Under the pieces are notes generated by a model. That model worked only from the letters and a program-made list of their open reading frames with translations, was not told where the DNA came from and did no database searches. Both the position numbers and the translations under genes were made by a program. From Chryseobacterium gleum (GTDB taxonomy: Bacteria > Bacteroidota > Bacteroidia > Flavobacteriales_D > Sanyastnellaceae), in the NCBI GenBank assembly GCA_945881835.1, contig CAMCVP010000003.1, forward strand, positions 114,917-178,916: a stretch of DNA of 64,000 bases, written 5' to 3'. Below, piece by piece: positions 1-64,000 of the stretch. Each line of letters begins with the position of its first letter. Positions within the stretch are counted from its first letter, which is position 1.

Positions 1-1916
1 TCATGCTCCAAGAAAGGAATTAGTGATGCCGCGATAGAAGCGATTTGGTTTGGAGCAACGTCCATATAGGCAACAGCAGCAGGTGCAATAACAGGGAAGT
101 CACCTTCCAAACGTGCTTTCACTTTTGTTCCTAAGAACTTACCTGAATCGTCGATGTCTGCAATCGCTTGAGCAATTACTTTAGAATCTTCGTCCTCAGC
201 TGTAAGGTAAGTTACTCCGTTGTTGTTCATTGAAACTTTTCCATTTTCAACCTTGCGGTATGGAGTTTCGATGAAACCTAGTTTGTTAATTTTAGCATAA
301 ACGCAAAGAGAAGAAATCAAACCAATGTTTGGTCCTTCCGGAGTTTCAATTGTACACAAGCGACCGTAGTGGGTGTAGTGTACGTCACGAACCTCGAAAC
401 CTGCACGCTCACGCGAAAGTCCACCTGGACCAAGTGCCGACATACGGCGCTTGTGGGTAACTTCGGAAAGAGGATTTGTTTGGTCCATGAACTGAGAAAG
501 CTGGTTTGTTCCGAAGAACGAGTTGATAACCGAGCTTAATGTTTTTGCGTTAATCAAGTCAATAGGAGTGAAGACCTCGTTATCACGAACGTTCATACGC
601 TCACGAATGGTACGAGCCATACGTGTCAAACCTACTGCGAATTGATTGTATAATTGCTCACCAACAGTACGAACACGACGGTTCGACAAGTGGTCAATAT
701 CATCTACGTCAGCCTTCGAGTTAACCAACTCGATTAAGTAACGAATGATGCTTAAGATATCGTCTTTAGTTAATGTACGTTGATCAAGAGACATGTTCAA
801 TCCCAACTTGCGGTTGATACGGAAACGTCCTACTTCACCAAGGTCATAACGTTGTTCAGAGAAGAACAACTTGTCGATTACGCCACGAGCTGTTTCCAAA
901 TCTGGTGGTTCAGCGTTACGCAATTGACGGTAGATATATTCAACCGCTTCTTTTTCAGAGTTGGTAGTATCTTTCTGAAGGGTATTGTGAATCAGGGTGA
1001 AATCAGCAGCATTCGACTCTTCTTTGTGAAGAACGATTACTTTAGTTCCGCTTTCAACAATGATATCGATGTGTGCATCTTCAAGAACAACGTCACGATC
1101 AAGGATCAGTTCGTTACGTTCGATAGAAACTACTTCAGAAGTATCTTCATCTACGAAGTCTTCGATCCAAACTTTCAACACACGTGCTGCGAGTTTACGA
1201 CCTACAACTTTTTTCAATCCAGCTTTAGAAACTTTCACTTCTTCAGCAAGGTTGAATATTTCAAGGATTTCACGATCACTTTCGAATCCGATAGCACGAA
1301 GTAGGGTAGTTACAGGTAACTTCTTCTTACGATCGATGTAAGCATACATAGCATTGTTGATGTCAGTAGCGAATTCAATCCAAGAGCCCTTGAATGGAAT
1401 AATACGAGCTGAATACAACTTGGTGCCATTTGCATGGCGTGATTGACCGAAGAATACACCCGGCGAACGGTGCAATTGAGAAACAATTACACGCTCAGCA
1501 CCATTGATTACAAATGAACCTTGTGGAGTCATGTATGGAATGGTACCCAAGTATACGTCTTGCACGATGGTTTCGAAATCTTCGTGCTCTGGATCAGTAC
1601 AATACAGTTTTAATTTTGCTTTAAGAGGAACGCTGTACGTTAGTCCGCGTTCGATACACTCTTCTATGGTATATCTCGGAGGGTCAATAAAGTAGTCTAA
1701 GAACTCCAACACGAACTGATTGCGCGTGTCTGTTATAGGGAAGTTCTCTGAGAATACCTTAAAAAGACCTTCTGAAACTCGGTTTTCAGGATTGGTTTCG
1801 AGTTGAAAAAACTCTTTAAACGAGGCTAGCTGAATTTCTAAGAAATCAGGATACTCGTAAAAATTTTTGGTAGATGAGTAGTTAACTCGATCAGATATTT
1901 TCTTTAGCGTTGCCAA
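1..1916 (-). CDS. rpoB: DNA-directed RNA polymerase subunit beta (N-terminal half, cut by window edge)
   Basis: Beta subunit of RNA polymerase; about 638 N-terminal residues are present of a protein usually near 1270, so the 3' half lies beyond base 1. Translation reads RVNYSSTKN near the start and, around 340-540, the rifampicin-pocket region [13 protein letters not shown], then [20 protein letters not shown], with the usual D, H and S residues. No ATG or GTG occurs between the in-frame TAA (about 18 nt upstream) and the conserved N-terminus, so TTG at 1916-1914 is the likely start ([13 protein letters not shown]). It is the last gene seen of the leftward nusG-rpl-rpo cluster and is separated from rplL by a terminator-like hairpin. 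Identity is certain; only the start codon is inferred. Confidence 0.97.
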
Positions 1917-1975
1917 AGTGTTTCGTTTTAGAGGTTATAAATCCTATGCACAAAAACTGACGATAAATCCGTCAT

Positions 1976-2018
1976 GAAAAAAACAAGTTTAGGCCCACCC
2001 GAAGGTAAGGCCTAAACT
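1976..2018 (-). terminator. Hairpin plus T-run between rplL and rpoB (probable attenuator)
   Basis: A perfect 10-bp stem (AGTTTAGGCC, 1986-1995, with GGCCTAAACT, 2009-2018) encloses a 13-nt loop. On the minus strand it is followed within a few bases by a run of seven T. It has the form of an intrinsic terminator but lies inside the rplKAJL-rpoB cluster, so partial termination is the plausible role. A smaller stem (GACG/CGTC, 1959-1973) follows before rpoB. Confidence 0.75.
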
Positions 2019-2037
2019 GAGGTTCAATGTCGTAGTC

Positions 2038-2409
2038 TTACTTGATTTCAACTTTTGCCCCTGCTTCTTCAAGTTGTGTTTTCAAGCCGTTTGCTTCGTC
2101 TTTAGTAACACCTTCTTTCAAAGGAGATGGAGCTTTGTCTACTACATCTTTAGCTTCTTTCAAGCCAAGACCAGTAAGATCTTTCACTAATTTAACTATT
2201 GCCAATTTGTTTGGACCTGCTTCAGTAAGAATTACATCGAAAGATGTTTGCTCTTCTGCAACTGCAGCACCTGCGCCAGGACCAGCCATAACAACTGCCG
2301 CAGCAGCTGGCTCAATTCCATAATCGTCTTTTAAAATGGTAGCTAATTCGTTAACTTCCTTAACGGTAAGATTAACGAGGCCTTCAGCCATTGCTTTCAA
2401 ATCTGCCAT
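2038..2409 (-). CDS. rplL: 50S ribosomal protein L7/L12
   Basis: Forms the ribosomal stalk dimers that recruit translation GTPases. The 123 residues match the family length: an N-terminal dimerisation helix (residues 1-35), an Ala/Gly-rich hinge (about 36-52, including [14 protein letters not shown]) and the C-terminal domain containing [16 protein letters not shown] and [12 protein letters not shown] motifs, ending in VEIK. ATG start at 2409, about 40 bases after rplJ. It precedes rpoB, the standard order. Confidence 0.98.
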
Positions 2410-2449
2410 TGTATTTGATATTAATCGTTTCTATTAAAATTGGAACATA

Positions 2450-2962
2450 TTAGGCGCTATGTTCCTCTTGCGCTTCTTGTTTTTCAGCATGGTTCAAAAG
2501 TGCAGAAATAACGTTGCGTGCAGGTGACTGCAACAATCCAATGATTTCGCCAACCAACTCTTCTTTGCTCTTCAGAGCAACAAGAGTGTCTAACTGATCA
2601 TCGCCAACATATACATCTTCACGAATAAGCGCACCTTTAAGAGCAGGCTTATTTGTTCCTTTTCTGAAATCCTTAATCAAACGAGCTGGAACGTTTGCAA
2701 CTTCTGCAATCATTACCGCTGTATTGCCTTTCAGCACAGGGTAAAGACCAGAAAAGTCAGTTCCTTCAACACGCTCCATCGCTTTCTTCAACAAGGTATT
2801 TTTTACCACGCGCATTTGCACGTTTTGTTTGAAGCATTCGCGACGAAGATTGCTGGTTGCCTCGGCGTTTAAGGAAACCGTGTCAGTGATATATAAAATG
2901 GGAGCATTGCTCAACATTTCCACTAACTCGGCGATTTCTGTGTTCTTTTGTTCTTTGTTCAT
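2450..2962 (-). CDS. rplJ: 50S ribosomal protein L10
   Basis: L10 anchors L7/L12 dimers to the ribosome. The protein begins MNKEQKNTEIAELVEML and carries the family features VVKNTLLKKA and LKGNTAVMIAEV; the C-terminal helix binds L7/L12. I use the ATG at 2962 rather than the upstream in-frame TTG: a strong GGAGG (2973-2977, complement) sits 10 nt before this ATG, one of the few clear Shine-Dalgarno sequences in the window. Only about 29 nt separate it from rplA, so there is no room for a long L10 leader of the enterobacterial type. Length 170 aa. Confidence 0.97.
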   Translation of the reverse strand: MNKEQKNTEIAELVEMLSNAPILYITDTVSLNAEATSNLRRECFKQNVQMRVVKNTLLKKAMERVEGTDFSGLYPVLKGNTAVMIAEVANVPARLIKDFRKGTNKPALKGALIREDVYVGDDQLDTLVALKSKEELVGEIIGLLQSPARNVISALLNHAEKQEAQEEHSA

Positions 2963-2991
2963 AAAGTACAATCCTCCGATTTAACCAGCGA

Positions 2992-3684
2992 TTAGCTCAC
3001 TGATTTGGTTTCAACTTGAACACTTGGACTCATAGTTGAAGATACATAAATGCTCTTCATATAAGTTCCTTTTGCAGCAGAAGGCTTCAATTTCACCAAA
3101 GTAGAAATTAATTCACTTGCATTTTCAGCCAGTTGGGTTGCGTCAAAAGACACACGACCAATACTTGCATGAACGATACCTGCTTTATCAACTTTAAAGT
3201 CGATATTACCAGCCTTCTTTTCTGTAACAGCTTTTCCAACATCCATCGTAACCGTACCGGTTTTTGGGTTAGGCATTAATCCGCGGGGTCCGAGGATTCT
3301 ACCTAAAGCACCAACCTGTCCCATTACGCTAGGTGTGGTAATAATAACGTCAACGTCGGTCCATCCGCCCTTAATCTTGTCGATGTATTCCGTTAATCCT
3401 ACGTGGTCTGCGCCAGCAGCTCTAGCCTCTGCTTCCTTGTCAGGAGTACAAAGTACTAAAACGCGAACGTCTTTACCAGTTCCGTGAGGAAGTGATACAG
3501 TTCCACGAACCATTTGGTTGGATTTTTTCGGGTCTACTCCGAGGCGAACGGCAAGATCCACAGACGCGTCAAACTTTGTGCTTGTAATTTTCTTAACAAG
3601 CGACGCTGCTTCGGGCAAAGAGTACGTTTTTGTGTTATCGTACTGTGCCACTGCGGCTTTCATTTTTTTGCTGAGGGTTCCCAT
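2992..3684 (-). CDS. rplA: 50S ribosomal protein L1
   Basis: L1 binds 23S rRNA at the E-site stalk and, in many bacteria, its own mRNA. The 230 residues include the hallmarks [19 protein letters not shown] and [19 protein letters not shown], and the [22 protein letters not shown] stretch. ATG at 3684; 17 bases separate it from rplK, so the two are co-transcribed. A possible L1-responsive leader precedes rplK. Confidence 0.98.
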
Positions 3685-3701
3685 TGCTTAATTACCTCTG
3701 A

Positions 3702-4139
3702 TTAAAAAGGGCGTTCACCGGTTACTTGTATACCCAGACTTCGTGCTGTACCAGCTACCATTGACATGGCAGACTCGACGGTAAAACAGTTTAAATCGGG
3801 CATTTTATCTTCTGCAATAGCTTTAACTTGTTCCCAAGTTACGCTACCCACTTTCTGACGGTTAGGTTCTGCAGCACCTTGCTTAGCTTTGGCGGCATCT
3901 AACAGTTGAACAGCGGCAGGAGCAGTCTTAATTACAAAGTCAAAGGATTTATCCTTGTACACAGTAATTAACACAGGGCACACTTTACCAGCTTTATCTT
4001 GCGTTCTAGCATTGAATTGCTTACAGAACTCCATGATGTTTACACCTTTAGAACCTAATGCAGGTCCTACTGGTGGTGCAGGGTTAGCGGCGCCTCCTTT
4101 GATTTGCAGCTTTACAAAACCAGCTACTTCTTTCGCCAT
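3702..4139 (-). CDS. rplK: 50S ribosomal protein L11
   Basis: L11 forms the GTPase-associated centre with 23S rRNA. The 145 residues show the N-terminal [28 protein letters not shown] motif region (shown in part) and the C-terminal RNA-binding domain ending in [16 protein letters not shown] at 4139. It is preceded by an 86-base structured leader after nusG and followed closely by rplA. Confidence 0.98.
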
Positions 4140-4165
4140 ATTACTTATTTTATTTATTTTGTTCC

Positions 4166-4215
4166 GGTGTCTAACGGGAAGCGAAGCGTAACCTTATAAG
4201 ATTACGTTAAACACC
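4166..4215 (-). promoter_or_regulatory. Structured leader of the rplK-rplA mRNA
   Basis: The nusG-rplK spacer can fold on the minus strand into an 11-bp outer stem (4205-4215 pairing with 4166-4176, one G-U) closing an inner 7-bp stem (CGTAATC with GGTTACG) and an unpaired CTTCGCTTCC stretch. The position is that of L1-regulated leaders in other bacteria. I did not recognise a specific L1 recognition sequence, so the regulator is inferred from position only. Confidence 0.45.
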
Positions 4216-4225
4216 AAAAGCGCGT

Positions 4226-4774
4226 TTATTCTTTTTCTACTTGCATGTAGCTCAACTCCACAGGAGTCTTGCGTCCAAAAATCTTAACACTAACAGTTAA
4301 CTTCTTCTTGTCTTCGTTGATTTCCTCAACAATTGCACTGAAGTTATTGAAAGGCCCGTCGATAACTTTAACGTTTTCTCCAACAACAAAAGGAATGTTC
4401 AATTCCTCCCCAGTTTCAGCTAACTCATCTACTTTTCCTAAAATACGATTCACCTCAGATAAGCGAAGTGCTATTGGCTCTCCTCTCTTCTCGGCTCCTA
4501 GAAATCCAATAACGTTAGTCACGTTACGAATAATGTGAGGCACCTCGCCGATGAGATTAGCTTCAATAAGCACATAACCTGGAAGGTAGCTACGTTCCTT
4601 GCTCACTTTCTTTCCATTGCGAATCTGGAATACTTTCTCAGTAGGAATGAGAACTTGACTTACGTAGTCTTGTAAACCACGTGCCTTAATCTCACTCTCA
4701 ATGAATTCCTTAACTTTCTTCTCTTTCCCGCTAATGGCGCGAACCACGTACCACTTTTTTTCTATGTCGCTCAT
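4226..4774 (-). CDS. nusG: Transcription termination/antitermination protein NusG
   Basis: NusG binds the RNA polymerase clamp and couples transcription with Rho or the ribosome. The NGN domain (KKWYVVRAISGKEKKVKEFI) starts at residue 5 and the C-terminal KOW domain follows FVVGENVKVIDGPFNNF. The chosen start is the ATG at 4774 (MSDIEKKWYV), since an upstream ATG at 4807 would overlap secE and adds residues without family resemblance. 182 aa, normal length. It lies 16 bases after secE. Confidence 0.97.
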   Translation of the reverse strand: MSDIEKKWYVVRAISGKEKKVKEFIESEIKARGLQDYVSQVLIPTEKVFQIRNGKKVSKERSYLPGYVLIEANLIGEVPHIIRNVTNVIGFLGAEKRGEPIALRLSEVNRILGKVDELAETGEELNIPFVVGENVKVIDGPFNNFSAIVEEINEDKKKLTVSVKIFGRKTPVELSYMQVEKE

Positions 4775-4790
4775 TATTCGAGTTGTTATG

Positions 4791-4988
4791 TTAGGCAATA
4801 AAATCATAAATCATCTTAATGATACCCTTGCCAAAAGCAAAGTCCATTAAGAAAATCAAAGCTCCCAATACTAAAATTGAAATGAATGTAAGTACCGTGC
4901 TTTCTTGCAATTCCTTCCAAGTAGGCCAAGTCACCTTGTTCATCAACTCATCGTATGATTCTTTCAAATATGTGATAATTGCTGCCAT
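4791..4988 (-). CDS. secE: Preprotein translocase subunit SecE
   Basis: Short single-spanning SecE of the SecYEG channel. The 65 residues contain the conserved amphipathic segment YDELMNKVTWPTWKELQEST followed by one transmembrane helix (about residues 32-50) and a short periplasmic tail. This is the one-helix form typical outside the gammaproteobacteria. It lies between tRNA-Trp and nusG, the usual order. Confidence 0.96.
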   Translation of the reverse strand: MAAIITYLKESYDELMNKVTWPTWKELQESTVLTFISILVLGALIFLMDFAFGKGIIKMIYDFIA

Positions 4989-5002
4989 AACTTTAATTTT
5001 CG

Positions 5003-5073
5003 CACGGGCGCCTGGACTCGAACCAAGATCAACGGTTTTGGAGACCGCTATTCTACCATTGAACTACGCCCGT
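5003..5073 (-). tRNA. tRNA-Trp (anticodon CCA)
   Basis: A 71-nt cloverleaf reads from the minus strand: acceptor ACGGGCG pairs with CGCCCGT, the anticodon loop holds CTCCAAA with CCA, the T-loop is GGTTCGAGTCC, and the discriminator is G as expected for tRNA-Trp. CCA is not encoded. It lies between tuf and secE, as in many bacteria. Confidence 0.95.
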
Positions 5074-5097
5074 AAGGTTGTTTCTATAAATGTCAAA

Positions 5098-5134
5098 AGT
5101 GAAGACAGAAACTTATGCAGTTTCCGTCTTCACT
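5098..5134 (-). terminator. Long hairpin after tuf
   Basis: AGTGAAGAC (5098-5106) pairs with GTCTTCACT (5126-5134); the stem continues after one A/C mismatch as GAAAC/GTTTC around the loop TTATGCA. On the minus strand it follows the tuf stop and leads into TTTTGACATTT, a weak T-tract. It may be a partial terminator or an RNA-processing site before tRNA-Trp. Confidence 0.55.
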
Positions 5135-5149
5135 ATGTTGTAATAAATA

Positions 5150-6337
5150 TTACTTAATGATATCAGTTACTTGTCCTGCACCAACGGTACGGCCACCTTC
5201 GCGGATAGCGAAACGAAGACCTTTATCCATTGCGATAGGAGCAATTAACTTAACTGTGATAGATACGTTATCTCCAGGAAGTACCATTTCGCGACCAGCA
5301 TCAAGAGAAATTTCTCCTGTTACGTCAGTTGTACGGAAGTAGAACTGTGGACGGTATTTGTTATGGAATGGAGTGTGACGTCCACCTTCTTCTTTCTTCA
5401 ATACGTAGATCTCAGCTTTGAATTCAGTGTGAGGGTTGATTGAACCAGGAGCACAGATAACCATACCACGACGGATATCACTCTTCTCAATACCACGCAA
5501 CAACAAACCAACGTTGTCACCAGCTTCTCCACGATCTAAGATCTTACGGAACATCTCAACTCCAGTACAAACTGACTTCAATTTTTCTTCGTTGAAACCA
5601 ATGATGTCAACCTCGTTTCCAGTGTTGATAACACCACGCTCGATACGTCCAGTTGCAACAGTACCACGACCAGTGATTGTAAATACGTCTTCAACTGACA
5701 TCAAGAAAGGCTTCTCAGTCTCACGAGGAGGGATTGGAATCCAAGAGTCAACTGCAGCCATCAATTCCATTACTGTAGCAACCCATTTAGCATCTCCGTT
5801 TAATGCACCCAAAGCAGAACCTTGGATAACAGGAGTGTTGTCTCCATCGTATTCGTAGAATGAAAGTAATTCACGAATTTCCATTTCAACTAACTCTAAC
5901 AATTCTGGATCATCTACCATGTCAACTTTGTTCATGAATACCACGATACGTGGAACTCCTACTTGACGACCTAATAGAATGTGCTCACGAGTTTGTGGCA
6001 TTGGACCATCTGTAGCTGCAACAACTAAGATAGCGCCATCCATTTGTGCAGCACCAGTAACCATGTTCTTCACGTAATCGGCGTGACCTGGACAGTCAAC
6101 GTGAGCGTAGTGACGGTTTTCTGTAGCGTACTCAACGTGCGCAGTGTTAATGGTGATACCACGCTCTTTTTCTTCAGGAGCGTTGTCGATAGAAGCGAAA
6201 TCACGCTTCTCTGCTAAACCAGCATTAGCCAAAACATTAGTGATGGCAGCGGTTAACGTAGTTTTACCGTGGTCTACGTGACCAATAGTTCCAATGTTCA
6301 CGTGGGGTTTGGAACGGTCAAATGATTCTTTAGCCAT
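5150..6337 (-). CDS. tuf: Translation elongation factor Tu
   Basis: GTPase that delivers aminoacyl-tRNA to the ribosome. The 395 residues show all G motifs: GHVDHGKTT (residues about 19-27), the effector ERGITIN, DCPGH, NKVD and the SAL-type motif [10 protein letters not shown]. The C-terminus ends [22 protein letters not shown] at 6337 after a roughly 117-nt untranslated stretch from tRNA-Thr(GGT). No second tuf copy is seen in the window. Confidence 0.99.
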
Positions 6338-6454
6338 TGGTTGTTTTTTTTGTGTTTTTTTATCGCTTTAATTTAATAGCCTTCTCTGTTTGTTCAATTG
6401 CAAGACTTAAATCACTTAGCACGTTTACGCTATTTAAAAGGAAACTACTCGTAG

Positions 6455-6526
<72 letters not shown>

Positions 6527-6540
6527 TGATGGGGAAGTAG

Positions 6541-6613
6541 AGCGGGAGACGAGGCTCGAACTCGCGACATTTAGCTTGGAAGGCTAATGCTCTACCAACT
6601 GAGCTACTCCCGC
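6541..6613 (-). tRNA. tRNA-Gly (anticodon TCC)
   Basis: A 73-nt cloverleaf on the minus strand: acceptor GCGGGAG/CTCCCGC, D-arm GCTCAGTTGGTAGAGC, anticodon loop CTTCCAA (TCC), T-loop GTTCGAGCC, discriminator T. It sits 14 nt upstream of tRNA-Thr(GGT). Confidence 0.96.
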
Positions 6614-6657
6614 TTTTAAGTGACCGACAGTCAATCCACCCTATTAGCCGCAATGAG

Positions 6658-6740
6658 TGGGGAGAACAGGATTCGAACCTGTGAAGGTGTACACCAACAG
6701 ATTTACAGTCTGTCCTCGTTGGCCGCTTGAGTATCTCCCC
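6658..6740 (-). tRNA. tRNA-Tyr (anticodon GTA)
   Basis: An 83-nt class II tRNA with a long variable arm on the minus strand: acceptor GGGGAGA/TCTCCCC, anticodon GTA in CTGTAAA, T-loop GGTTCGAATCC, discriminator A. It is second in the tRNA array. Confidence 0.96.
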
Positions 6741-6745
6741 TTTGG

Positions 6746-6819
6746 AGCCGGTGGAGGGATTCGAACCCCCGACCAGCTGATTACAAATCAGCTGCTCTGG
6801 CCAGCTGAGCTACACCGGC
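6746..6819 (-). tRNA. tRNA-Thr (anticodon TGT)
   Basis: A 74-nt cloverleaf on the minus strand: acceptor GCCGGTG/CACCGGC, anticodon loop TTTGTAA (TGT) on stem GCTGA/TCAGC, T-loop GGTTCGAATCC. First gene of the tRNA-tuf transcript. The order Thr-Tyr-Gly-Thr-tuf equals that of the E. coli thrU-tyrU-glyT-thrT-tufB locus. Confidence 0.96.
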
Positions 6820-6885
6820 GTAAAAAACGTTTTTAGTGATTCAAAGAACTACAACAAAACATACCTAATCCGTAAATTAGGGGTG

Positions 6886-6893
6886 CAAATGTA
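6886..6893 (-). promoter_or_regulatory. -7 box of the tRNA-tuf operon
   Basis: TACATTTG on the minus strand fits the Bacteroidota consensus TAnnTTTG. It is 66 nt upstream of the mature tRNA-Thr(TGT) 5' end; an AT-rich stretch precedes it and a small stem (CCTAAT/ATTAGG) lies in the leader. Confidence 0.7.
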
Positions 6894-6932
6894 GTTATAT
6901 TTTTGACATATCCAAACTCTAAAACATTTTTT

Positions 6933-7223
6933 TTACTGCTTTTCCTTATTTTTTTCAATCTGACGTTTGAGCGCATCTACACACAAGTCCACAGATTCTT
7001 CAAATGTCTTGCATTGCTTTTTTGCAAACAACTCTGTTCCAGGGACTTTTAAAATTATTTCAGCGATTTTGTTCTCTTGCTCTTCGTTCTTGTCTATTCG
7101 CAAGATTATTTCAGCTTTATGTATGGCCGGATGAAACACACCTAACTTTTTTGTTTTCTCGTTTATAAATTCGGTCAACTTTATGTCGGCGTCGAAATGA
7201 ATGCTTTGAACTGTGATTTGCAT
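6933..7223 (-). CDS. hpf: Ribosome hibernation-promoting factor (short type)
   Basis: Short HPF/YfiA-family protein that binds the decoding region of idle 30S subunits. The 96 residues begin MQITVQSIHFDADIKLTEFI, the usual first strand and helix, and contain the family segment ECVDLCVDAL-like (here EESVDLCVDALKRQIEK). There is no long-form C-terminal dimerisation domain. It starts 5 nt after xerC, so both share a transcript, the common Bacteroidota arrangement. Confidence 0.9.
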   Translation of the reverse strand: MQITVQSIHFDADIKLTEFINEKTKKLGVFHPAIHKAEIILRIDKNEEQENKIAEIILKVPGTELFAKKQCKTFEESVDLCVDALKRQIEKNKEKQ

Positions 7224-7228
7224 AGCGA

Positions 7229-8119
7229 TTACATTTTAGGTGATTTATTTTCTCTTGGATGTAAATGAGCGTGGATTCTTTTTAACCTGTCCGTACTCAA
7301 ATGTGTGTAGACTTGCGTCGCCGCTAAATTAGCGTGTCCAAGTAATTCTTTAATGTGATTCAAGTCAGCTCCGTTGTTCAACATGTGAGTCGCAAAACTG
7401 TGTCTTAATATGTGAGGACTTTTTTTCTTTTGAGTTGTAATTAACGCGAGTGATTGGGTTACTCGTCTGTAAAAGCTAGATCTGCTGAGTGCATTCCCCA
7501 TGTCATTTTGAAACAACGCAGAATCTTTTTCGCGATTCTTCGAATTTGCCATATGAACTCTCAGTTTCATCACCATCTCTTCATTAACGGGCACGTACCG
7601 CACTTTGTTTCGCTTGCCGAGAACTTTTATTTGTCCAATGCCAAAATCTACATCGCGATGTTTGAGTCCCATCATTTCGGAAAGACGTATACCTGTTTCG
7701 TAAAACAATTGTAAAAGAAGAGAATTGATTTTTTCTTGAGGAAGTTCAGTATCTTCCAATCTATAGATATCAAGGCTCTGCTTTTCTTGAAGTGTTTCAG
7801 GCAAGCTTGATGGTCTTTTCGGTTTCGTTACGCCCTTGACTGGATTTGAACTAATTTCTTTCCTTCTTAACAAAAAACGAAACCAAGCGTTAAGTGATGA
7901 AAGCTTCCGATGAATACTTCTTTCAGAAATTCCTTTTAACATTAATTCACTTATCCAACTTCTCACATGAATGCTACTCACCATATTCGCATCTTTAATT
8001 TCAAATTGAACAAGCATAAACTCATCGAACTGCATAAGATCACTTCGATACGCAGAAACCGTATGCGTTGAAGAACGCTTTTCGCTGGTTAGATATTCAA
8101 GAAATGGAGTCGTATTCAC
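7229..8119 (-). CDS. xerC: Tyrosine recombinase XerC
   Basis: Site-specific recombinase that resolves chromosome dimers at dif. The 296 residues have an N-terminal SAM-like core-binding domain (residues 1-90) and a catalytic domain with R in GIRLSEMMGL, K in LGKRNKVRYVPV, HILRHSFATHM, and HANLAATQVYTHLS carrying the late His and the nucleophilic Tyr. The start is GTG (8119); no in-frame ATG precedes it before the rpsU terminator. The neighbours rpsU and hpf match the usual Bacteroidota context, which supports a core Xer rather than a phage integrase. Confidence 0.92.
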   Translation of the reverse strand: MNTTPFLEYLTSEKRSSTHTVSAYRSDLMQFDEFMLVQFEIKDANMVSSIHVRSWISELMLKGISERSIHRKLSSLNAWFRFLLRRKEISSNPVKGVTKPKRPSSLPETLQEKQSLDIYRLEDTELPQEKINSLLLQLFYETGIRLSEMMGLKHRDVDFGIGQIKVLGKRNKVRYVPVNEEMVMKLRVHMANSKNREKDSALFQNDMGNALSRSSFYRRVTQSLALITTQKKKSPHILRHSFATHMLNNGADLNHIKELLGHANLAATQVYTHLSTDRLKRIHAHLHPRENKSPKM

Positions 8120-8130
8120 TAGGTGAAAAT

Positions 8131-8160
8131 AAAAAAGGTCTTGGATAACCCAAGACCTTT
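8131..8160 (-). terminator. Terminator of rpsU
   Basis: An 11-bp stem (AAAGGTCTTGG with CCAAGACCTTT) with a 5-nt loop ATAAC, followed on the minus strand by six T. It lies between the rpsU stop and the xerC start. Confidence 0.9.
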
Positions 8161-8181
8161 CATAAATATTGTTTAATTCAA

Positions 8182-8376
8182 TTAAGAATTCTCTTCACGC
8201 TTCATTGCAGCAATGTAAACAGCATGTTTTATCTCGTCACGACGACGAACACTTTTCTTAGTGAATTGTTGACGAGCACGTAATTCTTTAACAACACCAG
8301 TTCTTTCAAATTTCTTTTTGAACTTTTTAAGTGCCTTGTCGATGCTTTCGCCTTCTTTTACTGGAATAATTAACAT
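8182..8376 (-). CDS. rpsU: 30S ribosomal protein S21
   Basis: Small basic ribosomal protein needed for initiation on 30S subunits. The 64 residues include the family core EGESIDKALKKFKKKFERTGV and RRRDEIKHAV-type C-terminus. It is preceded by its own consensus promoter and followed by a strong terminator, so it is mainly monocistronic. Confidence 0.97.
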   Translation of the reverse strand: MLIIPVKEGESIDKALKKFKKKFERTGVVKELRARQQFTKKSVRRRDEIKHAVYIAAMKREENS

Positions 8377-8403
8377 GTCTTTTCTGTTTCTTTAATTGGG
8401 CGA

Positions 8404-8411
8404 CAAAAGTA
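8404..8411 (-). promoter_or_regulatory. -7 box of rpsU
   Basis: TACTTTTG on the minus strand, 27 nt before the rpsU ATG, matches TAnnTTTG exactly. Confidence 0.7.
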
Positions 8412-8435
8412 GTGAACTTTTTTGATTCTCCAAAC

Positions 8436-9575
8436 TTATTTGAGAATTTCTCGAGAAATTACAAGTTTTTGAATTTCAGAAGTACCTTCTCCGATGGTAC
8501 ATAACTTAGAGTCACGGTAAAATTTCTCAACCGGAAAGTCTTTCGTATATCCATATCCGCCGAATATTTGAACAGCTTCGGTCGATACCCGAACAGCTAC
8601 TTCAGAGGCATAATACTTCGCCATAGCAGATTCTTTCGTGAGTTTCTTTTTGTTGTTTTTCAAGTGCGCTGCTTGAAGTAAAAGCAGTTCCGCAGCCTCA
8701 ATATCCGTGCTCATATCTGCAATTTTGAATGCGATGGCTTGAAATTGTGAAATTGGTTTTCCAAACTGCTCTCTTTCTTTGGAATATTGAACAGCCGCAT
8801 CATACGCGCCCTTTGCAATACCTAATGACAACGCTCCAATACTAATACGTCCGCCGTCTAATATTTTCATTGCCTGAACGAATCCATCGCCAATCTTTCC
8901 TAGGATCTGACTTTCGTGAATGCGGCAGTCTTCAAAGATTAATTCTGCTGTTTCAGAAGCTCGCATTCCCAATTTATTTTCTTTCTTACCTCCGCGGAAA
9001 CCAGGGGTATCCCTTTCCACAATAAATGCAGTGATACCGTGAGAGTCGAGAAGGTCGCCTGTGCGCACAAGAACGACTGCAACTTCTCCGCTAATCCCAT
9101 GCGTAATCCAGTTTTTCGTCCCATTGATTACCCAGTACTCGCCGTCTTTCACGGCTGTACACTTCATGCGCATAGCATCGGAACCGGTATTGGCTTCGGT
9201 TAGCCCCCAAGCACCAATCCATTCTCCTGAAGCCAATTTCGGAAGATATTTCTGTTTTTGTTCTTCGTTACCGAATTCTAAAATATGATTTGTGCAAAGC
9301 GAATTGTGCGCTGCAACGCTTAAACCGATGGAACCGCAGACTCTTGAAATTTCAACAAGACATGATATGTATTCATAATATCCCAATCCTGCGCCGCCGT
9401 AAGCAGATGGAACCAATACACCCATTAGACCGAGTTCTCCCATTTTTCTGAATAATTCTTTCGGAAAAATTTGTTCTTCGTCCCAAAGCATGACGTTCGG
9501 TCTGATTTCTTTTTCAGCGAAATCACGCACCATTTGCGAGATCATTGCTTCGCTTTCTTCTTGTTTGAAGTTCAT
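8436..9575 (-). CDS. Acyl-CoA dehydrogenase
   Basis: FAD-dependent dehydrogenase introducing a 2,3-double bond into acyl-CoA in fatty-acid or branched-chain amino-acid degradation. The 379 residues contain the N-terminal helical domain, the FAD-binding [12 protein letters not shown] and WITHG segments of the middle domain, and the C-terminal helical domain with [16 protein letters not shown] and [10 protein letters not shown], where the family signature with the catalytic-region Glu lies. ATG at 9575. The substrate chain length cannot be read with certainty; the short-chain/butyryl type is most similar. A consensus promoter for it lies inside the 3' end of apt. Confidence 0.93.
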
Positions 9576-9590
9576 GATGTAGTTTTTTTT

Positions 9591-10124
9591 TTAATACCGT
9601 GCAAAAGTATGGATGGTGGCGTTATTCAAACCAAGGAATTCTCTTCCTTTAAGAAAATTTAACTCCATAAGAAATGAAAAAGCCACCAAATCAGCTCCAG
9701 TGCTCTTAATAAGTTGTGCAGCGGCGTTCGCGGTTCCGCCGGTGGCAAGTACATCGTCATGAAGAATTACGCGGTCACCCTGATCAAATGAGAGTTTCTG
9801 AATTTCAATTTCAGCGTTTCCATATTCTAATGCATAAGATATTCCAGTTACGGCTCCTGGAAGTTTTCCTTTTTTGCGGATACAAACGAAGGGAATTCCA
9901 AGTTCAAGTGCCAACGGCATGCCCAAGAGAAAACCTCGGCTTTCCATAGCTACAAGAGCTGTTGGAGAGTATTCTAGCAAGTCTTTTGCCAATTCAGAAA
10001 CGAGTTCTTTTACAAGTTTTGGATGGCGAAACAATGGAAGAATGTCTTTGAAAAGGATTCCTTCAATGGGGAAGTTAGGAGTGTCAATTATGAGTTCACG
10101 GACTCTTTCCTGTAGTGTTTGCAT
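9591..10124 (-). CDS. apt: Adenine phosphoribosyltransferase
   Basis: Converts adenine and PRPP to AMP in purine salvage. The 177 residues start MQTLQERVRELI and carry FPIEGILFKDI near the N-terminus, SRGFLLG in the middle and the PRPP loop ILHDDVLATGGTA (about residues 118-130). I use the ATG at 10124; an upstream start at 10145 adds seven basic residues not expected for the family. Its 5' end overlaps the 3' end of the helix-hairpin-helix gene by 29 nt, which suggests coupled translation. Confidence 0.95.
   Translation of the reverse strand: MQTLQERVRELIIDTPNFPIEGILFKDILPLFRHPKLVKELVSELAKDLLEYSPTALVAMESRGFLLGMPLALELGIPFVCIRKKGKLPGAVTGISYALEYGNAEIEIQKLSFDQGDRVILHDDVLATGGTANAAAQLIKSTGADLVAFSFLMELNFLKGREFLGLNNATIHTFARY
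9602..9609 (-). promoter_or_regulatory. -7 box of the acyl-CoA dehydrogenase, inside apt
   Basis: TACTTTTG on the minus strand, 26 nt before the dehydrogenase ATG and within the last codons of apt. Confidence 0.6.
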
Positions 10125-10731
10125 ACGATTGAAAATCCTTCGCAAGATAAGGTTTTAATCGTTCTTTCGTTTCAACTTGAACAGCAATAATTTTCTCGAA
10201 TTCTGCTTGATTTTTAATAGGTCCGTTGTTCTTTCTATACAAAACAACAGCCTTGGCCTCTTTGTAGCTTAAATAGGGGTGAAGGGCAAGCTCTTCCTCG
10301 GTTTTTGTATTAATACCTAAGGGTTGAATAATCGCGGTGTTCACTTGAATCAAAGAGTGAATTCGTTCGAAAATGTTTTCTGGAAAATGATAAATTTCTA
10401 ACAATTGAAAGCTCGAGGAAAAACCTCCAAGTTGTTCACGATAAATGAGGATTTTCGAAATCAAATACCCTGGTATTTTCAATTGTAATAAATCACTTGA
10501 GTCAGCCGAATTGATTTCAACAGATTTTAGTTCAGTAGTTGAATTGTATTGATTGATCGGAATGTATACGCTATCCTTATGAGCTACGGAAAGCGAATCG
10601 TATTGAAGAATGATAGAACTGGTTGGGTAATAAAACGCAGCAATTTCCTTGTAGGTCAAATAACTTGCAGCCAGAGCAATCCAGATGAAAATACTCATTC
10701 GTTGGTCTTTAGAAAGTAGCGCACTTTTCAT
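10096..10731 (-). CDS. Membrane-anchored helix-hairpin-helix protein (ComEA-like)
   Basis: A 211-residue protein with one N-terminal transmembrane segment (MSIFIWIALAASYL, about residues 12-30) followed by two helix-hairpin-helix units: one around INSADSSDLLQLKIPGYLISKIL and one around LHPYLSYKEAKAVVLYRKNNG. This architecture is that of ComEA-like DNA-binding proteins, in which HhH motifs contact DNA on the outer face of the membrane. Role in DNA uptake is inferred from the fold only. ATG at 10731 is chosen over an upstream TTG. It overlaps apt at its 3' end. Confidence 0.75.
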   Translation of the reverse strand: MKSALLSKDQRMSIFIWIALAASYLTYKEIAAFYYPTSSIILQYDSLSVAHKDSVYIPINQYNSTTELKSVEINSADSSDLLQLKIPGYLISKILIYREQLGGFSSSFQLLEIYHFPENIFERIHSLIQVNTAIIQPLGINTKTEEELALHPYLSYKEAKAVVLYRKNNGPIKNQAEFEKIIAVQVETKERLKPYLAKDFQSYANTTGKSP

Positions 10732-10902
10732 GTTGTTTTTGTTTTCAAATTTCAATATTGAAAATCACTTGTCGAAATTGTACTTATTGGAAAAGCGCAT
10801 AATTTTCTAAGGATTAATTTCCGATTGTTTGAAAAAACAAGAAAATAGAAGGCTCATAACAGGAATGAAGTTATGTCTAAAATTCTAATATGAATGAATC
10901 AA

Positions 10903-13137
10903 CTAGCGCGAAAGGACGATATGTCCGTAAATAATTTCGTCGTCGCCAAATTGAGATTTGTATAAAATCTTGTACGAATAGGCTCCATTGGGCGCATAAT
11001 AATCGCCACTCCGAACATTTCCAGTCCAAAAAAAGTTTTGTTTGTTTCCTTCAAAAACAACATCACCCCAACGGTTGAAAATTGAAATTTGAATTTCATC
11101 TAATTGGTCGAAGACTGGGAACCATACATCGTTGACTCCGTCATTATTCGGAGTAAAGCTATTCGGAACAAACAAAGTGAATTCACATTTTTCATAAACA
11201 ACTTCAACGGTTTCGACCAATGTTCCGCAATAATTAGTTGCTGTTAAGGTATATGTGCCTGAGATTGTTGGGATAATCGAGGAGGTGTTTTCGGAAGTGC
11301 TCCAAAGAAATGCTTCCGCAAGGTTTTCGCCTGCATTCAAAGTTACAGGAAGATTCGAGCAGCGTATAACAGAGTCGGGCAGAACATCCAAAGGAGCGTA
11401 ATCCATAAAAATATCAATACTATCCAATGAAATACACACACCGTCATTCACCACCACGCTATAATTTCCGGGTGTACTAACTTGTAAAACAGTTGTTAGA
11501 TTTCCAGTGTTCCATGTTCCTGTTACACCTGCGTTTAAATTCAAAATTGTTCCCTCACAAATGGTTGTGTCGTTTCCTAAATTGACGATTGGTGGGAATT
11601 GAAAAGTGATGTTAATGGTATCTGAACTCAGGCAGCCGAGCGTTGAAAGACTTTGCCAGTATGCGCCAGAAGTAGTTGTGTTAATTTGATTGGAAATGAC
11701 ATTCGTATTCCATAGGCCGGTTGAATTCGATTGAATAGATGCAGTTTCGCCAATGCATAGAAACTGGTCTTGTCCAAGATATAAGATGGGTGGTGAAACT
11801 TCAAATGCAATAATGCTTTCAGCTGTTGCACAAAAATCGTTGTAGAGCACTACGGAATAATTTCCACCAGAATTTATCGCTAATGTAGGGTCGGTAGAGT
11901 TGTCGAAATTCCAACTGTATGCATTGGCATTGGACAAAGGGTCTAACACGATACTTTCTCCTGTGCAGAAGTATAAACTATCGGGCCAATTTGCAGTTGG
12001 ATAAATGAGTTCGGCGATATTTACCACGTCGCTTACGCTGCAGCTTCCATTAAACGCGGTAATCGTGTATGCACCGGCACCAGATACTGTAGGCGCGTTT
12101 GTGGTTTGTCCGCCTATGAATGCACCGCCGCTGTTTGTCCATAAAATGTTGGTGTATGTCCCTGTTACTTGTGCGTTCAGCGTTAAAATGCTATTGTCAC
12201 AAACGACAGAATCAGAAGGAACAGTTATAGTAGGATAGGGCAGAGTCGTCGCTAAAACAGAATATTGGTGAGGAATGCCACAAAAATCAGAGTATGATAC
12301 AGTGAATGTCGTATCGTTCAGCATAAGCGCATTAATCGTTGCAGCATTAGGATTGTCGATTATTCCTGCCGGTTCCCATTGGATGTTAGACGCCGCATTG
12401 GTTGGTGCGCTCAATGTAAGAATTCCCCCTTCACAAGTAGGCTGAGGAGTAATCATAGGATTCGCTGTACTTGGAAGACAAACAGTTTGCAGATTATTCA
12501 GTCCACCTGTGCTTCCAGAAAAGCCAAAGTAAACTATAGGGTTGCCTTGGAAGATCGTGTTAATCATATCTACAGTCACACTCAGTCTGAAGTTGCAATC
12601 GAAGTAACAACTAAAAGTCATAGAGGGAGCGTCCCAAACCATGCGTACTTGATGGCTTAAATTGTCTTCAATGTTTGGATTGGAAGCGTTGGCTTGAACT
12701 GGACCAGCAAGGTTGTTCGCCAAGGCGTGATTCATATTTCCATTTTTCAAAAAAGCAATGTGGTCATACCAAGGATCTGAATTTGGGCTGGTATTCGTGT
12801 AAGAATCGAATTCAACAGCAAACCCCACGGGTAATCCTTCAAAGCCCAATCCGCCGCCGCCAATTCCCAAGACATTGGTGCCAGCGGGTTGCAGGATAAA
12901 ACAATTACCATCGGCTCCTCCGTCATTTGCTCCGAAACTCATGGTGAAGTTTAGATCAAAACTTTGGTTTAAATTAATGGTTGATGTAGACCAAACAGAA
13001 CCGTTTTGGGTATTAAAAGCTGGAGTAAGTGTAAAGCAATTAGGCCCTGTCGCAAATGCGCTTCCATTCGTAACAAATTGTCCGAGGGAGGTTATAGTCA
13101 AAAAGACAAAAACTGTTAAGGCAAGCGTGAATCGCAT
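10903..13137 (-). CDS. Secreted L-type lectin with Ig-like repeats and T9SS type B sorting domain
   Basis: A 744-residue secreted protein. A signal peptide (MRFTLALTVFVFLTITSLGQ) is followed by a bacterial legume-lectin-like domain (about residues 20-215: FGANDGGADGNCF, GIGGGGLGFEG, FAVEFDSYTN, YDHIAFLKNG). Then come about five beta-rich Ig/PKD-like repeats of roughly 75-85 residues, each with motifs of the type NLGNDTTICEG and GNYSVVV. The end is the gliding-motility CHU_C domain (VPNSFTPNNDGVNDVWFPVF to HIVLSR). Such proteins are exported by T9SS and attached to or released from the cell surface; carbohydrate binding is inferred. ATG at 13137 lies 4 nt after a -7-like box. Confidence 0.88.
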   Translation of the reverse strand: MRFTLALTVFVFLTITSLGQFVTNGSAFATGPNCFTLTPAFNTQNGSVWSTSTINLNQSFDLNFTMSFGANDGGADGNCFILQPAGTNVLGIGGGGLGFEGLPVGFAVEFDSYTNTSPNSDPWYDHIAFLKNGNMNHALANNLAGPVQANASNPNIEDNLSHQVRMVWDAPSMTFSCYFDCNFRLSVTVDMINTIFQGNPIVYFGFSGSTGGLNNLQTVCLPSTANPMITPQPTCEGGILTLSAPTNAASNIQWEPAGIIDNPNAATINALMLNDTTFTVSYSDFCGIPHQYSVLATTLPYPTITVPSDSVVCDNSILTLNAQVTGTYTNILWTNSGGAFIGGQTTNAPTVSGAGAYTITAFNGSCSVSDVVNIAELIYPTANWPDSLYFCTGESIVLDPLSNANAYSWNFDNSTDPTLAINSGGNYSVVLYNDFCATAESIIAFEVSPPILYLGQDQFLCIGETASIQSNSTGLWNTNVISNQINTTTSGAYWQSLSTLGCLSSDTINITFQFPPIVNLGNDTTICEGTILNLNAGVTGTWNTGNLTTVLQVSTPGNYSVVVNDGVCISLDSIDIFMDYAPLDVLPDSVIRCSNLPVTLNAGENLAEAFLWSTSENTSSIIPTISGTYTLTATNYCGTLVETVEVVYEKCEFTLFVPNSFTPNNDGVNDVWFPVFDQLDEIQISIFNRWGDVVFEGNKQNFFWTGNVRSGDYYAPNGAYSYKILYKSQFGDDEIIYGHIVLSR

Positions 13138-13141
13138 TTCA

Positions 13142-13149
13142 CGAAAGTA
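13142..13149 (-). promoter_or_regulatory. -7 box of the lectin gene (leaderless arrangement)
   Basis: TACTTTCG on the minus strand, one mismatch to TAnnTTTG, 4 nt before the ATG at 13137. Confidence 0.5.
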
Positions 13150-13166
13150 CAAATTATTCGTGCAAT

Positions 13167-13194
13167 AAAAAAAAGCCCTCTAGTGAGGGCTTTT
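13167..13194 (-). terminator. Terminator of tRNA-Val
   Basis: AAAAGCCCTC/GAGGGCTTTT stem with a TAGT loop, followed on the minus strand by eight T. It lies directly after the 3' end of tRNA-Val and before the lectin start. Confidence 0.9.
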
Positions 13195-13198
13195 GAAG

Positions 13199-13273
13199 TG
13201 GGAATTACTGGGTTCGAACCAGTGACCCTCTGCTTGTAAGGCAGATGCTCTGAACCAGCTGAGCTAAACTCCC
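13199..13273 (-). tRNA. tRNA-Val (anticodon TAC)
   Basis: A 75-nt cloverleaf on the minus strand: acceptor GGGAGTT/AATTCCC, D-arm GCTCAGCTGGTTCAGAGC, anticodon loop CTTACAA (TAC), T-loop GGTTCGAACC, discriminator A. It has its own promoter and terminator. Confidence 0.96.
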
Positions 13274-13290
13274 TTCCGTTTTAAGGAGTG

Positions 13291-13298
13291 CAAATATA
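13291..13298 (-). promoter_or_regulatory. -7 box of tRNA-Val
   Basis: TATATTTG on the minus strand, 17 nt upstream of the mature tRNA 5' end, an exact match to TAnnTTTG. Confidence 0.75.
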
Positions 13299-13326
13299 TA
13301 AAGGTAAATTGAATCTCCAAAAAAAA

Positions 13327-13761
13327 TTATGCGTTTTCTTCTGATTCTTCTTCTGAAATTTCTTCAGTAGTCTCGAAATCAAGCATATCACGGCTCTTAA
13401 GAAGACCATACCAACTGAATAATTTCTTGATGTCACTGTCATAAACACGATCCTCATCAAAGTCAGGAAGGATTTTTTTGAACTCGTCACGCAATGCCGC
13501 TCCAGTTAAACTGCTCGAAGGACCTTCAGAATCTCCATAAACACTCTTCATGTTCAAAAGCACTTGCTTCAAAGGAACATCTTCTTCATACGTGAACATA
13601 CTTATATCAGCCAATGTGCTTACTCGTTGAGTGCTAAGTATTGGTTGACGCTTTCCGTCTACTAAAGATTCCGCCACAACAGCAACTTTTCCTGCCGACA
13701 CGACTTTAAACAATCCAGATTTTCCGGATACTGAAATAATTTTTTCCAACTCTGTTGCCAT
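13327..13761 (-). CDS. DUF5606-type conserved protein
   Basis: A 144-residue cytoplasmic protein beginning MATELEKIISVSGKSGLFKV and ending in an acidic tail (TTEEISEEESEENA). I recognise the DUF5606 family, widespread in Bacteroidota; its function is not known to me. The N-terminal half is beta-rich with GKSGLFKVVSAGK and the C-terminal half is helical (LRDEFKKILPDFDEDRVYDSDIKKLF, shown in part elsewhere). ATG at 13761 is used; upstream in-frame codons overlap the divergent asparaginase gene and do not look coding. A consensus promoter is 20 nt upstream. Confidence 0.85.
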   Translation of the reverse strand: MATELEKIISVSGKSGLFKVVSAGKVAVVAESLVDGKRQPILSTQRVSTLADISMFTYEEDVPLKQVLLNMKSVYGDSEGPSSSLTGAALRDEFKKILPDFDEDRVYDSDIKKLFSWYGLLKSRDMLDFETTEEISEEESEENA

Positions 13762-13781
13762 ACTTTTTTTTTGAATGGTGG

Positions 13782-13789
13782 CAAATCTA
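13782..13789 (-). promoter_or_regulatory. -7 box of the DUF5606 gene
   Basis: TAGATTTG on the minus strand, 20 nt before the ATG at 13761. It lies in the divergent spacer shared with the asparaginase gene. Confidence 0.6.
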
Positions 13790-13848
13790 ATCAGTTCGAA
13801 TAGAAAATTATCAAATAGTCGTATAATTTTTCTCTCTAACTTGGTCCC

Positions 13849-14871
13849 ATGAATGCAAACATTCTTATTCTTTATGCTGGAGGTACCATTGGTATGTGGG
13901 AAGATCCTGCAAATGGAACGCTTATTCCGCTGAACCTTAAAGAACTCAACAAATACTTGCCAGAGATTCAAGGGCTGAACGTCAGCTATGAAGGTATTTC
14001 ACTCAAAAAACCAATAGATAGTGCTGAATTGACTCCTTCTGTATGGAAAGAGTTGGTGGAAATAATAGAAAAGAATTATTCTTCATTTGATGGCTTTGTT
14101 ATTCTACATGGCACAGACACGATGGCTTATACCGCTTCAGCTTTGAGTTTCATGATTCAGGGGTTGAACAAACCTATTATACTTACGGGATCACAATTGC
14201 CCTTGGGTAGGCTGAGAACAGACGGAAGAGAGAATTTCATAACAGCCATTGAAATTGCTTCAAAAAGGAAAAATAATGAACCTTTGGTTCAAGAAGTGGC
14301 CATTTGTTTCGGTGAGCGATTAATGCGAGGCAACAGAAGTTGGAAGGCGAATACAGAGATTTTTGATGCTTTCGATTCGCCAAATTTCGGGAACTTGGCA
14401 ACAATTGGAACCCATATTATTTTCAACGAGCAACTTCTTTTCAGATCGAATAAACCATTGAAGTTTGTTCAGGAAATGACAGAAGGTGTAGGCGTTTTGA
14501 AATTGTATCCGGGCATTTTACCTTCCTCCATTGAATACGCCTTGGCCCGTCCGAATATGAAGGTTTGTATCATTGAGTCTTTTGGTGCCGGTAATGTTCC
14601 TCGTAACGAAGAATTTTTGCAAGTGTTTAAAAGAGCCATCGATCGTGGAGTGTCAATTATCAATATTTCTCAGTGTAAGCGGGGAAGAGTTGACGAACGG
14701 TTATACAAAACAGGAAAAGCCTTTGCTGAAGCAGGTGCTATTTTTGGTTATGATTTAACGTTTGAAGCAGCAATCACGAAGAGTATGTACCTGTTGGCAC
14801 AAGGGTTTCAGGGTCAAGATTTTCGAAATGCCTTGCTCGAAAATATTGCTGGAGAATTAAGCGAGAATTAA
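13849..14871 (+). CDS. ansA: Type I (cytoplasmic) L-asparaginase
   Basis: Hydrolyses L-asparagine to aspartate and ammonia. The 340 residues show both threonine motifs of the family: YAGGTIGMW (residues about 9-17) and LHGTDTMAYTASAL (about 87-100), and PIILTGSQLPLG. There is no signal peptide, which fits the low-affinity type I enzyme. ATG at 13849, divergent from the DUF5606 gene. Its stop codon shares TTA with that of the convergent tatD gene (4-nt overlap). Confidence 0.93.
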   Translation: MNANILILYAGGTIGMWEDPANGTLIPLNLKELNKYLPEIQGLNVSYEGISLKKPIDSAELTPSVWKELVEIIEKNYSSFDGFVILHGTDTMAYTASALSFMIQGLNKPIILTGSQLPLGRLRTDGRENFITAIEIASKRKNNEPLVQEVAICFGERLMRGNRSWKANTEIFDAFDSPNFGNLATIGTHIIFNEQLLFRSNKPLKFVQEMTEGVGVLKLYPGILPSSIEYALARPNMKVCIIESFGAGNVPRNEEFLQVFKRAIDRGVSIINISQCKRGRVDERLYKTGKAFAEAGAIFGYDLTFEAAITKSMYLLAQGFQGQDFRNALLENIAGELSEN

Positions 14872-15635
14872 TCCAACTGAAATAATCGTTTCGCGTTTTC
14901 GGTAGTAAGAGCAGCAGTTTCATCGAATGTCATTCCTAACGATTTCGCAATGAATTCAACGGTATGCGCAATGAAGGCGGGTTCGTTTCTCTTACCACGA
15001 TTGGGAGCCGGCGATAAAAAGGGTGCGTCGGTTTCAACAACGAGTTTCTCAAGTGGAATTTTTTGGATGCTTCCATCTTGATTCTTTTTGTAAGTCGAAG
15101 TTCCTCCAATTCCAAAATAGAAATTGTGGTAGGAAGAGATTTTTTTTATTTCATTTTCATTCCCAGTAAAACAATGAAAGACGCCTCGCAATGCAGGACT
15201 GTCATGCTCATCGAGACACTCGAAAATTTCTTTAAACGATTCGCGTGCATGAATGATCAGCGGTAAATCGAATTCTTTTGCCCAATTGATTTGCTCGATA
15301 AACGACTTTTTCTGCATAGCAAGATTGTCTTGTTTCCAATGAAGATCAATTCCTGTTTCGCCAATGCCAACGGGCTTCACAATAGGTATAAGCGCATTCA
15401 TGCGAGCAAGAACTTCTTCGTAATCGTCATTCACATCACAAGGGTGCAGGCCAATCATGCTGTAAAAAAAATTGGGGTATTCTTTGCACAACGCGAGCAT
15501 GGGTTCAATGCTGGCTTCGTCAATGTTTGGAAGTAAAACTTTCCCCACTTCGAAGGACTTCGCGCGTTCAACAACTTCTGCTAAATCTTCCTTGAAAACA
15601 TCTAAATAAACGTGGCTGTGCGTATCAATTATCAT
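14868..15635 (-). CDS. tatD: TatD-family metal-dependent deoxyribonuclease
   Basis: Amidohydrolase-fold nuclease. The 255 residues carry the metal ligands in order: DTHSHVY (residues 3-9), GIGETGIDLHW, LIIHARES, GVFHCFTG and VETDAPFLSP. YcfH/TatD members act as 3'-5' exonucleases; the exact substrate is not determinable here. ATG at 15635 lies 4 nt from a consensus -7 box, predicting a leaderless mRNA. Convergent with the asparaginase gene. Confidence 0.93.
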   Translation of the reverse strand: MIIDTHSHVYLDVFKEDLAEVVERAKSFEVGKVLLPNIDEASIEPMLALCKEYPNFFYSMIGLHPCDVNDDYEEVLARMNALIPIVKPVGIGETGIDLHWKQDNLAMQKKSFIEQINWAKEFDLPLIIHARESFKEIFECLDEHDSPALRGVFHCFTGNENEIKKISSYHNFYFGIGGTSTYKKNQDGSIQKIPLEKLVVETDAPFLSPAPNRGKRNEPAFIAHTVEFIAKSLGMTFDETAALTTENAKRLFQLD

Positions 15636-15639
15636 TTCG

Positions 15640-15647
15640 CAAAAGTA
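15640..15647 (-). promoter_or_regulatory. -7 box of tatD (leaderless arrangement)
   Basis: TACTTTTG on the minus strand followed by CGAA and the ATG of tatD. Confidence 0.7.
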
Positions 15648-15680
15648 GGGAGTTCCTTTTGAATGTATCTTGCAGCCGAA

Positions 15681-16691
15681 ATGAATTCTAGGGCGAAAAT
15701 TTTAGTGATTCGATTCAGCAGTATCGGAGATATTGTTCTGACGTCTCCTGTTTATCGAATTATTCAAGAACAACTGCCGCATGGCGCGGAAGTGCATTTG
15801 CTTACTCAAAAGCGTTTCGCATTTGTTAATGAAGCAAATCCTTTCGTTAATAAAATTTGGGCCGTCGAGAAAAGCGGAATGGAGGTCTTCAATGAATTGA
15901 AGGAAGAGAATTTCGACTACATCATAGATCTTCAAAACAGTTTGCGTTCGCGCAGTATTCGCAAGAAGTTGGGATCGCTCTCTTTTCATGTGAACAAGCA
16001 AAATTTCCACAAATGGATTCAGGTTAATTTGAATATGTGGAAAGGGCCAATTCAACATATTGTAGATCGTTATTTAGATACTCTGAAAACCTTCAAGTTA
16101 GAAAATGATGGGAAAGGTTTGGAGTATTTCATTCCTTCAACAACGAATGCGATTCAAGAGATACTTCCAGAGACGTTTATTGAGGAAGGATATACTGTAA
16201 TCGCCGTGGGTGGGGCACATGAAGGAAAACGTTGGAGTGAAGAAAACTGGATGGAATTGTCCGCTCGTTTTCATGAAGAACGAATTGTTTGGATAGGAGG
16301 AAAGGAAGATTCAATACAATTGAATCACTCACCATTCCACCTTGATTTAATTGGAAAATGTAGCGTTCATGAGAGCGCAAGATTATTGGAGAACACCAAA
16401 GCGGTTATATGCGGAGACACTGGAATGATGCACATTGCGGCTGCATTCAAAAAAGATATTATTGCTTTATGGGGATGCACAACCCCTGATTTAGGAATGG
16501 GCGTATACAGGCCGAAGCCATTAGTGGGAGAGCACATGCACACTGCATACTTGCAAGCGAAAAGAAAAGGTAGGCCGTGCTCAAAATTGGGCAACCATTG
16601 CAAATACGGAATGCATAATAAGTGCATCGATGTTATTCAGGTAAAACATGTGGAAGAGGCTTTTAATAAATTGAAAAACAAATGGGAATGA
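15681..16691 (+). CDS. Glycosyltransferase family 9 (heptosyltransferase-like)
   Basis: A 336-residue GT9/GT-B protein of the kind that adds heptose or other sugars to the lipopolysaccharide core on the cytoplasmic face. It starts MNSRAKILVIRFSSIGDIVLTSP, the family N-terminus, and shows VAVGGAHEGKRWSEENW, the ICGDTGMMHIAAAF nucleotide-sugar motif and LWGCTTPDLG. I prefer ATG 15681 over 15663, since the family starts near the ILVIRFSSIGD strand. It begins a four-gene rightward run; the thioesterase start overlaps its end by 10 nt. Confidence 0.88.
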   Translation: MNSRAKILVIRFSSIGDIVLTSPVYRIIQEQLPHGAEVHLLTQKRFAFVNEANPFVNKIWAVEKSGMEVFNELKEENFDYIIDLQNSLRSRSIRKKLGSLSFHVNKQNFHKWIQVNLNMWKGPIQHIVDRYLDTLKTFKLENDGKGLEYFIPSTTNAIQEILPETFIEEGYTVIAVGGAHEGKRWSEENWMELSARFHEERIVWIGGKEDSIQLNHSPFHLDLIGKCSVHESARLLENTKAVICGDTGMMHIAAAFKKDIIALWGCTTPDLGMGVYRPKPLVGEHMHTAYLQAKRKGRPCSKLGNHCKYGMHNKCIDVIQVKHVEEAFNKLKNKWE

Positions 16692-17197
16692 AACAGGTAT
16701 CAGCAAAGGAAACATTAACGATTGCGACGCACATCGTTCTTCCTGAAAACACGAATACACTTGGAAACCTTATGGGTGGACAGTTATTGAATTGGTTAGA
16801 CGTTGCTTCTGCCATTTCTGCACATCGTCTTTGTAAGCGTGTTGTTGTTACAGCAGCTGTGAACAATGTGTCGTTTCAACATCCAATCAAGCTGGGAGAT
16901 ATCGTTGTTATTGAAGCAAAAGTTTCAAGAAGTTTTGCCACTTCTATGGAAGTCTTCATGGACATCTACGTTGAACACCATACGACTGGTGAAATGATTA
17001 AATGCAACGAAGCAATTTATACTTTCGTTGCGGTTGATCAGATGGGTAGCCCTATTCATGTTCCCGAATTACTTCCTGAAACAAAAGAAGAAAAGAATCG
17101 CTTTGAAGGCGCATTAAGAAGAAGACAACTTCGATTGATTTTAGCGGGAAAAATGAAGCCCGAAGAAGCTACTGAACTCAAAGCTTTGTTTGTGTAA
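16682..17197 (+). CDS. Acyl-CoA thioesterase (YciA/BACH-like hotdog)
   Basis: Hydrolyses acyl-CoA thioesters. The 171 residues contain one hotdog domain with the family motif LPENTNTLGNLMGGQLLNWLD, the N and D active-site region (residues about 22-38), and VVVTAAVNNVSFQHPIKLGD. A short helical tail (ALRRRQLRLILAGKMKPEEA) follows. It overlaps the preceding GT9 gene by 10 nt and the following hemJ by 1 nt (TAATG), so translation is likely coupled. Confidence 0.9.
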   Translation: MGMKQVSAKETLTIATHIVLPENTNTLGNLMGGQLLNWLDVASAISAHRLCKRVVVTAAVNNVSFQHPIKLGDIVVIEAKVSRSFATSMEVFMDIYVEHHTTGEMIKCNEAIYTFVAVDQMGSPIHVPELLPETKEEKNRFEGALRRRQLRLILAGKMKPEEATELKALFV

Positions 17198-17736
17198 TGG
17201 ATACGATTAAAGCCCTTCATATCATCTTTGTAGTGACTTGGTTCGCGGGTTTGTTTTATATTTTCAGACTATTCGTGTATCACGCAGAAGCACAAGAGAA
17301 AAAAGAAGTGTTGGAGCGCGAAATTTTAATCAAACAATACAAAATCATGGAGTGGCGCTTGTGGTACATTATAACATGGCCAAGCGCAATATTGACACTA
17401 ATTTGGGGTGTTTGGCTGCTTTATTTCAATCCGGGATATCTTTCACAACCGTGGATGTTGTTGAAACTGTTTTTTGTCTTTTGTTTGTTTGCCTACCAAA
17501 TTTTAGGTCAACGCATTTTCAAGAATCTGTATGAAGACCGCAAGACATACAAGGCCTATCACATGCGCATGCTGAATGAAGTAAGTACATTGGTTTTGAT
17601 TGCAGTTGTTTTCTTAGTTGTTAGGAAGGACGAGTTAAGTTGGGTGTGGGGCGTGTTGAGTATAATTGGAATTGGCCTGGTCTTAACGTTCGCTATTCGA
17701 GCATATGCAAACTTCAGAAAGCGAAGCAACTCATAA
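17197..17736 (+). CDS. hemJ: HemJ-type protoporphyrinogen IX oxidase
   Basis: Membrane protein oxidising protoporphyrinogen IX to protoporphyrin IX in haem synthesis (UPF0093/CopD-like superfamily). The 179 residues have about five membrane helices; the N-terminal KALHIIFVVTWFAGLFYIFRLFVYH segment contains the conserved His near residue 8 and Arg in FRLF, and ILGQRIFKNL the later loop. The start overlaps the thioesterase stop by 1 nt. The assignment rests on the family pattern; haem genes are not adjacent. Confidence 0.85.
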   Translation: MDTIKALHIIFVVTWFAGLFYIFRLFVYHAEAQEKKEVLEREILIKQYKIMEWRLWYIITWPSAILTLIWGVWLLYFNPGYLSQPWMLLKLFFVFCLFAYQILGQRIFKNLYEDRKTYKAYHMRMLNEVSTLVLIAVVFLVVRKDELSWVWGVLSIIGIGLVLTFAIRAYANFRKRSNS

Positions 17737-17781
17737 TCTCACAAAAAGTATTTTCATATCTTTATAAAAAATCATTAAGCA

Positions 17782-18330
17782 ATGTCTAGAGTTTTTTTCG
17801 TGTTATTTGTAGCAATCCAAGCCATAAGTTTCCAATCCATAGGACAAAAAAAGAGCTTGCCTGACTGGTTAGCTGCTGAGAAAAAGAACGATAAGTTGGT
17901 TTATGTAAATGGGGTGACCATTGCGAACGATACTGACGCTGAAATGCCTACTCACATTACCGTTGAACTCATTGGAACTGAATCGAAAAAAGCAACTTTT
18001 GATACTTTTAGTGATAGAGGGAATTTTGAGTTTTTCCTCAGACCGAACGCAATTTATCACATCGCTTTTGAAAAGGACGGCTATTTAACTAAAATGCTTG
18101 AGGTGGTTACTGACAACATTCCTGATAAAGATTGGAAGGTTGGTTTTGTTCTGGAATTGCAAGTCTCGATGGAAATTTCGGTTGAAGGATTCAGTGAAGA
18201 ACTGCAATCTTCTCCTTACGCAAGATGCATGTATAGTTCCAAAACAAGAAAAATTGAATTTGACAAAGTGTTTTCAAAAGAGTCTAAGGCGTCTTGGGAA
18301 AAGGAGCGGTTACGTTGCTTAAAGAAGTAG
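17782..18330 (+). CDS. Secreted carboxypeptidase-regulatory-like domain protein
   Basis: A 182-residue protein with a signal peptide (residues 1-22, ending SIG/Q). One beta-sandwich similar to CarboxypepD_reg domains follows: VYVNGVTIANDTDAEMPTHIT, then FDTFSDRGNFEFFLRP and YHIAFEKDGYLTKML. The C-terminal third is helical and basic (SKTRKIEFDKVFSKESKASW). Single-domain proteins of this kind are common in Bacteroidota envelopes; function unknown. It ends 1 base before the convergent dehydrogenase gene. Confidence 0.65.
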   Translation: MSRVFFVLFVAIQAISFQSIGQKKSLPDWLAAEKKNDKLVYVNGVTIANDTDAEMPTHITVELIGTESKKATFDTFSDRGNFEFFLRPNAIYHIAFEKDGYLTKMLEVVTDNIPDKDWKVGFVLELQVSMEISVEGFSEELQSSPYARCMYSSKTRKIEFDKVFSKESKASWEKERLRCLKK

Positions 18331-18331
18331 T

Positions 18332-19270
18332 CTAAAGAGCATAATGCTCTTTTATTTTTTCATACAGGACATACGATAGCTTGTAATAGCTTTCTTTGGT
18401 CCATCCGGCTATATGCGGCGTGAGTAAGACGTTGGAGTAGGTAAGAAGCTTTTCGAAAAGAGGATTGTCATTCAAACCTTCTAAAGAAGATTTTTCAAAT
18501 GGAAGCACGTCAAGAGCGGCATGCGAAACAATTCCACTATCAATCGCATTCATTAAGTCCTGGGCGTTTACGTGACCTCCACGCGAGGTGTTAATGAATA
18601 CAATTTTCTTTTTGAATGAATTGAAGAATGCGGCGTTAGCATATTCTTTTGTTTCTTCACTTAAGGGGAGGTGCAAACTAACAACATCGGCCGTTTCAAA
18701 TATTTCTTGAAGTGGAACACGTTTAGCCAATGAACCGAACGAACGTTCGGTGTACTTGTCATAAGCTATAATATCCAATCCGAAACTGCTGAGTTTTTTC
18801 GCCACACTTTGTCCCATATGGCCAAAGCCAATGAGAGCAATTGTTTTATCCTTGATTTCAAATCCTCGATGTTCTTCGCGAAGCCATTCTTTTCGTCGCA
18901 CACTTGCATTCGCAACATGAAGGTTATTGGCTAGAGATAAAAGCAGACCTATCACATGTTCTCCAACGGCATCGCTGTTTCCCTCGGGAGAAGAAAAGAC
19001 TTTGATGTTGTGTTGAGCGCAACTCTCTAAATCAATAATCTCAAGACCGGAGCCACTGCGGGCGATAAATTCTAAATTCTGAGCATCTTCTATAAGTTTG
19101 GCATCGAAGGAGATTCTGCTTCTAAGCACTACACCTTGGTAATCGGAAATATGATGCAGTAATTCAGCATATGTAATGGTGTAATTGAATTCGCATTCAA
19201 AACCCAATTCAATAAGTTTTTCGGAAAGAATTGGATGAACAGTTTCCAAAAACAGGATTCGCTTTCCCAT
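18332..19270 (-). CDS. D-isomer-specific 2-hydroxyacid dehydrogenase (SerA-like)
   Basis: NAD-dependent dehydrogenase, 312 residues. The catalytic Arg lies in ARSGSGLEIIDLESC, the Rossmann motif in LIGFGHMGQSVAKKL (about residues 145-160), FINTSRGGHVN is the second cofactor loop, and the catalytic His is in LLTPHIAGWT. There is no C-terminal ACT domain, so it could be a short phosphoglycerate dehydrogenase or another hydroxyacid reductase. The ATG overlaps the stop of mgtE by 1 nt (TAATG), so the two are co-transcribed. Confidence 0.85.
   Translation of the reverse strand: MGKRILFLETVHPILSEKLIELGFECEFNYTITYAELLHHISDYQGVVLRSRISFDAKLIEDAQNLEFIARSGSGLEIIDLESCAQHNIKVFSSPEGNSDAVGEHVIGLLLSLANNLHVANASVRRKEWLREEHRGFEIKDKTIALIGFGHMGQSVAKKLSSFGLDIIAYDKYTERSFGSLAKRVPLQEIFETADVVSLHLPLSEETKEYANAAFFNSFKKKIVFINTSRGGHVNAQDLMNAIDSGIVSHAALDVLPFEKSSLEGLNDNPLFEKLLTYSNVLLTPHIAGWTKESYYKLSYVLYEKIKEHYAL
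18334..18360 (+). terminator. Rightward terminator inside the 3' end of the convergent dehydrogenase gene
   Basis: AAAGAGC/GCTCTTT stem with an ATAAT loop, followed on the plus strand by TATTTTTTC. It begins 4 nt after the stop of the 17782-18330 gene and lies within the last codons of the opposing gene. Confidence 0.75.
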
Positions 19271-20655
19271 TAAAACAAACTATGGGGTAAGTGCGCGAAA
19301 TGCGTTAAAAAATAGTGCCCAACACTGAAGTAAATGATAAGTCCTACAATGTCATTTGCAGTGGTCACGAAAGGGCCAGTGGCTAACGCTGGGTCAATAT
19401 TTAATTTGTCTAACATCAGAGGAAAGAACGTTCCGCTTAAGCTGGCGAATATTATCACGCTGAATAAAGCAATAGAAGCGGTAAGACTTAACACGAGCTC
19501 GAAGTGGAAGAGTTGACTTGCAAAGAATATTAGGATTCCGCAAACAGAAGCGTTCAATAGGCCTACTCCAAATTCCTTAACTAATTTCTGCCAAACAGTT
19601 TCGTCGAATGCGCTTTGATTAGCAAGGGCGCGAACAACAAGTGCGGCAGATTGTACTCCAACATTTCCTCCTGTAGCCGCAATAAGAGGCATGAAAACAG
19701 CCATAGCAGGATGTTCCGTGATATCGAAAACTCCAATAATATACGCTCCGCTCATTCCGCCTATCATTCCGATCAACAACCACGGTAGTCTTGCGCGAGT
19801 GAGCGTCCAGATGCTGTCGCTCGACTCAACGTCTTCCGAGATACCACTCGCCAATTGGTAATCGCGATTGGCTTCTTCTTGCATCAAATCGACCACGTCG
19901 TCAATGGTAATTCTTCCAACTAACTTTTTATCTTCATCGAGAACAGGAAGAACGACTAAGTCATATTTCTTCATGATACGCATGACTTCATCTACAGGAG
20001 TGTCGACGTTCACAGAGCGAACTTTAGATTCCTTGTAAAGATCTTTCAAAGTAGCACGCATGCTGGTTGATGCGAATATTAGAGCCTTCATGCTCAATAT
20101 GCCTAACATGTGATCGTTTTCATCGATCACATAAATTGAATAGACGTGGTCTATGTATTCTGCTTGCTTGCGCATTTCGCGAATGGCCTGCGCCACCGTC
20201 CAATCTTCATGTACTGTAACCATTTCCACAGCCATCAATGCCCCTGCCGTACCTTCGGCGTAGGTCATGAGGTCCATGATATCGCTCGCTTGCTCTTCGT
20301 CTTCAAGCAAGGCAATTACTTCTTCTTGCTTTTCTTCACTTAAGCCCGCGAGTACGTCGGCCGCGTCATCGGAGTCAATGTTTTCTATTAACTCTTCCGC
20401 AATTTCTCGGCTGGTAAGATTTGATAAAAGGGTATCTTGAATGTCTTCATCCAATTCAAGCATTACCTCTGCAGCTGTCTCTTCATCGAGAATGCGGTAG
20501 AGGTATACACCTTCTTGGGTAGGAAGCTCGTTTATAATTTCAGCAACGTCTGCTGGGTGAAGATCTTTGGTAAATTCGTGTACAGCACTATCCTTCCCTT
20601 CGCCTATCCATTTGCGGAGGTCTGACAACAACTCTTTTGTAAGTTCGAACTGCAC
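19270..20655 (-). CDS. mgtE: Magnesium transporter MgtE
   Basis: Mg2+ channel gated by cytosolic magnesium. The 461 residues comprise the MgtE N domain (helical repeats, LHPADVAEIINELP region), two CBS domains (about residues 140-260, with PVDEVMRIMKKYDLVVLPVLD), a plug helix and five membrane helices with the family signature MPLIAATGGNVGVQSAALV. Start is GTG at 20655. Promoter TACCTTTG lies upstream, in the spacer shared with the divergent metalloprotease. Confidence 0.94.
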   Translation of the reverse strand: MQFELTKELLSDLRKWIGEGKDSAVHEFTKDLHPADVAEIINELPTQEGVYLYRILDEETAAEVMLELDEDIQDTLLSNLTSREIAEELIENIDSDDAADVLAGLSEEKQEEVIALLEDEEQASDIMDLMTYAEGTAGALMAVEMVTVHEDWTVAQAIREMRKQAEYIDHVYSIYVIDENDHMLGILSMKALIFASTSMRATLKDLYKESKVRSVNVDTPVDEVMRIMKKYDLVVLPVLDEDKKLVGRITIDDVVDLMQEEANRDYQLASGISEDVESSDSIWTLTRARLPWLLIGMIGGMSGAYIIGVFDITEHPAMAVFMPLIAATGGNVGVQSAALVVRALANQSAFDETVWQKLVKEFGVGLLNASVCGILIFFASQLFHFELVLSLTASIALFSVIIFASLSGTFFPLMLDKLNIDPALATGPFVTTANDIVGLIIYFSVGHYFLTHFAHLPHSLF

Positions 20656-20695
20656 GGGGAGGATTCCATTTAAAGGGTTAATTTTTTTACCTCGG

Positions 20696-20703
20696 CAAAG
20701 GTA
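20696..20703 (-). promoter_or_regulatory. -7 box of mgtE
   Basis: TACCTTTG on the minus strand, about 40 nt before the GTG start; exact match to TAnnTTTG. Confidence 0.65.
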
Positions 20704-20753
20704 AGTTATTTTTAACGTAACCTGATTTATATTCGCCTATCTAAATTTTGAAA

Positions 20754-23327
20754 ATGAAAAAGCATTTAGCATTGTTTGCCATTGCCCTTTCCGGAGTATT
20801 GGTACTTCCGGCATACGGAACAGTTGATCCTGTAAAAAAGAAAAAGGAGCCAGTTAAAAAAGAAGAGAAAAAGCCAGAGGATAAGTTCGGCGATTTGGTA
20901 AAAAAGTGCAACAAGAAAGAAGGTCTTCTAACTTTCTACACAGATACAGTTACCGGAAAAACGTACATTGAAATTCAAAAGGCGCAATTGAATCAAGAGT
21001 TCATCTATTTCAATTACATTGAAAACGCTCCGGTTGAAACAGGCTACCACAAGGGCGCGTTTGGAGATTCGAAGATTGTTGTCTTCAAAAAGAATTATGA
21101 GCGTTTAGAAATTGTTCAACCTAACACGAACTATTACTATGACCCTTCCAACGCAATAAGCAAATCCTCTTTTTCGAACATCAACAATCCAGTTTTAGCA
21201 TCAGAAAAAATTGAAGCGACTAGCCTGGATGGAAGCAAGATTCTTATTGATGGCGACGCATTGTTATTGTCTGAGAAAATGCAGTTGGTTAAGATGCCAG
21301 CACCTCGCGGTGGAGATGCGCCATTGGGAAGTTTGAGCAAAGAGAAATCGAAGGTGAATTCTATTCGCACTTACAAAGAGAATTCAGAAATTGTTGTGTC
21401 TTATGTATACGAGACGAGTTCTCCAAACATTGGTGGAGATGCGGTTGCAGATGGAAGAAACGTGACCGTTCAATACCAACATTCGTTCTTATCTGTTCCG
21501 CAAAACAACTTCAAGCCTCGTTTCGACGATCCACGAGTTGGATATTTCACCACTCAGGTAAACGACATGACTGTTGCTTCAGCAACACCTTGGAGAGATG
21601 TCATTCATCGTTGGAATTTGGAAAAGAAAAATCCAAATGAAAAATTGAGTGAGCCTATTCAACCCATTACCTTCTGGATGGAAAACACCACCCCAGTTGA
21701 GTTTCGTCCATTAATTAAAGAGGCAGTAGAGCGTTGGAATGTGGCTTATGAAGCAGCAGGATTTAAGAATGCCGTTGTATGCTTGCAACAACCCGATGAT
21801 GCAACTTGGGATGCAGGAGATATTCGTTACAACGTTTTGCGTTGGACATCTACACCGGCGCCACCATTTGGTGGTTATGGTCCAAGCTTCGTGAATCCGC
21901 GTACAGGCGAGATTTTAGGAGCAGACATTATGTTGGAATGGGTTGCTTTAACCAATCGCGTTTATGCAGACCGCACTTTCCGTCTAGGAAGTTCATTAAC
22001 TGCAGAGCAAGAGCTGTTGCTGAAGGAAAAAGGAGCACGTAATCCTTTCTTGTGTAATGCTGCTGCAATGAGCAACGAGCAGTTGATTTTCGGAACCAGT
22101 GCTGCAAATGTATTAGGTGCAAGCGATTTGGAGAAGAAAGAAATTGTTCGTCAGATGTTGTATCGATTGGTGCTTCATGAAGTAGGACACACACTTGGTC
22201 TTACTCACAACATGCGTGCAAGTACGCTTCAGTCTGTTGCAGACATTAAGAATGTAGAGAAGATTAATAAGGAAGGTTTGGCGAATTCTGTAATGGAATA
22301 TCCTGCGTTCAATTATCAATTGAATCCAAAGGAGCAAGCATTGTATTGCGATGTAAAAGTTGGTCCTTACGACAAGTGGGTGATTGAATACGGATATAGC
22401 CAGGCACTATCTGATGAGCAAAAGGAGAAAGAACGTTTAGATAAGATAACAGCAAGAAGTATTGAGCATCAATTGGCATACGGAAACGATGGAGATGATA
22501 TGCGCACTGCCGGAAGAGGAATTGACCCAGATGTAAATATTTTCGATCTTTCGAGTGACCCTGTCGCTTATGGGGCAGAGCGTTGTGAATTGGTTAAAGT
22601 TGTTCTTCCAAAACTGAAAGAACATTTGATTACGTCGAATGAAAGTTATGCTGAATTGCTTCAATCTTTTTTAATTGCAACCAAAGAGTATGGCACTCAA
22701 ACAAGTGTTATGACTCGTCAGATTGGTGGTGTGCATTACGACAGAGCCTACGCAGGACAAGGTTCTTCAGTGAAGCCGTTAGAGCCAGTTTCTGAAGTGA
22801 AACAAAAAGAAGCCATGAAGGCTTTGGCTAAATATGCATTTGCAGGAGATGTTTGGAGTGAAGCCATTCCAACCTTCAATTACTTGTTGGATCAAAGAAG
22901 AGGATTTAGCCAATACTCGAAAAGCGATGACCCAAAGATTCACGATCGTATTTTAGATATGCAATCAGAGTGTCTGAATCACTTGATGCATCCGCGTGTT
23001 CATCAAAGAATCATCGATAGTTACATGTATGGAAATACATATTCTATTGATGAAGTGATGTACGATCTAACACAAGCGATTTTTGAATCTGATCTGAAGG
23101 GTGACGTGAATACCGTTCGTCAAAATCTTCAAATTGAATACACACGCAGACTTATTGATATGCTTGACGTGAAGAACAGATACGACAACGTTTCTCAAGG
23201 TGTGGCGTTATCGGAATTGAAACGTATTCAGAAAATGGAAGTGGGAAATGTTGCAGGGAGCGCTTTAACTAAAGCACACAGAGCGCACGTTATTCAATTG
23301 ATTGAAGACTCGCTGAGCGCGAAATAA
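20754..23327 (+). CDS. Secreted zinc-dependent metalloprotease (DUF5117/DUF5118-type)
   Basis: An 857-residue exported protein with a signal peptide (MKKHLALFAIALSGVLVLPAYG), a Lys/Glu-rich spacer (residues 25-45), the large N-terminal domain of this Bacteroidota family, and a metzincin-like catalytic centre LHEVGHTLGLTHNMRAS (HExxHxxGxxH-type, about residue 475). FWMENTTPVEFRPLIKEAVERWN precedes the site, as in the family. ATG 20754 is used instead of an upstream TTG. The 3' end is 3 bases from the convergent NlpC/P60 gene. Confidence 0.88.
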   Translation: MKKHLALFAIALSGVLVLPAYGTVDPVKKKKEPVKKEEKKPEDKFGDLVKKCNKKEGLLTFYTDTVTGKTYIEIQKAQLNQEFIYFNYIENAPVETGYHKGAFGDSKIVVFKKNYERLEIVQPNTNYYYDPSNAISKSSFSNINNPVLASEKIEATSLDGSKILIDGDALLLSEKMQLVKMPAPRGGDAPLGSLSKEKSKVNSIRTYKENSEIVVSYVYETSSPNIGGDAVADGRNVTVQYQHSFLSVPQNNFKPRFDDPRVGYFTTQVNDMTVASATPWRDVIHRWNLEKKNPNEKLSEPIQPITFWMENTTPVEFRPLIKEAVERWNVAYEAAGFKNAVVCLQQPDDATWDAGDIRYNVLRWTSTPAPPFGGYGPSFVNPRTGEILGADIMLEWVALTNRVYADRTFRLGSSLTAEQELLLKEKGARNPFLCNAAAMSNEQLIFGTSAANVLGASDLEKKEIVRQMLYRLVLHEVGHTLGLTHNMRASTLQSVADIKNVEKINKEGLANSVMEYPAFNYQLNPKEQALYCDVKVGPYDKWVIEYGYSQALSDEQKEKERLDKITARSIEHQLAYGNDGDDMRTAGRGIDPDVNIFDLSSDPVAYGAERCELVKVVLPKLKEHLITSNESYAELLQSFLIATKEYGTQTSVMTRQIGGVHYDRAYAGQGSSVKPLEPVSEVKQKEAMKALAKYAFAGDVWSEAIPTFNYLLDQRRGFSQYSKSDDPKIHDRILDMQSECLNHLMHPRVHQRIIDSYMYGNTYSIDEVMYDLTQAIFESDLKGDVNTVRQNLQIEYTRRLIDMLDVKNRYDNVSQGVALSELKRIQKMEVGNVAGSALTKAHRAHVIQLIEDSLSAK

Positions 23328-23330
23328 GAT

Positions 23331-24035
23331 TTAAAGAATTCTACGAATGAGGCGAAGGTTATGCGAATAACCTTCGCTTTTTTTATTGATACCTTGATGG
23401 TCTAAGATGTCTATTCGCAGTTCTCCTGATGCGTGAAGTATTTCGAAACTTCCATCGTTTCCCAGAATTATTCCAACATGGGTAATTCTTCCGTCTGCAT
23501 TGTCGAAGAAAGCAAGGTCTCCAGTTCTCGCTTCTGAAAGAAGCATGACATCTGTTCCTTCGGTAGCCTGTTGACACGCATCGCGTTTGATAGAAATTCC
23601 AAGCGTTTTGAAAAAGGATTGCGTAAATCCAGAACAGTCGTATCCGAAATTGGTTTTCCCTCCCCAAACATAAGGGACTCCAATGTAGGTCTTAAATAAA
23701 GCAAGCGCTTCATTGAGATTCAACAATTGACTCTGAAAATCTTCGGGTACAAAAGCGCCGAGCGGCATAAGAATGTGTTTGTTTTCGAATGCTTGGAGAG
23801 CACTTGGAAAAGCAAAAACACGATGGGTGTCAACTTCGAAAACTTGTGGTGAGAATTGTTTTTTATCTATCCATCCGCGGTATTGATCAAAGCTTGTTTC
23901 AATGAAGTACCACTTTTCGTTTTCATCAAGAACTTCATAGGTCTCACCAAAAATTAGTTGACTAACTTGTTCACTGCGATCAGAAGCTTCCGAGCGCATG
24001 GGAATGAATGAAAGAAGACATTGTCCGTTTACCAT
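23331..24035 (-). CDS. NlpC/P60 peptidoglycan hydrolase with SH3-like domain
   Basis: A 234-residue cysteine peptidase of the kind cutting gamma-D-Glu-diamino acid bonds in peptidoglycan stem peptides. An SH3b-like domain (about residues 1-70) precedes the NlpC/P60 domain: VPYVWGGKTNFGYDCSGF contains the catalytic Cys, ITHVGIILG the His, and EILHASGELR the third polar residue. No clear signal peptide is visible, so localisation is uncertain. The start ATG (24035) is 4 nt after CAAATTTG, a weak -7-like box. Confidence 0.87.
   Translation of the reverse strand: MVNGQCLLSFIPMRSEASDRSEQVSQLIFGETYEVLDENEKWYFIETSFDQYRGWIDKKQFSPQVFEVDTHRVFAFPSALQAFENKHILMPLGAFVPEDFQSQLLNLNEALALFKTYIGVPYVWGGKTNFGYDCSGFTQSFFKTLGISIKRDACQQATEGTDVMLLSEARTGDLAFFDNADGRITHVGIILGNDGSFEILHASGELRIDILDHQGINKKSEGYSHNLRLIRRIL
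23352..23384 (+). terminator. Rightward terminator embedded in the antisense NlpC/P60 gene
   Basis: An 11-bp stem GCGAAGGTTAT/ATAACCTTCGC with loop GCGA followed by seven T on the plus strand. It serves the 20754-23327 gene but lies inside the C-terminal codons of the opposing gene. Confidence 0.88.
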
Positions 24036-24125
24036 GCTTCAAATTTGGCCATAATATCGTCTTATTTCATTTTAAATGATTGTCAATTATTCAATATGGA
24101 ATGTGAATGGTTGGAAGAAAAGTGT

Positions 24126-24133
24126 ACATTTGG
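24126..24133 (+). promoter_or_regulatory. -7 box of the pterin dehydratase gene
   Basis: TACATTTG, 15 nt before the ATG at 24149; exact match to TAnnTTTG. Confidence 0.65.
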
Positions 24134-24148
24134 GAAAATTAAAGCACT

Positions 24149-24382
24149 ATGTGGCGCGAATTGGACAATAAACTCGTTAGAGAATTTCGTTTCAAAGACT
24201 TCCAAGAGGCATTTACCTTTTTAACGCGCGTTGCTTTTCTCGCGGAAAAAAGTGGACATCATCCGGCTTGGTTCAACGTATACAACTACGTGCGAATTGA
24301 ATTAAGCACACATGAAGCGGGTGATGTAGTTACAGAGAGAGATCGCAGAATGGCCGTGGCCATTGACGAAATTCTTCAATAA
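24149..24382 (+). CDS. 4a-hydroxytetrahydrobiopterin dehydratase (pterin carbinolamine dehydratase)
   Basis: Recycles the pterin cofactor after aromatic amino-acid hydroxylation, or assists molybdopterin or folate metabolism in bacteria. The 77 residues hold the signature [26 protein letters not shown] with the three catalytic His, then [16 protein letters not shown]. It is a compact single-domain form, a little short at the N-terminus ([13 protein letters not shown]). ATG at 24149. Confidence 0.9.
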
Positions 24383-24453
24383 ACACCGAACTTTCATAGT
24401 TAAGAGCTAAATTCGCGGCTGAAAGTAAATCTTTCAATAGGAAATCATTTTTT

Positions 24454-25548
24454 ATGACTCAACAAAACAGCTCTGCAGAAATGTCTGCAGTTACCGAAAG
24501 AATGGCGTTGCATAACCACGAACAAGTGGTCTTTTGTCAAGACAATGCAACCGGATTAAAAGCCATCGTAGCAATTCACAACACAACTTTAGGTCCAGCA
24601 GTTGGAGGAACTCGCATGTGGATGTATGCCACGGAAGGCGATGCATTAACAGATGCTTTGCGTCTTTCGCGCGGAATGACTTACAAGAGTGCACTCGCAG
24701 GATTGAATATCGGAGGCGGAAAGGCAGTCATCATTGCCGATTCAAAAAAAGATAAAAATGAAGCGCTCATGCGCAGCTTCGGAAAATTCGTCGACGGTTT
24801 AGGTGGAAGATACATCACAGCCGAAGACATGGGTATTGGCACCCGCGATATGGAGTATGTAAAGATGGAAACTGATCATGTTGTCGGATTGCCTGATTAT
24901 ATGGGTGGAGGAGGAGACCCGAGCCCAGTAACCGCCTATGGTGTTTACATGGGTATGAAGGCAAGTGTGAAAGAGCAGACAGGAAGTGAATCTCTTGCAG
25001 GCAAAACTATCGTCGTGCAAGGTGTTGGCCACGTTGGAGAATACCTTGTAGAATATTTGGTGAAAGAAAACGCTCACGTTATCATTACTGATATTTACGA
25101 AGACAGAGTAAACGATGTGGTGAAAAAGTATGGTGTTAAAGCCATTCTTCCTTCAGAAGTATACTCAACACCAATGGACATATACAGCCCGTGTGCTATG
25201 GGAGCTACTGTGAACAAAGAAACCTTGGAGCAACTTTCTTGCGGAATAATCTGCGGAGCCGCTAATAATCAATTGGCAATAGAAGCAGAAGATGGACAGC
25301 GTGTTTTGGAAAAGGGAATTCTATACGCTCCAGATTACTTGGTAAACGCTGGCGGAATTATCAATTGCTACTGGGAAATTGTAGGTTACAACCGTCAAGC
25401 TTCTTTGGCGCAGGCAGAGTTGATCTATGATACAACGCGCAGAATTTATTCTGCATCAAAAGAGAATGGAATTCCGACTTATTTAGCGGCAAACCAAATG
25501 GCAGAACAACGCATTCAGTCGATTGCGAATATTAAAACGAGACATTGA
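24454..25548 (+). CDS. Leucine (Glu/Leu/Phe/Val) dehydrogenase
   Basis: NAD-dependent oxidative deamination of branched-chain amino acids. The 364 residues show TLGPAVGGTRMWMY, the catalytic-lysine motif LNIGGGKAVIIAD (about residues 88-100), the Rossmann motif VVQGVGHVGEYL and ICGAANNQLA. LeuDH is the closest recognisable subfamily by length and by the A/G-rich catalytic motif. ATG at 24454. A variant -7 box (TAAATTCG, 24418-24425) lies upstream. nusB follows after 16 nt. Confidence 0.9.
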   Translation: MTQQNSSAEMSAVTERMALHNHEQVVFCQDNATGLKAIVAIHNTTLGPAVGGTRMWMYATEGDALTDALRLSRGMTYKSALAGLNIGGGKAVIIADSKKDKNEALMRSFGKFVDGLGGRYITAEDMGIGTRDMEYVKMETDHVVGLPDYMGGGGDPSPVTAYGVYMGMKASVKEQTGSESLAGKTIVVQGVGHVGEYLVEYLVKENAHVIITDIYEDRVNDVVKKYGVKAILPSEVYSTPMDIYSPCAMGATVNKETLEQLSCGIICGAANNQLAIEAEDGQRVLEKGILYAPDYLVNAGGIINCYWEIVGYNRQASLAQAELIYDTTRRIYSASKENGIPTYLAANQMAEQRIQSIANIKTRH

Positions 25549-25564
25549 TTAGAGGGGAAGAATT

Positions 25565-26506
25565 ATGCTAAACAGAAGACACATACGAATTAAGGTTTTA
25601 CAGATTCTCTTCGCATATTACAACGAAGAAGAACCAAACGCAGCCGCTTACGAAAAGATGTTGTTTGAAAGTGTTTATCGCTTTCGTGATTTGTATGTTG
25701 CTTTCATTCAGTTAATGGTGGAAATGCATTCCCTTTCAATTGAGAAAATTGAAGCAGGAATGAATAAGAAACTGCCTAGTCACGAAGATCTTCATCCGAA
25801 CACGAAGTTCGCGGCGAATGCGGTATTACGGATTTTATCTCACAGCAAATCGTTGGAAAAAGCCATGAAGGATAACCACCTGAAGTGGACTGAAAATCGT
25901 GATTTGTTGAAGCAGATGTTCAAAGACATTCAGGATTGCGAAGAATACCAAGCCTACTTGGCGAGCGAAGAGCGCGGCTTTGAACACGATAAAGAGATTG
26001 TGGTGAAGTTGTTCAAACGTCACTTGGTGAACTTCGAGTTAATGCATGATTATCTTGAAGATCAAGGTATTTTCTGGAACGATGATTTAGACCTTACGGC
26101 AAGTATGGTTTTGCGTTCATTGAAGTCAATTAAGGAAACAGATACCGATATTGAATTTCTTCCTTTGTGGAAGGAAGGAGACGAGGAGGAAGAGTTTTGC
26201 AGACAGTTGTTCCGCAAAACACTTGCAACAGGTGCAGATACAAAAGAACGTGTCTCTCTCGTTACTCCAAACTGGGAAACCGATCGTATTGCAATCATGG
26301 ATTTGGTGTTGTTGAAAATGGCTATTGCAGAGGCAATCTATTTTGAAAGTATTCCAACGAAAGTAACCATGAACGAATACATTGAATTGGCGAAGTTTTA
26401 CAGCACGCCAAAGTCTGCCACATTCATTAACGGTGTATTAGATACCATTATGCCGAAAATGGTCGAAGAAGGGAAAATCAAAAAGGTTGGTAGAGGATTG
26501 GTTTAA
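25565..26506 (+). CDS. nusB: Transcription antitermination factor NusB, long form
   Basis: NusB binds boxA RNA with S10 during rRNA transcription. The typical NusB fold (about 140 residues) lies in the C-terminal half (from about residue 170: RQLFRKTLATG, NWETDRIAIMDLVLLKMAIAEAIYF, IPTKVTMNEYIELAKFYSTPKSATFINGVLD; shown in parts), while the N-terminal half begins MLNRRHIRIKVLQILFAYYN, also NusB-like. At 313 residues it is about twice the E. coli length, as in other Bacteroidota. miaA follows after 6 nt. Confidence 0.9.
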   Translation: MLNRRHIRIKVLQILFAYYNEEEPNAAAYEKMLFESVYRFRDLYVAFIQLMVEMHSLSIEKIEAGMNKKLPSHEDLHPNTKFAANAVLRILSHSKSLEKAMKDNHLKWTENRDLLKQMFKDIQDCEEYQAYLASEERGFEHDKEIVVKLFKRHLVNFELMHDYLEDQGIFWNDDLDLTASMVLRSLKSIKETDTDIEFLPLWKEGDEEEEFCRQLFRKTLATGADTKERVSLVTPNWETDRIAIMDLVLLKMAIAEAIYFESIPTKVTMNEYIELAKFYSTPKSATFINGVLDTIMPKMVEEGKIKKVGRGLV

Positions 26507-26512
26507 TCATCA

Positions 26513-27409
26513 ATGAAAACGGTCATCGCTATTTCAGGACCTACGGGTGTAGGTAAAACAGCTTTAGCCATTTCATTAGCCAATCACTTTCAAACCGAAA
26601 TTATATCCTGCGACTCACGTCAGTTTTACAAGGAAATGTCCATAGGCGTTGCTCGTCCTTCAATGGAAGAGTTGAATGCTGCACGACATCATTTCATTTC
26701 TTTTTTATCTGTTGAAGAAGAATACACCGCGGGTATGTTTTCACGCGATGCTAGGGCTAAAATCCAAGAGTTGTTTCAAACGAATGAAGTTGTAATTGTT
26801 GTCGGTGGAAGCATGCTATACATGGACGCCTTGCTATACGGCTTAGATGAATTACCGGGAGATAAAGAAATTAGAAACGCGCTAAATCAACGATGTGAAG
26901 AAGAGGGCCTTTTAGTTCTAGTGGAAGAACTAAAAGCGAAAGATCCCGATTTCGCAGCAAGTGTTGATTTAGAAAACGCACATCGCGTTATTCGTGCGTT
27001 GGAAGTCATTCAAATCACGGGTAAAACGTTCTCTGAATTACGCACGAAATCGAGCGATGCAATTGACGCGAAAATTATTCATTTGTTCCTTTCTGGTGAA
27101 CGAGGATGGGTTTATGACCGAATAAACGTTCGGGTAGATAAGATGGTCGAAGAGGGACTTTTTGAGGAAGTTGAAACGCTTTTTGCATTGCGAAATCTAC
27201 AGGCTCTAAATACTGTTGGCTATAAAGAGGTTTTTACTTATTTCGAAGGAGCTTGCACGAAAGTAGAGGCCATTGCAGAGATTAAAAAGAATTCTCGAAA
27301 TTACGCCAAACGCCAGATGACTTGGTACCGCAACAAGCCGCATGTGCTTCAATTCGATGTTCAAAAGGGAGATGTTTCCGCAGCGATTATTTCTTTGCTT
27401 TCGAACTAA
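26513..27409 (+). CDS. miaA: tRNA dimethylallyltransferase
   Basis: Adds the dimethylallyl group to A37 of tRNAs reading UNN codons. The 298 residues begin with the P-loop AISGPTGVGKTALAI, followed by ISCDSRQFYKEMSIGVARPS and VVGGSMLYMDALLYGLDELP, and close with LNTVGYKEVFTYFEG and RNYAKRQMTWYRN, all family signatures. Its 3' end overlaps the convergent gene at 27387-27935 by 23 nt. Co-transcribed with nusB. Confidence 0.96.
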   Translation: MKTVIAISGPTGVGKTALAISLANHFQTEIISCDSRQFYKEMSIGVARPSMEELNAARHHFISFLSVEEEYTAGMFSRDARAKIQELFQTNEVVIVVGGSMLYMDALLYGLDELPGDKEIRNALNQRCEEEGLLVLVEELKAKDPDFAASVDLENAHRVIRALEVIQITGKTFSELRTKSSDAIDAKIIHLFLSGERGWVYDRINVRVDKMVEEGLFEEVETLFALRNLQALNTVGYKEVFTYFEGACTKVEAIAEIKKNSRNYAKRQMTWYRNKPHVLQFDVQKGDVSAAIISLLSN

Positions 27410-27935
27410 AGGCTTTCGCCTTTGTAATCTCTAGTTTAAGAATTAATTTCGAACTGTATCGCTTCCAGGCAGGTGTTCCAATGTCTTTTACAAGTTCAAT
27501 TCCAGCAATAATTTCATCATACAATTCGGGATAGGATTTCGCTACACGCAAAACCCATTGCAATGCATGGTGTCTCTCTGCTGTCTCAACCTCGAACGAA
27601 CTCAGCGTGCAGAAAGCTCTTTCGAGCATTCTTCCGTCTTGCTCTTCGGTAAGTTCAAGGTTGAATAAAATGCCAAAAGACTCTCTGCGAACAGAAGAGT
27701 CTTTTGAGTGTGTTACCAAGTCATATATATTATCTCGATAAGGCTGAACCGCAGCGGCATTCTTCTGCGAAAGATGATCGAGAATCCAAACGCCTTTGCG
27801 TTGCTGCGTTTGAGTTAACGCGTTGAATTCTGAAATAAATTGCTTTATTTCATTTGGCTTCGTATTCCACATTTCCACATAAACATCTACTTCATTGCGA
27901 AGCATGCCGGTGCGCAAATAGTCGAAGTGACTCAC
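27387..27935 (-). CDS. Alpha-helical conserved protein (HEAT-repeat-like)
   Basis: A 182-residue soluble, helix-rich protein without signal peptide or membrane segment. Repeated helical pairs such as RRESFGILFNLELTEEQDGRM and HHALQWVLRVAKSYPELYDE resemble HEAT/ARM-like repeats. I recognise no catalytic motif. Start is GTG (27935), 3 nt after the stop of the thioredoxin-like gene, so the two are an operon. The basic C-terminus (KAKAFSSKAKK) is antisense to the miaA end. Confidence 0.6.
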   Translation of the reverse strand: MSHFDYLRTGMLRNEVDVYVEMWNTKPNEIKQFISEFNALTQTQQRKGVWILDHLSQKNAAAVQPYRDNIYDLVTHSKDSSVRRESFGILFNLELTEEQDGRMLERAFCTLSSFEVETAERHHALQWVLRVAKSYPELYDEIIAGIELVKDIGTPAWKRYSSKLILKLEITKAKAFSSKAKK

Positions 27936-27938
27936 TGT

Positions 27939-29477
27939 TTATTTGTGAGGGGTGTTGACGTCTTCGTATTCGGTTTCTTGAAACTTATTCGTTTCAACTT
28001 TTTCTCCTTTGTACAAATTCTCTAGAAGCTGATCGAGTTGTTCTGCTCCCAGAGACTTCGCGATAATCTTCATGTCCTTGTCCATTAAGAAAACTTTCGG
28101 TGTACTTGTCACGTCCCAAGTTGTGCGGTAATTCAAACTCTTTAATGTCGTCACACCGCTATAGATTAATTCGGTTGCCTTTTCCTGCTTCATGATTTCA
28201 GGAGTGTCGCTTACGTTGATCCAATCAAGTTTATGCTCGTTAATGAAATCAACCCATTTGTTGTTCTCATAGTCGTTGCCAATTGCATAAACCACGAATC
28301 CTCTGTCTTTGTATTTGTGGTACAAGTCGAGTAGAAGAGGAACCTCTTTTTTGCAATGTCCGCATGAGCTTTCCCAAACAACCATCAGCGTATACTCACC
28401 ACGCGATTTGTACATAGATACCCAATTCTTTTCAGAAGTGTCAGGCAGAATAATATCAGGCGCTTTTTCACCGCAGCGGCAGTCCCGTTTCTTATCTGCT
28501 GCTTCCTTCATCTCTTTCAACTTATCTTCTTTTACCCAATTGCACAATCCTTTTGAGTAGTAATTGTCAATCATAAATACGAATAATTCATCCATACACA
28601 TGATCTTAGAAGTCTCTCCGGTATATGTAGCAAAGTGAGTGATGTATTTGAAAGACTCTTCGTTGCCGGCTGTTGCTTTGATAATTTTTTGAACTTCAGC
28701 ACAAACGGTATCCGGAATTTGAGGAAGTGTTTTAGTGATGTAATCTTCAACAAGTTTGTGGAATGCCCCGTCGCGAACCATACGAGGGTCGGTCAAATCG
28801 CAACGATCCCAATAGTGATGGCGGTACCAGTAATATTGCCACTCTTGTTTTTTGTCTTCCGCGATTTCAGCCGGCGCATTCGGAATATCTTCTTCCATGC
28901 CCATGCGCAAGAATTTTGCGAAAAGAGAAGTGCTGTTGTTTTTGATTAATTCTTTTTGATAATTGATAACCTCTGCATTCAATTTGGAAAGTTCTTCAAT
29001 GCAAGGTTTTTTATCTGCTTCGGACTTTAATGAGTCGTTAATACAGTTATCCATGGGAGTGCGAATATTTCTCTTTCCGTTGATGTAGCGGATGTATTCG
29101 AAGAACAATTTATTTTCTTTGGATTGAAGCACCTCAATTTTTGAAAGGTCTGCGTCTGCAGAGCAATTGATCGTGATTTGCTCATCGGCAGCAATAAAGT
29201 CAAAGTAACGAGGACCAGGCATAACAAGAGCATATTTCCCACACTCATTGAACGGTTTGCCTTCAAACTCATAATTCCCTTTTGCATCTACATGACACGT
29301 GTCGTTATAGTACAGTTTGTTGCCATAGTAATTGGCCAAATAAATATCAACGTTTTGAAGTCCTTCGATATGACCTTTTATTGAATAAGGAAGTTTGGCT
29401 TTTTTAGTTTGTGCGCTTGCAAATGTGCTTATTGAAATAAGCAGGAAGAATAAAGTTTTCGCTTTCATAAATTTCAT
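27939..29477 (-). CDS. Exported thioredoxin-fold protein (TlpA-like, DUF4369/DUF5106)
   Basis: A 512-residue exported protein: signal peptide (MKAKTLFFLLISISTFASA), an N-terminal beta domain of DUF4369 type (YSIKGHIEGLQNVDIYLANY), a helical DUF5106-like middle region, and a C-terminal TlpA/AhpC-TSA thioredoxin domain with active site WESSCGHCKKE (about residue 370) and cis-Pro region TSTPKVFLMD. It probably reduces or exchanges disulfides in the envelope. Two ATGs compete for the start: 29477, used here, and 29468. Promoter TAACTTTG lies 16 nt upstream. Confidence 0.85.
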   Translation of the reverse strand: MKFMKAKTLFFLLISISTFASAQTKKAKLPYSIKGHIEGLQNVDIYLANYYGNKLYYNDTCHVDAKGNYEFEGKPFNECGKYALVMPGPRYFDFIAADEQITINCSADADLSKIEVLQSKENKLFFEYIRYINGKRNIRTPMDNCINDSLKSEADKKPCIEELSKLNAEVINYQKELIKNNSTSLFAKFLRMGMEEDIPNAPAEIAEDKKQEWQYYWYRHHYWDRCDLTDPRMVRDGAFHKLVEDYITKTLPQIPDTVCAEVQKIIKATAGNEESFKYITHFATYTGETSKIMCMDELFVFMIDNYYSKGLCNWVKEDKLKEMKEAADKKRDCRCGEKAPDIILPDTSEKNWVSMYKSRGEYTLMVVWESSCGHCKKEVPLLLDLYHKYKDRGFVVYAIGNDYENNKWVDFINEHKLDWINVSDTPEIMKQEKATELIYSGVTTLKSLNYRTTWDVTSTPKVFLMDKDMKIIAKSLGAEQLDQLLENLYKGEKVETNKFQETEYEDVNTPHK

Positions 29478-29493
29478 TACTCTAATAGACGTT

Positions 29494-29501
29494 CAAAGTT
29501 A
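29494..29501 (-). promoter_or_regulatory. -7 box of the TlpA-like gene
   Basis: TAACTTTG on the minus strand, 16 nt before ATG 29477; exact match to TAnnTTTG. Confidence 0.6.
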
Positions 29502-29576
29502 AGTATTCGTTGCTTTTCAAAAGATAATTCCTTCGGAAAGATTCTGAACGCCTCTATTTTCAACTATTGTTCCAAA

Positions 29577-29606
29577 AATAAAAAAGAGCCGACGAATCGG
29601 CTCCTT
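29577..29606 (-). terminator. Terminator of the 29627-30565 gene
   Basis: GAGCCGA/TCGGCTC stem with loop CGAA followed on the minus strand by a T-rich tract (TTTTTTATTTTT). Confidence 0.88.
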
Positions 29607-29626
29607 TCAAAAAATATTTTTTCAAC

Positions 29627-30565
29627 TTATTTCTTGATCAAACGATCTGTGAATTGCACAGCTCCGTTGTTCATGCGAATCAGATAGATGCCATCATTCA
29701 AATTTGAAATGTCAATTTGCTTAATAGCACTTTGATTGATGCGGTCTTTCACTATTACTTTTCCGGTTAAGTCAATAATGCTGATTTCACCACCAACAAA
29801 GCTCTCAGGGATTTCAATGCTGAAATTTGAATTAGTTGGGTTTGGATAAACAGATACTTTAGAGATCTTTTCAGAAGTCAAAGGCTTAACAGAAACGCCA
29901 GTAGATTCAATAACTTGAACATCATCGATGTAGTAGTTACCTGCCGTACCAGCAGTGTTTGTTCCGTAAAAGTCAAAAGCAGCGATTGCGTTAGTTCCTG
30001 CGTTGCCGTTTGCATTGTTTAAGCTCCATTGCCATTCGTTTGCAGCAACTCCGTTGAAGTAAATTCTGCCAAGGTCGTTGTCTAAGTCAGCGGTGATTTG
30101 AACGTCAAACCAAATATCGGTTCCAACTGTTACTGCGCCGCCTTGAGCACCGCCAGTTGTCCAAGTAGCAACACCTGTTCCATCGAAAAAGACGTCGCCA
30201 GCCCACTCGTAAGCGGTTGAAGAACCCGACCACGTGTGAAGTGCATTGAAGTAACCTCCTGCACCAGCAGGCAAATACATTTTGAATTTGATGTCATACT
30301 TACCGGTCGTGAAAGGACCAATTGGTAAAACCAAATCGGTAGCGGTTCCGTTGATGTTCGCGCTGTTCGTTCCGCTACTAGCGAAGTTTGAACTAACGTT
30401 CGCATCGGATGGTGTACCTGCGCTCCAATATGCCCAATTCGTATTTTGTGCTACAACGCCTGTTCCGGCAGTGTAAGAATCGAAGTTGTCTTCGAATAAA
30501 ACTGTTTGCGCTGAAGCAGTTAGAATAGCTCCAAAAGCGAAAATTGAAAGTATATGTTTCTTCAT
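29627..30565 (-). CDS. Secreted protein with T9SS type A sorting domain
   Basis: A 312-residue exported protein. Signal peptide MKKHILSIFAFGAILTASAQ; then one beta-sandwich of about 190 residues (LFEDNFDSYTAGTGVV, PFTTGKYDIKFKMYLP, DIWFDVQITADLDNDLGRIYFNG) resembling LamG/jelly-roll folds; then the T9SS type A C-terminal domain (VSVYPNPTNSNFSIEIPE to FTDRLIKK). Exported and probably surface-attached or released. Ligand unknown. Divergent from the DUF2797 gene. Confidence 0.85.
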   Translation of the reverse strand: MKKHILSIFAFGAILTASAQTVLFEDNFDSYTAGTGVVAQNTNWAYWSAGTPSDANVSSNFASSGTNSANINGTATDLVLPIGPFTTGKYDIKFKMYLPAGAGGYFNALHTWSGSSTAYEWAGDVFFDGTGVATWTTGGAQGGAVTVGTDIWFDVQITADLDNDLGRIYFNGVAANEWQWSLNNANGNAGTNAIAAFDFYGTNTAGTAGNYYIDDVQVIESTGVSVKPLTSEKISKVSVYPNPTNSNFSIEIPESFVGGEISIIDLTGKVIVKDRINQSAIKQIDISNLNDGIYLIRMNNGAVQFTDRLIKK

Positions 30566-30620
30566 AGTGTAAAGAATTTGTTAAAACGAATATAGAATTC
30601 TTTTTCTTTGTTTCAAAATT

Positions 30621-31445
30621 ATGAGGACACATTTAAGAAAAATGCAAACGAGATTGTCTGAAGATGGACGAGCGAATTATATTTTACCACTGCACTCGAA
30701 TTTGGAAGTGTTTGGTGAATTGAATATGAACGACATGGTGGGGAAGAAGATTCGAATGGTTGCAACAGGAGATGTGCGATGTGTTCTTCATGGTGAAAAA
30801 TTGATCAAGACATTTGGAGAGGGGCTGTGTTGGAATGGATTTCAAGATTCTTCGAACGCTTCACCTTGTATTATTCATCCTGAATTGTGTCGTGCACATG
30901 AAGGTGTTGCTTTGCGCGGTGATATGGAATGGGAGAAAAATAATCACCTTATTCCACATGTGGTGTACTTATCGTTCACATCTGGCGTAAAAGTAGGAGT
31001 GACGTCTGAACGGAATTTGTTTTCACGTTGGATTGATCAAGGCGCTCGTCAAGGGGTGATTTTCGCGAAAGTACCCTACAGACAATTGGCTGGAGAGTTT
31101 GAAGTATTATTAAAGGAGCATGTATCAGATAAATCAAATTGGAAGGGAATGCTGCAGCCTCCGCTGTCTAATGTTCCTGATTTGTTAAGTGAAAAGGAAA
31201 GTCTTTTGTTTGAGGTTCCAGATTATATGCAAGATTTTATTGATGATGAGGATCGTATAGTTAACATTGAGTTTCCATGCCATGAACGTCCCGTAAACCC
31301 TAAGACATGGAAGCTTTCTATAGACAATGTGTACGAAGGAAAACTCAAGGGAATTGTAGGCCAATATCTCATTTTGGAAAATCAGCAAGTGTTTAATGTC
31401 CGCTCACACGCCGGATATGAAATTGAATTTGAGTGTCAAGATTAA
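30621..31445 (+). CDS. DUF2797 family protein
   Basis: A 274-residue cytoplasmic protein that I assign to DUF2797 from the motif VYLSFTSGVKVGVTSERNLFSRWIDQGA and the Cys pattern around CIIHPELCRAHEG (about residues 91-103), with additional Cys at CVLHG and LCWNG. The central strand-rich motif has a look of GIY-YIG-type nuclease folds (VYLS, KVGVT, RW), which is inference only. Function unknown. Last residues EIEFECQD. It is followed by a 134-nt spacer holding the RRM-gene promoter. Confidence 0.8.
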   Translation: MRTHLRKMQTRLSEDGRANYILPLHSNLEVFGELNMNDMVGKKIRMVATGDVRCVLHGEKLIKTFGEGLCWNGFQDSSNASPCIIHPELCRAHEGVALRGDMEWEKNNHLIPHVVYLSFTSGVKVGVTSERNLFSRWIDQGARQGVIFAKVPYRQLAGEFEVLLKEHVSDKSNWKGMLQPPLSNVPDLLSEKESLLFEVPDYMQDFIDDEDRIVNIEFPCHERPVNPKTWKLSIDNVYEGKLKGIVGQYLILENQQVFNVRSHAGYEIEFECQD

Positions 31446-31484
31446 GAAATATGTAGATTTTCTTGCTTCCCTCAAAAATTCGTC

Positions 31485-31492
31485 TATCTTTG
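31485..31492 (+). promoter_or_regulatory. -7 box of the RRM gene
   Basis: TATCTTTG, an exact TAnnTTTG match. It predicts an unusually long leader of about 80 nt before the ATG at 31580, containing a five-codon open frame (ATG 31545 to TAA 31562, MKGRH). Confidence 0.65.
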
Positions 31493-31579
31493 TTAAAGCT
31501 TATTTCGATTCTCGATTTGAAATCTTCTCGAAGTTATCAACGACATGAAAGGTAGGCATTAATTAACTTTATTTTTTTT

Positions 31580-31870
31580 ATGAACATTTTTGTTTCTGGA
31601 CTGAACTACAGTCTAACGAGCGATGAGCTCCAAGCAATCTTCACTCAATATGGTGAAGTAGCTTCTGCTAAAGTGATTACTGACCGTGATACCGGTCGTT
31701 CACGCGGTTTTGGTTTTGTTGAAATGTCAGATGATGCTGAAGCGCGCAATGCAATTGACGCTTTAGACCAAGCTGAAATGAAAGGTCGCAAGATCAACGT
31801 TAAAGAAGCTGAAGACCGTCCACGTACATCTACTAACCGTAGAGAAGGTGGTTTCCGTCAAGGATATTGA
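31580..31870 (+). CDS. RRM RNA-binding protein (cold-inducible type)
   Basis: A 96-residue single RRM protein. RNP2 is NIFVSGLNY (residues 2-10) and RNP1 is RGFGFVEM (about 43-50), both intact, followed by a short Arg/Gly tail (NRREGGFRQGY). Such one-domain RRM proteins in cyanobacteria and Bacteroidota are often abundant and cold-induced. The long leader and strong terminator suggest a highly expressed, post-transcriptionally controlled single-gene mRNA. Confidence 0.93.
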   Translation: MNIFVSGLNYSLTSDELQAIFTQYGEVASAKVITDRDTGRSRGFGFVEMSDDAEARNAIDALDQAEMKGRKINVKEAEDRPRTSTNRREGGFRQGY

Positions 31871-31894
31871 TTCAATACGCTTTTGACTTAATTT

Positions 31895-31920
31895 AAAAGG
31901 GGACTTCGGTCCCTTTTTTA
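31895..31920 (+). terminator. Terminator of the RRM gene
   Basis: GGGGAC-TTCG-GTCCC hairpin with a stable UUCG tetraloop followed by six T on the plus strand. Confidence 0.92.
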
Positions 31921-31923
31921 TTT

Positions 31924-31931
31924 TACATTTG
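31924..31931 (+). promoter_or_regulatory. -7 box of the WD40 gene (leaderless arrangement)
   Basis: TACATTTG followed by CAAG and the ATG at 31936. It starts 4 nt after the RRM terminator. Confidence 0.7.
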
Positions 31932-31935
31932 CAAG

Positions 31936-32823
31936 ATGAAGTTGGAGCTGCTCGATTCTTTCGGTGATATGAAAACGCCGTTGTATGCAATTACAGACGG
32001 AACACATGCCGATTCTTTTTTTACAGCTTCAGCGAATGGAGTAATTACCGAATGGAATACTGAATATGGCGTTTCTTCCGAAATTCAAGTTAAAACAAGT
32101 GGAGCAGTGTTTTCTTTGCTTTACGACGAGTCGACTTACTTTTTGTGGATTGGTTGTCAGCAGAACACATTAAGTGTTGTTGACATTCAGAACAAAAAGG
32201 AAATCAAGAATTACAAGGTTCACCCAGGGGGGGTATTCGATATTAAAATTGTAGAAGATAAGATTTTGAGTGTTGGCGCTGACGGAAACGTCATTGAATG
32301 GAACAGATCTGATGCGAGTTATGCGAGAACGATACCACTTTCCGATTCGAAAATACGCCGTTTCGCTGTAAACACACACAAACCAGAGCTAGCTTTTCCT
32401 TTTGCAAACGGAGAGATGGAAATCGTAGATCCGATTTTCTTCAATTCGATTGAAAAAAAGAAAGTGAATGAATTGGGCGTGGCTTCTTGTGCTTATCATC
32501 CAAAGAAGAGTGTGCTCTTGACAGGAGGAAGAGACGGTGAGGTTTATCTCTGGAATTCAAAGAAGAATTATGATCCCGTTGTAAACTATACAGCACACAA
32601 GGGAAATGTATATGCCATCGCCTTTCACCCCAAACGTCATGTTTTTGTTACAGGAAGTCGCGACAAGGAGATTAAAGTGTGGGACGCAGAAACGCTTGAT
32701 TTCCTTTGTGGAGGCGCACACACTCGAAGCGTGAACGCATTACATTTTCTTAAAAATGGATTGCTTCTTTCCGCGAGTGATGATGGGTCTATTCGTTTGT
32801 GGAAAATTCTTCGTTCGAATTAA
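31936..32823 (+). CDS. WD40-repeat protein
   Basis: A 295-residue cytoplasmic beta-propeller without signal peptide. Repeats ending in W-[ND/KI] motifs are visible: GVITEWNTEY, GNVIEWNRSD, GEVYLWNSKK, KEIKVWDAET and GSIRLWKILR, each preceded by GH/GA-type turns (HKGNVYAIAFHPKRHVFVTG). About six to seven blades. WD40 proteins act as scaffolds; the partner is unknown. The 3' end extends over the promoter-proximal region of the next gene without overlap of its start (32865). Confidence 0.9.
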   Translation: MKLELLDSFGDMKTPLYAITDGTHADSFFTASANGVITEWNTEYGVSSEIQVKTSGAVFSLLYDESTYFLWIGCQQNTLSVVDIQNKKEIKNYKVHPGGVFDIKIVEDKILSVGADGNVIEWNRSDASYARTIPLSDSKIRRFAVNTHKPELAFPFANGEMEIVDPIFFNSIEKKKVNELGVASCAYHPKKSVLLTGGRDGEVYLWNSKKNYDPVVNYTAHKGNVYAIAFHPKRHVFVTGSRDKEIKVWDAETLDFLCGGAHTRSVNALHFLKNGLLLSASDDGSIRLWKILRSN

Positions 32824-32835
32824 GAGACCTTCGTG

Positions 32836-32843
32836 TATATTTG
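32836..32843 (+). promoter_or_regulatory. -7 box of the GH13 lipoprotein gene
   Basis: TATATTTG, exact TAnnTTTG match, 21 nt before the ATG at 32865. Confidence 0.7.
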
Positions 32844-32864
32844 ACACTAAGTATTTTCTTCAAC

Positions 32865-34262
32865 ATGAAAAATAAATTATTCCTTTTATTGGCTGTTGCT
32901 TTAGCAAGTTGCGGTGTGACTAAAAATCAAGATTACACTTCAGAAGCGAAGCAAATTGGCTATTCAGAAACTAAAGTTGTTCGTCATCCGAGTTGGTCGA
33001 AGAACGCTACAATTTATGAGGTAAATGTTCGTCAGCATACAGCGGAAGGAACTTTCGCAGCCTTAGAAAAAGATCTTAATCGAATTGACTCTTTGGGGGT
33101 TGATATTCTATGGCTTATGCCAATTAACCCAATTGGTCAATTGAACAGAAAGGGAAGTTTGGGTAGTTATTATAGTGTCCAGAACTATACAGGCGTTAAT
33201 CCAGAGTTTGGAACCACAGAAGATTTCAAACGCCTTGTAAATAAGGCGCATGAATTGGGAATGTATGTCATTCTTGATTGGGTTGCGAATCATACCGCCT
33301 GGGATCATCCGTGGGTTCTTCAGCACCCCGATTGGTATACGCACGATGCGAATGGAAACATTGTTCCTCCGGTTCCAGATTGGTCTGATGTTGCAGATTT
33401 AAACTATGATAACGCTGAGTTACGCAAGGAAATGATACGCGCGATGGAATATTGGGTGAGAGATTGTGGAATTGATGGTTACCGTTGCGATGTTGCGATG
33501 AATGTTCCAACAGAATTTTGGAACGATGCACGTGCAGCATTAGATGCTATTAAGCCAGTCTTTATGTTAGCGGAAGCTGAGCAGAAAGATCACCATTTGA
33601 AAGCATTCGACATGTCTTACAGCTGGGAGTTGATGGGCATTATGAATGCGGTGGCGAAAGGTGAGAAGTCGTTGTCTGCATTCGACGATTATATGGCAAA
33701 GTCAGATACAGCTTTCCAGAAGAGCGCTTATCGTATGGGCTTCACCACCAATCACGACGAAAATACTTGGAATGGAACAGGAGGAGAGCGTTACGGAGTG
33801 AAGCGCAAACTGTTCGACGTTCTTTCGTTTACCCTTCAAGGAATGCCGTTGGTTTACACTTCGCAAGAAGGTGGCGAAGTGGATGCGAAAGGAAACGCGA
33901 AGCGTTTGAGATTCTTCGACAAAGACACTGCATATTTCAACAATTATGTAAACAGCGACTTCTACAAGCGCTTGCTTTCAGTTCACCACGAAAATCCGGC
34001 ATTGTGGAACGGAGAGTTTGGTGGAACATTCAAAAAGATAAAGACATCCAACGATGATGTGTTGTACGCATACGTTCGCACCAACGGTGATCGCCAAGTT
34101 GTTGTTCTTTTGAATTTCTCGGATAAGCCTCAAGTATTCAACTTTACAGATGATGTTCCAGATGGGGACTTTAGAAGCATTTTCAACAGTGAAACGTTTT
34201 CGCTTTACTCGAGAAATCAACGCGCATTGGCTCCGTACGGATATCAAGTTTTTTCTAAATAG
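32865..34262 (+). CDS. GH13 alpha-amylase family lipoprotein
   Basis: A 465-residue lipoprotein (lipobox LALASC-G: MKNKLFLLLAVALASCG). The GH13 conserved regions are all visible: region I DWVANHTAWDHPW (its DxVxNH), region II GYRCDVAMNVP with the nucleophile Asp, region III AEAEQKD with the acid Glu, and region IV FTTNHDENTW with the transition-state Asp. It should cleave alpha-1,4-glucans or maltodextrins at the cell envelope. ATG 32865 is selected because it gives the lipoprotein signal; upstream codons overlap the WD40 gene. Confidence 0.92.
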   Translation: MKNKLFLLLAVALASCGVTKNQDYTSEAKQIGYSETKVVRHPSWSKNATIYEVNVRQHTAEGTFAALEKDLNRIDSLGVDILWLMPINPIGQLNRKGSLGSYYSVQNYTGVNPEFGTTEDFKRLVNKAHELGMYVILDWVANHTAWDHPWVLQHPDWYTHDANGNIVPPVPDWSDVADLNYDNAELRKEMIRAMEYWVRDCGIDGYRCDVAMNVPTEFWNDARAALDAIKPVFMLAEAEQKDHHLKAFDMSYSWELMGIMNAVAKGEKSLSAFDDYMAKSDTAFQKSAYRMGFTTNHDENTWNGTGGERYGVKRKLFDVLSFTLQGMPLVYTSQEGGEVDAKGNAKRLRFFDKDTAYFNNYVNSDFYKRLLSVHHENPALWNGEFGGTFKKIKTSNDDVLYAYVRTNGDRQVVVLLNFSDKPQVFNFTDDVPDGDFRSIFNSETFSLYSRNQRALAPYGYQVFSK

Positions 34263-34278
34263 AACTGCCGCTCGGAAT

Positions 34279-34286
34279 TATCTTTG
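34279..34286 (+). promoter_or_regulatory. -7 box of the thioesterase-trmB-mrp-nifU operon
   Basis: TATCTTTG, exact TAnnTTTG match, 17 nt before the ATG at 34304. Confidence 0.7.
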
Positions 34287-34303
34287 TGCTCTAAAATTAG
34301 TTT

Positions 34304-34714
34304 ATGGAAGAGCCCGAAGGGAAAGAGATTTTCGAGACATCTGTTGAAATTCGTTTCGCAGATATAGATGCCATGGGGCATGTAAACAATGCCGTGTACT
34401 TCAGTTATTTCGAGCAAGCTCGTATGGCTTATTTCAAGGAGCGCGTAGCGCGAATTTGGAATTGGAATGAAGACGGAGTTATTGTGGCTCGAAATGAAAT
34501 AGATTACATCTATCCTGTTTTCTTAAACGACCGAATGAACATTCGGTTGTGGGTTGAGCATGTTGGGAATAAGAGTTTCTCGGTGTGTTACCGTGTTGTT
34601 GTTGGAGAGCGTTTGTGCGCAACAGGAAAATCGGTTCTGGTTTGTTTCAATCACAAAGACCAACGTCCGCAAGCCATTCCAGAGGCATGGCGAGCGGTGT
34701 TTATAGCGAATTAA
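34304..34714 (+). CDS. Acyl-CoA thioesterase (4-hydroxybenzoyl-CoA thioesterase/YbgC-like)
   Basis: A 136-residue hotdog thioesterase. The motif VRFADIDAMGHVNNAVYFSYFEQAR (here EIRFADIDAMGHVNN...) with the catalytic Asp in ADIDAMGH lies at residues 12-35. Substrates of this subfamily are short or aromatic acyl-CoAs. It opens a tightly packed operon: trmB starts 2 nt after its stop. Confidence 0.9.
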   Translation: MEEPEGKEIFETSVEIRFADIDAMGHVNNAVYFSYFEQARMAYFKERVARIWNWNEDGVIVARNEIDYIYPVFLNDRMNIRLWVEHVGNKSFSVCYRVVVGERLCATGKSVLVCFNHKDQRPQAIPEAWRAVFIAN

Positions 34715-34715
34715 T

Positions 34716-35414
34716 ATGGCGAAGGATAAGTTAAAACGGTGGGCAGAGAACAAGACATTTCCACATGTCTTCGAACCGAACTTAATGCCAATCATTCGCG
34801 AGAACGCGACGTTCATGAAAGGATTGTGGCGCGAAGAATTCTACAAGAACAACAATCCGCTTGTTGTTGAATTGGGCTGTGGGAAAGGGGAGTACGCGGT
34901 TGGACAAGCGCAGCGAAATTTAGATAAGAATTATTTAGGGGTCGACGTTAAAGGACATCGTTTTCATAAAGGCGCAAAAGAGTCTCTTGAAATGGGATTG
35001 ACAAATGTGGCTTTTCTTCGAGCAAGAATTGAATTCATTGATGCATTTTTCGCTGACAATGAATTGGATGAAATCTGGCTTACGTTTTCAGATCCGATGC
35101 CGAATGATCACGATGGAAACAGAAGAATAACCTCTGGCTTTTACATGAAGCGTTATGAGCGCATGTTGAAGTCAGAAGGAATCGTTCACATTAAGCATGA
35201 CAATCCAGCGCTCTATGAGCGTGCCCTGCGTGAAATCCCTTTGATGGGAGCAGAAATTGTATTACATGACGATAACATTTACGAATCAGGATTTTTAGAA
35301 ACGATAGACGAGAAGCTGAAAGATGTTTTGGAGATAAGAACATTCTATGAGCAAATGTGGTTGAAGGAGGGAAGAAAGATTAAATACATTCAGGCAAGAA
35401 TGCCAAAAAAATAA
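34716..35414 (+). CDS. trmB: tRNA (guanine-N7-)-methyltransferase
   Basis: SAM-dependent methyltransferase forming m7G46 in tRNA. The 232 residues have the SAM motif VVELGCGKGEYAVGQAQRN (about residues 49-67), DVKGHRFHKGAKE, and the family catalytic loop LTFSDPMPNDHDGNRRITSG. ATG at 34716. Between the thioesterase and mrp in one operon. Confidence 0.95.
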   Translation: MAKDKLKRWAENKTFPHVFEPNLMPIIRENATFMKGLWREEFYKNNNPLVVELGCGKGEYAVGQAQRNLDKNYLGVDVKGHRFHKGAKESLEMGLTNVAFLRARIEFIDAFFADNELDEIWLTFSDPMPNDHDGNRRITSGFYMKRYERMLKSEGIVHIKHDNPALYERALREIPLMGAEIVLHDDNIYESGFLETIDEKLKDVLEIRTFYEQMWLKEGRKIKYIQARMPKK

Positions 35415-35418
35415 TACT

Positions 35419-36507
35419 ATGAGTGTTTCAAAAGCAGCAATTTTAGAGGCGTTAGCGAACGTACAAGAGCCAGATTTGAAGAAGGACATTGTGACCTTGA
35501 ATCTAGTAAAGATTATTCGCGCAGAAGGGAATGAGATTGAGTTGGAAGTAAAAGTGAGTAATCCTGCAATGCATGCCAAACAACGCATGCGTGAGGCTTG
35601 TGTCTTTGCTGTTCAACGCGTGTTGGGAAATGAATTCGAAGTAAAGGTACATGTTGAAGCGATAGCAGGAGATGAGAGGAGCGGTGAATTGCGCAGAATT
35701 CTCCCGGGCGTAAAACACATTATTGCTGTTGCGAGTGGAAAGGGTGGCGTAGGCAAGAGCACTGTGTCTTCGAACTTGGCTGCAGGTCTTGCAGCCTTGG
35801 GACACAAAGTAGGGTTGTTAGATGCCGATATCTATGGCCCATCTGCACCAACCATGTTCGATGTTGTGTTGGAAAAACCAAGACTCATAGAAGTAGATGG
35901 AAAGAAAGTAATGGCTCCTGTAGACGCGCATGGTGTAAAAGTATTGAGCATCGGATTTTTTACGGAAGGTGATCAAGCCGTTGTTTGGCGCGGTCCAATG
36001 GCTACGAAAGCTTTGAATCAAATGATCACCGATGTTGAATGGGGAGAATTGGATTACATGATTGTTGATCTTCCTCCGGGAACGGGAGATGTTCATTTAA
36101 GCATTGTTCAAACGTTGCCAATCTCTGCAGTTGTTGTGGTGAGTACACCACAAGAGGTTGCCTTAGTTGATGCGCGTAAGGGAATAGCGATGTTCCAATT
36201 GCCGGCGGTAAATATTCCAGTATTGGGATTGGTCGAGAATATGTCTTGGTTCACGCCTGCAGAACTTCCTGAAAACAAGTATTTCATTTTTGGAGAAGGC
36301 GGAACGAAGCGCCTTGCAGAGAGTTTGAATCTTCCTGTTATCGGAGAGATTCCGTTGATTCAAAGCATTCGCGAAGCAGGTGATGTTGGAAGGCCATCGG
36401 TTCTTCAAGACAATACCACTGCATCGCGCTATTGGCAAGCATTTTTAATTAACTTTGAAAAGGAATTGCGCTTGCTGCCATTCCGTAAACCTGCAACCCA
36501 AGAATAA
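35419..36507 (+). CDS. Mrp/ApbC-type iron-sulfur carrier ATPase
   Basis: A 362-residue P-loop NTPase that binds and transfers Fe-S clusters. The N-terminal MIP18/DUF59 domain (residues 1-90: VQEPDLKKDIVTLNLV) precedes the deviant Walker A AVASGKGGVGKSTVSSNLA, DADIYGPSAPTMF and DLPPGTGDVHL. Followed after one base by the NifU-like gene, a functional pairing in Fe-S cluster assembly. Confidence 0.94.
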   Translation: MSVSKAAILEALANVQEPDLKKDIVTLNLVKIIRAEGNEIELEVKVSNPAMHAKQRMREACVFAVQRVLGNEFEVKVHVEAIAGDERSGELRRILPGVKHIIAVASGKGGVGKSTVSSNLAAGLAALGHKVGLLDADIYGPSAPTMFDVVLEKPRLIEVDGKKVMAPVDAHGVKVLSIGFFTEGDQAVVWRGPMATKALNQMITDVEWGELDYMIVDLPPGTGDVHLSIVQTLPISAVVVVSTPQEVALVDARKGIAMFQLPAVNIPVLGLVENMSWFTPAELPENKYFIFGEGGTKRLAESLNLPVIGEIPLIQSIREAGDVGRPSVLQDNTTASRYWQAFLINFEKELRLLPFRKPATQE

Positions 36508-36508
36508 T

Positions 36509-38434
<1,926 letters not shown>

Positions 38435-40567
38435 TTACTTCAAAGAATAATTGTGTCCAACATTTTTGAAGAAGAAGGTCCACTTGTCGGTTTGTTCCGC
38501 AATGATTTGTTCAGTGCTTTTTCCTGCACCGTGTCCTGCGCTTGTTTCAATGCGAATAAGGGCAGGTCTTTCGTTCGTTGTGCATTCTTGAAGCATTGCT
38601 GCGAACTTGAAGCTGTGTGCTGGAACTACGCGATCATCGTGGTCTGCAGTCATAACCATGGTAGCAGGATAATTGGTCTTGGGTTTCAAGTTGTGATAAG
38701 GCGAATAGCCTTTGAGGTAGTTGAACATTTGTTCCGATTCGTCGGCGCTTCCGTATTCTGGAATCCATCCTTTTCCAACTGTGAAGTGATGGTAGCGAAG
38801 CATGTCTAACACTCCAACAGCAGGAAATGCAACAGCGAATTTTTCAGGGTGCTGCGTCATGCAAGCACCCACCAATAGACCTCCGTTTGATCCACCTTCA
38901 ATTCCTAATTTTTGTGTTGAAGTGTATTTGTTTTCGATGAGGTAATCTGCGCAACCCAAGAAATCGTCGAAGACGTTTTGCTTGTTGTAAAGCATTCCGC
39001 CTTTGTGCCAGTTCTCTCCAAACTCGCCGCCACCGCGAAGATTTGCCATGGCGAATACGCCGCCTTGTTCGAGTAGTATTAATCGAGAAGAGGAGAATGA
39101 GGGCGTTAATGAAATGTTGAATCCACCGTATCCGTAAAGCAGTGTTGGATTATTTCCATCTAACACAAGTCCTTTTTTATGAACGAGGAAGAGAGGGACT
39201 TGTGTTCCGTCTTTCGACGTCACTAGAACTTGTTTGCTTTCGTAGTCATTCATGTTGAAATCGACCGAAGGTCTGTGATATTCACCGTAGGTTAAATCTT
39301 CTACGTTGAATGAATAGATGACTCCCGGATAGGTGAAGGAAGTGAACGTGAAGTAACACGATTTATCTTGACGCTTGCCTGAGAATCCGCTTGCAGTGCC
39401 GGTTCCATCGGGAAGCGTTATTTTCTTGATGTTCTTTCCTTCATAGTCACAGGCTTCAATTTCGGTGTTGGCCATGTTGAGGTAATGAAGGAATAATTTT
39501 CCACCGCAGGTGGAAACACCTTCCAACAAACGCTTATCTTCGGGAATGATGGTCTTCCAATTTTTAGGATTCGGATTAGCCGGATTCACTTTTACCAATC
39601 TGTAGTTTGGTGCATCGACATCTGTGTGCACAATGAGTTCTCCGTCAATGGCCACTTCCACCATAGAACTGTGGTGACTCAAGTCTGTGAAAAGTGGAAT
39701 GAAATTCATTCCTCCGTTTGCAATGTCTTTGTAATAGACAGCGTAGCCATCGGTTCCAGGAGCAGAAGTGATAAAGAGGTAGCGTTTGTCTTCGCTTAAC
39801 CCCGCATTGTTGTAGTAGGTTGGATTGCTTTTGTCTTCGTAAACAAGTTTGTCAGAATCTTGACTTGTGCCTAGGATGTGATAGTAGACCGCATGATTCA
39901 TGTTGTTTCCGCTTAGGACTTCTCCTGCAGCGGGCGCTGGATAGCGGCTGTAGAAGAATCCGTTTCCAAACCAAGACGCCCCACTAAACTTCACCCATTC
40001 AATTGGAGCTTCAACTTCTTCTCCGGTTTCAATATTGAAAATATGAATGTTACTCCAATCGCTACCGGCCTTGCTAACCGCCACGGCCATTAAGGTGTGA
40101 TCGTCGTTCGAGTCGAGTAAACTGTATGTTGTAAGTCCTTTCGGATCTAATGCATTCGGATCAATAAAAACTTTTTCAGCACCGCGCATTCCTTTTTTTA
40201 CATAGCACACCGCTTGCGGTTGCAGCCCGGTGTTCTTCCAGAAGAAATAATAATCGCCATGCTTATCAGGAGCACTTACTTTTTCAAAATTGAAAATGGA
40301 AGTATAGCGCTCGCGAATCTCGTTGCGCATTTTTTCTCCGCTTAAATATTTTTCTGTAAGCGCTTGTTCATCTTTCACCCACTGAATGGTGCGCGCGCTT
40401 CCGTCGTCTTCAAGTCCGTAAAAAGGATCGTGCACTTTCGTACCAAAGAATCCGAAAGTGGTGTCTTGAATGTTTTTGTTTTGGGGTTGTTGAATTTGCA
40501 TAACAGCGTTTTCTTGTTTGCATGCAACGAGAGAAGTGAGGCATGCAATTGCGATAATTTTTTTCAT
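38435..40567 (-). CDS. Prolyl oligopeptidase (S9A) lipoprotein
   Basis: A 710-residue serine peptidase cleaving after proline in short peptides. The lipobox LTSLVAC-K (MKKIIAIACLTSLVACK) predicts membrane anchoring. The N-terminal beta-propeller is followed by the alpha/beta hydrolase domain with the nucleophile in EGGSNGGLLVG, Asp in DHDDRVVPAHSFK and His in ETSAGHGAGKST. ATG 40567 is used; an upstream TTG at 40579 would overlap the MFS gene. It starts 2 nt after the MFS transporter stop, which suggests joint peptide/proline use. Confidence 0.93.
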   Translation of the reverse strand: MKKIIAIACLTSLVACKQENAVMQIQQPQNKNIQDTTFGFFGTKVHDPFYGLEDDGSARTIQWVKDEQALTEKYLSGEKMRNEIRERYTSIFNFEKVSAPDKHGDYYFFWKNTGLQPQAVCYVKKGMRGAEKVFIDPNALDPKGLTTYSLLDSNDDHTLMAVAVSKAGSDWSNIHIFNIETGEEVEAPIEWVKFSGASWFGNGFFYSRYPAPAAGEVLSGNNMNHAVYYHILGTSQDSDKLVYEDKSNPTYYNNAGLSEDKRYLFITSAPGTDGYAVYYKDIANGGMNFIPLFTDLSHHSSMVEVAIDGELIVHTDVDAPNYRLVKVNPANPNPKNWKTIIPEDKRLLEGVSTCGGKLFLHYLNMANTEIEACDYEGKNIKKITLPDGTGTASGFSGKRQDKSCYFTFTSFTYPGVIYSFNVEDLTYGEYHRPSVDFNMNDYESKQVLVTSKDGTQVPLFLVHKKGLVLDGNNPTLLYGYGGFNISLTPSFSSSRLILLEQGGVFAMANLRGGGEFGENWHKGGMLYNKQNVFDDFLGCADYLIENKYTSTQKLGIEGGSNGGLLVGACMTQHPEKFAVAFPAVGVLDMLRYHHFTVGKGWIPEYGSADESEQMFNYLKGYSPYHNLKPKTNYPATMVMTADHDDRVVPAHSFKFAAMLQECTTNERPALIRIETSAGHGAGKSTEQIIAEQTDKWTFFFKNVGHNYSLK

Positions 40568-40568
40568 T

Positions 40569-41813
40569 TTATTCTTCAATGAAGTTGAGGTTTTTTCCGA
40601 ATGTTTCGGGCAAGTAGGCGAGGGCTATTACCGCAATTCCTATGGTTACTCCGCCTATGATTAGGGCGCTGTTGATGATTCCGAAACTTGGTTCAATGTA
40701 TTTGAAAGATAAGACTATTGGAACAGTTGATCCGCGTACGAAGTTGGGCACAGTTGAAGCAACGGTGGAGCGGATGTTTGTTCCGAATTGCTCGGCTGCG
40801 TTCGAGACAAACAATACCCAGTAACCCGTTGTTGCGCCAAGCAGTGCGGCTAGCGCATAGAATGTGTTTACAGAATGGTGATGAACCAAGAGGAAGTAAA
40901 GGCTTATGATAACCGTTGTTCCGAGGTAGAAGAAGATGATTTTTTTTCTGCTTTTGAGGAACTGACTAATGAAGCCTGAAATGAGGTCTCCTCCAGAAAG
41001 GCCGAGGTAACAAAAGATGATGCAGGTTGTCGGGTCAATGGTTCCTTCTACTTCTAAGACGGTTGCGAATTTGTCAGAAAATTTAATCAGCAGACCAACG
41101 CAAAACCAAACGGGAAGTCCGATAGCAATGCATGATAAATAGCGCAGTGCTCGTTCTTTCGTTTTGAAAAGCATGAAGAAATTTCCGCGTTGTACTTTTT
41201 GTTTTTCCACCTTGTCGAACATTTCACTTTCGAAAGTTTGAAAACGCATAAACAAAAGCAACAGCCCAAGACATCCACCTATGATGTAAGACATCTGCCA
41301 AGATTCTAATCCAAGCATGGTGAATTGAAGTTTGTGAATGCCAACAGCGGCAACGGCTCCGAGCGCGCCCATGGTTACAATGATCATGGTTCCGATGCCT
41401 CGTTTTTCCTTCGACATGGATTCGTTAATGAGGGTAACGGCTGCGCCTAATTCTCCGGCAAGACCAATGCCTGTTATAAAGCGAATAATGGAGTAGGCTT
41501 CAACATTGGTAACAAAGGCATTCGCAATGTTTGCCAATGAATAAATGAGAATAGAGCCGAAGAGTATTTTTTTTCTCCCGCGTTTGTCGCCCAGAATTCC
41601 CCAGATAAGTCCGCCTAAAATGATTCCCGACATTTGCCACAGGAATAAACTGTAGTCAAGTGTTTTGATTAGGTTCTCGTCGGTTATGCCAATGCCGCGA
41701 AGACTTTCTTTGCTAACGATATTGAAAAGTTGAAGATCGTAGATGTCTACGAAGTAACCCAAAGAGGCTACAAGTATAGTAAGACTTAATTTTTTATCGA
41801 ATGATTTTGGCAT
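40569..41813 (-). CDS. MFS transporter (metabolite:H+ symporter-like)
   Basis: A 414-residue membrane protein with about 12 helices. The MFS loop motif GDKRGRKKILFGS (between helices 2 and 3, residues about 76-88) and RFITGIGLAGELGAAV of helix 4 place it near the MHS/sugar-porter branch. Substrate unknown. Transcribed just before the prolyl oligopeptidase, so uptake of peptide breakdown products such as proline is a reasonable inference. Confidence 0.85.
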   Translation of the reverse strand: MPKSFDKKLSLTILVASLGYFVDIYDLQLFNIVSKESLRGIGITDENLIKTLDYSLFLWQMSGIILGGLIWGILGDKRGRKKILFGSILIYSLANIANAFVTNVEAYSIIRFITGIGLAGELGAAVTLINESMSKEKRGIGTMIIVTMGALGAVAAVGIHKLQFTMLGLESWQMSYIIGGCLGLLLLFMRFQTFESEMFDKVEKQKVQRGNFFMLFKTKERALRYLSCIAIGLPVWFCVGLLIKFSDKFATVLEVEGTIDPTTCIIFCYLGLSGGDLISGFISQFLKSRKKIIFFYLGTTVIISLYFLLVHHHSVNTFYALAALLGATTGYWVLFVSNAAEQFGTNIRSTVASTVPNFVRGSTVPIVLSFKYIEPSFGIINSALIIGGVTIGIAVIALAYLPETFGKNLNFIEE

Positions 41814-41824
41814 AACTGCAAGAC

Positions 41825-42421
41825 TTATTTGTCTTGCAAGATAGTATTGGATTGATTACGAAGTAATCTTTGATCTTCGAGAGGGAAGAAGAATTTTTCA
41901 TTCCAGCCCTGAGAAGTCCACTCCATCATAGAAACGGTTTCAATGGTCCAAGATTGTTCCAATTGAAGTTGACGAGCTTTTGATTTTACGTCTTCGAAAT
42001 TTGCAGCACTCCAGTTGCTTCGTGCTAAAGCCACTTCAGCTTTAGGAAAATCAAAAACGATTGGAGAGTATTCGAAATGGTTCCATTCCAACAAGACGTT
42101 GATAATTTTTTTAGACAATTCGGTAAGTTCAGCAGATGGTTCAGGCTGAAGCGAGATTTGTTTAAAAAGCGAATTGAAAACTATTCTACTCAATGTAATT
42201 GTAAAGCTTGGAATATTGTTTAACGCAAGTTGTATCGCATTTCCCAATTCAAAAACGCCATCTTCGTCTGTATTGAACTGAAAGGAAAGGGGAAGGTATA
42301 CAGGCTTTACAATGGCTTCTGAATTATTAGGGTAAAGTAGGTTTCCTTGAATTGCACGCGTAGCTAGTTCTTCAGGAAGACTAGGTTTTAGTGCTATGAA
42401 GTAAAAATTACCTTTATCCAT
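41825..42421 (-). CDS. Conserved protein, possible degenerate 2H-phosphoesterase fold
   Basis: A 198-residue cytoplasmic protein that I cannot assign firmly. The layout (FYFIALKPSLPEELATR, VYLPLSFQF, PSFTITLSRIVFN, and AEVALARSNW) resembles the duplicated beta-alpha halves of 2'-5' RNA ligase-like proteins, but neither HxT/S motif is present. ATG at 42421. The promoter TAACTTTG (42429-42436) lies 7 nt upstream; MFS follows after 11 nt. Confidence 0.55.
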   Translation of the reverse strand: MDKGNFYFIALKPSLPEELATRAIQGNLLYPNNSEAIVKPVYLPLSFQFNTDEDGVFELGNAIQLALNNIPSFTITLSRIVFNSLFKQISLQPEPSAELTELSKKIINVLLEWNHFEYSPIVFDFPKAEVALARSNWSAANFEDVKSKARQLQLEQSWTIETVSMMEWTSQGWNEKFFFPLEDQRLLRNQSNTILQDK

Positions 42422-42428
42422 ATGCGTT

Positions 42429-42436
42429 CAAAGTTA
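42429..42436 (-). promoter_or_regulatory. -7 box of the 41825-42421 gene
   Basis: TAACTTTG on the minus strand, 7 nt before the ATG; its first TAA doubles as the stop codon of the upstream 37-residue frame. Confidence 0.6.
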
Positions 42437-42547
42437 CAACCAAATGACGGCGCAAACAATAAAAACGATAATTATGACCAAATAATACCATATGTCTACA
42501 AACCAGGGAAAATACTCTTTGTAGAATTCTTTAAACTTGTTCTTCAT
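42434..42547 (-). CDS. Small single-pass membrane protein, 37 residues
   Basis: ATG at 42547, TAA at 42434-42436. The translation begins MKNKFKEFYKEYFPWFVDI and continues as one very hydrophobic helix (WYYLVIIIVFIVCAVIWL). A basic amphipathic N-terminus with one C-terminal helix is a typical tail-anchored or N-in small membrane protein. It lies 12 nt upstream of the 41825-42421 gene on the same strand. The family is unknown to me. Evidence is composition and position only. Confidence 0.6.
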   Translation of the reverse strand: MKNKFKEFYKEYFPWFVDIWYYLVIIIVFIVCAVIWL

Positions 42548-42740
42548 CAGTTGAAAACGAATAAATAAAGGCTAACAACTGAAAGCGTGAGTAGAACCCA
42601 TTTCTTCGTCCGAATTTCCATGTGAAAGCTATTAATGTGTAGCCCAAAAGGAAGCTTTTCTTGGTTAGTTTAAACAACTTATTAAAATGGTTTTCAAATA
42701 CGAAGTGTTAATTGCGTGTTGGAACGGCATCGTTGCTTCT

Positions 42741-42748
42741 TAACTTTG
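42741..42748 (+). promoter_or_regulatory. -7 box of the CsgG-like lipoprotein gene
   Basis: TAACTTTG, exact TAnnTTTG match, 7 nt before the ATG at 42756, so the leader is at most a few nucleotides. Confidence 0.65.
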
Positions 42749-42755
42749 AAAAGTC

Positions 42756-44117
42756 ATGAGAGGAATTCAAGATTTGAAAATTGCAACGAGTTTATGTCTG
42801 TTTGTGTTTGTGGGAATGGTCGGTTGCACCACATACCAAACTCAATTACGCGATGCTAAGGATTATGAAGATGCGCGCATGTATTCTAAGGCATTAAGTC
42901 TTTATTCAGAATTGCTCGAACGTAAGGAAACAAAAGAAGCGCTTATTGGAAAGAAGCGTGTGGTTGAGGCGATAATTAGAGAAACCTACGACGGACCTAT
43001 TCGCATGTATTGTATGCAGGATAAGCTGTGTGAAGCGGAACAGTTGTATTCGGAACTTTCCACATTCATTGAAAAAAATAAATCATTGGATGTAAAGGAG
43101 CCATATGGATTGAAAGATTTTATTGTGCAATCGAAGCGCACTTATTGCGAGTCTCTATACAAGCAAGCCGAGTCTGACGTGCTTGCTTTTAAATATGACG
43201 ATGCAAGGGTCAAGCTCAACCTTATTCGAAACTTCTTCGAAGACTTTCCAAATTTGGATTATCTGGAAAGTTTATGCGTGTTGTATCCGAATTATTACCT
43301 AGCAACTAAATCCATAGATGAGGGGAGACTCCGCGATGCTTATAAAGCCCTGAAGAGAATTGAAGCTATAGATCCATCGTTCAAAGACTCGAAGAAAATG
43401 TTAGAGTCTTGTTTGAAGCAAGGTCGTGTTACAGTGGCCTATGTTGCGGTTGATCGTGAAAATGTAAATAACGACGTGGAAAAGGAAATGGGAGCGCATG
43501 TCACTCAGTCCTTATTAGATAATAAGGATCCATTTTTGACTTTGTTAAATCGCGACTACACTTCCAAGCTTCTGGAAGAACAGAAGTTGGGGATGTCGGG
43601 TTTGTATGATGAAAAGACGATTATCCAAGCGGGAAAACTGGTTGGAGCGCGATACATTTTATTGGGAGAAATCATCGAATATTCCGCAGATCAGAAGTTG
43701 AATGACTATGGATTTAAGAAAGGTTATTTAGGAAAGACCATTGGCGATACCAAAGTGAAATATCGTCAGTGGAATAAGAAGTTCTCTTTGCAGATGAAAT
43801 ACAGAATTAGCATGGTGGATTCTGAAACAGGAGAGACGCTTTTCAATTCTGTTTATCCGTTGAATAAGATGAGTGAGGTGGATTGGGCTGAATACAACGG
43901 CGATTACAAGATGGTTTATCCGGGCGATTGGAACTGGGAATTGATTCGCACTGGGGAGGGTCATGTAGACATTACGAAGTACAATGATCTTCAAAAATTA
44001 TTTAGTCAGAAGCCCATGGGCAATGAGTTGAATCAATTGCGCACCAATTTCATGATTGAACTTTCGGGTTTTGTGAAGAGAGGTGTGGAGACGAAGATTA
44101 TTGAAGTTACGCCTTAG
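42756..44117 (+). CDS. CsgG-like lipoprotein with N-terminal helical repeats
   Basis: A 453-residue lipoprotein (lipobox VGMVGC-T near residue 25). Residues 30-220 form TPR-like helical hairpins (DARMYSKALSLYSELLERK, CEAEQLYSELSTF, RLRDAYKALKRIEAIDPSF). Residues about 230-450 look like the CsgG/curli-assembly fold: VTVAYVAVDREN, then LLEEQKLGMSGLYDEKTIIQ, GKLVGARYILLGEI and VDSETGETLFN. The CsgG part would place it at the outer membrane or periplasm; there are no curli genes nearby. Its stop shares TTAG with the convergent coaE stop. Confidence 0.7.
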   Translation: MRGIQDLKIATSLCLFVFVGMVGCTTYQTQLRDAKDYEDARMYSKALSLYSELLERKETKEALIGKKRVVEAIIRETYDGPIRMYCMQDKLCEAEQLYSELSTFIEKNKSLDVKEPYGLKDFIVQSKRTYCESLYKQAESDVLAFKYDDARVKLNLIRNFFEDFPNLDYLESLCVLYPNYYLATKSIDEGRLRDAYKALKRIEAIDPSFKDSKKMLESCLKQGRVTVAYVAVDRENVNNDVEKEMGAHVTQSLLDNKDPFLTLLNRDYTSKLLEEQKLGMSGLYDEKTIIQAGKLVGARYILLGEIIEYSADQKLNDYGFKKGYLGKTIGDTKVKYRQWNKKFSLQMKYRISMVDSETGETLFNSVYPLNKMSEVDWAEYNGDYKMVYPGDWNWELIRTGEGHVDITKYNDLQKLFSQKPMGNELNQLRTNFMIELSGFVKRGVETKIIEVTP

Positions 44118-44130
44118 GCGTTTAACTTTT
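44109..44130. terminator. Hairpin with both convergent stop codons in its loop
   Basis: ACGCC (44109-44113) pairs with GGCGT (44117-44121) around TTA, the shared stop triplet of the CsgG-like gene (TAG) and coaE (TAA). A TTTAACTTTT tract follows on the plus strand. Short stem, so moderate confidence. Confidence 0.45.
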
Positions 44131-44686
44131 CGTGAATGGCAAGGATGTCATTCAGAATACTATTCCCTTCGTTATTCTCAATTGTAAATAGTTTTTTGGA
44201 AGGGAATTTCTCGTTTTTCTTTTGAAGCGAATCACGTTTGTTGAATTCTTCTTCTGTAAATCCGCTTCGAAGGATAACGCGCTGAAGGCGCGTTGCTCTG
44301 TTTGCTTCAACCTCAATTAACCAATCGCAGTTTTCGGGTTGAAACGAATCGGCTAGAGCCGCTTCGCGAATGATGTATTTTGAAGTTTGAATGGATTTCC
44401 ATTGAATGAATCTGTCTTGAACATAGCCGTGAATGAGCTTTTCAAGGCGGAGCCTTTTTTCTACGTTCGAAAATATGATGGAAGCGATTTCAGATTTCCA
44501 GGAGTCTTTCGAAAAGTCAATTTCAATTCCGAGAATCGTTTTAACCTCATTTTGAATGGAAGGGATGTTGTATGCTTTTTTGGCTTCGTCGTCGGAATTG
44601 AAAACAGGAATTCCGAGTGCAACGAAGACCCTTGCAATTGTCGATTTTCCCGACCCGATATTTCCTGTTAATCCTACTACTTGCAT
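44114..44686 (-). CDS. coaE: Dephospho-CoA kinase
   Basis: Last step of CoA synthesis. The 190 residues begin MQVVGLTGNIGSGKSTIARVF, with the P-loop at residues 8-15, and carry GIPVFNSDDEAKKAY and IREAALADSF typical of the family. Divergent from rpe and convergent with the CsgG-like gene. Confidence 0.94.
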   Translation of the reverse strand: MQVVGLTGNIGSGKSTIARVFVALGIPVFNSDDEAKKAYNIPSIQNEVKTILGIEIDFSKDSWKSEIASIIFSNVEKRLRLEKLIHGYVQDRFIQWKSIQTSKYIIREAALADSFQPENCDWLIEVEANRATRLQRVILRSGFTEEEFNKRDSLQKKNEKFPSKKLFTIENNEGNSILNDILAIHEKLNA

Positions 44687-44719
44687 AGAAAAAATAATTC
44701 AAGCTAACAAAACGAAATG

Positions 44720-44727
44720 TATCTTTG
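44720..44727 (+). promoter_or_regulatory. -7 box of rpe (leaderless arrangement)
   Basis: TATCTTTG followed by CCGC and the ATG at 44732. Confidence 0.75.
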
Positions 44728-44731
44728 CCGC

Positions 44732-45403
44732 ATGTCAAAAGTAAACGAAGTTCTTATTGCACCGTCGGTTTTATCTGCCGATTTTGCAAATCTGCAGCGT
44801 GATATCGAAATGATAAATGCATCTGATGCGGATTGGTTTCATGTAGATGTAATGGATGGTGTTTTCGTTCCGAATATTTCTTTCGGGATGCCTGTGATAA
44901 AGGCGTTAAAAAAGCACGCGACCAAGCCGCTTGATGTGCACTTGATGATTGTTCAACCTGAACGTTACATTGCTGATTTCAAAGCCGTGGGTGCTGATAT
45001 TTTAACTGTTCACGCTGAAGCATGCACGCATTTGCACAGAACCATTCAAGCAATTAAAGCTGAAGGTATGAAGGCTGGAGTGGCATTGAATCCGCATACA
45101 CCTTTAAGTGCGATTGAAGAAGTATTAGAAGATGTTGATTTGATCTTGATCATGTCTGTGAATCCTGGTTTTGGCGGACAACAGTTTATTGAAAACACCT
45201 ATTCTAAATTGGAGCGTTTGAAGGCGATGCTAGCGAATACGGCAAACAAGCCGGCTATTGAAGTCGATGGTGGTGTAAATGCGACGAACGCGCCGAAACT
45301 GAAGGCAGCAGGGGCTACAGCGCTAGTAGCTGGAAACTTTGTGTTTTCAAGTTCGAACCCAACTACAACTATTCAAGAATTAAAAACGTCTGTCAATGGC
45401 TAA
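44732..45403 (+). CDS. rpe: Ribulose-phosphate 3-epimerase
   Basis: Interconverts ribulose 5-phosphate and xylulose 5-phosphate in the pentose phosphate pathway. The 223 residues include IAPSVLSADFANL, the metal-binding DWFHVDVMDGVFVPN and DVHLMIVQPE, SVNPGFGGQQFI and EVDGGVNATN. ATG 44732 gives the standard N-terminus and lies 4 nt from the -7 box; ATG 44717 lies upstream of that box and is not likely to be transcribed. Overlaps the next gene by 8 nt. Confidence 0.96.
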   Translation: MSKVNEVLIAPSVLSADFANLQRDIEMINASDADWFHVDVMDGVFVPNISFGMPVIKALKKHATKPLDVHLMIVQPERYIADFKAVGADILTVHAEACTHLHRTIQAIKAEGMKAGVALNPHTPLSAIEEVLEDVDLILIMSVNPGFGGQQFIENTYSKLERLKAMLANTANKPAIEVDGGVNATNAPKLKAAGATALVAGNFVFSSSNPTTTIQELKTSVNG

Positions 45404-45977
45404 GAAAAATAGTGGAGTGAATTTGTTCAAATTCCGTGTAATTATGGATACTGAACAAGATGTGTTTCGTGACATTGAAATCGAAACAGAGTCGAATTTC
45501 GATACGCTGCATAAAGCTGTTTTAGATGCGTTCGATTTTGAGCAAGGAGAAATGGCGAGTTTCTATTTGAGCGATGAAGAGTGGAGCAAAGGATTGGAGA
45601 TTTCCTTGATGGATATGGGTGGTGTTGACGAAGACTCGTTGTCAATGTCGACCACGATTCTTTCAGATATGGTAATGAAGCCTGGCGATAAAATTTTATA
45701 TGTGTATGATTTCATGCGCATGTGGATTTTCTATATTGAATTGGTAGAGGTGAAGAAGGATAAGCCAAGTACGATTTATCCGCGCGTAGCACTTGTATTC
45801 GGAGATGCACCGTCGCAAGACAGTAAGGAGTTTCAAGATATGTTTGAAGCAGATGTAGTAGGAGGTGGCGCTTCGGATTTAGATGATGAAGATGTTGATG
45901 AAGATGAGTTTGGTGAAGACGATAACATTTTTGATGAAGATGAATTTGACGGGTCTTATACCTACGACAATGAATAA
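45396..45977 (+). CDS. IS1096 TnpR/pRiA4b ORF-3-like domain protein with acidic tail
   Basis: A 193-residue protein. Residues 8-125 (LFKFRVIMDTEQDVFRDIEI, LHKAVLDAFDFEQGEMASFYLSDEEW, KPGDKILYVYDF, MRMWIFYIEL) match the pRiA4b ORF-3-like fold, named from mobile elements but common in chromosomes. The tail (from about residue 155) is almost entirely Asp/Glu. It overlaps the rpe end and contains the start of the DUF1573 gene, so all three are probably co-translated. No transposase is near. Function unknown. Confidence 0.8.
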   Translation: MAKKNSGVNLFKFRVIMDTEQDVFRDIEIETESNFDTLHKAVLDAFDFEQGEMASFYLSDEEWSKGLEISLMDMGGVDEDSLSMSTTILSDMVMKPGDKILYVYDFMRMWIFYIELVEVKKDKPSTIYPRVALVFGDAPSQDSKEFQDMFEADVVGGGASDLDDEDVDEDEFGEDDNIFDEDEFDGSYTYDNE

Positions 45978-46455
45978 ATACTTCGTTTTTGCGCTAGTTG
46001 TCTTTTTCGCCTCTTGTGAAAACAAAGAGCGTAAAGTGACCTCTGATTTGTTGAATTTTCCTTCCGCAGAAAACGGACAGGTTCAAGGTGATTTGCCTGA
46101 GATTTCATTTGAAGAAGCCGAGTTTAATTTTGGTAAGGTTGCGGTAGGAGAGAAGATTACACACACGTACTTTTTTGTAAACAAAGGGAAGGGAGATCTT
46201 CAAATTGCTCAAGTGACTCCAAGCTGTGGTTGCACCACCTTAAAAGATTGGCCCAAGGATCCTATTTCTCCAGGACAGTCAGGAGTCATTACGGTTGAGT
46301 TTAACAGTGCAGGTTTTTCAGGAAATATTGAAAAGACTATTCAAGTGGCCACCAACGGAATTCCGCGTGACTACTATTTGAAATTAAAAGGAGAGGTGTC
46401 TGGACAAGCTTTAGATGCTGCTAGACCAGGAGTTAAGATGGATAGATTGAAGTAG
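45970..46455 (+). CDS. DUF1573 lipoprotein
   Basis: A 161-residue lipoprotein (MNKYFVFALVVFFASC-E). The DUF1573 Ig-like domain spans about residues 45-145: EAEFNFGKVAVGEKITHTYF, VTPSCGCTTLKDWPKD, ISPGQSGVITVEFNS and IQVATNGIPRDYYLKLKGE. The CGC pair is typical of the family. The ATG overlaps the end of the preceding gene. yajC follows with its own promoter. Function unknown. Confidence 0.88.
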   Translation: MNKYFVFALVVFFASCENKERKVTSDLLNFPSAENGQVQGDLPEISFEEAEFNFGKVAVGEKITHTYFFVNKGKGDLQIAQVTPSCGCTTLKDWPKDPISPGQSGVITVEFNSAGFSGNIEKTIQVATNGIPRDYYLKLKGEVSGQALDAARPGVKMDRLK

Positions 46456-46479
46456 TTTATTTCAGCAACTATAATTCAG

Positions 46480-46487
46480 TACATTTG
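46480..46487 (+). promoter_or_regulatory. -7 box of yajC
   Basis: TACATTTG, exact TAnnTTTG match, 21 nt before the ATG at 46509. Confidence 0.7.
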
Positions 46488-46508
46488 CAACCTAAAATAG
46501 AAAACAAA

Positions 46509-46817
46509 ATGATTTTATTACAAGCACCACAAGGAGAACAAAGTATGATGCCCATGTTATTAATGATGGGTGGAATGTTTGTTATTATGTATTTTTTCAT
46601 GATTCGTCCACAAATGAAAAAAGCGAAAGAAGCGAAGAAGTTTCAAGACGGTATTTCTGTTGGAGACAAGATTGTTACAGTAGGAGGAATTCACGGTAAA
46701 GTTGTTGAAGTAGACGATACAACAGTGGTTATTGGTTTAGACCAAGGACGTATGCGTATTGAGAAAGCTGCTTTAAGCGCAGACAGAACTGTTAGCGAAG
46801 GTCAACAACAGAAGTAA
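46509..46817 (+). CDS. yajC: Sec translocon accessory subunit YajC
   Basis: A 102-residue protein with one membrane helix (MLLMMGGMFVIMYFFMIRPQ, about residues 15-35) followed by the family motif RPQMKKAKEAKKFQDGISVGDKIVTVGGIHGKV (in parts). It associates with SecDF. ATG 46509 is used rather than the TTG that lies inside the -7 box. Followed by a strong terminator. Confidence 0.93.
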   Translation: MILLQAPQGEQSMMPMLLMMGGMFVIMYFFMIRPQMKKAKEAKKFQDGISVGDKIVTVGGIHGKVVEVDDTTVVIGLDQGRMRIEKAALSADRTVSEGQQQK

Positions 46818-46833
46818 GAATATTTAACTCATT

Positions 46834-46860
46834 AAAAAGGCCGCATTCGCGGCCTTTTTT
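46834..46860 (+). terminator. Terminator of yajC, usable in both directions
   Basis: AAAAAGGCCGC-ATTC-GCGGCCTTTTTT: an 11-bp near-perfect stem ending in six T on the plus strand and five T on the minus strand, between the convergent yajC and helicase genes. Confidence 0.9.
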
Positions 46861-46877
46861 GTTGTCTTATCTAAAAG

Positions 46878-48749
46878 TTAGTACTTCTTTTTCTTAGCAC
46901 CACCCTCTTTGAATTTCCATCCGCCAGCGCGTCCGCTAGAGCTACCAGCTGATGAACTTCTGTCACCACCTGAGCTGCGCTCTGAGGTGCTTCTGTCCGA
47001 TCCACCTGTGCGAGGTCCACGATCACGGTTGTAGCCGCCACCTGAACTTCTTTCTCCACCGCCAGAGCTGCGTTCGCTGCTTCCACGGTTTTCATATCCG
47101 CCGCTGTAGCTCTTGTTACCACGCATACGAACTCGGCCGATACCCGCTTCTTGGTTGCCACGTGATTCAACACGAATAGAACGTCCGCGGTATTTTACTC
47201 CAGCATTGAATACTTCCAATACCTTGTCGTAAGACGCAGTGCGCACTTCAAACAAAGAGAATGTGTCTTTCAAATCAGACCATGGAATCTCTTGCTCACT
47301 TACTCCGGTTGCTTCAGCAATGTATGTCTTCAGCGTGTTGAAAGTGAATTGATCTTTCTTTCCAACGTTGATGTACATTTTCACAACGCCAGGAGTTGCT
47401 CCACGAGCGTCGCCGCGAGATGCATCGACATTCAAGTCTGGTGCATTCTTGTAGTACTCTAAGAAGCGATTGAACTCTGTCGAAACGAAGTGTTGAATCA
47501 CTTGCTCTTTTGTGAAATCTGCAAACTCTTCATAAACTGCAGGCAAATATTTCCCAATACTTCCTTGGTTCACTTCAGTTTCTTTTACACGATTCACCAA
47601 GTGAAGCAATTGTTTCTCACAAACGTCTGCAGGAGTAGGAAGTGCTCCTTTTGTAAATGTTGTTTGAATAATTTTCTCCAATTGCTTAATTCTGAAGGTT
47701 TCCTTCATGTTAATTAAGACAATGCTAATACCTTTTTTTCCAGCGCGAGCCGTACGTCCACTTCTGTGTGTGTAGTTCTCAATTTCGTCGGGAAGGTTGT
47801 ATTGTATAACGTGTGTTACGTCGTTTACGTCAATTCCGCGCGCTGCTACGTCAGTCGCAACAAGCATTTGAAGGGTACGGTTACGGTAGCGCTTCATTAC
47901 GTTATCACGTTGTGCTTGAGACAAGTCACCGTGAATTGAATCTGCGTTGTAACCATCTTTAATTAAGGCCTCAGATACAGATTGGGTTTCTGCTTTTGTT
48001 CTGCAGAAAACAATCGCGAAAATGTCAGGATTGAAATCGGCAAGTCTTTTCAACGCTAAATATTTATCGCGTTGGTGAGTCACATAATAAACGTGCTCGA
48101 TGTTTTCGTTACCAGAGTTTTTATTTCCAACAGTAATCTCCACAGGGTTGGTCATGTAGTTGCGTGCAATGCGCGAAACTTCTGCAGGCATTGTAGCAGA
48201 GAACAACCACGTTTGTTTTTCTTCTGGAGTTTCAGACAGGATAGCATCTAAATCTTCTTTGAATCCCATGTGAAGCATTTCATCTGCTTCGTCTAGAATC
48301 ACAAAGTCAACAGCACTTAGATCAATGACTCCGCGCTCAATTAAGTCTAAGGTTCTACCAGGAGTACCTACTAGGATTTGAGCACCGCGTTTGATTTCGC
48401 GAATTTGAGTTTCAATGCTTGCTCCGCCATATACAGCAACTACGTTAGCTCCTGTAGTGTGGGCAGAAAAACGTTGAATGTCTTTCGCGATTTGAACACA
48501 CAACTCGCGAGTTGGCGCTAGAATGAAAGCTTGCGTTTTTTTGTTTTGAAAATCAAGAAGCTCTAACAATGGAAGACCGAACGCAGCGGTTTTTCCTGTT
48601 CCCGTTTGTGCTAATGCAACAACGTCAGTTGTGCCTGTAAGCATGTGCGGAATAGCTTGTTCTTGAATTGGAGTTGGGTTCTCAAAACCCATTTCAGCAA
48701 TAGCTGAAACTGTGGTCTTCGATAGACCAAGTTCTTGAAATGTTGTCAT
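46878..48749 (-). CDS. DEAD-box RNA helicase (DeaD/CsdA-like)
   Basis: A 623-residue ATP-dependent RNA helicase. It starts with the Q motif FQELGLSKTTVSAIAEMGFENPTPIQ (in parts), then AQTGTGKTAAF, PTRELCVQI, LDEADEML, SATMP and HRSGRTARAGKKG. A DbpA-type RNA-binding domain (about residues 475-555: VKMYINVGKKDQFTFNTLKTYI) and a Gly/Ser/Arg-rich tail (SGGYENRGSSERSSGG to end) follow. Such helicases act in ribosome assembly and cold adaptation. It has a long leader of about 115 nt from a consensus promoter. Confidence 0.93.
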   Translation of the reverse strand: MTTFQELGLSKTTVSAIAEMGFENPTPIQEQAIPHMLTGTTDVVALAQTGTGKTAAFGLPLLELLDFQNKKTQAFILAPTRELCVQIAKDIQRFSAHTTGANVVAVYGGASIETQIREIKRGAQILVGTPGRTLDLIERGVIDLSAVDFVILDEADEMLHMGFKEDLDAILSETPEEKQTWLFSATMPAEVSRIARNYMTNPVEITVGNKNSGNENIEHVYYVTHQRDKYLALKRLADFNPDIFAIVFCRTKAETQSVSEALIKDGYNADSIHGDLSQAQRDNVMKRYRNRTLQMLVATDVAARGIDVNDVTHVIQYNLPDEIENYTHRSGRTARAGKKGISIVLINMKETFRIKQLEKIIQTTFTKGALPTPADVCEKQLLHLVNRVKETEVNQGSIGKYLPAVYEEFADFTKEQVIQHFVSTEFNRFLEYYKNAPDLNVDASRGDARGATPGVVKMYINVGKKDQFTFNTLKTYIAEATGVSEQEIPWSDLKDTFSLFEVRTASYDKVLEVFNAGVKYRGRSIRVESRGNQEAGIGRVRMRGNKSYSGGYENRGSSERSSGGGERSSGGGYNRDRGPRTGGSDRSTSERSSGGDRSSSAGSSSGRAGGWKFKEGGAKKKKY

Positions 48750-48809
48750 ATATTTTATTTAGTCGCCCGATGTCGGATTGAATTCGACGACCTTATTCCC
48801 TGAGCTAAA

Positions 48810-48829
48810 TTCTGTTTACGCCAACAGAA
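48810..48829 (-). promoter_or_regulatory. Hairpin in the helicase mRNA leader
   Basis: TTCTGTT (48823-48829 on the minus strand) and AACAGAA (48810-48816) pair around GGCGTA in the untranslated leader of the DEAD-box gene. No T-tract follows, so it is a leader structure, not a terminator. Role unknown. Confidence 0.45.
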
Positions 48830-48869
48830 AAGGAAATGTGATAGTTAAACCCGCCCCTTAAAGGCGGTG

Positions 48870-48877
48870 CAAAGATA
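48870..48877 (-). promoter_or_regulatory. -7 box of the DEAD-box helicase gene
   Basis: TATCTTTG on the minus strand, about 120 nt before the ATG at 48749; exact TAnnTTTG match. Confidence 0.7.
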
Positions 48878-48901
48878 GTACTTTTATCAACAATTGTGTA
48901 T

Positions 48902-48933
48902 AAAAAAGTGAAGGCGCTGAATTTCAGCGCCTT
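48902..48933 (-). terminator. Terminator of the SMC/kleisin operon
   Basis: A perfect palindromic stem AAGGCGCTGA-ATT-TCAGCGCCTT followed on the minus strand by CACTTTTTT. It begins 21 nt after the stop of the secreted-protein gene at 48954, so that gene belongs to the operon. Confidence 0.9.
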
Positions 48934-48953
48934 GAGTGTTCGTAAAATGGTGA

Positions 48954-49412
48954 TTATTCGGCTCCTGGGACTTCCGCTTCTTCAACTTCGGCTCCGAACA
49001 TGAATAGTGCCGCGGCGAAGTCGCATTCAATTTCATACAACTCAACCATAATGGAATTGTACATTTCCGGAGTGTCAAGCTCTGTGTTATCGTACTTCAT
49101 TTCCATTTTTGAAATGCAACGCAAGAATTGTCCGTTGTCGTCGCTCATGCTCTGCATCCATTGCATGTCTCTCGCTGCCTTCTCTGGATTATTGGTAACG
49201 AAAGTGATCATGGCATTGTTGAACTCCTCTTGGGTTTCAGCAATTAATTTGAAGTTGATGATTTCGCGAAACTCAGGACTTACGTTGGTTTCAATGATAC
49301 GAGAGCATTCACAGATGTCAATGGCAGCTTGACGTTCGAGTGATTGTCCGAATGTTTTGTTGCTTGCAATAAATGCGAATGCAATCGATAGTGTGAAGAT
49401 TAGTTTTTTCAT
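48954..49412 (-). CDS. Secreted protein at the end of the SMC operon
   Basis: A 152-residue exported protein: signal peptide MKKLIFTLSIAFAFIASNKTFGQ, then a helical domain with Cys residues in IDICECSRIIE and CISKMEMKY and ECDFAAALF, and an acidic C-terminus (GAEVEEAEVPGAE). I do not recognise the family. Its ATG overlaps the stop of the MksE-like gene (ATGA), so translation is coupled with a cytoplasmic condensin-like set, an odd pairing for an envelope protein. Confidence 0.75.
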   Translation of the reverse strand: MKKLIFTLSIAFAFIASNKTFGQSLERQAAIDICECSRIIETNVSPEFREIINFKLIAETQEEFNNAMITFVTNNPEKAARDMQWMQSMSDDNGQFLRCISKMEMKYDNTELDTPEMYNSIMVELYEIECDFAAALFMFGAEVEEAEVPGAE

Positions 49413-49954
49413 TGGTCAGCGGTTTGTGTTTCTGGTTCGCCTTTGATTCGTTTCAATGCTAGCTCTTTAGCGAAGTCAATAAATACTTTGTATGCTTGTG
49501 TAAAGGTAAAACGGTCTTCGAATGTTTTGAAAATAATATTTCTTCGCGCCATACCATTCAGTAAGGTTCTTCTGCTCTCATTGTCTCGCAAAGTCTTGTT
49601 GCTTTCTATCAAATCAATGAATGAGCTATTCAAAAAATAGTTGTCAATTTCTTCGAATGAGAATTCATTGAAGTCGAAAGACTCAATGAAATTGCGCCCG
49701 TCGCGATCCAACTCGTAGCTCAGAATGGCTATGAAAATACTTACATCTCGAGAGAAATTTTCTTGCGTGTCTTTGCTGAGCAAGTAACTGAATTCAGGCT
49801 TCATAATCAACTCTAGGTCGAATGAAATCTTGAAGAATTCTGTGTAGAACGATTCGTTTTCTTTCAAACTATTGAAATGTTCTTCGTTATTCAACAAGAA
49901 CTTTCCACTCATGAGTTCTTCAACAATTTGTCTATGGTGCGCTGGATATACCAT
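49409..49954 (-). CDS. MukE/MksE/JetB-like winged-helix protein
   Basis: A 181-residue acidic, helical protein. It shows the layout of MksE-type condensin subunits: an N-terminal segment HHRQIVEELMSGKFLLNNEEHFNSL (shown in parts), then FYTEFFKISFDLELIMKPEFSYLLS, and a C-terminal winged-helix-like stretch LLNGMARRNIIFKTFEDRFTF. In MukBEF-type complexes this subunit binds the kleisin. It starts 1 nt after the kleisin-like gene's stop. Assignment is by architecture and operon position; a profile search would be needed to fix the family. Confidence 0.65.
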   Translation of the reverse strand: MVYPAHHRQIVEELMSGKFLLNNEEHFNSLKENESFYTEFFKISFDLELIMKPEFSYLLSKDTQENFSRDVSIFIAILSYELDRDGRNFIESFDFNEFSFEEIDNYFLNSSFIDLIESNKTLRDNESRRTLLNGMARRNIIFKTFEDRFTFTQAYKVFIDFAKELALKRIKGEPETQTADQ

Positions 49955-49955
49955 G

Positions 49956-51152
49956 TTATAATTTTATTGCGGGTTCAATTTTTAATTTAGGCACGTCGAG
50001 TATCGATGTTGTCGTTTCGATTGAAACACGGTCGCTTTTTTTCGAGTAATCGATTTGTAATTCTTCATCAAACAACAATCCGGTTACCGCAAAGAACTTA
50101 TCTGTTTCAATTTGATCGAAATCTTTTTTCAATGCATTGAAGCACCATCCGAAGAAGTCGTTCACAGGCATACTTGCCGAAAGTTTTTCCTTGAATAAGG
50201 TTCTGTCGAAAATCCAACGGTCGAAATCGGCTTCTGAATTTTCCACGATAACAGGCGCTTCAATTTGAAACTGCTCAAAGAACTCACGTACTTTGAAGTA
50301 CATGTCTTTCGCGTATACCATTGTGCGCGTTCCTTTCAACAACGATGGTGTTTCCACTTTATACGGATTGCGAAGGAACTCAATGAATCCGGTAAGAATT
50401 AAAGATTCTGTGCGAATGCGTTCGAGTAACGGAAGCAATTCATTCGTTAGAATTTTCGATTGTTTCAGTAAGTCTTGGTTGGTTTGAATGAGTTGCGTGT
50501 AGAGCTTTTCATATTCACTTCGAGTGGTCTCGTCGGAATAATCGAGGCGCTTGCGGTTCGCGTATTCGCACACTTCAACCAATTTGCTTGTCACTGATTC
50601 GCTATGATTCACATCGAGAATGCGGTTCAATGGAAGAATGTAGTATTCAATCCAGAACGAAGCCTTATGCACTTTTTCGCGGTATTGCACGCGATCGATA
50701 TTCGATTTCAAATCACGCGTTTCGCTTAACAAGCGGAATGCATTTCGTTCAACCAAATCAACGAATTCACGGACTTGTCCAGAAAGATTCTTAATCCTTT
50801 CTTGAAGAATATCGCGATCGGAATGTTCGCTTTTGCGAATCTTCATGAACAGTTCAGAAATGGCTCCTTTGTATTTTTCAATGGTTTCCGGGAGAAGCGG
50901 TTTGAATTCAAACAACAAAAATTCCATCAACTTGAAATACACATCGCGCATTTCGTAATCACTTCCAATCGAACGAACAACACGGTATTCACGCAAACGA
51001 CTTTTCATTTGCGCCCCATGTTTGTGACAAATCATATCGAATACTTCCTTCGTAATGAGCCCGTCTTGTTGTTGGTATTCAAACAAGTCGCGCACCACAT
51101 CGAAGTACGTGTTCAGGAAGTTGAGTATTGTCCGAGGTTCGGCTTTGATCAT
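49956..51152 (-). CDS. MukF/MksF/JetA-like kleisin subunit
   Basis: A 398-residue, almost entirely helical protein. N-terminal winged-helix-like region (TILNFLNTYFDVVRDLFEYQ, about residues 7-90), long helices with coiled-coil character in the middle (RIKNLSGQVREFVDLVERNAF, LYTQLIQTNQDLLKQSKILT), and a C-terminal beta-containing domain (FFAVTGLLFDEELQIDYSKK). This matches kleisins of the MukF type, which bridge SMC heads. The ATG at 51152 is chosen: it overlaps the stop of the 35-residue micro-ORF (ATGA); an upstream ATG at 51179 lies inside that frame. Confidence 0.65.
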   Translation of the reverse strand: MIKAEPRTILNFLNTYFDVVRDLFEYQQQDGLITKEVFDMICHKHGAQMKSRLREYRVVRSIGSDYEMRDVYFKLMEFLLFEFKPLLPETIEKYKGAISELFMKIRKSEHSDRDILQERIKNLSGQVREFVDLVERNAFRLLSETRDLKSNIDRVQYREKVHKASFWIEYYILPLNRILDVNHSESVTSKLVEVCEYANRKRLDYSDETTRSEYEKLYTQLIQTNQDLLKQSKILTNELLPLLERIRTESLILTGFIEFLRNPYKVETPSLLKGTRTMVYAKDMYFKVREFFEQFQIEAPVIVENSEADFDRWIFDRTLFKEKLSASMPVNDFFGWCFNALKKDFDQIETDKFFAVTGLLFDEELQIDYSKKSDRVSIETTTSILDVPKLKIEPAIKL

Positions 51153-51256
51153 TTTTCTTCTGATTCTAAATGGTAGCAAACTTTTACTTCTTCAATTTCT
51201 TGAATGTTTGTTGGGTAAAGGTTTGCAAAGTCTGGGGCTGTTAGTAATGTTGACAT
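51149..51256 (-). CDS. 35-residue micro-ORF between the SMC and kleisin-like genes
   Basis: ATG at 51256, TGA at 51151-51149. The peptide begins MSTLLTAPDFANLYPTNI and ends VKVCYHLESEEK, acidic and soluble, with no membrane helix. It starts 4 nt after the SMC stop and its TGA overlaps the kleisin-like ATG by four nucleotides, so it fills the gap exactly with coupled junctions on both sides. It may be a real small subunit, a translation coupler, or the N-terminus of the kleisin reached by a -1 frameshift on the A5 run just before the stop. Confidence 0.6.
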   Translation of the reverse strand: MSTLLTAPDFANLYPTNIQEIEEVKVCYHLESEEK

Positions 51257-51260
51257 ATGA

Positions 51261-53918
51261 TTATGATATTTTTAGGTCTTCACGACGTACAGCGTGCTGT
51301 CTGTCGTTCAAATTAATTTTTCCTTTCGAACGGAAGATGAAGTAGTACTTCGAGAATCCGTCATATGGTTGCGGTGCAGCGAAGATTGGAAGGAAGTTGT
51401 GCTCTTTGCAGAACTGAACCAACTGCGGACGGTTGTGTTCGTCAATGGTTCCAATCTCGTCGATGAACAACGCGATTTTGTTTTCAGGAGCAGATACAGC
51501 CAAGCGGTTAATGATGGCCATAACGATAACCAAGCGTATCATGCGGTCAGTTCCATCGGACTCTACTTGCTCTTTCAAGTCAACGCGCTTCAACTTTCCT
51601 TTCACATCCAAATGAAGTTCAATATCGAACAAATCTTCGAAATCAATGGTCTTTCCGGCGTCTAGGTATTGATTTAAAATTTTCAAATCTTCACCTTGCT
51701 CAAATTCGAAAGCCAATTGCGAATTCAAATTTTCAATCGAAGCGATACGCTCTAAGTCAAACAATACACGTTTGTTATCTACGAGTTCAATGCGAAGCGA
51801 TTCGATGTTTGAAATTCGAGTTTTTGCAAGACTTTCGTTGAAGCGATTGTACACGAATGTTTTAAATTCTTCGTAACGCTTGCGCAAGTTGAATGCTGGA
51901 TTCGCGAATTGCGTAGAGATACTCCCCAAAAGGCCGTCGATACTTTTTACTTTATCGTTGATACATGCAATCTCATCTTCCAAATATTTGATGAATTCTA
52001 CTTCATCTGCCATTGCAGAATTTGTTTTGAAACGCAAGTGGTCGAACATTCGGTCTTTGTTGCCTTTCAGCGTATCGCGATCGGTGTTCGAGATCTTAAT
52101 TTTCCCGTAAATTTCATCCAATGATTCCGTTGTCTCAAATTCTGTTGGAATAATTCCGAAGGTTTCAATTTCGGCTTTTCTTCTTTTCAATTCAATCAAA
52201 CGCTCTTCGCTGCGACGCGTCTCTTCGCGCAATGAATCGAGTAGGAGTGTTTTGTCGGAAAGGTCTTTTTTCAACTTACTTAAATCTCCTTCGCACTTCT
52301 CTTTTTCGGCCTTCATGGTGCGTAGTTCTTTTCCTACCGCTTCAGCTTCTTTTTCAAGTTTTGGTTTGTTCTTCAGCTTGTTCAACTTCTCTTTTACTTC
52401 ATCAATGTCGGCAAGAATTGTATTCAACTCTTTTTGCGCTTTATCGAAGTTTAACGCAACGGCCCATAATTTCTCTAGCTCAACTTTTTCTCTCTTTAAT
52501 TCTTGAAGTTCATCTTTCAATGATTTCACTGAAGGGATATCTGCAAGAACCATGTCTTTCGGCAAGGTAATTTCACCGTCGAAAATGCTTAATGTGGTTC
52601 CAGCCTTGGTGATTTTTTTCTTCACCAACTTGCTTGGAAGCGCCGCGAATTCTTGAGAAAATACAGTGTTCAAGATTTTACGAATATCATCTTTCGCTGT
52701 AATCTTGTGAATTAACTGATCGTCGTAATTTTTAATTTGTGCTTCAAGCTTACCGCAAGTCATATCAATCTTTTGAAGCTTCGCTTCCAAGTTCTTCGAA
52801 TCTAATTTTTGATTCTCGACCATGGTAATGCGCACCTCGGATTCACGGCGTTTTGCATCGAGGTTTAGTAAAGACTCCTCTAAAAATTTCTTTCCTTCAA
52901 ACGAGGCTATTTCATCTAATTGTGTTTGAAGATTAATGAATGTTTTTTCTTGAATTTCAACCTCTAACTCGCGCTTACCCAAATCACGGTTTAACTCTTC
53001 TTGCTTTGGTTTTAGCTTTTCATTCAGGTTGAGCAACGTTGTTTGATACTGCTTTTCTTTTTCCAAACGAGAGCTGTCGAGTTCATTGATAACACCGTTG
53101 TATTGTTTGTCGAAGGCATAAACCAAATCGCTAACGATGCGCGTTTTTGCTTTGAACAAATTCACCACTTCACGGAATTCTTCGAACTCCTTTTGAATAC
53201 TTTTTACTGTGCGAATTTCTTCGTTGATACGAAGCAAATCGTTGATGTCTTTTTTGTTTTTCTGCGAAAAGCTGAGGCCTTCGTTTTCGCGATTATCTGC
53301 AACAATTAGGCTTTCTTTTAAGGTCTTGTTCGTGATTAACTTCGAGTTAATCAAGTAACGATATACTTTCGAGAAATTGTTTGATAGCCCATCTGTACGA
53401 ACGCTGTCTTCCAACCAAATGGCGGCATCGTTCTTTCTTCCTCTTGAATAGACAGTATTGAAGACCTCAGTTTTACTCTTGAATAAGTAAAGGTCTACAC
53501 CTGCGGTTTTAAGTTCATCTTGCACTTCATCCCACTTGCGAATGCGCTGATGATCACCTTCTTTTTTAAAGAAGTTTTCGGCATTGTACTCTCCAGAGAG
53601 GCGAAAGTATTCCAATTCACCATCGCTATCTCTTTTAACAAGAATGCAATAGTTGGAATCGTTCTTCTTTATTTCGAAAATAATGTAACTCTGGTTGTGA
53701 GTAGGGAAGTAGTGATGAATGGTTTCCTTGTCTCCGCGGCGCTGCCCAGAAAAGGACATCTTCGATCCATCTACGATGAACAAGAAGTTCAAGGTGTAAA
53801 TAAGGGTTGACTTACCAACGTTATTAGGTCCTACCAATTGCAATGAATCGCAATCGTCTAAACGCATTTCCGCGTTCACATAGGTGCTGGTGTTTATCCC
53901 AATAATTCGGGTGATCAT
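51261..53918 (-). CDS. SMC-like condensin ATPase (MukB/MksB/JetC-like)
   Basis: An 885-residue SMC-fold ATPase. Walker A is GPNNVGKST (residues 30-38) after the N-terminal strand ITRIIGINTSTYVNAEMRL; the Q-loop region lies near HNQSYIIFEIKK (75-86). Coiled coils run about 235-405 and 465-620, separated by a compact hinge-like insert (408-465). The C-terminal head has a signature-like ESDGTDRMIRLVI (786-797) and Walker B IALFIDEIGTID (815-826). Shorter than MukB (about 1480) and near MksB-size. First gene of an operon with micro-ORF, kleisin-like and MksE-like genes. A DNA-compacting role is inferred from the architecture. Confidence 0.75.
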   Translation of the reverse strand: MITRIIGINTSTYVNAEMRLDDCDSLQLVGPNNVGKSTLIYTLNFLFIVDGSKMSFSGQRRGDKETIHHYFPTHNQSYIIFEIKKNDSNYCILVKRDSDGELEYFRLSGEYNAENFFKKEGDHQRIRKWDEVQDELKTAGVDLYLFKSKTEVFNTVYSRGRKNDAAIWLEDSVRTDGLSNNFSKVYRYLINSKLITNKTLKESLIVADNRENEGLSFSQKNKKDINDLLRINEEIRTVKSIQKEFEEFREVVNLFKAKTRIVSDLVYAFDKQYNGVINELDSSRLEKEKQYQTTLLNLNEKLKPKQEELNRDLGKRELEVEIQEKTFINLQTQLDEIASFEGKKFLEESLLNLDAKRRESEVRITMVENQKLDSKNLEAKLQKIDMTCGKLEAQIKNYDDQLIHKITAKDDIRKILNTVFSQEFAALPSKLVKKKITKAGTTLSIFDGEITLPKDMVLADIPSVKSLKDELQELKREKVELEKLWAVALNFDKAQKELNTILADIDEVKEKLNKLKNKPKLEKEAEAVGKELRTMKAEKEKCEGDLSKLKKDLSDKTLLLDSLREETRRSEERLIELKRRKAEIETFGIIPTEFETTESLDEIYGKIKISNTDRDTLKGNKDRMFDHLRFKTNSAMADEVEFIKYLEDEIACINDKVKSIDGLLGSISTQFANPAFNLRKRYEEFKTFVYNRFNESLAKTRISNIESLRIELVDNKRVLFDLERIASIENLNSQLAFEFEQGEDLKILNQYLDAGKTIDFEDLFDIELHLDVKGKLKRVDLKEQVESDGTDRMIRLVIVMAIINRLAVSAPENKIALFIDEIGTIDEHNRPQLVQFCKEHNFLPIFAAPQPYDGFSKYYFIFRSKGKINLNDRQHAVRREDLKIS

Positions 53919-53969
53919 ACAAAAAAAAGTTTAGGTCATGTGTTGCGCGATAAAATCGCACGGGACTCA

Positions 53970-53977
53970 CAAAACTA
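53970..53977 (-). promoter_or_regulatory. -7 box of the SMC/kleisin operon
   Basis: TAGTTTTG on the minus strand fits TAnnTTTG and lies 51 nt before the ATG at 53918. A short stem GCGAT/ATCGC occurs in the leader. The operon is thus separable from the tadA operon upstream. Confidence 0.55.
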
Positions 53978-54035
53978 ATCGGCTTGTGTCGCTTCGAAAA
54001 GGAATGTTAATAAATGTGGAAAAGTAGGCGTTAGT

Positions 54036-54491
54036 CTATTTTCTTTTGTTCTCGAAGAACTGCTTTAGAATTGTTACACATTCGTCTTCCATAATCCCTC
54101 CAATCCATTCAGTCTTAGGGTGTAGCAGTTTTTTGTCTTCCGTTTGAAAAATGGAAAAACCTCTTTTTTGGTCGAAGGCTCCGAAGACAATCCGACCAAT
54201 TCGGGTGTTGTAAGCCGCACCGGCGCACATGACACATGGTTCTAACGTGACATACAAGGTGCACTTATCCAATGATTTTCCGCTTAGATACTCTGAGGCA
54301 GCCGTAAAGGCTTGCATCTCAGCGTGAGCCGTAAAATCGTGTAGTCTTTCGACGAGGTTATGTCCTCTTGCAATAATGCGATCATCTGCAACAATAACAC
54401 ACCCCACCGGGACTTCGTCTTGTTCGGCGGCATAGATGGCTTCTTTGATTGCCATCTTCATGTAAAATTCGTCTTTGTTAGCGTCGTTCAA
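54036..54491 (-). CDS. tadA: tRNA-specific adenosine deaminase
   Basis: Converts A34 to inosine in tRNA-Arg. The 151 residues show zinc and catalytic motifs FTAHAEMQAF (HAE) and LEPCVMCAGAAYNTRIGRIVFG (PCxxC, in parts), typical of TadA. ATG at 54491 overlaps the end of the glycosyltransferase by 14 nt. Last gene of the amylase-PDZ-glycosyltransferase-tadA run. Confidence 0.95.
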   Translation of the reverse strand: MNDANKDEFYMKMAIKEAIYAAEQDEVPVGCVIVADDRIIARGHNLVERLHDFTAHAEMQAFTAASEYLSGKSLDKCTLYVTLEPCVMCAGAAYNTRIGRIVFGAFDQKRGFSIFQTEDKKLLHPKTEWIGGIMEDECVTILKQFFENKRK

Positions 54492-55482
54492 AATTTGTAG
54501 ATGTATTCAGATAATCGACAAAGTCTTTAGTAGAGATTTCGTTTTCATTTGCGGTTGGGAAGTTAAAATGTTCTGCCCAATATTTCGCTAAGTATTCTTG
54601 CTCGAATTGTCCGGAAGTAGGAATAAGCAACGCCTTTTTGCCAAGGGTAGCCAATTCCATGAGCGTGCTGTAGCCAGAGCGACAAACGATGTGTGAAGAC
54701 TCATTCATGAGTTTCTCTAGTTCAGCACTGTTGCAGTAGCCTAGTTCTTTAACTAATTCTGACTTTGGAATTGATTTGGTTTCTCCGGCGACAACAATGG
54801 GAAATCTAAGTTGAAGGGTCTCTTCAACAATGTCTTTCGCAAAGCGAGAACGCTGAGGTTCAGGCCCTGAAAGAATTAAGAGCAATTGCTTTTTTGATGA
54901 AGAATGATTTTTTTTGATTTGGCTGAGTGGACCAATGAATTTGGCGTTACTGCGAGATGTTGTTCTACTCAAGTTCCCACTTAGTTTAGGTTCTTCATTA
55001 AAATCGGGTATTTCAATTTCGTTGAAACGGTTTAGATTTTTATTGAGAACCATCTGGGGTAGCAGCAAAAGTAGCTTTGGCCCAGGTAAAGTGAGTTGAT
55101 GGGTAAGTAATACCGAATGAACGTTCGGGTGATAAAATCCGTATCGATTGTCGGAATAAATTATGTCGTAAGAGTTGCTTTCGAGATGTTTACTCAACCA
55201 AGTGTATTCTTTTTTCCAATTCGATCTAAACTCGAAAACACGCAGTCCCAATTTGAAAAATAAACCTTTGCCGCTTTCAATTTGAATGTGGTTGTTGGGT
55301 AGGGTGACGTGTATTTTTAGTGACGGAAATTTCGTTTTGAAAAAGGACTCTTGATTTTCTGAGCAAGCAATTTCAACCGTATTTCCTTCTTGAATGAATT
55401 GCGAAATACGCTCGCTACCGCGAGTCATATGTCCGCACCCCCAATCAAGTGCTGCGAATAATATTTTTTTCGGAGCGCTCAG
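54478..55482 (-). CDS. MurG-like (GT28-type) glycosyltransferase, CTG start
   Basis: A 334-residue GT-B protein. Reading in frame upstream of the first ATG (55428) gives KKILFAALDWGCGHMTRGSE, the standard N-terminal nucleotide-binding strand and G-rich loop of this family, so the ATG cannot be the true start. No ATG, GTG or TTG occurs between the in-frame TAA near 55550 and this strand; the only near-cognate codon in a sensible place is CTG at 55482-55480 (MSAPKKILF). The C-terminal donor-site region is CRSGYSTLMELATLGKKALLIP (in parts) with a conserved Gln/Glu region FEQEYLAKYW. Acceptor unknown. Confidence 0.8.
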   Translation of the reverse strand: MSAPKKILFAALDWGCGHMTRGSERISQFIQEGNTVEIACSENQESFFKTKFPSLKIHVTLPNNHIQIESGKGLFFKLGLRVFEFRSNWKKEYTWLSKHLESNSYDIIYSDNRYGFYHPNVHSVLLTHQLTLPGPKLLLLLPQMVLNKNLNRFNEIEIPDFNEEPKLSGNLSRTTSRSNAKFIGPLSQIKKNHSSSKKQLLLILSGPEPQRSRFAKDIVEETLQLRFPIVVAGETKSIPKSELVKELGYCNSAELEKLMNESSHIVCRSGYSTLMELATLGKKALLIPTSGQFEQEYLAKYWAEHFNFPTANENEISTKDFVDYLNTSTNFERR

Positions 55483-55483
55483 T

Positions 55484-56104
55484 TTACGGACGTTGAATTC
55501 TAATCTCGCGTTGCATGTTATTGCCTCCTTGTGCAGGAATAAAATAACCCGTTACTTTTTTCTTTTTTCCGTTTCGAAGAAATGTAATATTGGCCTCATC
55601 TCCAACGGCATACATTTGAAGGATTCCAACCAACTCGTCGAACTCGGTGATTTCATTATTATTCAATTCAACAAGTACGTCTCCTGTTTGTAATCCAAGC
55701 GCTGCGCCCAAGCTAGTAGGTACAACTGTTTCAATCATAACACCTTTGCCTTTGAAACTTCTCGCTGGAGTAATTCCAATTTTAGCACCGTTATCAGGAG
55801 CGCCAAATCCGAAGGGCATTCCATCGGGCATTGGGAACCCCAAGCCTTCAGGCATTTGAAAATTGTTGTCGAAGTTGAAATTGAACGAAGAGTCCATAAT
55901 GGAAAGGTCAATGTCTGGAAATTGCTTCATGATGTCTTTCATGTTTTCCAATTGATCACCTTCAAAATTGAAGATAAGGGTATCTAATTGCCCTGTGCTT
56001 GAAGTGTCAATTTTAATAATGGTAACATGATTTTTCTTTTGTACTTGTGCGAAAGAGATTATGCTGAACAGTGAGATTGTAAGCAGTGTGAAAAGTGTTT
56101 TCAT
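55484..56104 (-). CDS. Exported PDZ-domain protein
   Basis: A 206-residue exported protein. Signal peptide MKTLFTLLTISLFSIISFAQ; an Asp/Asn/Phe/Gly-rich linker (PMPDGMPFGFGAPDNGAKIG); and one PDZ domain (about residues 110-190: GVMIETVVPTSLGAALGLQTGDVLVELNNNEI in parts). No protease domain, so a substrate-binding or scaffolding role is likely. It follows the amylase after 23 nt. Near its end lies an internal AAGGAGG (55524-55530) and ATG (55516) that could drive a 10-codon coupling peptide into the next gene. Confidence 0.85.
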   Translation of the reverse strand: MKTLFTLLTISLFSIISFAQVQKKNHVTIIKIDTSSTGQLDTLIFNFEGDQLENMKDIMKQFPDIDLSIMDSSFNFNFDNNFQMPEGLGFPMPDGMPFGFGAPDNGAKIGITPARSFKGKGVMIETVVPTSLGAALGLQTGDVLVELNNNEITEFDELVGILQMYAVGDEANITFLRNGKKKKVTGYFIPAQGGNNMQREIRIQRP

Positions 56105-56127
56105 GGTTTTAAAATTTGGTTTCAAAA

Positions 56128-57993
56128 TTAGAGTGAAATTTCAATTAGGTAAAATCCTTGAGTTGGAATTGAGAGAGTTTTTGTCCAAGAAACGGAGGTT
56201 CCGTCTAAAATATTTTTTCCTTTGATCGATTCTTTGGTAATTTCCTTCAAAGATTCCATTGGAAAATCAAAGGCTTTTTCATTCAAATTATAAATGCACA
56301 GGAGTGTCTTTTTACCGTCCGCTGATTTGCGAGCATAGGCGTAGGTGTTGTCGTTTGGAACGAATTGCGTGAGTCGGCTGGTTGCAAGCCATTCGTTTTT
56401 CTTTCGGTAATTCAACAAGGATTGAAGAAAGTTGAATGCTTCGTTTTGAATTTCGGTTCTTCCTTTCTTTTGGAACGCATTCAATTTATGGTCAGGCCAT
56501 CCGCCTGGAAATTCTTCGCGGACGTGCGCATCTGGATCGCAAATACCGGTCATGAGAATTTCAGTTCCGTAATAAATACATGGTATTCCGCGAAGGGTGA
56601 GAAGCATAGCATGTGCCATTTTCCATTTTTGGAAATCTTTGTTGAAGACAGAATAAATGCGCGCTAAGTCATGGTTGTCTAAGAAGGTGATTAGGTTTTC
56701 AGGGTGGGCATACAGGTGGTCGTTTGCTAAGTCTAATTCAATTCGGCGAAGTCCTTCTTCCCAACCGAAAGGCTCTATTAGCCCTTTGGTCATGGAGAAA
56801 TACAACTGGAAGTCGGTTACACCATCTAAATTCGAATCGAAATTTTGTCCAACTTTTTTTCCTTCGGTAAACCATGCTTGAACGGCAGAACCTTGCACCC
56901 AAGTTTCACCAAATAAGAAGAAGTTTGGATATTCTTTTTTTACAGCGGTATTCAACTTCGACATAAATAATTGGTCAGGGTAGCTGTAGGTGTCTATTCG
57001 GAATGCGTCTATTTTCCCCATTTCAATCCACCAAATCGAATTTTGAATAAGGTAAGTGGAGAGGTGAGGGTCTTGTTGATTCAAGTCTGGCATGTGCTTG
57101 TCGAACCATCCGTTGGCCATTAAGTTTTTGTCGTATTCGCTGGCATATGGATCCACCATGGTTTCCGCGCGGTAGTTTGTTTTTGTATAAGTTGGAAACC
57201 AATGAAACCAATTGCTGTCTGGCATTTCGCGGAAAAGCTGGTGTTGATCTCCCCAGTGATTGTAAACGACATCCCAAACATGTTTGATATTTATTTTTCG
57301 CATGTCTTCTGTCAGATCTTGAAGTTGGCTCAAGGTTCCAAACCGAGGGTCTATTAAGTAGGAGTCTGTAGTTGCATAACCGTGATAAGAATCTCTTTTT
57401 TCATTGTTTTCAACCATTGGATTAATCCAGAGTGCAGTAAATCCGAGGTCCCCGATGTATTCAAGGTGATCGCTTATTCCTTGAATGTCTCCGCCTCGAC
57501 GGCCTTTCAGCTCATCGCGATGTGCGCCTTGAAAGTATCTGGGAACGGAGTCGTTTTCACTTTGTCCATTTGCAAATCTGTCGGGGAATACCATATACAT
57601 AGCGTCTTTTTGCGAAAGGCCTTGAGGCTTAGCAGACTTTGGATAGATATAATAGGGGTGAACGCTTGATTCAACGAGACCGTCTTTTTTAATATTAAAA
57701 AAAATGACATTTTCTTTGGGTTGACTTAACAGAGCAATTTGCACGTAATAGTAGTTATTTAAGTCAGATTTTTCCACCTTAAGAATTTGTGCGTAGGGCT
57801 TACTTTTTTGGTCCAGTGAAATAGAGAGATTTTCATTGTCTAACGTATAAAAGAGCAATTCGAAATTCGGATTGTTCATATTGCTAAACCAGTTCGGAGG
57901 GTCTATGCGCTCTAAGTAATTTGCGTTTTGTCCAAAGACAAAAGAGGACATGCACATTAAAATTGTGGAAAAGTATAGGGAACTTTTTTTCAT
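56128..57993 (-). CDS. Secreted GH13 amylase (SusA/neopullulanase-like)
   Basis: A 621-residue exported glucanase: signal peptide MKKSSLYFSTILMCMSSFVFGQ; an N-terminal beta-sandwich domain (about 25-125, NWFSNMNNPNFELLFY); the catalytic barrel with region I DVVYNHWGDQHQLF, region II GKIDAFRIDTYSY, region III FLFGETWVQGS and region IV ITFLDNHDLARI; and a C-terminal beta domain. Cyclomaltodextrinase/neopullulanase-like N-domain points to SusA-type enzymes. Head of a minus-strand operon and divergent from a secreted starch-binding-like protein. Confidence 0.92.
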   Translation of the reverse strand: MKKSSLYFSTILMCMSSFVFGQNANYLERIDPPNWFSNMNNPNFELLFYTLDNENLSISLDQKSKPYAQILKVEKSDLNNYYYVQIALLSQPKENVIFFNIKKDGLVESSVHPYYIYPKSAKPQGLSQKDAMYMVFPDRFANGQSENDSVPRYFQGAHRDELKGRRGGDIQGISDHLEYIGDLGFTALWINPMVENNEKRDSYHGYATTDSYLIDPRFGTLSQLQDLTEDMRKINIKHVWDVVYNHWGDQHQLFREMPDSNWFHWFPTYTKTNYRAETMVDPYASEYDKNLMANGWFDKHMPDLNQQDPHLSTYLIQNSIWWIEMGKIDAFRIDTYSYPDQLFMSKLNTAVKKEYPNFFLFGETWVQGSAVQAWFTEGKKVGQNFDSNLDGVTDFQLYFSMTKGLIEPFGWEEGLRRIELDLANDHLYAHPENLITFLDNHDLARIYSVFNKDFQKWKMAHAMLLTLRGIPCIYYGTEILMTGICDPDAHVREEFPGGWPDHKLNAFQKKGRTEIQNEAFNFLQSLLNYRKKNEWLATSRLTQFVPNDNTYAYARKSADGKKTLLCIYNLNEKAFDFPMESLKEITKESIKGKNILDGTSVSWTKTLSIPTQGFYLIEISL

Positions 57994-58032
57994 GATTTAC
58001 GTCTTAGATGAGTGTGCAACACTTTTTCGATA

Positions 58033-58040
58033 TATATTTG
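58033..58040 (+). promoter_or_regulatory. -7 box of the four-module secreted protein
   Basis: TATATTTG, exact TAnnTTTG match, 47 nt before the ATG at 58088, in the spacer divergent from the amylase operon. Confidence 0.7.
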
Positions 58041-58087
58041 GAAGGTGTTAAAAGTACACGAACTACAGTAATCTAATTTAAAAACCT

Positions 58088-59803
58088 ATGAAAAAAATTT
58101 TTACATTCTGTTTCGTAGCGTTATCTGCAATGATGGCTCAAGCCCAAGTTGCTGTAACGTTTAATGTGGACATGACTGGTCAAACTGTTGACGCAAACGG
58201 CGTTCATATGGCTGGTAATTTCAATGATGTTAACTATGATGGTACTGCTGAGAATGCAGCCTATGTTAACTGGAATCCTTCTGCAATTGCATTGGCAGAT
58301 CAAGGAAATGGTATTTGGTCTGTAACTTTAAACTTGGTTGCAGAGCGTTATGAGTTCAAGTTTATCAATGGTAACGACTGGCCAATGGCTGAAGACGTTC
58401 CTGCTGCATGTCAAGTTGAAGTAAACGGAAACGACAATCGTTACTGGGGTATTTCAGGATTGAATGCTACTGAGAGCATGACTGTATGTTATGCATCATG
58501 TGCTGCTTGCGGAGAGAACACTATCCGTTTTCGTGTAGACATGACTCAAGAAGCTGCAGGTGTTAACCCAGCAGGTATCTTCGTTGCAGGTAATTTCCAA
58601 GGATGGAACCCAGCAGGTTCACAATTGATTGATCCAGACGGTAACGGTACTTTCGAAGGTTACTATTCAATCGGAACTGCTACTTTAGCACAATTCAAAT
58701 TCATCAACGGTAACGATTGGGCTTTTGCTGAGTCAGTTCCTGCTGAATGTAATATCGCTGGAAACCGCGAGTTAAATGTTGTTGACGCGAACACTGTTGC
58801 CGATGTTATTTGCTTTAGCGCTTGTGGTCCTTGTCAAGCTCCAACCCCAGTATTGTTCCGTGTAGATATGACTCTTCAAACCGTTAACGCTAACGGTCCT
58901 CACGTTGCAGGTTCTTTCCAAGGATGGAATCCTGGCGACGCCAACTCATTAATGACTGACCCAGACGGTGACAACATCTATGAAGTAACTCTTTTACTTC
59001 AACCAGGTACTTATCAGTACAAATTCGTAAACGGAGCTGCTTGGGCAGATGGTAACGAATCTTTGCCTGCTGATTGTAACGTAGGTGGTAACCGTGAGGT
59101 TGTTGTTGCTGCTGATCCAGTTGTTGAGCATTTCTGCTACAACCAATGTGGAGCTGAGTGTGTTGTTGATCCAGATCCAGCTGACATCACTTTCCGAGTG
59201 AATATGTTGAACACAACTCCAGACGCTGCCGGTGTATGGATGATTGGAGGATTCACTAACCCAGCATGGCAAGCAGGTGCAGTTCAAATGACTGACGACA
59301 ACACTGATGGTATTTATGAGTGCACTGTAAACATCAGCGGTTCTGCTGACATTCAGTACAAGTTCATGAACGGAGACGTAAACGCTCCAGTAAATGAAGA
59401 AGGAACTGGAATCATCAACTGTGGTATCGCTAACGGTGTTGGTGGTTACAACCGTCTTCACACACGTACCGGTATTGCAGAGGTATTGAATACAGTATGT
59501 TTCGATTCTTGTGTTGATTGTATCATTGGTGTACAGGAAGCTATGGCTTTAACTGTATTGAATGCTTACCCAGTTCCAGCAAACGAATTCGTAACTCTTT
59601 CTTTCGGTCAAGTAAAATCTGCTCCTATCACTGTTCGTGTAATGAATAACTTAGGTCAAGTAGTTTCTACACAGTTCTTGGGTAACCTTCCAACTGGAAA
59701 CAACCAAGTTCGTGTAAACCTTGAAGGTGTTGCTAGCGGAATCTATGCTATCGAATTGTCAAACGGATTAGACAAAACTGCTGTTCAAATCGCAGTTCAA
59801 TAA
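58088..59803 (+). CDS. Secreted protein with four glycan-binding-like modules and T9SS tail
   Basis: A 571-residue exported protein (signal peptide MKKIFTFCFVALSAMMAQAQ). Four related modules lie at about 21-142, 144-250, 254-355 and 366-478. Each begins with FRVDMT-like, contains VAGNFQGWNP or variant and QYKFVNG/QFKFING, and ends with a Cys motif (CYASCAAC, CFSACGPC, CYNQCGAEC, CFDSCVDC). The fold resembles CBM20/CBM48/AMPK-type starch-binding domains. No catalytic domain. A T9SS type A sorting domain (LNAYPVPANEFVTLSF to QIAVQ) ends it. Divergent from a SusA-like amylase, so binding starch at the surface is a reasonable inference. Confidence 0.85.
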   Translation: MKKIFTFCFVALSAMMAQAQVAVTFNVDMTGQTVDANGVHMAGNFNDVNYDGTAENAAYVNWNPSAIALADQGNGIWSVTLNLVAERYEFKFINGNDWPMAEDVPAACQVEVNGNDNRYWGISGLNATESMTVCYASCAACGENTIRFRVDMTQEAAGVNPAGIFVAGNFQGWNPAGSQLIDPDGNGTFEGYYSIGTATLAQFKFINGNDWAFAESVPAECNIAGNRELNVVDANTVADVICFSACGPCQAPTPVLFRVDMTLQTVNANGPHVAGSFQGWNPGDANSLMTDPDGDNIYEVTLLLQPGTYQYKFVNGAAWADGNESLPADCNVGGNREVVVAADPVVEHFCYNQCGAECVVDPDPADITFRVNMLNTTPDAAGVWMIGGFTNPAWQAGAVQMTDDNTDGIYECTVNISGSADIQYKFMNGDVNAPVNEEGTGIINCGIANGVGGYNRLHTRTGIAEVLNTVCFDSCVDCIIGVQEAMALTVLNAYPVPANEFVTLSFGQVKSAPITVRVMNNLGQVVSTQFLGNLPTGNNQVRVNLEGVASGIYAIELSNGLDKTAVQIAVQ

Positions 59804-59830
59804 TTCATTTGAATAAGTTAACTTTAGAGA

Positions 59831-59857
59831 AAGGCTGCCGAAAGGCAGCCTTTTTTT
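59831..59857 (+). terminator. Terminator of the four-module secreted protein
   Basis: AAGGCTGCC-GAAA-GGCAGCCTTTTTTT: a 9-bp stem with a GAAA loop followed by seven T on the plus strand. Confidence 0.93.
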
Positions 59858-59900
59858 ATGCTCAAGAATTACTCGAATGTTTGTGGTGAAAAAAGTATAG

Positions 59901-59935
59901 AAAAAAACAAACCCCCGAACGTTTTCGAGGGTTTG
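59901..59935 (-). terminator. Terminator of the M28/SGNH operon
   Basis: CAAACCC-CCGAA-CGT-TTTCG-AGGGTTTG stem with one mismatch, followed on the minus strand by TTTTTTT. The stretch 59936-60056 between it and the SGNH stop holds no recognisable feature. Confidence 0.8.
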
Positions 59936-60056
59936 CTTTACCTTAACTAAAAAGACCCACAGCAGAAGCTGTAAATGGACTTAACGGCCGCGAAAATACA
60001 TCACTTCTTTCGGTCTAACCAATAATTCACCGATGTAGTTTTGAACATTTGAATGG

Positions 60057-61295
60057 TTATTCAACACCAAGTAGAATGCGGTGGTTTAGTCCATTCATTG
60101 TGAACTGAATAATTCTTGGACTGTTTGATTTTGCTATGTAAAATGCAGAGTGATTGTTTGAAGATATGTGGATCAATCTTCCATTTAAATCATAAATACG
60201 AATGTCAGATGCTTCAGAACTGAAGTCAATTACAAATTCGTTTTCTAATTTTCGAACAATATATTTTTTATCGAGTTCAGAAACTCCATTGTCAAGAATT
60301 TGGATTTCCCAATAGCCTTGCGAAGTTCTACCGCAAGCGTCAATGGCTGAATAGCTTAAAGAATAAACGCCAGCGTTCGCGTATGTGTGCTGTGGAGAGA
60401 AATCAGTTGACGAATTGCCATCTCCAAAATCCCAGGTGAAATTCCAACTTGAAACAGATTGATTGTCTAGTTGAAGGGTTAAGCCATTGGATGTCGTATT
60501 GACAAGCACCTCAGGATCATATTCACCTACGTGCCACTCCGCCAGGTTGTTGAATACCACGGCTTGTGCAGCTAATCTAATTTTCTCTGCAACAACAGGA
60601 TCCAAAGTAGTGCTGGAAGTAATAAGGGTAGGGTCTGTTCTGAAAATGACAGATACCATGCTGCATGCAGCGGCATATGTGCCTTCAAGCGAAGGGTGAC
60701 TGCCATCGGCAGCATACAAATTTATTTCAGGATAATTCGTTCGAATGTATTTCCAGAGTGCTCCAACTGGAGAGAGTATGGCTTGGTTGTCAATAGCCAT
60801 TTGTCTGTAGCGCAAATTGAGCAGGCTGTCCATTCCTTCGTAAGTGCATACAGGCGGCCAAGACGCGCAGTTCGAGGCATCTCCGTTCTGTCTTCCCCAT
60901 GTCATGTAGAAGATTGTTTCTGCGCATGAATCTGCTGCTAAGATTTGCTCATTCAAAGCAGCAGCAAATGGAAAACACTCTGCAGCCACTTGCGCATCTG
61001 GAAAGGAAGGAAGCTGACTTTGTTCTTGAAGTACAACATAGTCCCAGTTGCCTTGATTGATTAAGCTTTGTGATGTTGCATTCGTGGTATGTACTTGGAA
61101 AGTAGTTCCTCCGGGAGTGCTACTTGCAATTTCCATAGGGAAACCAGCAAAGCCGATACTTAGCGCACAATCCGCAGTTAACTGAGGAAGATTGTTAACG
61201 GCAGTGTAACTGTTTCCAATAAAAAGCACACGCGTCTGAGCATGCAAAAGGTTGGCGAAACACACCAACCCTGCACAGAAAAATATTTTATTCAT
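60057..61295 (-). CDS. Secreted SGNH-type hydrolase with PKD domain
   Basis: A 412-residue exported protein: signal peptide MNKIFFCAGLVCFANLLHAQ; an SGNH/GDSL-like domain (about 22-245) with GNSYTAVNNLPQL near residue 28 (block I Ser), VVLQEQSQLPSF and DGSHPSLEGTYAAA (block V Asp-x-x-His); one PKD domain (about 280-340: WDFGDGNSSTDFSPQHTYANAG, in parts); and a short C-terminal sorting-like region (VIDFSSEASDIRIYDLNGRL). Likely esterase acting on acylated glycans. It follows the M28 gene after 1 nt, so the two are an operon. Confidence 0.8.
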   Translation of the reverse strand: MNKIFFCAGLVCFANLLHAQTRVLFIGNSYTAVNNLPQLTADCALSIGFAGFPMEIASSTPGGTTFQVHTTNATSQSLINQGNWDYVVLQEQSQLPSFPDAQVAAECFPFAAALNEQILAADSCAETIFYMTWGRQNGDASNCASWPPVCTYEGMDSLLNLRYRQMAIDNQAILSPVGALWKYIRTNYPEINLYAADGSHPSLEGTYAAACSMVSVIFRTDPTLITSSTTLDPVVAEKIRLAAQAVVFNNLAEWHVGEYDPEVLVNTTSNGLTLQLDNQSVSSWNFTWDFGDGNSSTDFSPQHTYANAGVYSLSYSAIDACGRTSQGYWEIQILDNGVSELDKKYIVRKLENEFVIDFSSEASDIRIYDLNGRLIHISSNNHSAFYIAKSNSPRIIQFTMNGLNHRILLGVE

Positions 61296-61296
61296 A

Positions 61297-62571
61297 TTAC
61301 TTAAATGTCACCGGAGACACGATTGATTTTCCTTCACGAATAAATTCAACTTCGGTTGAATCACCTTCGTTGAATTTGCCTAATGCTTCCATGTATGAAC
61401 CCATGTCTGCAATTTTATTTTCACCAAGACGAACAACAATGTCGCCTTGCTTCAATCCCGCAAGTGCTGCAGGACGATTTTCCTTCACGCCATCGATGCG
61501 CATTCCAACACCGCTGAACATGTAATCTGGCATAACGCCTAGTGTTACTTTAAACGCTGAGTTTGTTGGCTTAGGATCGATTGTTTTTGTGAATTCCAAT
61601 TTAGAATGCGCATTCATTTCAACACACATGGCATACATGTAATTCACCACTTCATTCAAACCTTCGTAATTGATTTTGTCGAAGTCGTCACTTGGTTTGT
61701 GGTAGTCGCTGTGCTGACCGGTGAAGAAATGCAAGACAGGAATATTCACATTGTAAAAAGAACTGTGATCGCTAGGTCCAATTCCACTTTTGTCGAACAA
61801 CAATTTGAAATTCGTCTTGTTGTTTTTCGTAAGCCAGTTCTCAAATTCAGGAGAAGTACCTGTTCCGCTAATTGAAAGGGCGTGCTCCGCGTTTAACCTT
61901 CCAACCATATCCATGTTCATCATGCAATTCACGGTTGTCAAATCAATCGTCGGGTTCTTGCTGAAGTAGTTACTTCCCCACAATCCTTTTTCTTCACCGC
62001 TGAAGGCAATGAAGAGATAGTTGAATTTATTGGTTGAAGCAGATTGGTCTGCTTTTAATTTGCGGGCTAACTCGAGCATGGCAGAAACGCCACTCGCGTT
62101 GTCATCTGCTCCGTTGTGAATAGCGCGCTCTCCAGTCCATAAACTGTTTTCGTCGCCCCAACCCAAGTGGTCATAGTGTGCACCAATAATGATTGTGTTC
62201 GCAGCACCATTGTCGATGTAACCAACAACATTTTTTCCATTGATTTCCTTCACCAATGATTTACCCATCTTCAGGCTATCTCCAACCTGATGAACTTGTC
62301 CATGTCCTTGCGGAATGAATGAAAAAGCTTGGAAGAAACCCAGCGTTCCTTTTGGAAGCAATCCAATTTTTAAGAATTGATCTTGGATATATCCAGCAGC
62401 TTTATCCGCTCCCGGAGTGCCAATGGCGCGACCTTCAAATGCATCGCTTGCCAATACAGCAACATCAACTTTTAAGTTTGGAATTGAATCAACTGATTTT
62501 TTTTCGTGAGAAAGAACGGTGCAACTTGCTAATGCTATTGCAACGGTTATGTGGAATAAGAACTTTTTCAT
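61297..62571 (-). CDS. M28 zinc aminopeptidase with PA-like insert and PDZ domain
   Basis: A 424-residue lipoprotein (MKKFLFHITVAIALASC-T). M28 metal ligands appear in IIGAHYDHLGWG, HNGADDNASGVSAM, FSGEEKGLWGS and NMDMVGR, and the last His in HFFTGQHSDYHKPSDD. A C-terminal PDZ domain (about 335-420) has the GMRIDGVKENRPAALAGLKQGD pattern (in parts). It probably trims peptides in the periplasm. ATG 62571 is 4 nt after TAAATTCG, a one-mismatch -7 box. Confidence 0.93.
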   Translation of the reverse strand: MKKFLFHITVAIALASCTVLSHEKKSVDSIPNLKVDVAVLASDAFEGRAIGTPGADKAAGYIQDQFLKIGLLPKGTLGFFQAFSFIPQGHGQVHQVGDSLKMGKSLVKEINGKNVVGYIDNGAANTIIIGAHYDHLGWGDENSLWTGERAIHNGADDNASGVSAMLELARKLKADQSASTNKFNYLFIAFSGEEKGLWGSNYFSKNPTIDLTTVNCMMNMDMVGRLNAEHALSISGTGTSPEFENWLTKNNKTNFKLLFDKSGIGPSDHSSFYNVNIPVLHFFTGQHSDYHKPSDDFDKINYEGLNEVVNYMYAMCVEMNAHSKLEFTKTIDPKPTNSAFKVTLGVMPDYMFSGVGMRIDGVKENRPAALAGLKQGDIVVRLGENKIADMGSYMEALGKFNEGDSTEVEFIREGKSIVSPVTFK

Positions 62572-62627
62572 GCTGCGAATTTAGTGACGATTCAATATAG
62601 TTTTCAATTCTTCGTTACCTTCGCTAT

Positions 62628-63359
62628 ATGAGGAGTATCAGTCTTTTTTTCTTCGTTTTTCTTTCGCTTGTTGGGTATTCTCAAACTATACGTATTGAAG
62701 GAAGAGTGCGCGATCCCCACGGACAAGGTATCCCAAATGCAATTATTGTGAATAACAGAACTAAGACGGGTAGTTTTGGAAATTCAAGTGGCTTTTATTC
62801 TATTGTTTGTGAGAAGAATGATACGCTGAGCATAACGGCATTGAGTTATTACACGCGTCAATTGTGCATGAAGGACTCTGTGATGAAAGAGGTCTATCAT
62901 CCAACGATATTCCTAGACGACAGAACGTACATGCTTCCTGTTGTCGAGTTTATTTCTCCGCGAGATCTGGAGGCGATTGAAGAAGATTTAATGAGTTTAG
63001 GTTTCGATGAGAACCAATTCAAGACTGCAACGGTGAGTAGTCCAATTACCTTTTTGTACGAGCAGTTCAGTAAGCGTGAAAGAAGCAAACTAGCGGTAGC
63101 TCTTATGGAATACGAAGATCGCAAGCGTGCATTGCTCAAAGAACTTTTTCATTTGTATGTCGATTATGACATTATTGATTTAACCAACGAGGAGTTCGAT
63201 GCATTCATAGATTTCATGCATGTCAGCGATGAGTTTATTCGCCAGAGTTCACAGTATGAATTTTTGATTTTTGTGAAAGAAGAGTTTCAACAATACAAAA
63301 TTTGGAGACGCGGAAGAAGAGAGTGGAAGGAAGAAGATTTCAACTACGACAAAGATTAA
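62628..63359 (+). CDS. Exported CarboxypepD_reg-like protein
   Basis: A 243-residue exported protein. Signal peptide MRSISLFFFVFLSLVGYSQ; a carboxypeptidase-regulatory-like beta-sandwich (about 22-100: RIEGRVRDPHGQGIPNAIIV, SFGNSSGFYSIVCEKNDTLS) as in the plug-less N-termini of SusC proteins; then a helical, charged C-terminal part (RKRALLKELFHLYVDYDIIDL). No TonB barrel follows. Start ATG 62628 lies 4 nt after TACCTTCG. Convergent with the T9SS plug gene (4-nt overlap). Confidence 0.75.
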   Translation: MRSISLFFFVFLSLVGYSQTIRIEGRVRDPHGQGIPNAIIVNNRTKTGSFGNSSGFYSIVCEKNDTLSITALSYYTRQLCMKDSVMKEVYHPTIFLDDRTYMLPVVEFISPRDLEAIEEDLMSLGFDENQFKTATVSSPITFLYEQFSKRERSKLAVALMEYEDRKRALLKELFHLYVDYDIIDLTNEEFDAFIDFMHVSDEFIRQSSQYEFLIFVKEEFQQYKIWRRGRREWKEEDFNYDKD

Positions 63360-64000
63360 TTCCTTCTGGAATTTTGAATGAAGTTTCCTCCGCATTTGTA
63401 AAATCCGGCATTGCGGTCGTAGTAATAAACCAAGAGCTGATAATTGTTTTCGGTTGAGGAATGATTTCCTTCAGCAAAATTAATTTCTTCGTGGTTGTTT
63501 GAAGGTTCAATTCGAAAACGATAATTGTATACCCCTTGCTTGAGGTACATGGTTGCCTGATACGCTTTTTTAATTTCACTGTATTCACAAAGCAATGGAG
63601 CGTTCCATTCGTTTCCACATTCAAGAAAAACTTTGTTGGGTAATTCGGGAGAGTTCAATTCGAAATGCACATACGTGTAATCGCTAGTAAGATCATCGTC
63701 TTCGTAGATTTCACTCGAAATTAACGCAGCACCGTTGAGGTCGGAACGACTGGTGTACGCCAGATTCATTTCATTCTGACTAGGGTATAGATAGATGTGA
63801 TTTTCATTTTCAACCCGAATATTGTTTTGGACATTGTATCCGTTTACACGCAAATCTTTGGTTTCAAAAGCTTCCCATTCGCCGCCACCGGGAAATTCAT
63901 TTTCGCCGCTGGAAAAATCGTAAATCAAAACGTTGTTGGGTTGAATGTATGTTGGTTGGAAATTCATTTTATCGTCTTCCCATCTTCCGTTTTGAAGAAT
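63356..64000 (-). CDS. T9SS plug-like protein (DUF5103), C-terminal part cut by the window edge
   Basis: The reading frame is open to the right edge, so the N-terminus lies outside; 214 codons are present. It starts ILQNGRWEDDK before the internal Met at 63967. The beta-rich sequence (YTYVHFELNSPELPNKVFLECGNEW in parts, YRFRIEPSNNHEEINFAEGNHSSTENNYQLLVYYYDR) matches the C-terminal domain of DUF5103 proteins, which in Flavobacterium include the Plug subunit closing the SprA channel of T9SS. The gene fits the several T9SS cargo proteins in this window. Confidence 0.8.
   Translation of the reverse strand: MLQNGRWEDDKMNFQPTYIQPNNVLIYDFSSGENEFPGGGEWEAFETKDLRVNGYNVQNNIRVENENHIYLYPSQNEMNLAYTSRSDLNGAALISSEIYEDDDLTSDYTYVHFELNSPELPNKVFLECGNEWNAPLLCEYSEIKKAYQATMYLKQGVYNYRFRIEPSNNHEEINFAEGNHSSTENNYQLLVYYYDRNAGFYKCGGNFIQNSRRN

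What the first reader, a model, noticed from the sequence alone, without database searches (positions are those of the whole stretch)
48954..53918. Condensin-like SMC operon in non-standard order with a secreted passenger
Seen: minus-strand operon of SMC-fold ATPase (885 aa), 35-codon micro-ORF, kleisin-like protein (398 aa), MksE-like winged-helix protein (181 aa) and a secreted protein, every junction within 4 nt, one promoter (53970-53977) and one terminator (48902-48933). Known: MukBEF and MksBEF/JetABC systems normally run kleisin-MksE-ATPase, and Wadjet adds a JetD topoisomerase-like nuclease. Inferred: this is a Bacteroidota condensin of the Muk/Mks type with the ATPase gene first and no JetD. 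The housekeeping setting argues for a chromosome role over a defence role, but plasmid restriction cannot be excluded.
Basis: partly seen in the sequence, partly recalled or inferred. Interest (0 to 1): 0.75.

Follow-up and report, generated by a model that had tools for sequence, protein, structure and literature searches.

The report
Defence condensin turned chromosome organiser
These genes encode a predicted three-part DNA-looping machine of the Muk/Mks/Wadjet kind whose cousins carry a predicted plasmid-cutting nuclease; this version has no such nuclease gene in its operon, sits in a genome where the usual organiser Smc-ScpAB was not found, and likely folds the bacterium's own chromosome.

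Summary
Observation confirmed: a tight minus-strand operon of an 885-aa ABC-type coiled-coil ATPase, a 35-codon ORF, a 398-aa kleisin-like protein, MksE (PF21980, E 1.2e-17) and a secreted protein. The order is a Bacteroidota family trait: the kleisin follows the ATPase in 74 of 80 related loci (four other contigs end too soon, two operons are split). Ten of the 80 loci carry a JetD-like TOPRIM gene between ATPase and kleisin; one keeps only its end; two operons with 98% identical ATPases differ in having it. The window's genome shows no match to that JetD-like profile, no ScpA, no ScpB and no SMC over cut-off. The three core genes are under very strong purifying selection (dN/dS 0.014-0.037) in a conserved neighbourhood. 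Best reading: a Wadjet-type system in circularly permuted order whose nuclease was shed repeatedly, now likely a chromosomal condensin. Against: 38 of 60 relatives have no recognised condensin; the link between nuclease loss and Smc-ScpAB loss is not significant once phylogeny is respected; PADLOC scores AriA and LmuB above JetC for the ATPase family; the kleisin assignment rests on position and profiles, since no structure could be predicted.

The parts
51261..53918 (-). SMC-type ABC ATPase (MksB/JetC-like), 885 aa; Walker A residues 30-38 (53805-53831), signature QVESDGTD 784-791 (51546-51569), Walker B 815-821 (51456-51476); no CxxC hook
   Evidence: PF12128 E 1.4e-14, over cut-off; relatives: AriA 17 of 18, JetC1 11 of 18, LmuB up to 7 of 18; no CxxC; K36, S37, S787, G789, T790, D820, E821 identical in 81 of 82 rows, the other row gapped at the site
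51149..51256 (-). 35-codon micro-ORF with the motif V-[KR]-x-x-[YF]-x-L; overlaps the kleisin start by 4 nt
   Evidence: found in 15 of 15 loci of the window's clade that hold both genes; dN/dS 0.04-0.30 among four close pairs, 0.49 against L063; kept beside the kleisin in L179 after the operon split
49956..51152 (-). kleisin-like subunit (MksF/JetA position), 398 aa
   Evidence: (profile matches the kleisin-position protein of pSR76 3.9e-14 and pMPPla107 5.3e-6, not that of pPP6 0.088); no Pfam, PADLOC or PDB match
49409..49954 (-). MksE-family (KITE/JetB-like) subunit, 181 aa
   Evidence: PF21980 MksE E 1.2e-17, 65.2 bits against cut-off 27; only match in the genome
48954..49412 (-). Predicted secreted 152-aa protein; operon passenger limited to near kin, probably not part of the complex
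   Evidence: matches in 4 of 80 loci: L060, L061, L063, L064
48911..48933 (-). intrinsic terminator, 10-bp stem then T run
53970..53977 (-). TAnnTTTG promoter-like octamer 51 nt upstream of the ATPase start; chance-level pattern

Best explanation
The operon encodes a predicted compact SMC-type complex (ABC-type coiled-coil ATPase, a kleisin-like protein assigned by position and profile, and an MksE-family protein) in a genome with no detected ScpA, ScpB, SMC over cut-off or family JetD-like gene, and it likely descends from a Wadjet-type plasmid-defence system that lost its nuclease and now likely extrudes DNA loops on the host's own chromosome. Shown: the genes, the MksE family, conserved ATPase motifs, the order ATPase-(JetD-like)-kleisin-MksE across the family, a JetD-like TOPRIM gene in ten relatives, a remnant in one, its absence here, no Smc-ScpAB match here, strong purifying selection, a stable neighbourhood. 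Inferred: that the absence of JetD is derived by loss (from far relatives, congruent gene trees, one remnant and one near-identical pair). Untested: that the three proteins form a complex, extrude loops and act on the chromosome; that the micro-ORF makes a small subunit of the kleisin half. Expected working, by analogy with MukBEF/MksBEF: kleisin and MksE bridge the ATPase heads of an SMC dimer, ATP cycles reel in DNA, and without JetD no cut follows.
For: MksE: PF21980 E 1.2e-17. ATPase: PF12128 over cut-off; relatives match JetC1 in 11 of 18. JetD-like gene between ATPase and kleisin in 10 of 80 loci: nine seen as ORFs, L129 read. Of six tested, PADLOC JetD1 in four, best 4e-5, and JetD_C or DUF7281 in five, all below cut-off; E142, D185 and D187 invariant in nine of nine aligned, taken as the TOPRIM acidic residues by recall. 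Remnant of model positions 217-262 in L108/G381, E 3.6e-7. L115 and L116: ATPases 98.4% identical, JetD absent from one operon, present in the other. Far relatives L175 and plasmid pSR76 (canonical order kleisin-MksE-ATPase-JetD) carry it. JetD and ATPase trees show no supported conflict. Own genome: no match to the JetD-like profile, ScpA, ScpB, or SMC over cut-off. Nuclease-less pairs with ATPase identity of 90% or more share a flanking gene in 39 of 47, nuclease-bearing pairs in 0 of 3. dN/dS of the trio 0.014-0.037 against DEAD helicase 0.021-0.026 and rpe 0.017-0.027. ATPase presence is all-or-none in each of the 9 genera of the family sampled more than once.
Against: 38 of 60 relatives have neither ScpA, nor MksE, nor this ATPase, so a condensin seems dispensable or replaced in this order. 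Seven of the ten nuclease-bearing genomes also lack ScpA; with phylogeny respected only 4 independent pairs exist, sign test p 0.5 or more. Unordered parsimony gives 5 changes and cannot tell gain from loss. Two nuclease-bearing systems (L116, L124) sit among housekeeping genes, so the mobile/resident split is not clean, and flanks of nuclease-less loci other than the window's were not scanned for mobile genes. Absence of the nuclease elsewhere was tested only with the family's own nine-sequence profile, not with PF09983. PADLOC's best E-values for the ATPase family are AriA (2e-8) and LmuB (1.4e-7), ahead of JetC1 (6.5e-6), and the window's own ATPase has no JetC match. The kleisin matches no known family and fails against one of three plasmid counterparts. 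No structure was obtained.
Confidence: 0.6

Rival explanations
1. It is still a defence system: the nuclease-less complex silences or excludes incoming circular DNA by extrusion and compaction, or works with an unrelated or canonical nuclease encoded elsewhere.
For: Relatives with the nuclease look like Wadjet, four of them near defence or mobile genes. The system is absent from many genera of the same family. A review says that Smc5/6 could compact circular DNA and prevent viral gene expression (PMC10586767, passages). Canonical JetD was not searched in the genome.
Against: No match to the JetD-like profile in the own genome; selection as strong as on the DEAD helicase and rpe neighbours; stable neighbourhood; genus-level all-or-none presence; no match in phage records, none confirmed in viral contigs, five plasmid records with under 60% identity and none covering 80% of the query.
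Confidence: 0.24
2. It is another ABC-type coiled-coil system (Rad50/SbcC or RecN repair, PARIS AriA, Lamassu LmuB or AbiLi-like) that happens to lie beside an MksE gene.
For: PADLOC lists AriA (17 of 18 relatives, best 2e-8), LmuB (7 of 18 for one model; 6 of 18, best 1.4e-7, for another) and AbiLi (3 of 18, best 3.9e-7), all with better best E-values than JetC1; some sources name homologues SbcCD ATPase subunit.
Against: MksE follows in 70 of 80 loci; in the other ten the contig ends (eight) or the operon is split with MksE on another contig (two). No CxxC hook. In the window protein the AriA match covers only residues 28-148. JetC1 matches in 11 of 18.
Confidence: 0.07
3. It is a decaying remnant of a defence system on its way to loss.
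For: The nuclease is gone, and one relative (L108) shows a nuclease in decay.
Against: dN/dS 0.014-0.037 for the three core genes in the window's genus and 0.030-0.060 in two other nuclease-less pairs; key ATPase residues identical in 81 of 81 rows with letters; both halves kept where the operon has split.
Confidence: 0.04

Closest known systems
Wadjet (JetABCD / MksBEFG / EptABCD)
   Same: MksE/JetB-family subunit, JetC1 matches in 11 of 18 relatives' ATPases, a kleisin-position gene, and in ten relatives a JetD-like TOPRIM gene in the same operon
   Different: No JetD-like gene in the window's operon; order ATPase-(JetD)-kleisin-MksE, a circular permutation of JetA-B-C-D; JetD-like protein 261-279 aa against a 382-position PADLOC JetD1 model; ATPase 885 aa against 1111 aa for C. 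glutamicum MksB (PMC10123090, passages)
MksBEF of Pseudomonas aeruginosa (nuclease-less, chromosomal)
   Same: Three-subunit set without JetD; [quoted passage not shown]
   Different: Gene order F-E-B (recalled for this system; mksFEBG is stated for the nuclease-bearing operons in PMC10123090, passages); P. aeruginosa also has SMC (PMC7485682, start of abstract in the listing), while the window's genome has no SMC match over cut-off
MukBEF of E. coli
   Same: Works-like: ATPase, kleisin and KITE without a nuclease, in a host without ScpA (E. coli is not among the control genomes that ring)
   Different: Order mukF-mukE-mukB; MukB 1486 aa; profile comparison covers only the MukB N-terminal head at 18.5% probability and finds nothing for MukF or MukE
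Smc-ScpAB
   Same: General SMC, kleisin and KITE plan; proposed role
   Different: No ScpA or ScpB match and no SMC match over cut-off in the window's genome

Membership tests
Wadjet (JetABCD) | JetD TOPRIM nuclease in the operon | tested here: not met
   Absent from the window's operon and no match to the family's JetD-like profile in the genome; present in 10 of 80 relatives' operons
Wadjet (JetABCD) | JetB/MksE-family subunit | tested here: met
   PF21980 E 1.2e-17
Wadjet (JetABCD) | JetC-type SMC ATPase | tested here: inconclusive
   Window ATPase: PF12128 over cut-off but no PADLOC JetC match; 11 of 18 relatives match JetC1, best 6.5e-6, behind AriA 2e-8 and LmuB 1.4e-7 (72)
Wadjet (JetABCD) | JetA kleisin | tested here: inconclusive
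   No kleisin or JetA match in PADLOC or Pfam for any of 23 members; profile matches kleisin-position proteins of two of three canonical-order plasmid operons, 3.9e-14 and 5.3e-6 against 0.088, in files of four or five proteins
Wadjet (JetABCD) | gene order A-B-C-D | tested here: not met
   C-(D)-A-B in the family (35, 36)
MksBEF | MksE subunit | tested here: met
MksBEF | MksB-like ATPase of the DUF3584/MukB group | tested here: met
   PF12128 E 1.4e-14, 53.1 bits against 31; in the genome search only the C-terminal part was scored, 31 bits with its neighbours
MksBEF | MksF kleisin fold | tested here: inconclusive
   No fold obtained; sequence evidence as above
MksBEF | order F-E-B | tested here: not met
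   B-F-E
MksBEF | role in chromosome organisation | not testable with these tools
   needs Hi-C or deletion
MukBEF | homology of all three subunits to E. coli MukB, MukE, MukF | tested here: inconclusive
   hhalign against single E. coli sequences: MukF 0.4%, MukE 0.8%, MukB 18.5% probability (76-78)
MukBEF | order F-E-B | tested here: not met
Smc-ScpAB | ScpA and ScpB partners, SMC model over cut-off | tested here: not met
Rad50/SbcC | zinc-hook CxxC at the apex | tested here: not met
   no CxxC in the 885 aa

The most novel reading that the evidence does not exclude
A new condensin class: a circularly permuted Wadjet that shed its nuclease several times independently, took the place of Smc-ScpAB as the chromosome's loop extruder in a broad group of Bacteroidota, and in one clade gained a 33-41-residue microprotein that stays with the kleisin. 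The family holds, side by side, armed, decaying and disarmed versions, so the conversion of an immune machine into a chromosome organiser can be watched in nature.
Probability: 0.35. Interest if true: 0.9.

Novelty: new variant of a known kind. Interest (0 to 1): 0.72.

Why it matters
[quoted passage not shown] This family offers close relatives with the nuclease present, decaying and absent, so the idea becomes directly testable. [quoted passage not shown] this family is a candidate in other Bacteroidota that lack Smc-ScpAB, though it was not tested in those gut species.

Tried and rejected
PDB sequence searches gave mainly coiled-coil chance matches for the ATPase and nothing relevant for kleisin and MksE (7-9, 52-54). 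Profile comparison with single E. coli MukF and MukE sequences was uninformative. The micro-ORF as a leftover of JetD: the JetD-like profile found nothing in the window's genome, and I saw no convincing alignment by eye. Mobile-element origin of the window's own copy: no match in phage records, none confirmed in viral contigs, only partial plasmid matches under 60% identity. The promoter octamer was dropped as chance-level. Regex counts of the signature and Walker B motifs were badly written and are replaced by the alignment count. A formal test of the link between nuclease loss and Smc-ScpAB loss had too few independent pairs. Literature searches for a described case found the general hypothesis of JetD loss but I saw no paper on this family in their listings or in the passages read; the library lacks most subscription papers. 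Of 170 relatives found only the best 80 were returned, which under-samples the far, nuclease-bearing side.
Full report
OBSERVATION. The five minus-strand ORFs, their lengths and their tight junctions are as described, and a clean terminator follows. The promoter octamer is present but such octamers are no commoner than chance in the window. The window lies in a 2.53-Mb draft genome of 38 contigs, 99.3% complete.

WHAT THE PROTEINS ARE. The 181-aa protein is MksE (PF21980, E 1.2e-17), the only one in the genome. The 885-aa protein matches DUF3584/PF12128 over cut-off. It has an ABC Walker A (GPNNVGKST), a signature QVESDGTD and a Walker B ...FIDE; K36, S37, S787, G789, T790, D820 and E821 are identical in 81 of 82 aligned rows, the remaining row being gapped at the site. 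It has no CxxC hook. Among 18 family members PADLOC finds AriA in 17 (best 2e-8), JetC1 in 11 (6.5e-6), LmuB in up to 7 for one model (best of all LmuB models 1.4e-7) and AbiLi in 3 (3.9e-7); the window's own ATPase has an AriA match over residues 28-148 and no JetC match. So the ATPase alone does not settle the family; the MksE partner and the JetD-like gene of relatives do most of that work. The 398-aa protein matches no kleisin family of Pfam or PADLOC in any of 23 members and nothing in the PDB, and its 120 best homologues carry no Pfam domain. Its family profile matches the first gene of two plasmid operons that run kleisin-position, MksE, ATPase: Salinibacter pSR76 (3.9e-14) and Pseudomonas pMPPla107 (5.3e-6). 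It fails on a third, Persicobacter pPP6 (0.088, no better than other proteins there). These E-values are for files of three to five proteins; hhalign against pSR76 gives 90.5% probability.

THE FAMILY. A scan of the species-genome collection gave 170 relatives, of which the best 80 were returned. In 74 of 80 the kleisin gene lies downstream of the ATPase on the same strand (four of these cut by the contig end), and in 70 of 80 MksE follows it. Of the six without kleisin, four contigs end within about 230 bases (L078, L093, L103, L122). Two (L071, L075) have split operons: in the same genomes kleisin plus MksE lie on another contig. In a few loci other genes are inserted (L065, L094). So the order is a family trait. 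It is a circular permutation of Wadjet's A-B-C-D order, which is mksF-E-B-G in C. glutamicum (PMC10123090, passages).

THE MISSING NUCLEASE. Between ATPase and kleisin, ten of the 80 loci carry a gene of 261-279 codons (L116, L124, L129, L130, L133, L134, L135, L137, L138, L139). Of six tested, four match PADLOC JetD1 (2e-4, 4e-3, 4e-5, 9e-5; L116 and L124 do not) and five match JetD_C or DUF7281, all below Pfam's cut-offs (L116 does not). The pattern ...EN..., KYGR.G, DYD..G is invariant in nine of nine aligned (L129 was read separately). The fourth gene of pSR76 is a homologue (hhalign 98.3%; DUF7281 over and JetD_C just under cut-off). With the family's JetD-like profile, 12 of 75 genomes match (at least four genomes in that list are entered twice under different handles, all without a match). 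Ten are those at the operon. G367 has one in a second complete operon on another contig, besides its nuclease-less copy (L175). G381 (L108) has only model positions 217-262, in a stretch that looks repeat-rich. The window's genome and the 27 other genomes in that call that are at least 90% complete have none. L115 and L116 have ATPases 98.4% identical and share one flanking gene of three, yet one operon lacks the nuclease and the other has it (L115's whole genome was not searched). The JetD tree and the ATPase tree have no supported conflict. Parsimony needs five changes and by itself cannot tell gain from loss. The far relatives with JetD, the fixed position, the congruent trees, the remnant and the near-identical pair favour repeated loss.

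HOST AND SELECTION. ScpA is found in 0 of 60 relatives, own genome included, but in 247 of 296 genomes sampled evenly from the phylum. In 67 chosen genomes ScpB and an SMC over cut-off occur in the same eight, which are seven genomes, since G186 and G397 have identical coordinates; all also have ScpA. Every one of the 67 has sub-cut-off SMC matches, most of them far below the cut-off. Among 50 genomes of the family, ScpA occurs in 0 of 40 without JetD in the operon and in 3 of 10 with it. These are not independent: with phylogeny respected there are four pairs, one or two in the expected direction, none against, p 0.5 or more. Within the window's family the ATPase is present in all or none of the genomes of each of the nine genera sampled at least twice. 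Nuclease-less pairs with ATPase identity of at least 90% share a flanking gene in 39 of 47 cases, nuclease-bearing pairs in 0 of 3 (three loci; L130 and L138 had too few flanking genes), mixed pairs in 1 of 3. Ten flanking proteins of five nuclease-bearing loci, picked by eye, gave an integrase, a resolvase, GmrSD, HNH, a WYL-type regulator, DUF2779, DUF6088, AbiEii and an IS110 transposase at four loci, and no match for the one from L137. L116 and L124 sit among housekeeping genes by the four proteins tested. Flanks of nuclease-less loci other than the window's were not scanned. dN/dS of the trio against three congeners is 0.014-0.037, like DEAD helicase (0.021-0.026) and rpe (0.017-0.027); other neighbours reach 0.132. 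Two other nuclease-less pairs give 0.030-0.060. Four pairs of nuclease-bearing Flavobacteriaceae systems give 0.046-0.40, with dS of only 0.05-0.47; two of the pairs join different named genera (Mesonia-Nonlabens, Arenibacter-Mesonia), which suggests recent transfer.

THE MICRO-ORF. A 33-41-codon ORF with the motif V-[KR]-x-x-[YF]-x-L precedes the kleisin in 15 of 15 loci of the window's clade (ATPase identity 76% or more) that hold both genes. It remains beside the kleisin when another gene is inserted after the ATPase (L065) and, in L179, after the operon has split (in L178 only a diverged candidate is seen). dN/dS is 0.04-0.30 in four close pairs and 0.49 against L063. It is probably a small protein acting with the kleisin half; this is untested.

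READING. I commit to a Wadjet-derived, nuclease-shed condensin that likely acts on the host chromosome. The general idea is in print: PMC10586767 (passages) says P. [quoted passage not shown] What is new here is a family with permuted order, armed, decaying and disarmed members, and hosts without Smc-ScpAB. I saw no paper describing it in ten searches of an open-access library.

LIMITS. 38 of 60 relatives have no ScpA, no MksE and no such ATPase (PF12128 adds only two matches below cut-off among them), so condensins may be optional or replaced in this order. Many genomes are draft MAGs. Absence is by profile search, and for the nuclease only with the family's own profile. Sampling is biased to close relatives because only 80 of 170 loci were returned.

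Noticed in passing
60 relatives of the window's genome: No genome of this sample (own genus, family and order) has ScpA, and 38 of 60 also lack MksE and this ATPase: a lineage in which many genomes have no recognised condensin.
   Followed up: partly
L175 (G367:C31) and L081: One genome carries both a nuclease-less copy and, on another contig, a complete JetD-bearing operon with an HTH-like gene upstream and sbcD/sbcC-like genes downstream (named by eye from sequence).
   Followed up: partly
L071/L182/L179 (G310) and L075/L184/L178 (G309): The operon has split into an ATPase locus and a kleisin-MksE locus in two related genomes.
   Followed up: partly
L060 7489-7929, L063 5329-5769, L064 12994-13434: A second, diverged copy of the secreted passenger gene follows the first in tandem in three near kin.
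   Followed up: no
L176 (G343:C2:138000-154000): A different Mks-type system with a PF21980 match at E 6.9e-42, two extra genes between the MksE and ATPase genes, and a 288-aa protein after a 1224-aa ATPase.
   Followed up: no
L065 about 10700-11750: An open frame on the opposite strand lies between ATPase and micro-ORF; the micro-ORF stays with the kleisin.
   Followed up: no
L172 4001-4244 (Salinibacter ruber plasmid pSR76): The protein match to the ATPase begins 243 nt before the annotated CDS start, so the annotated start is probably too late.
   Followed up: no
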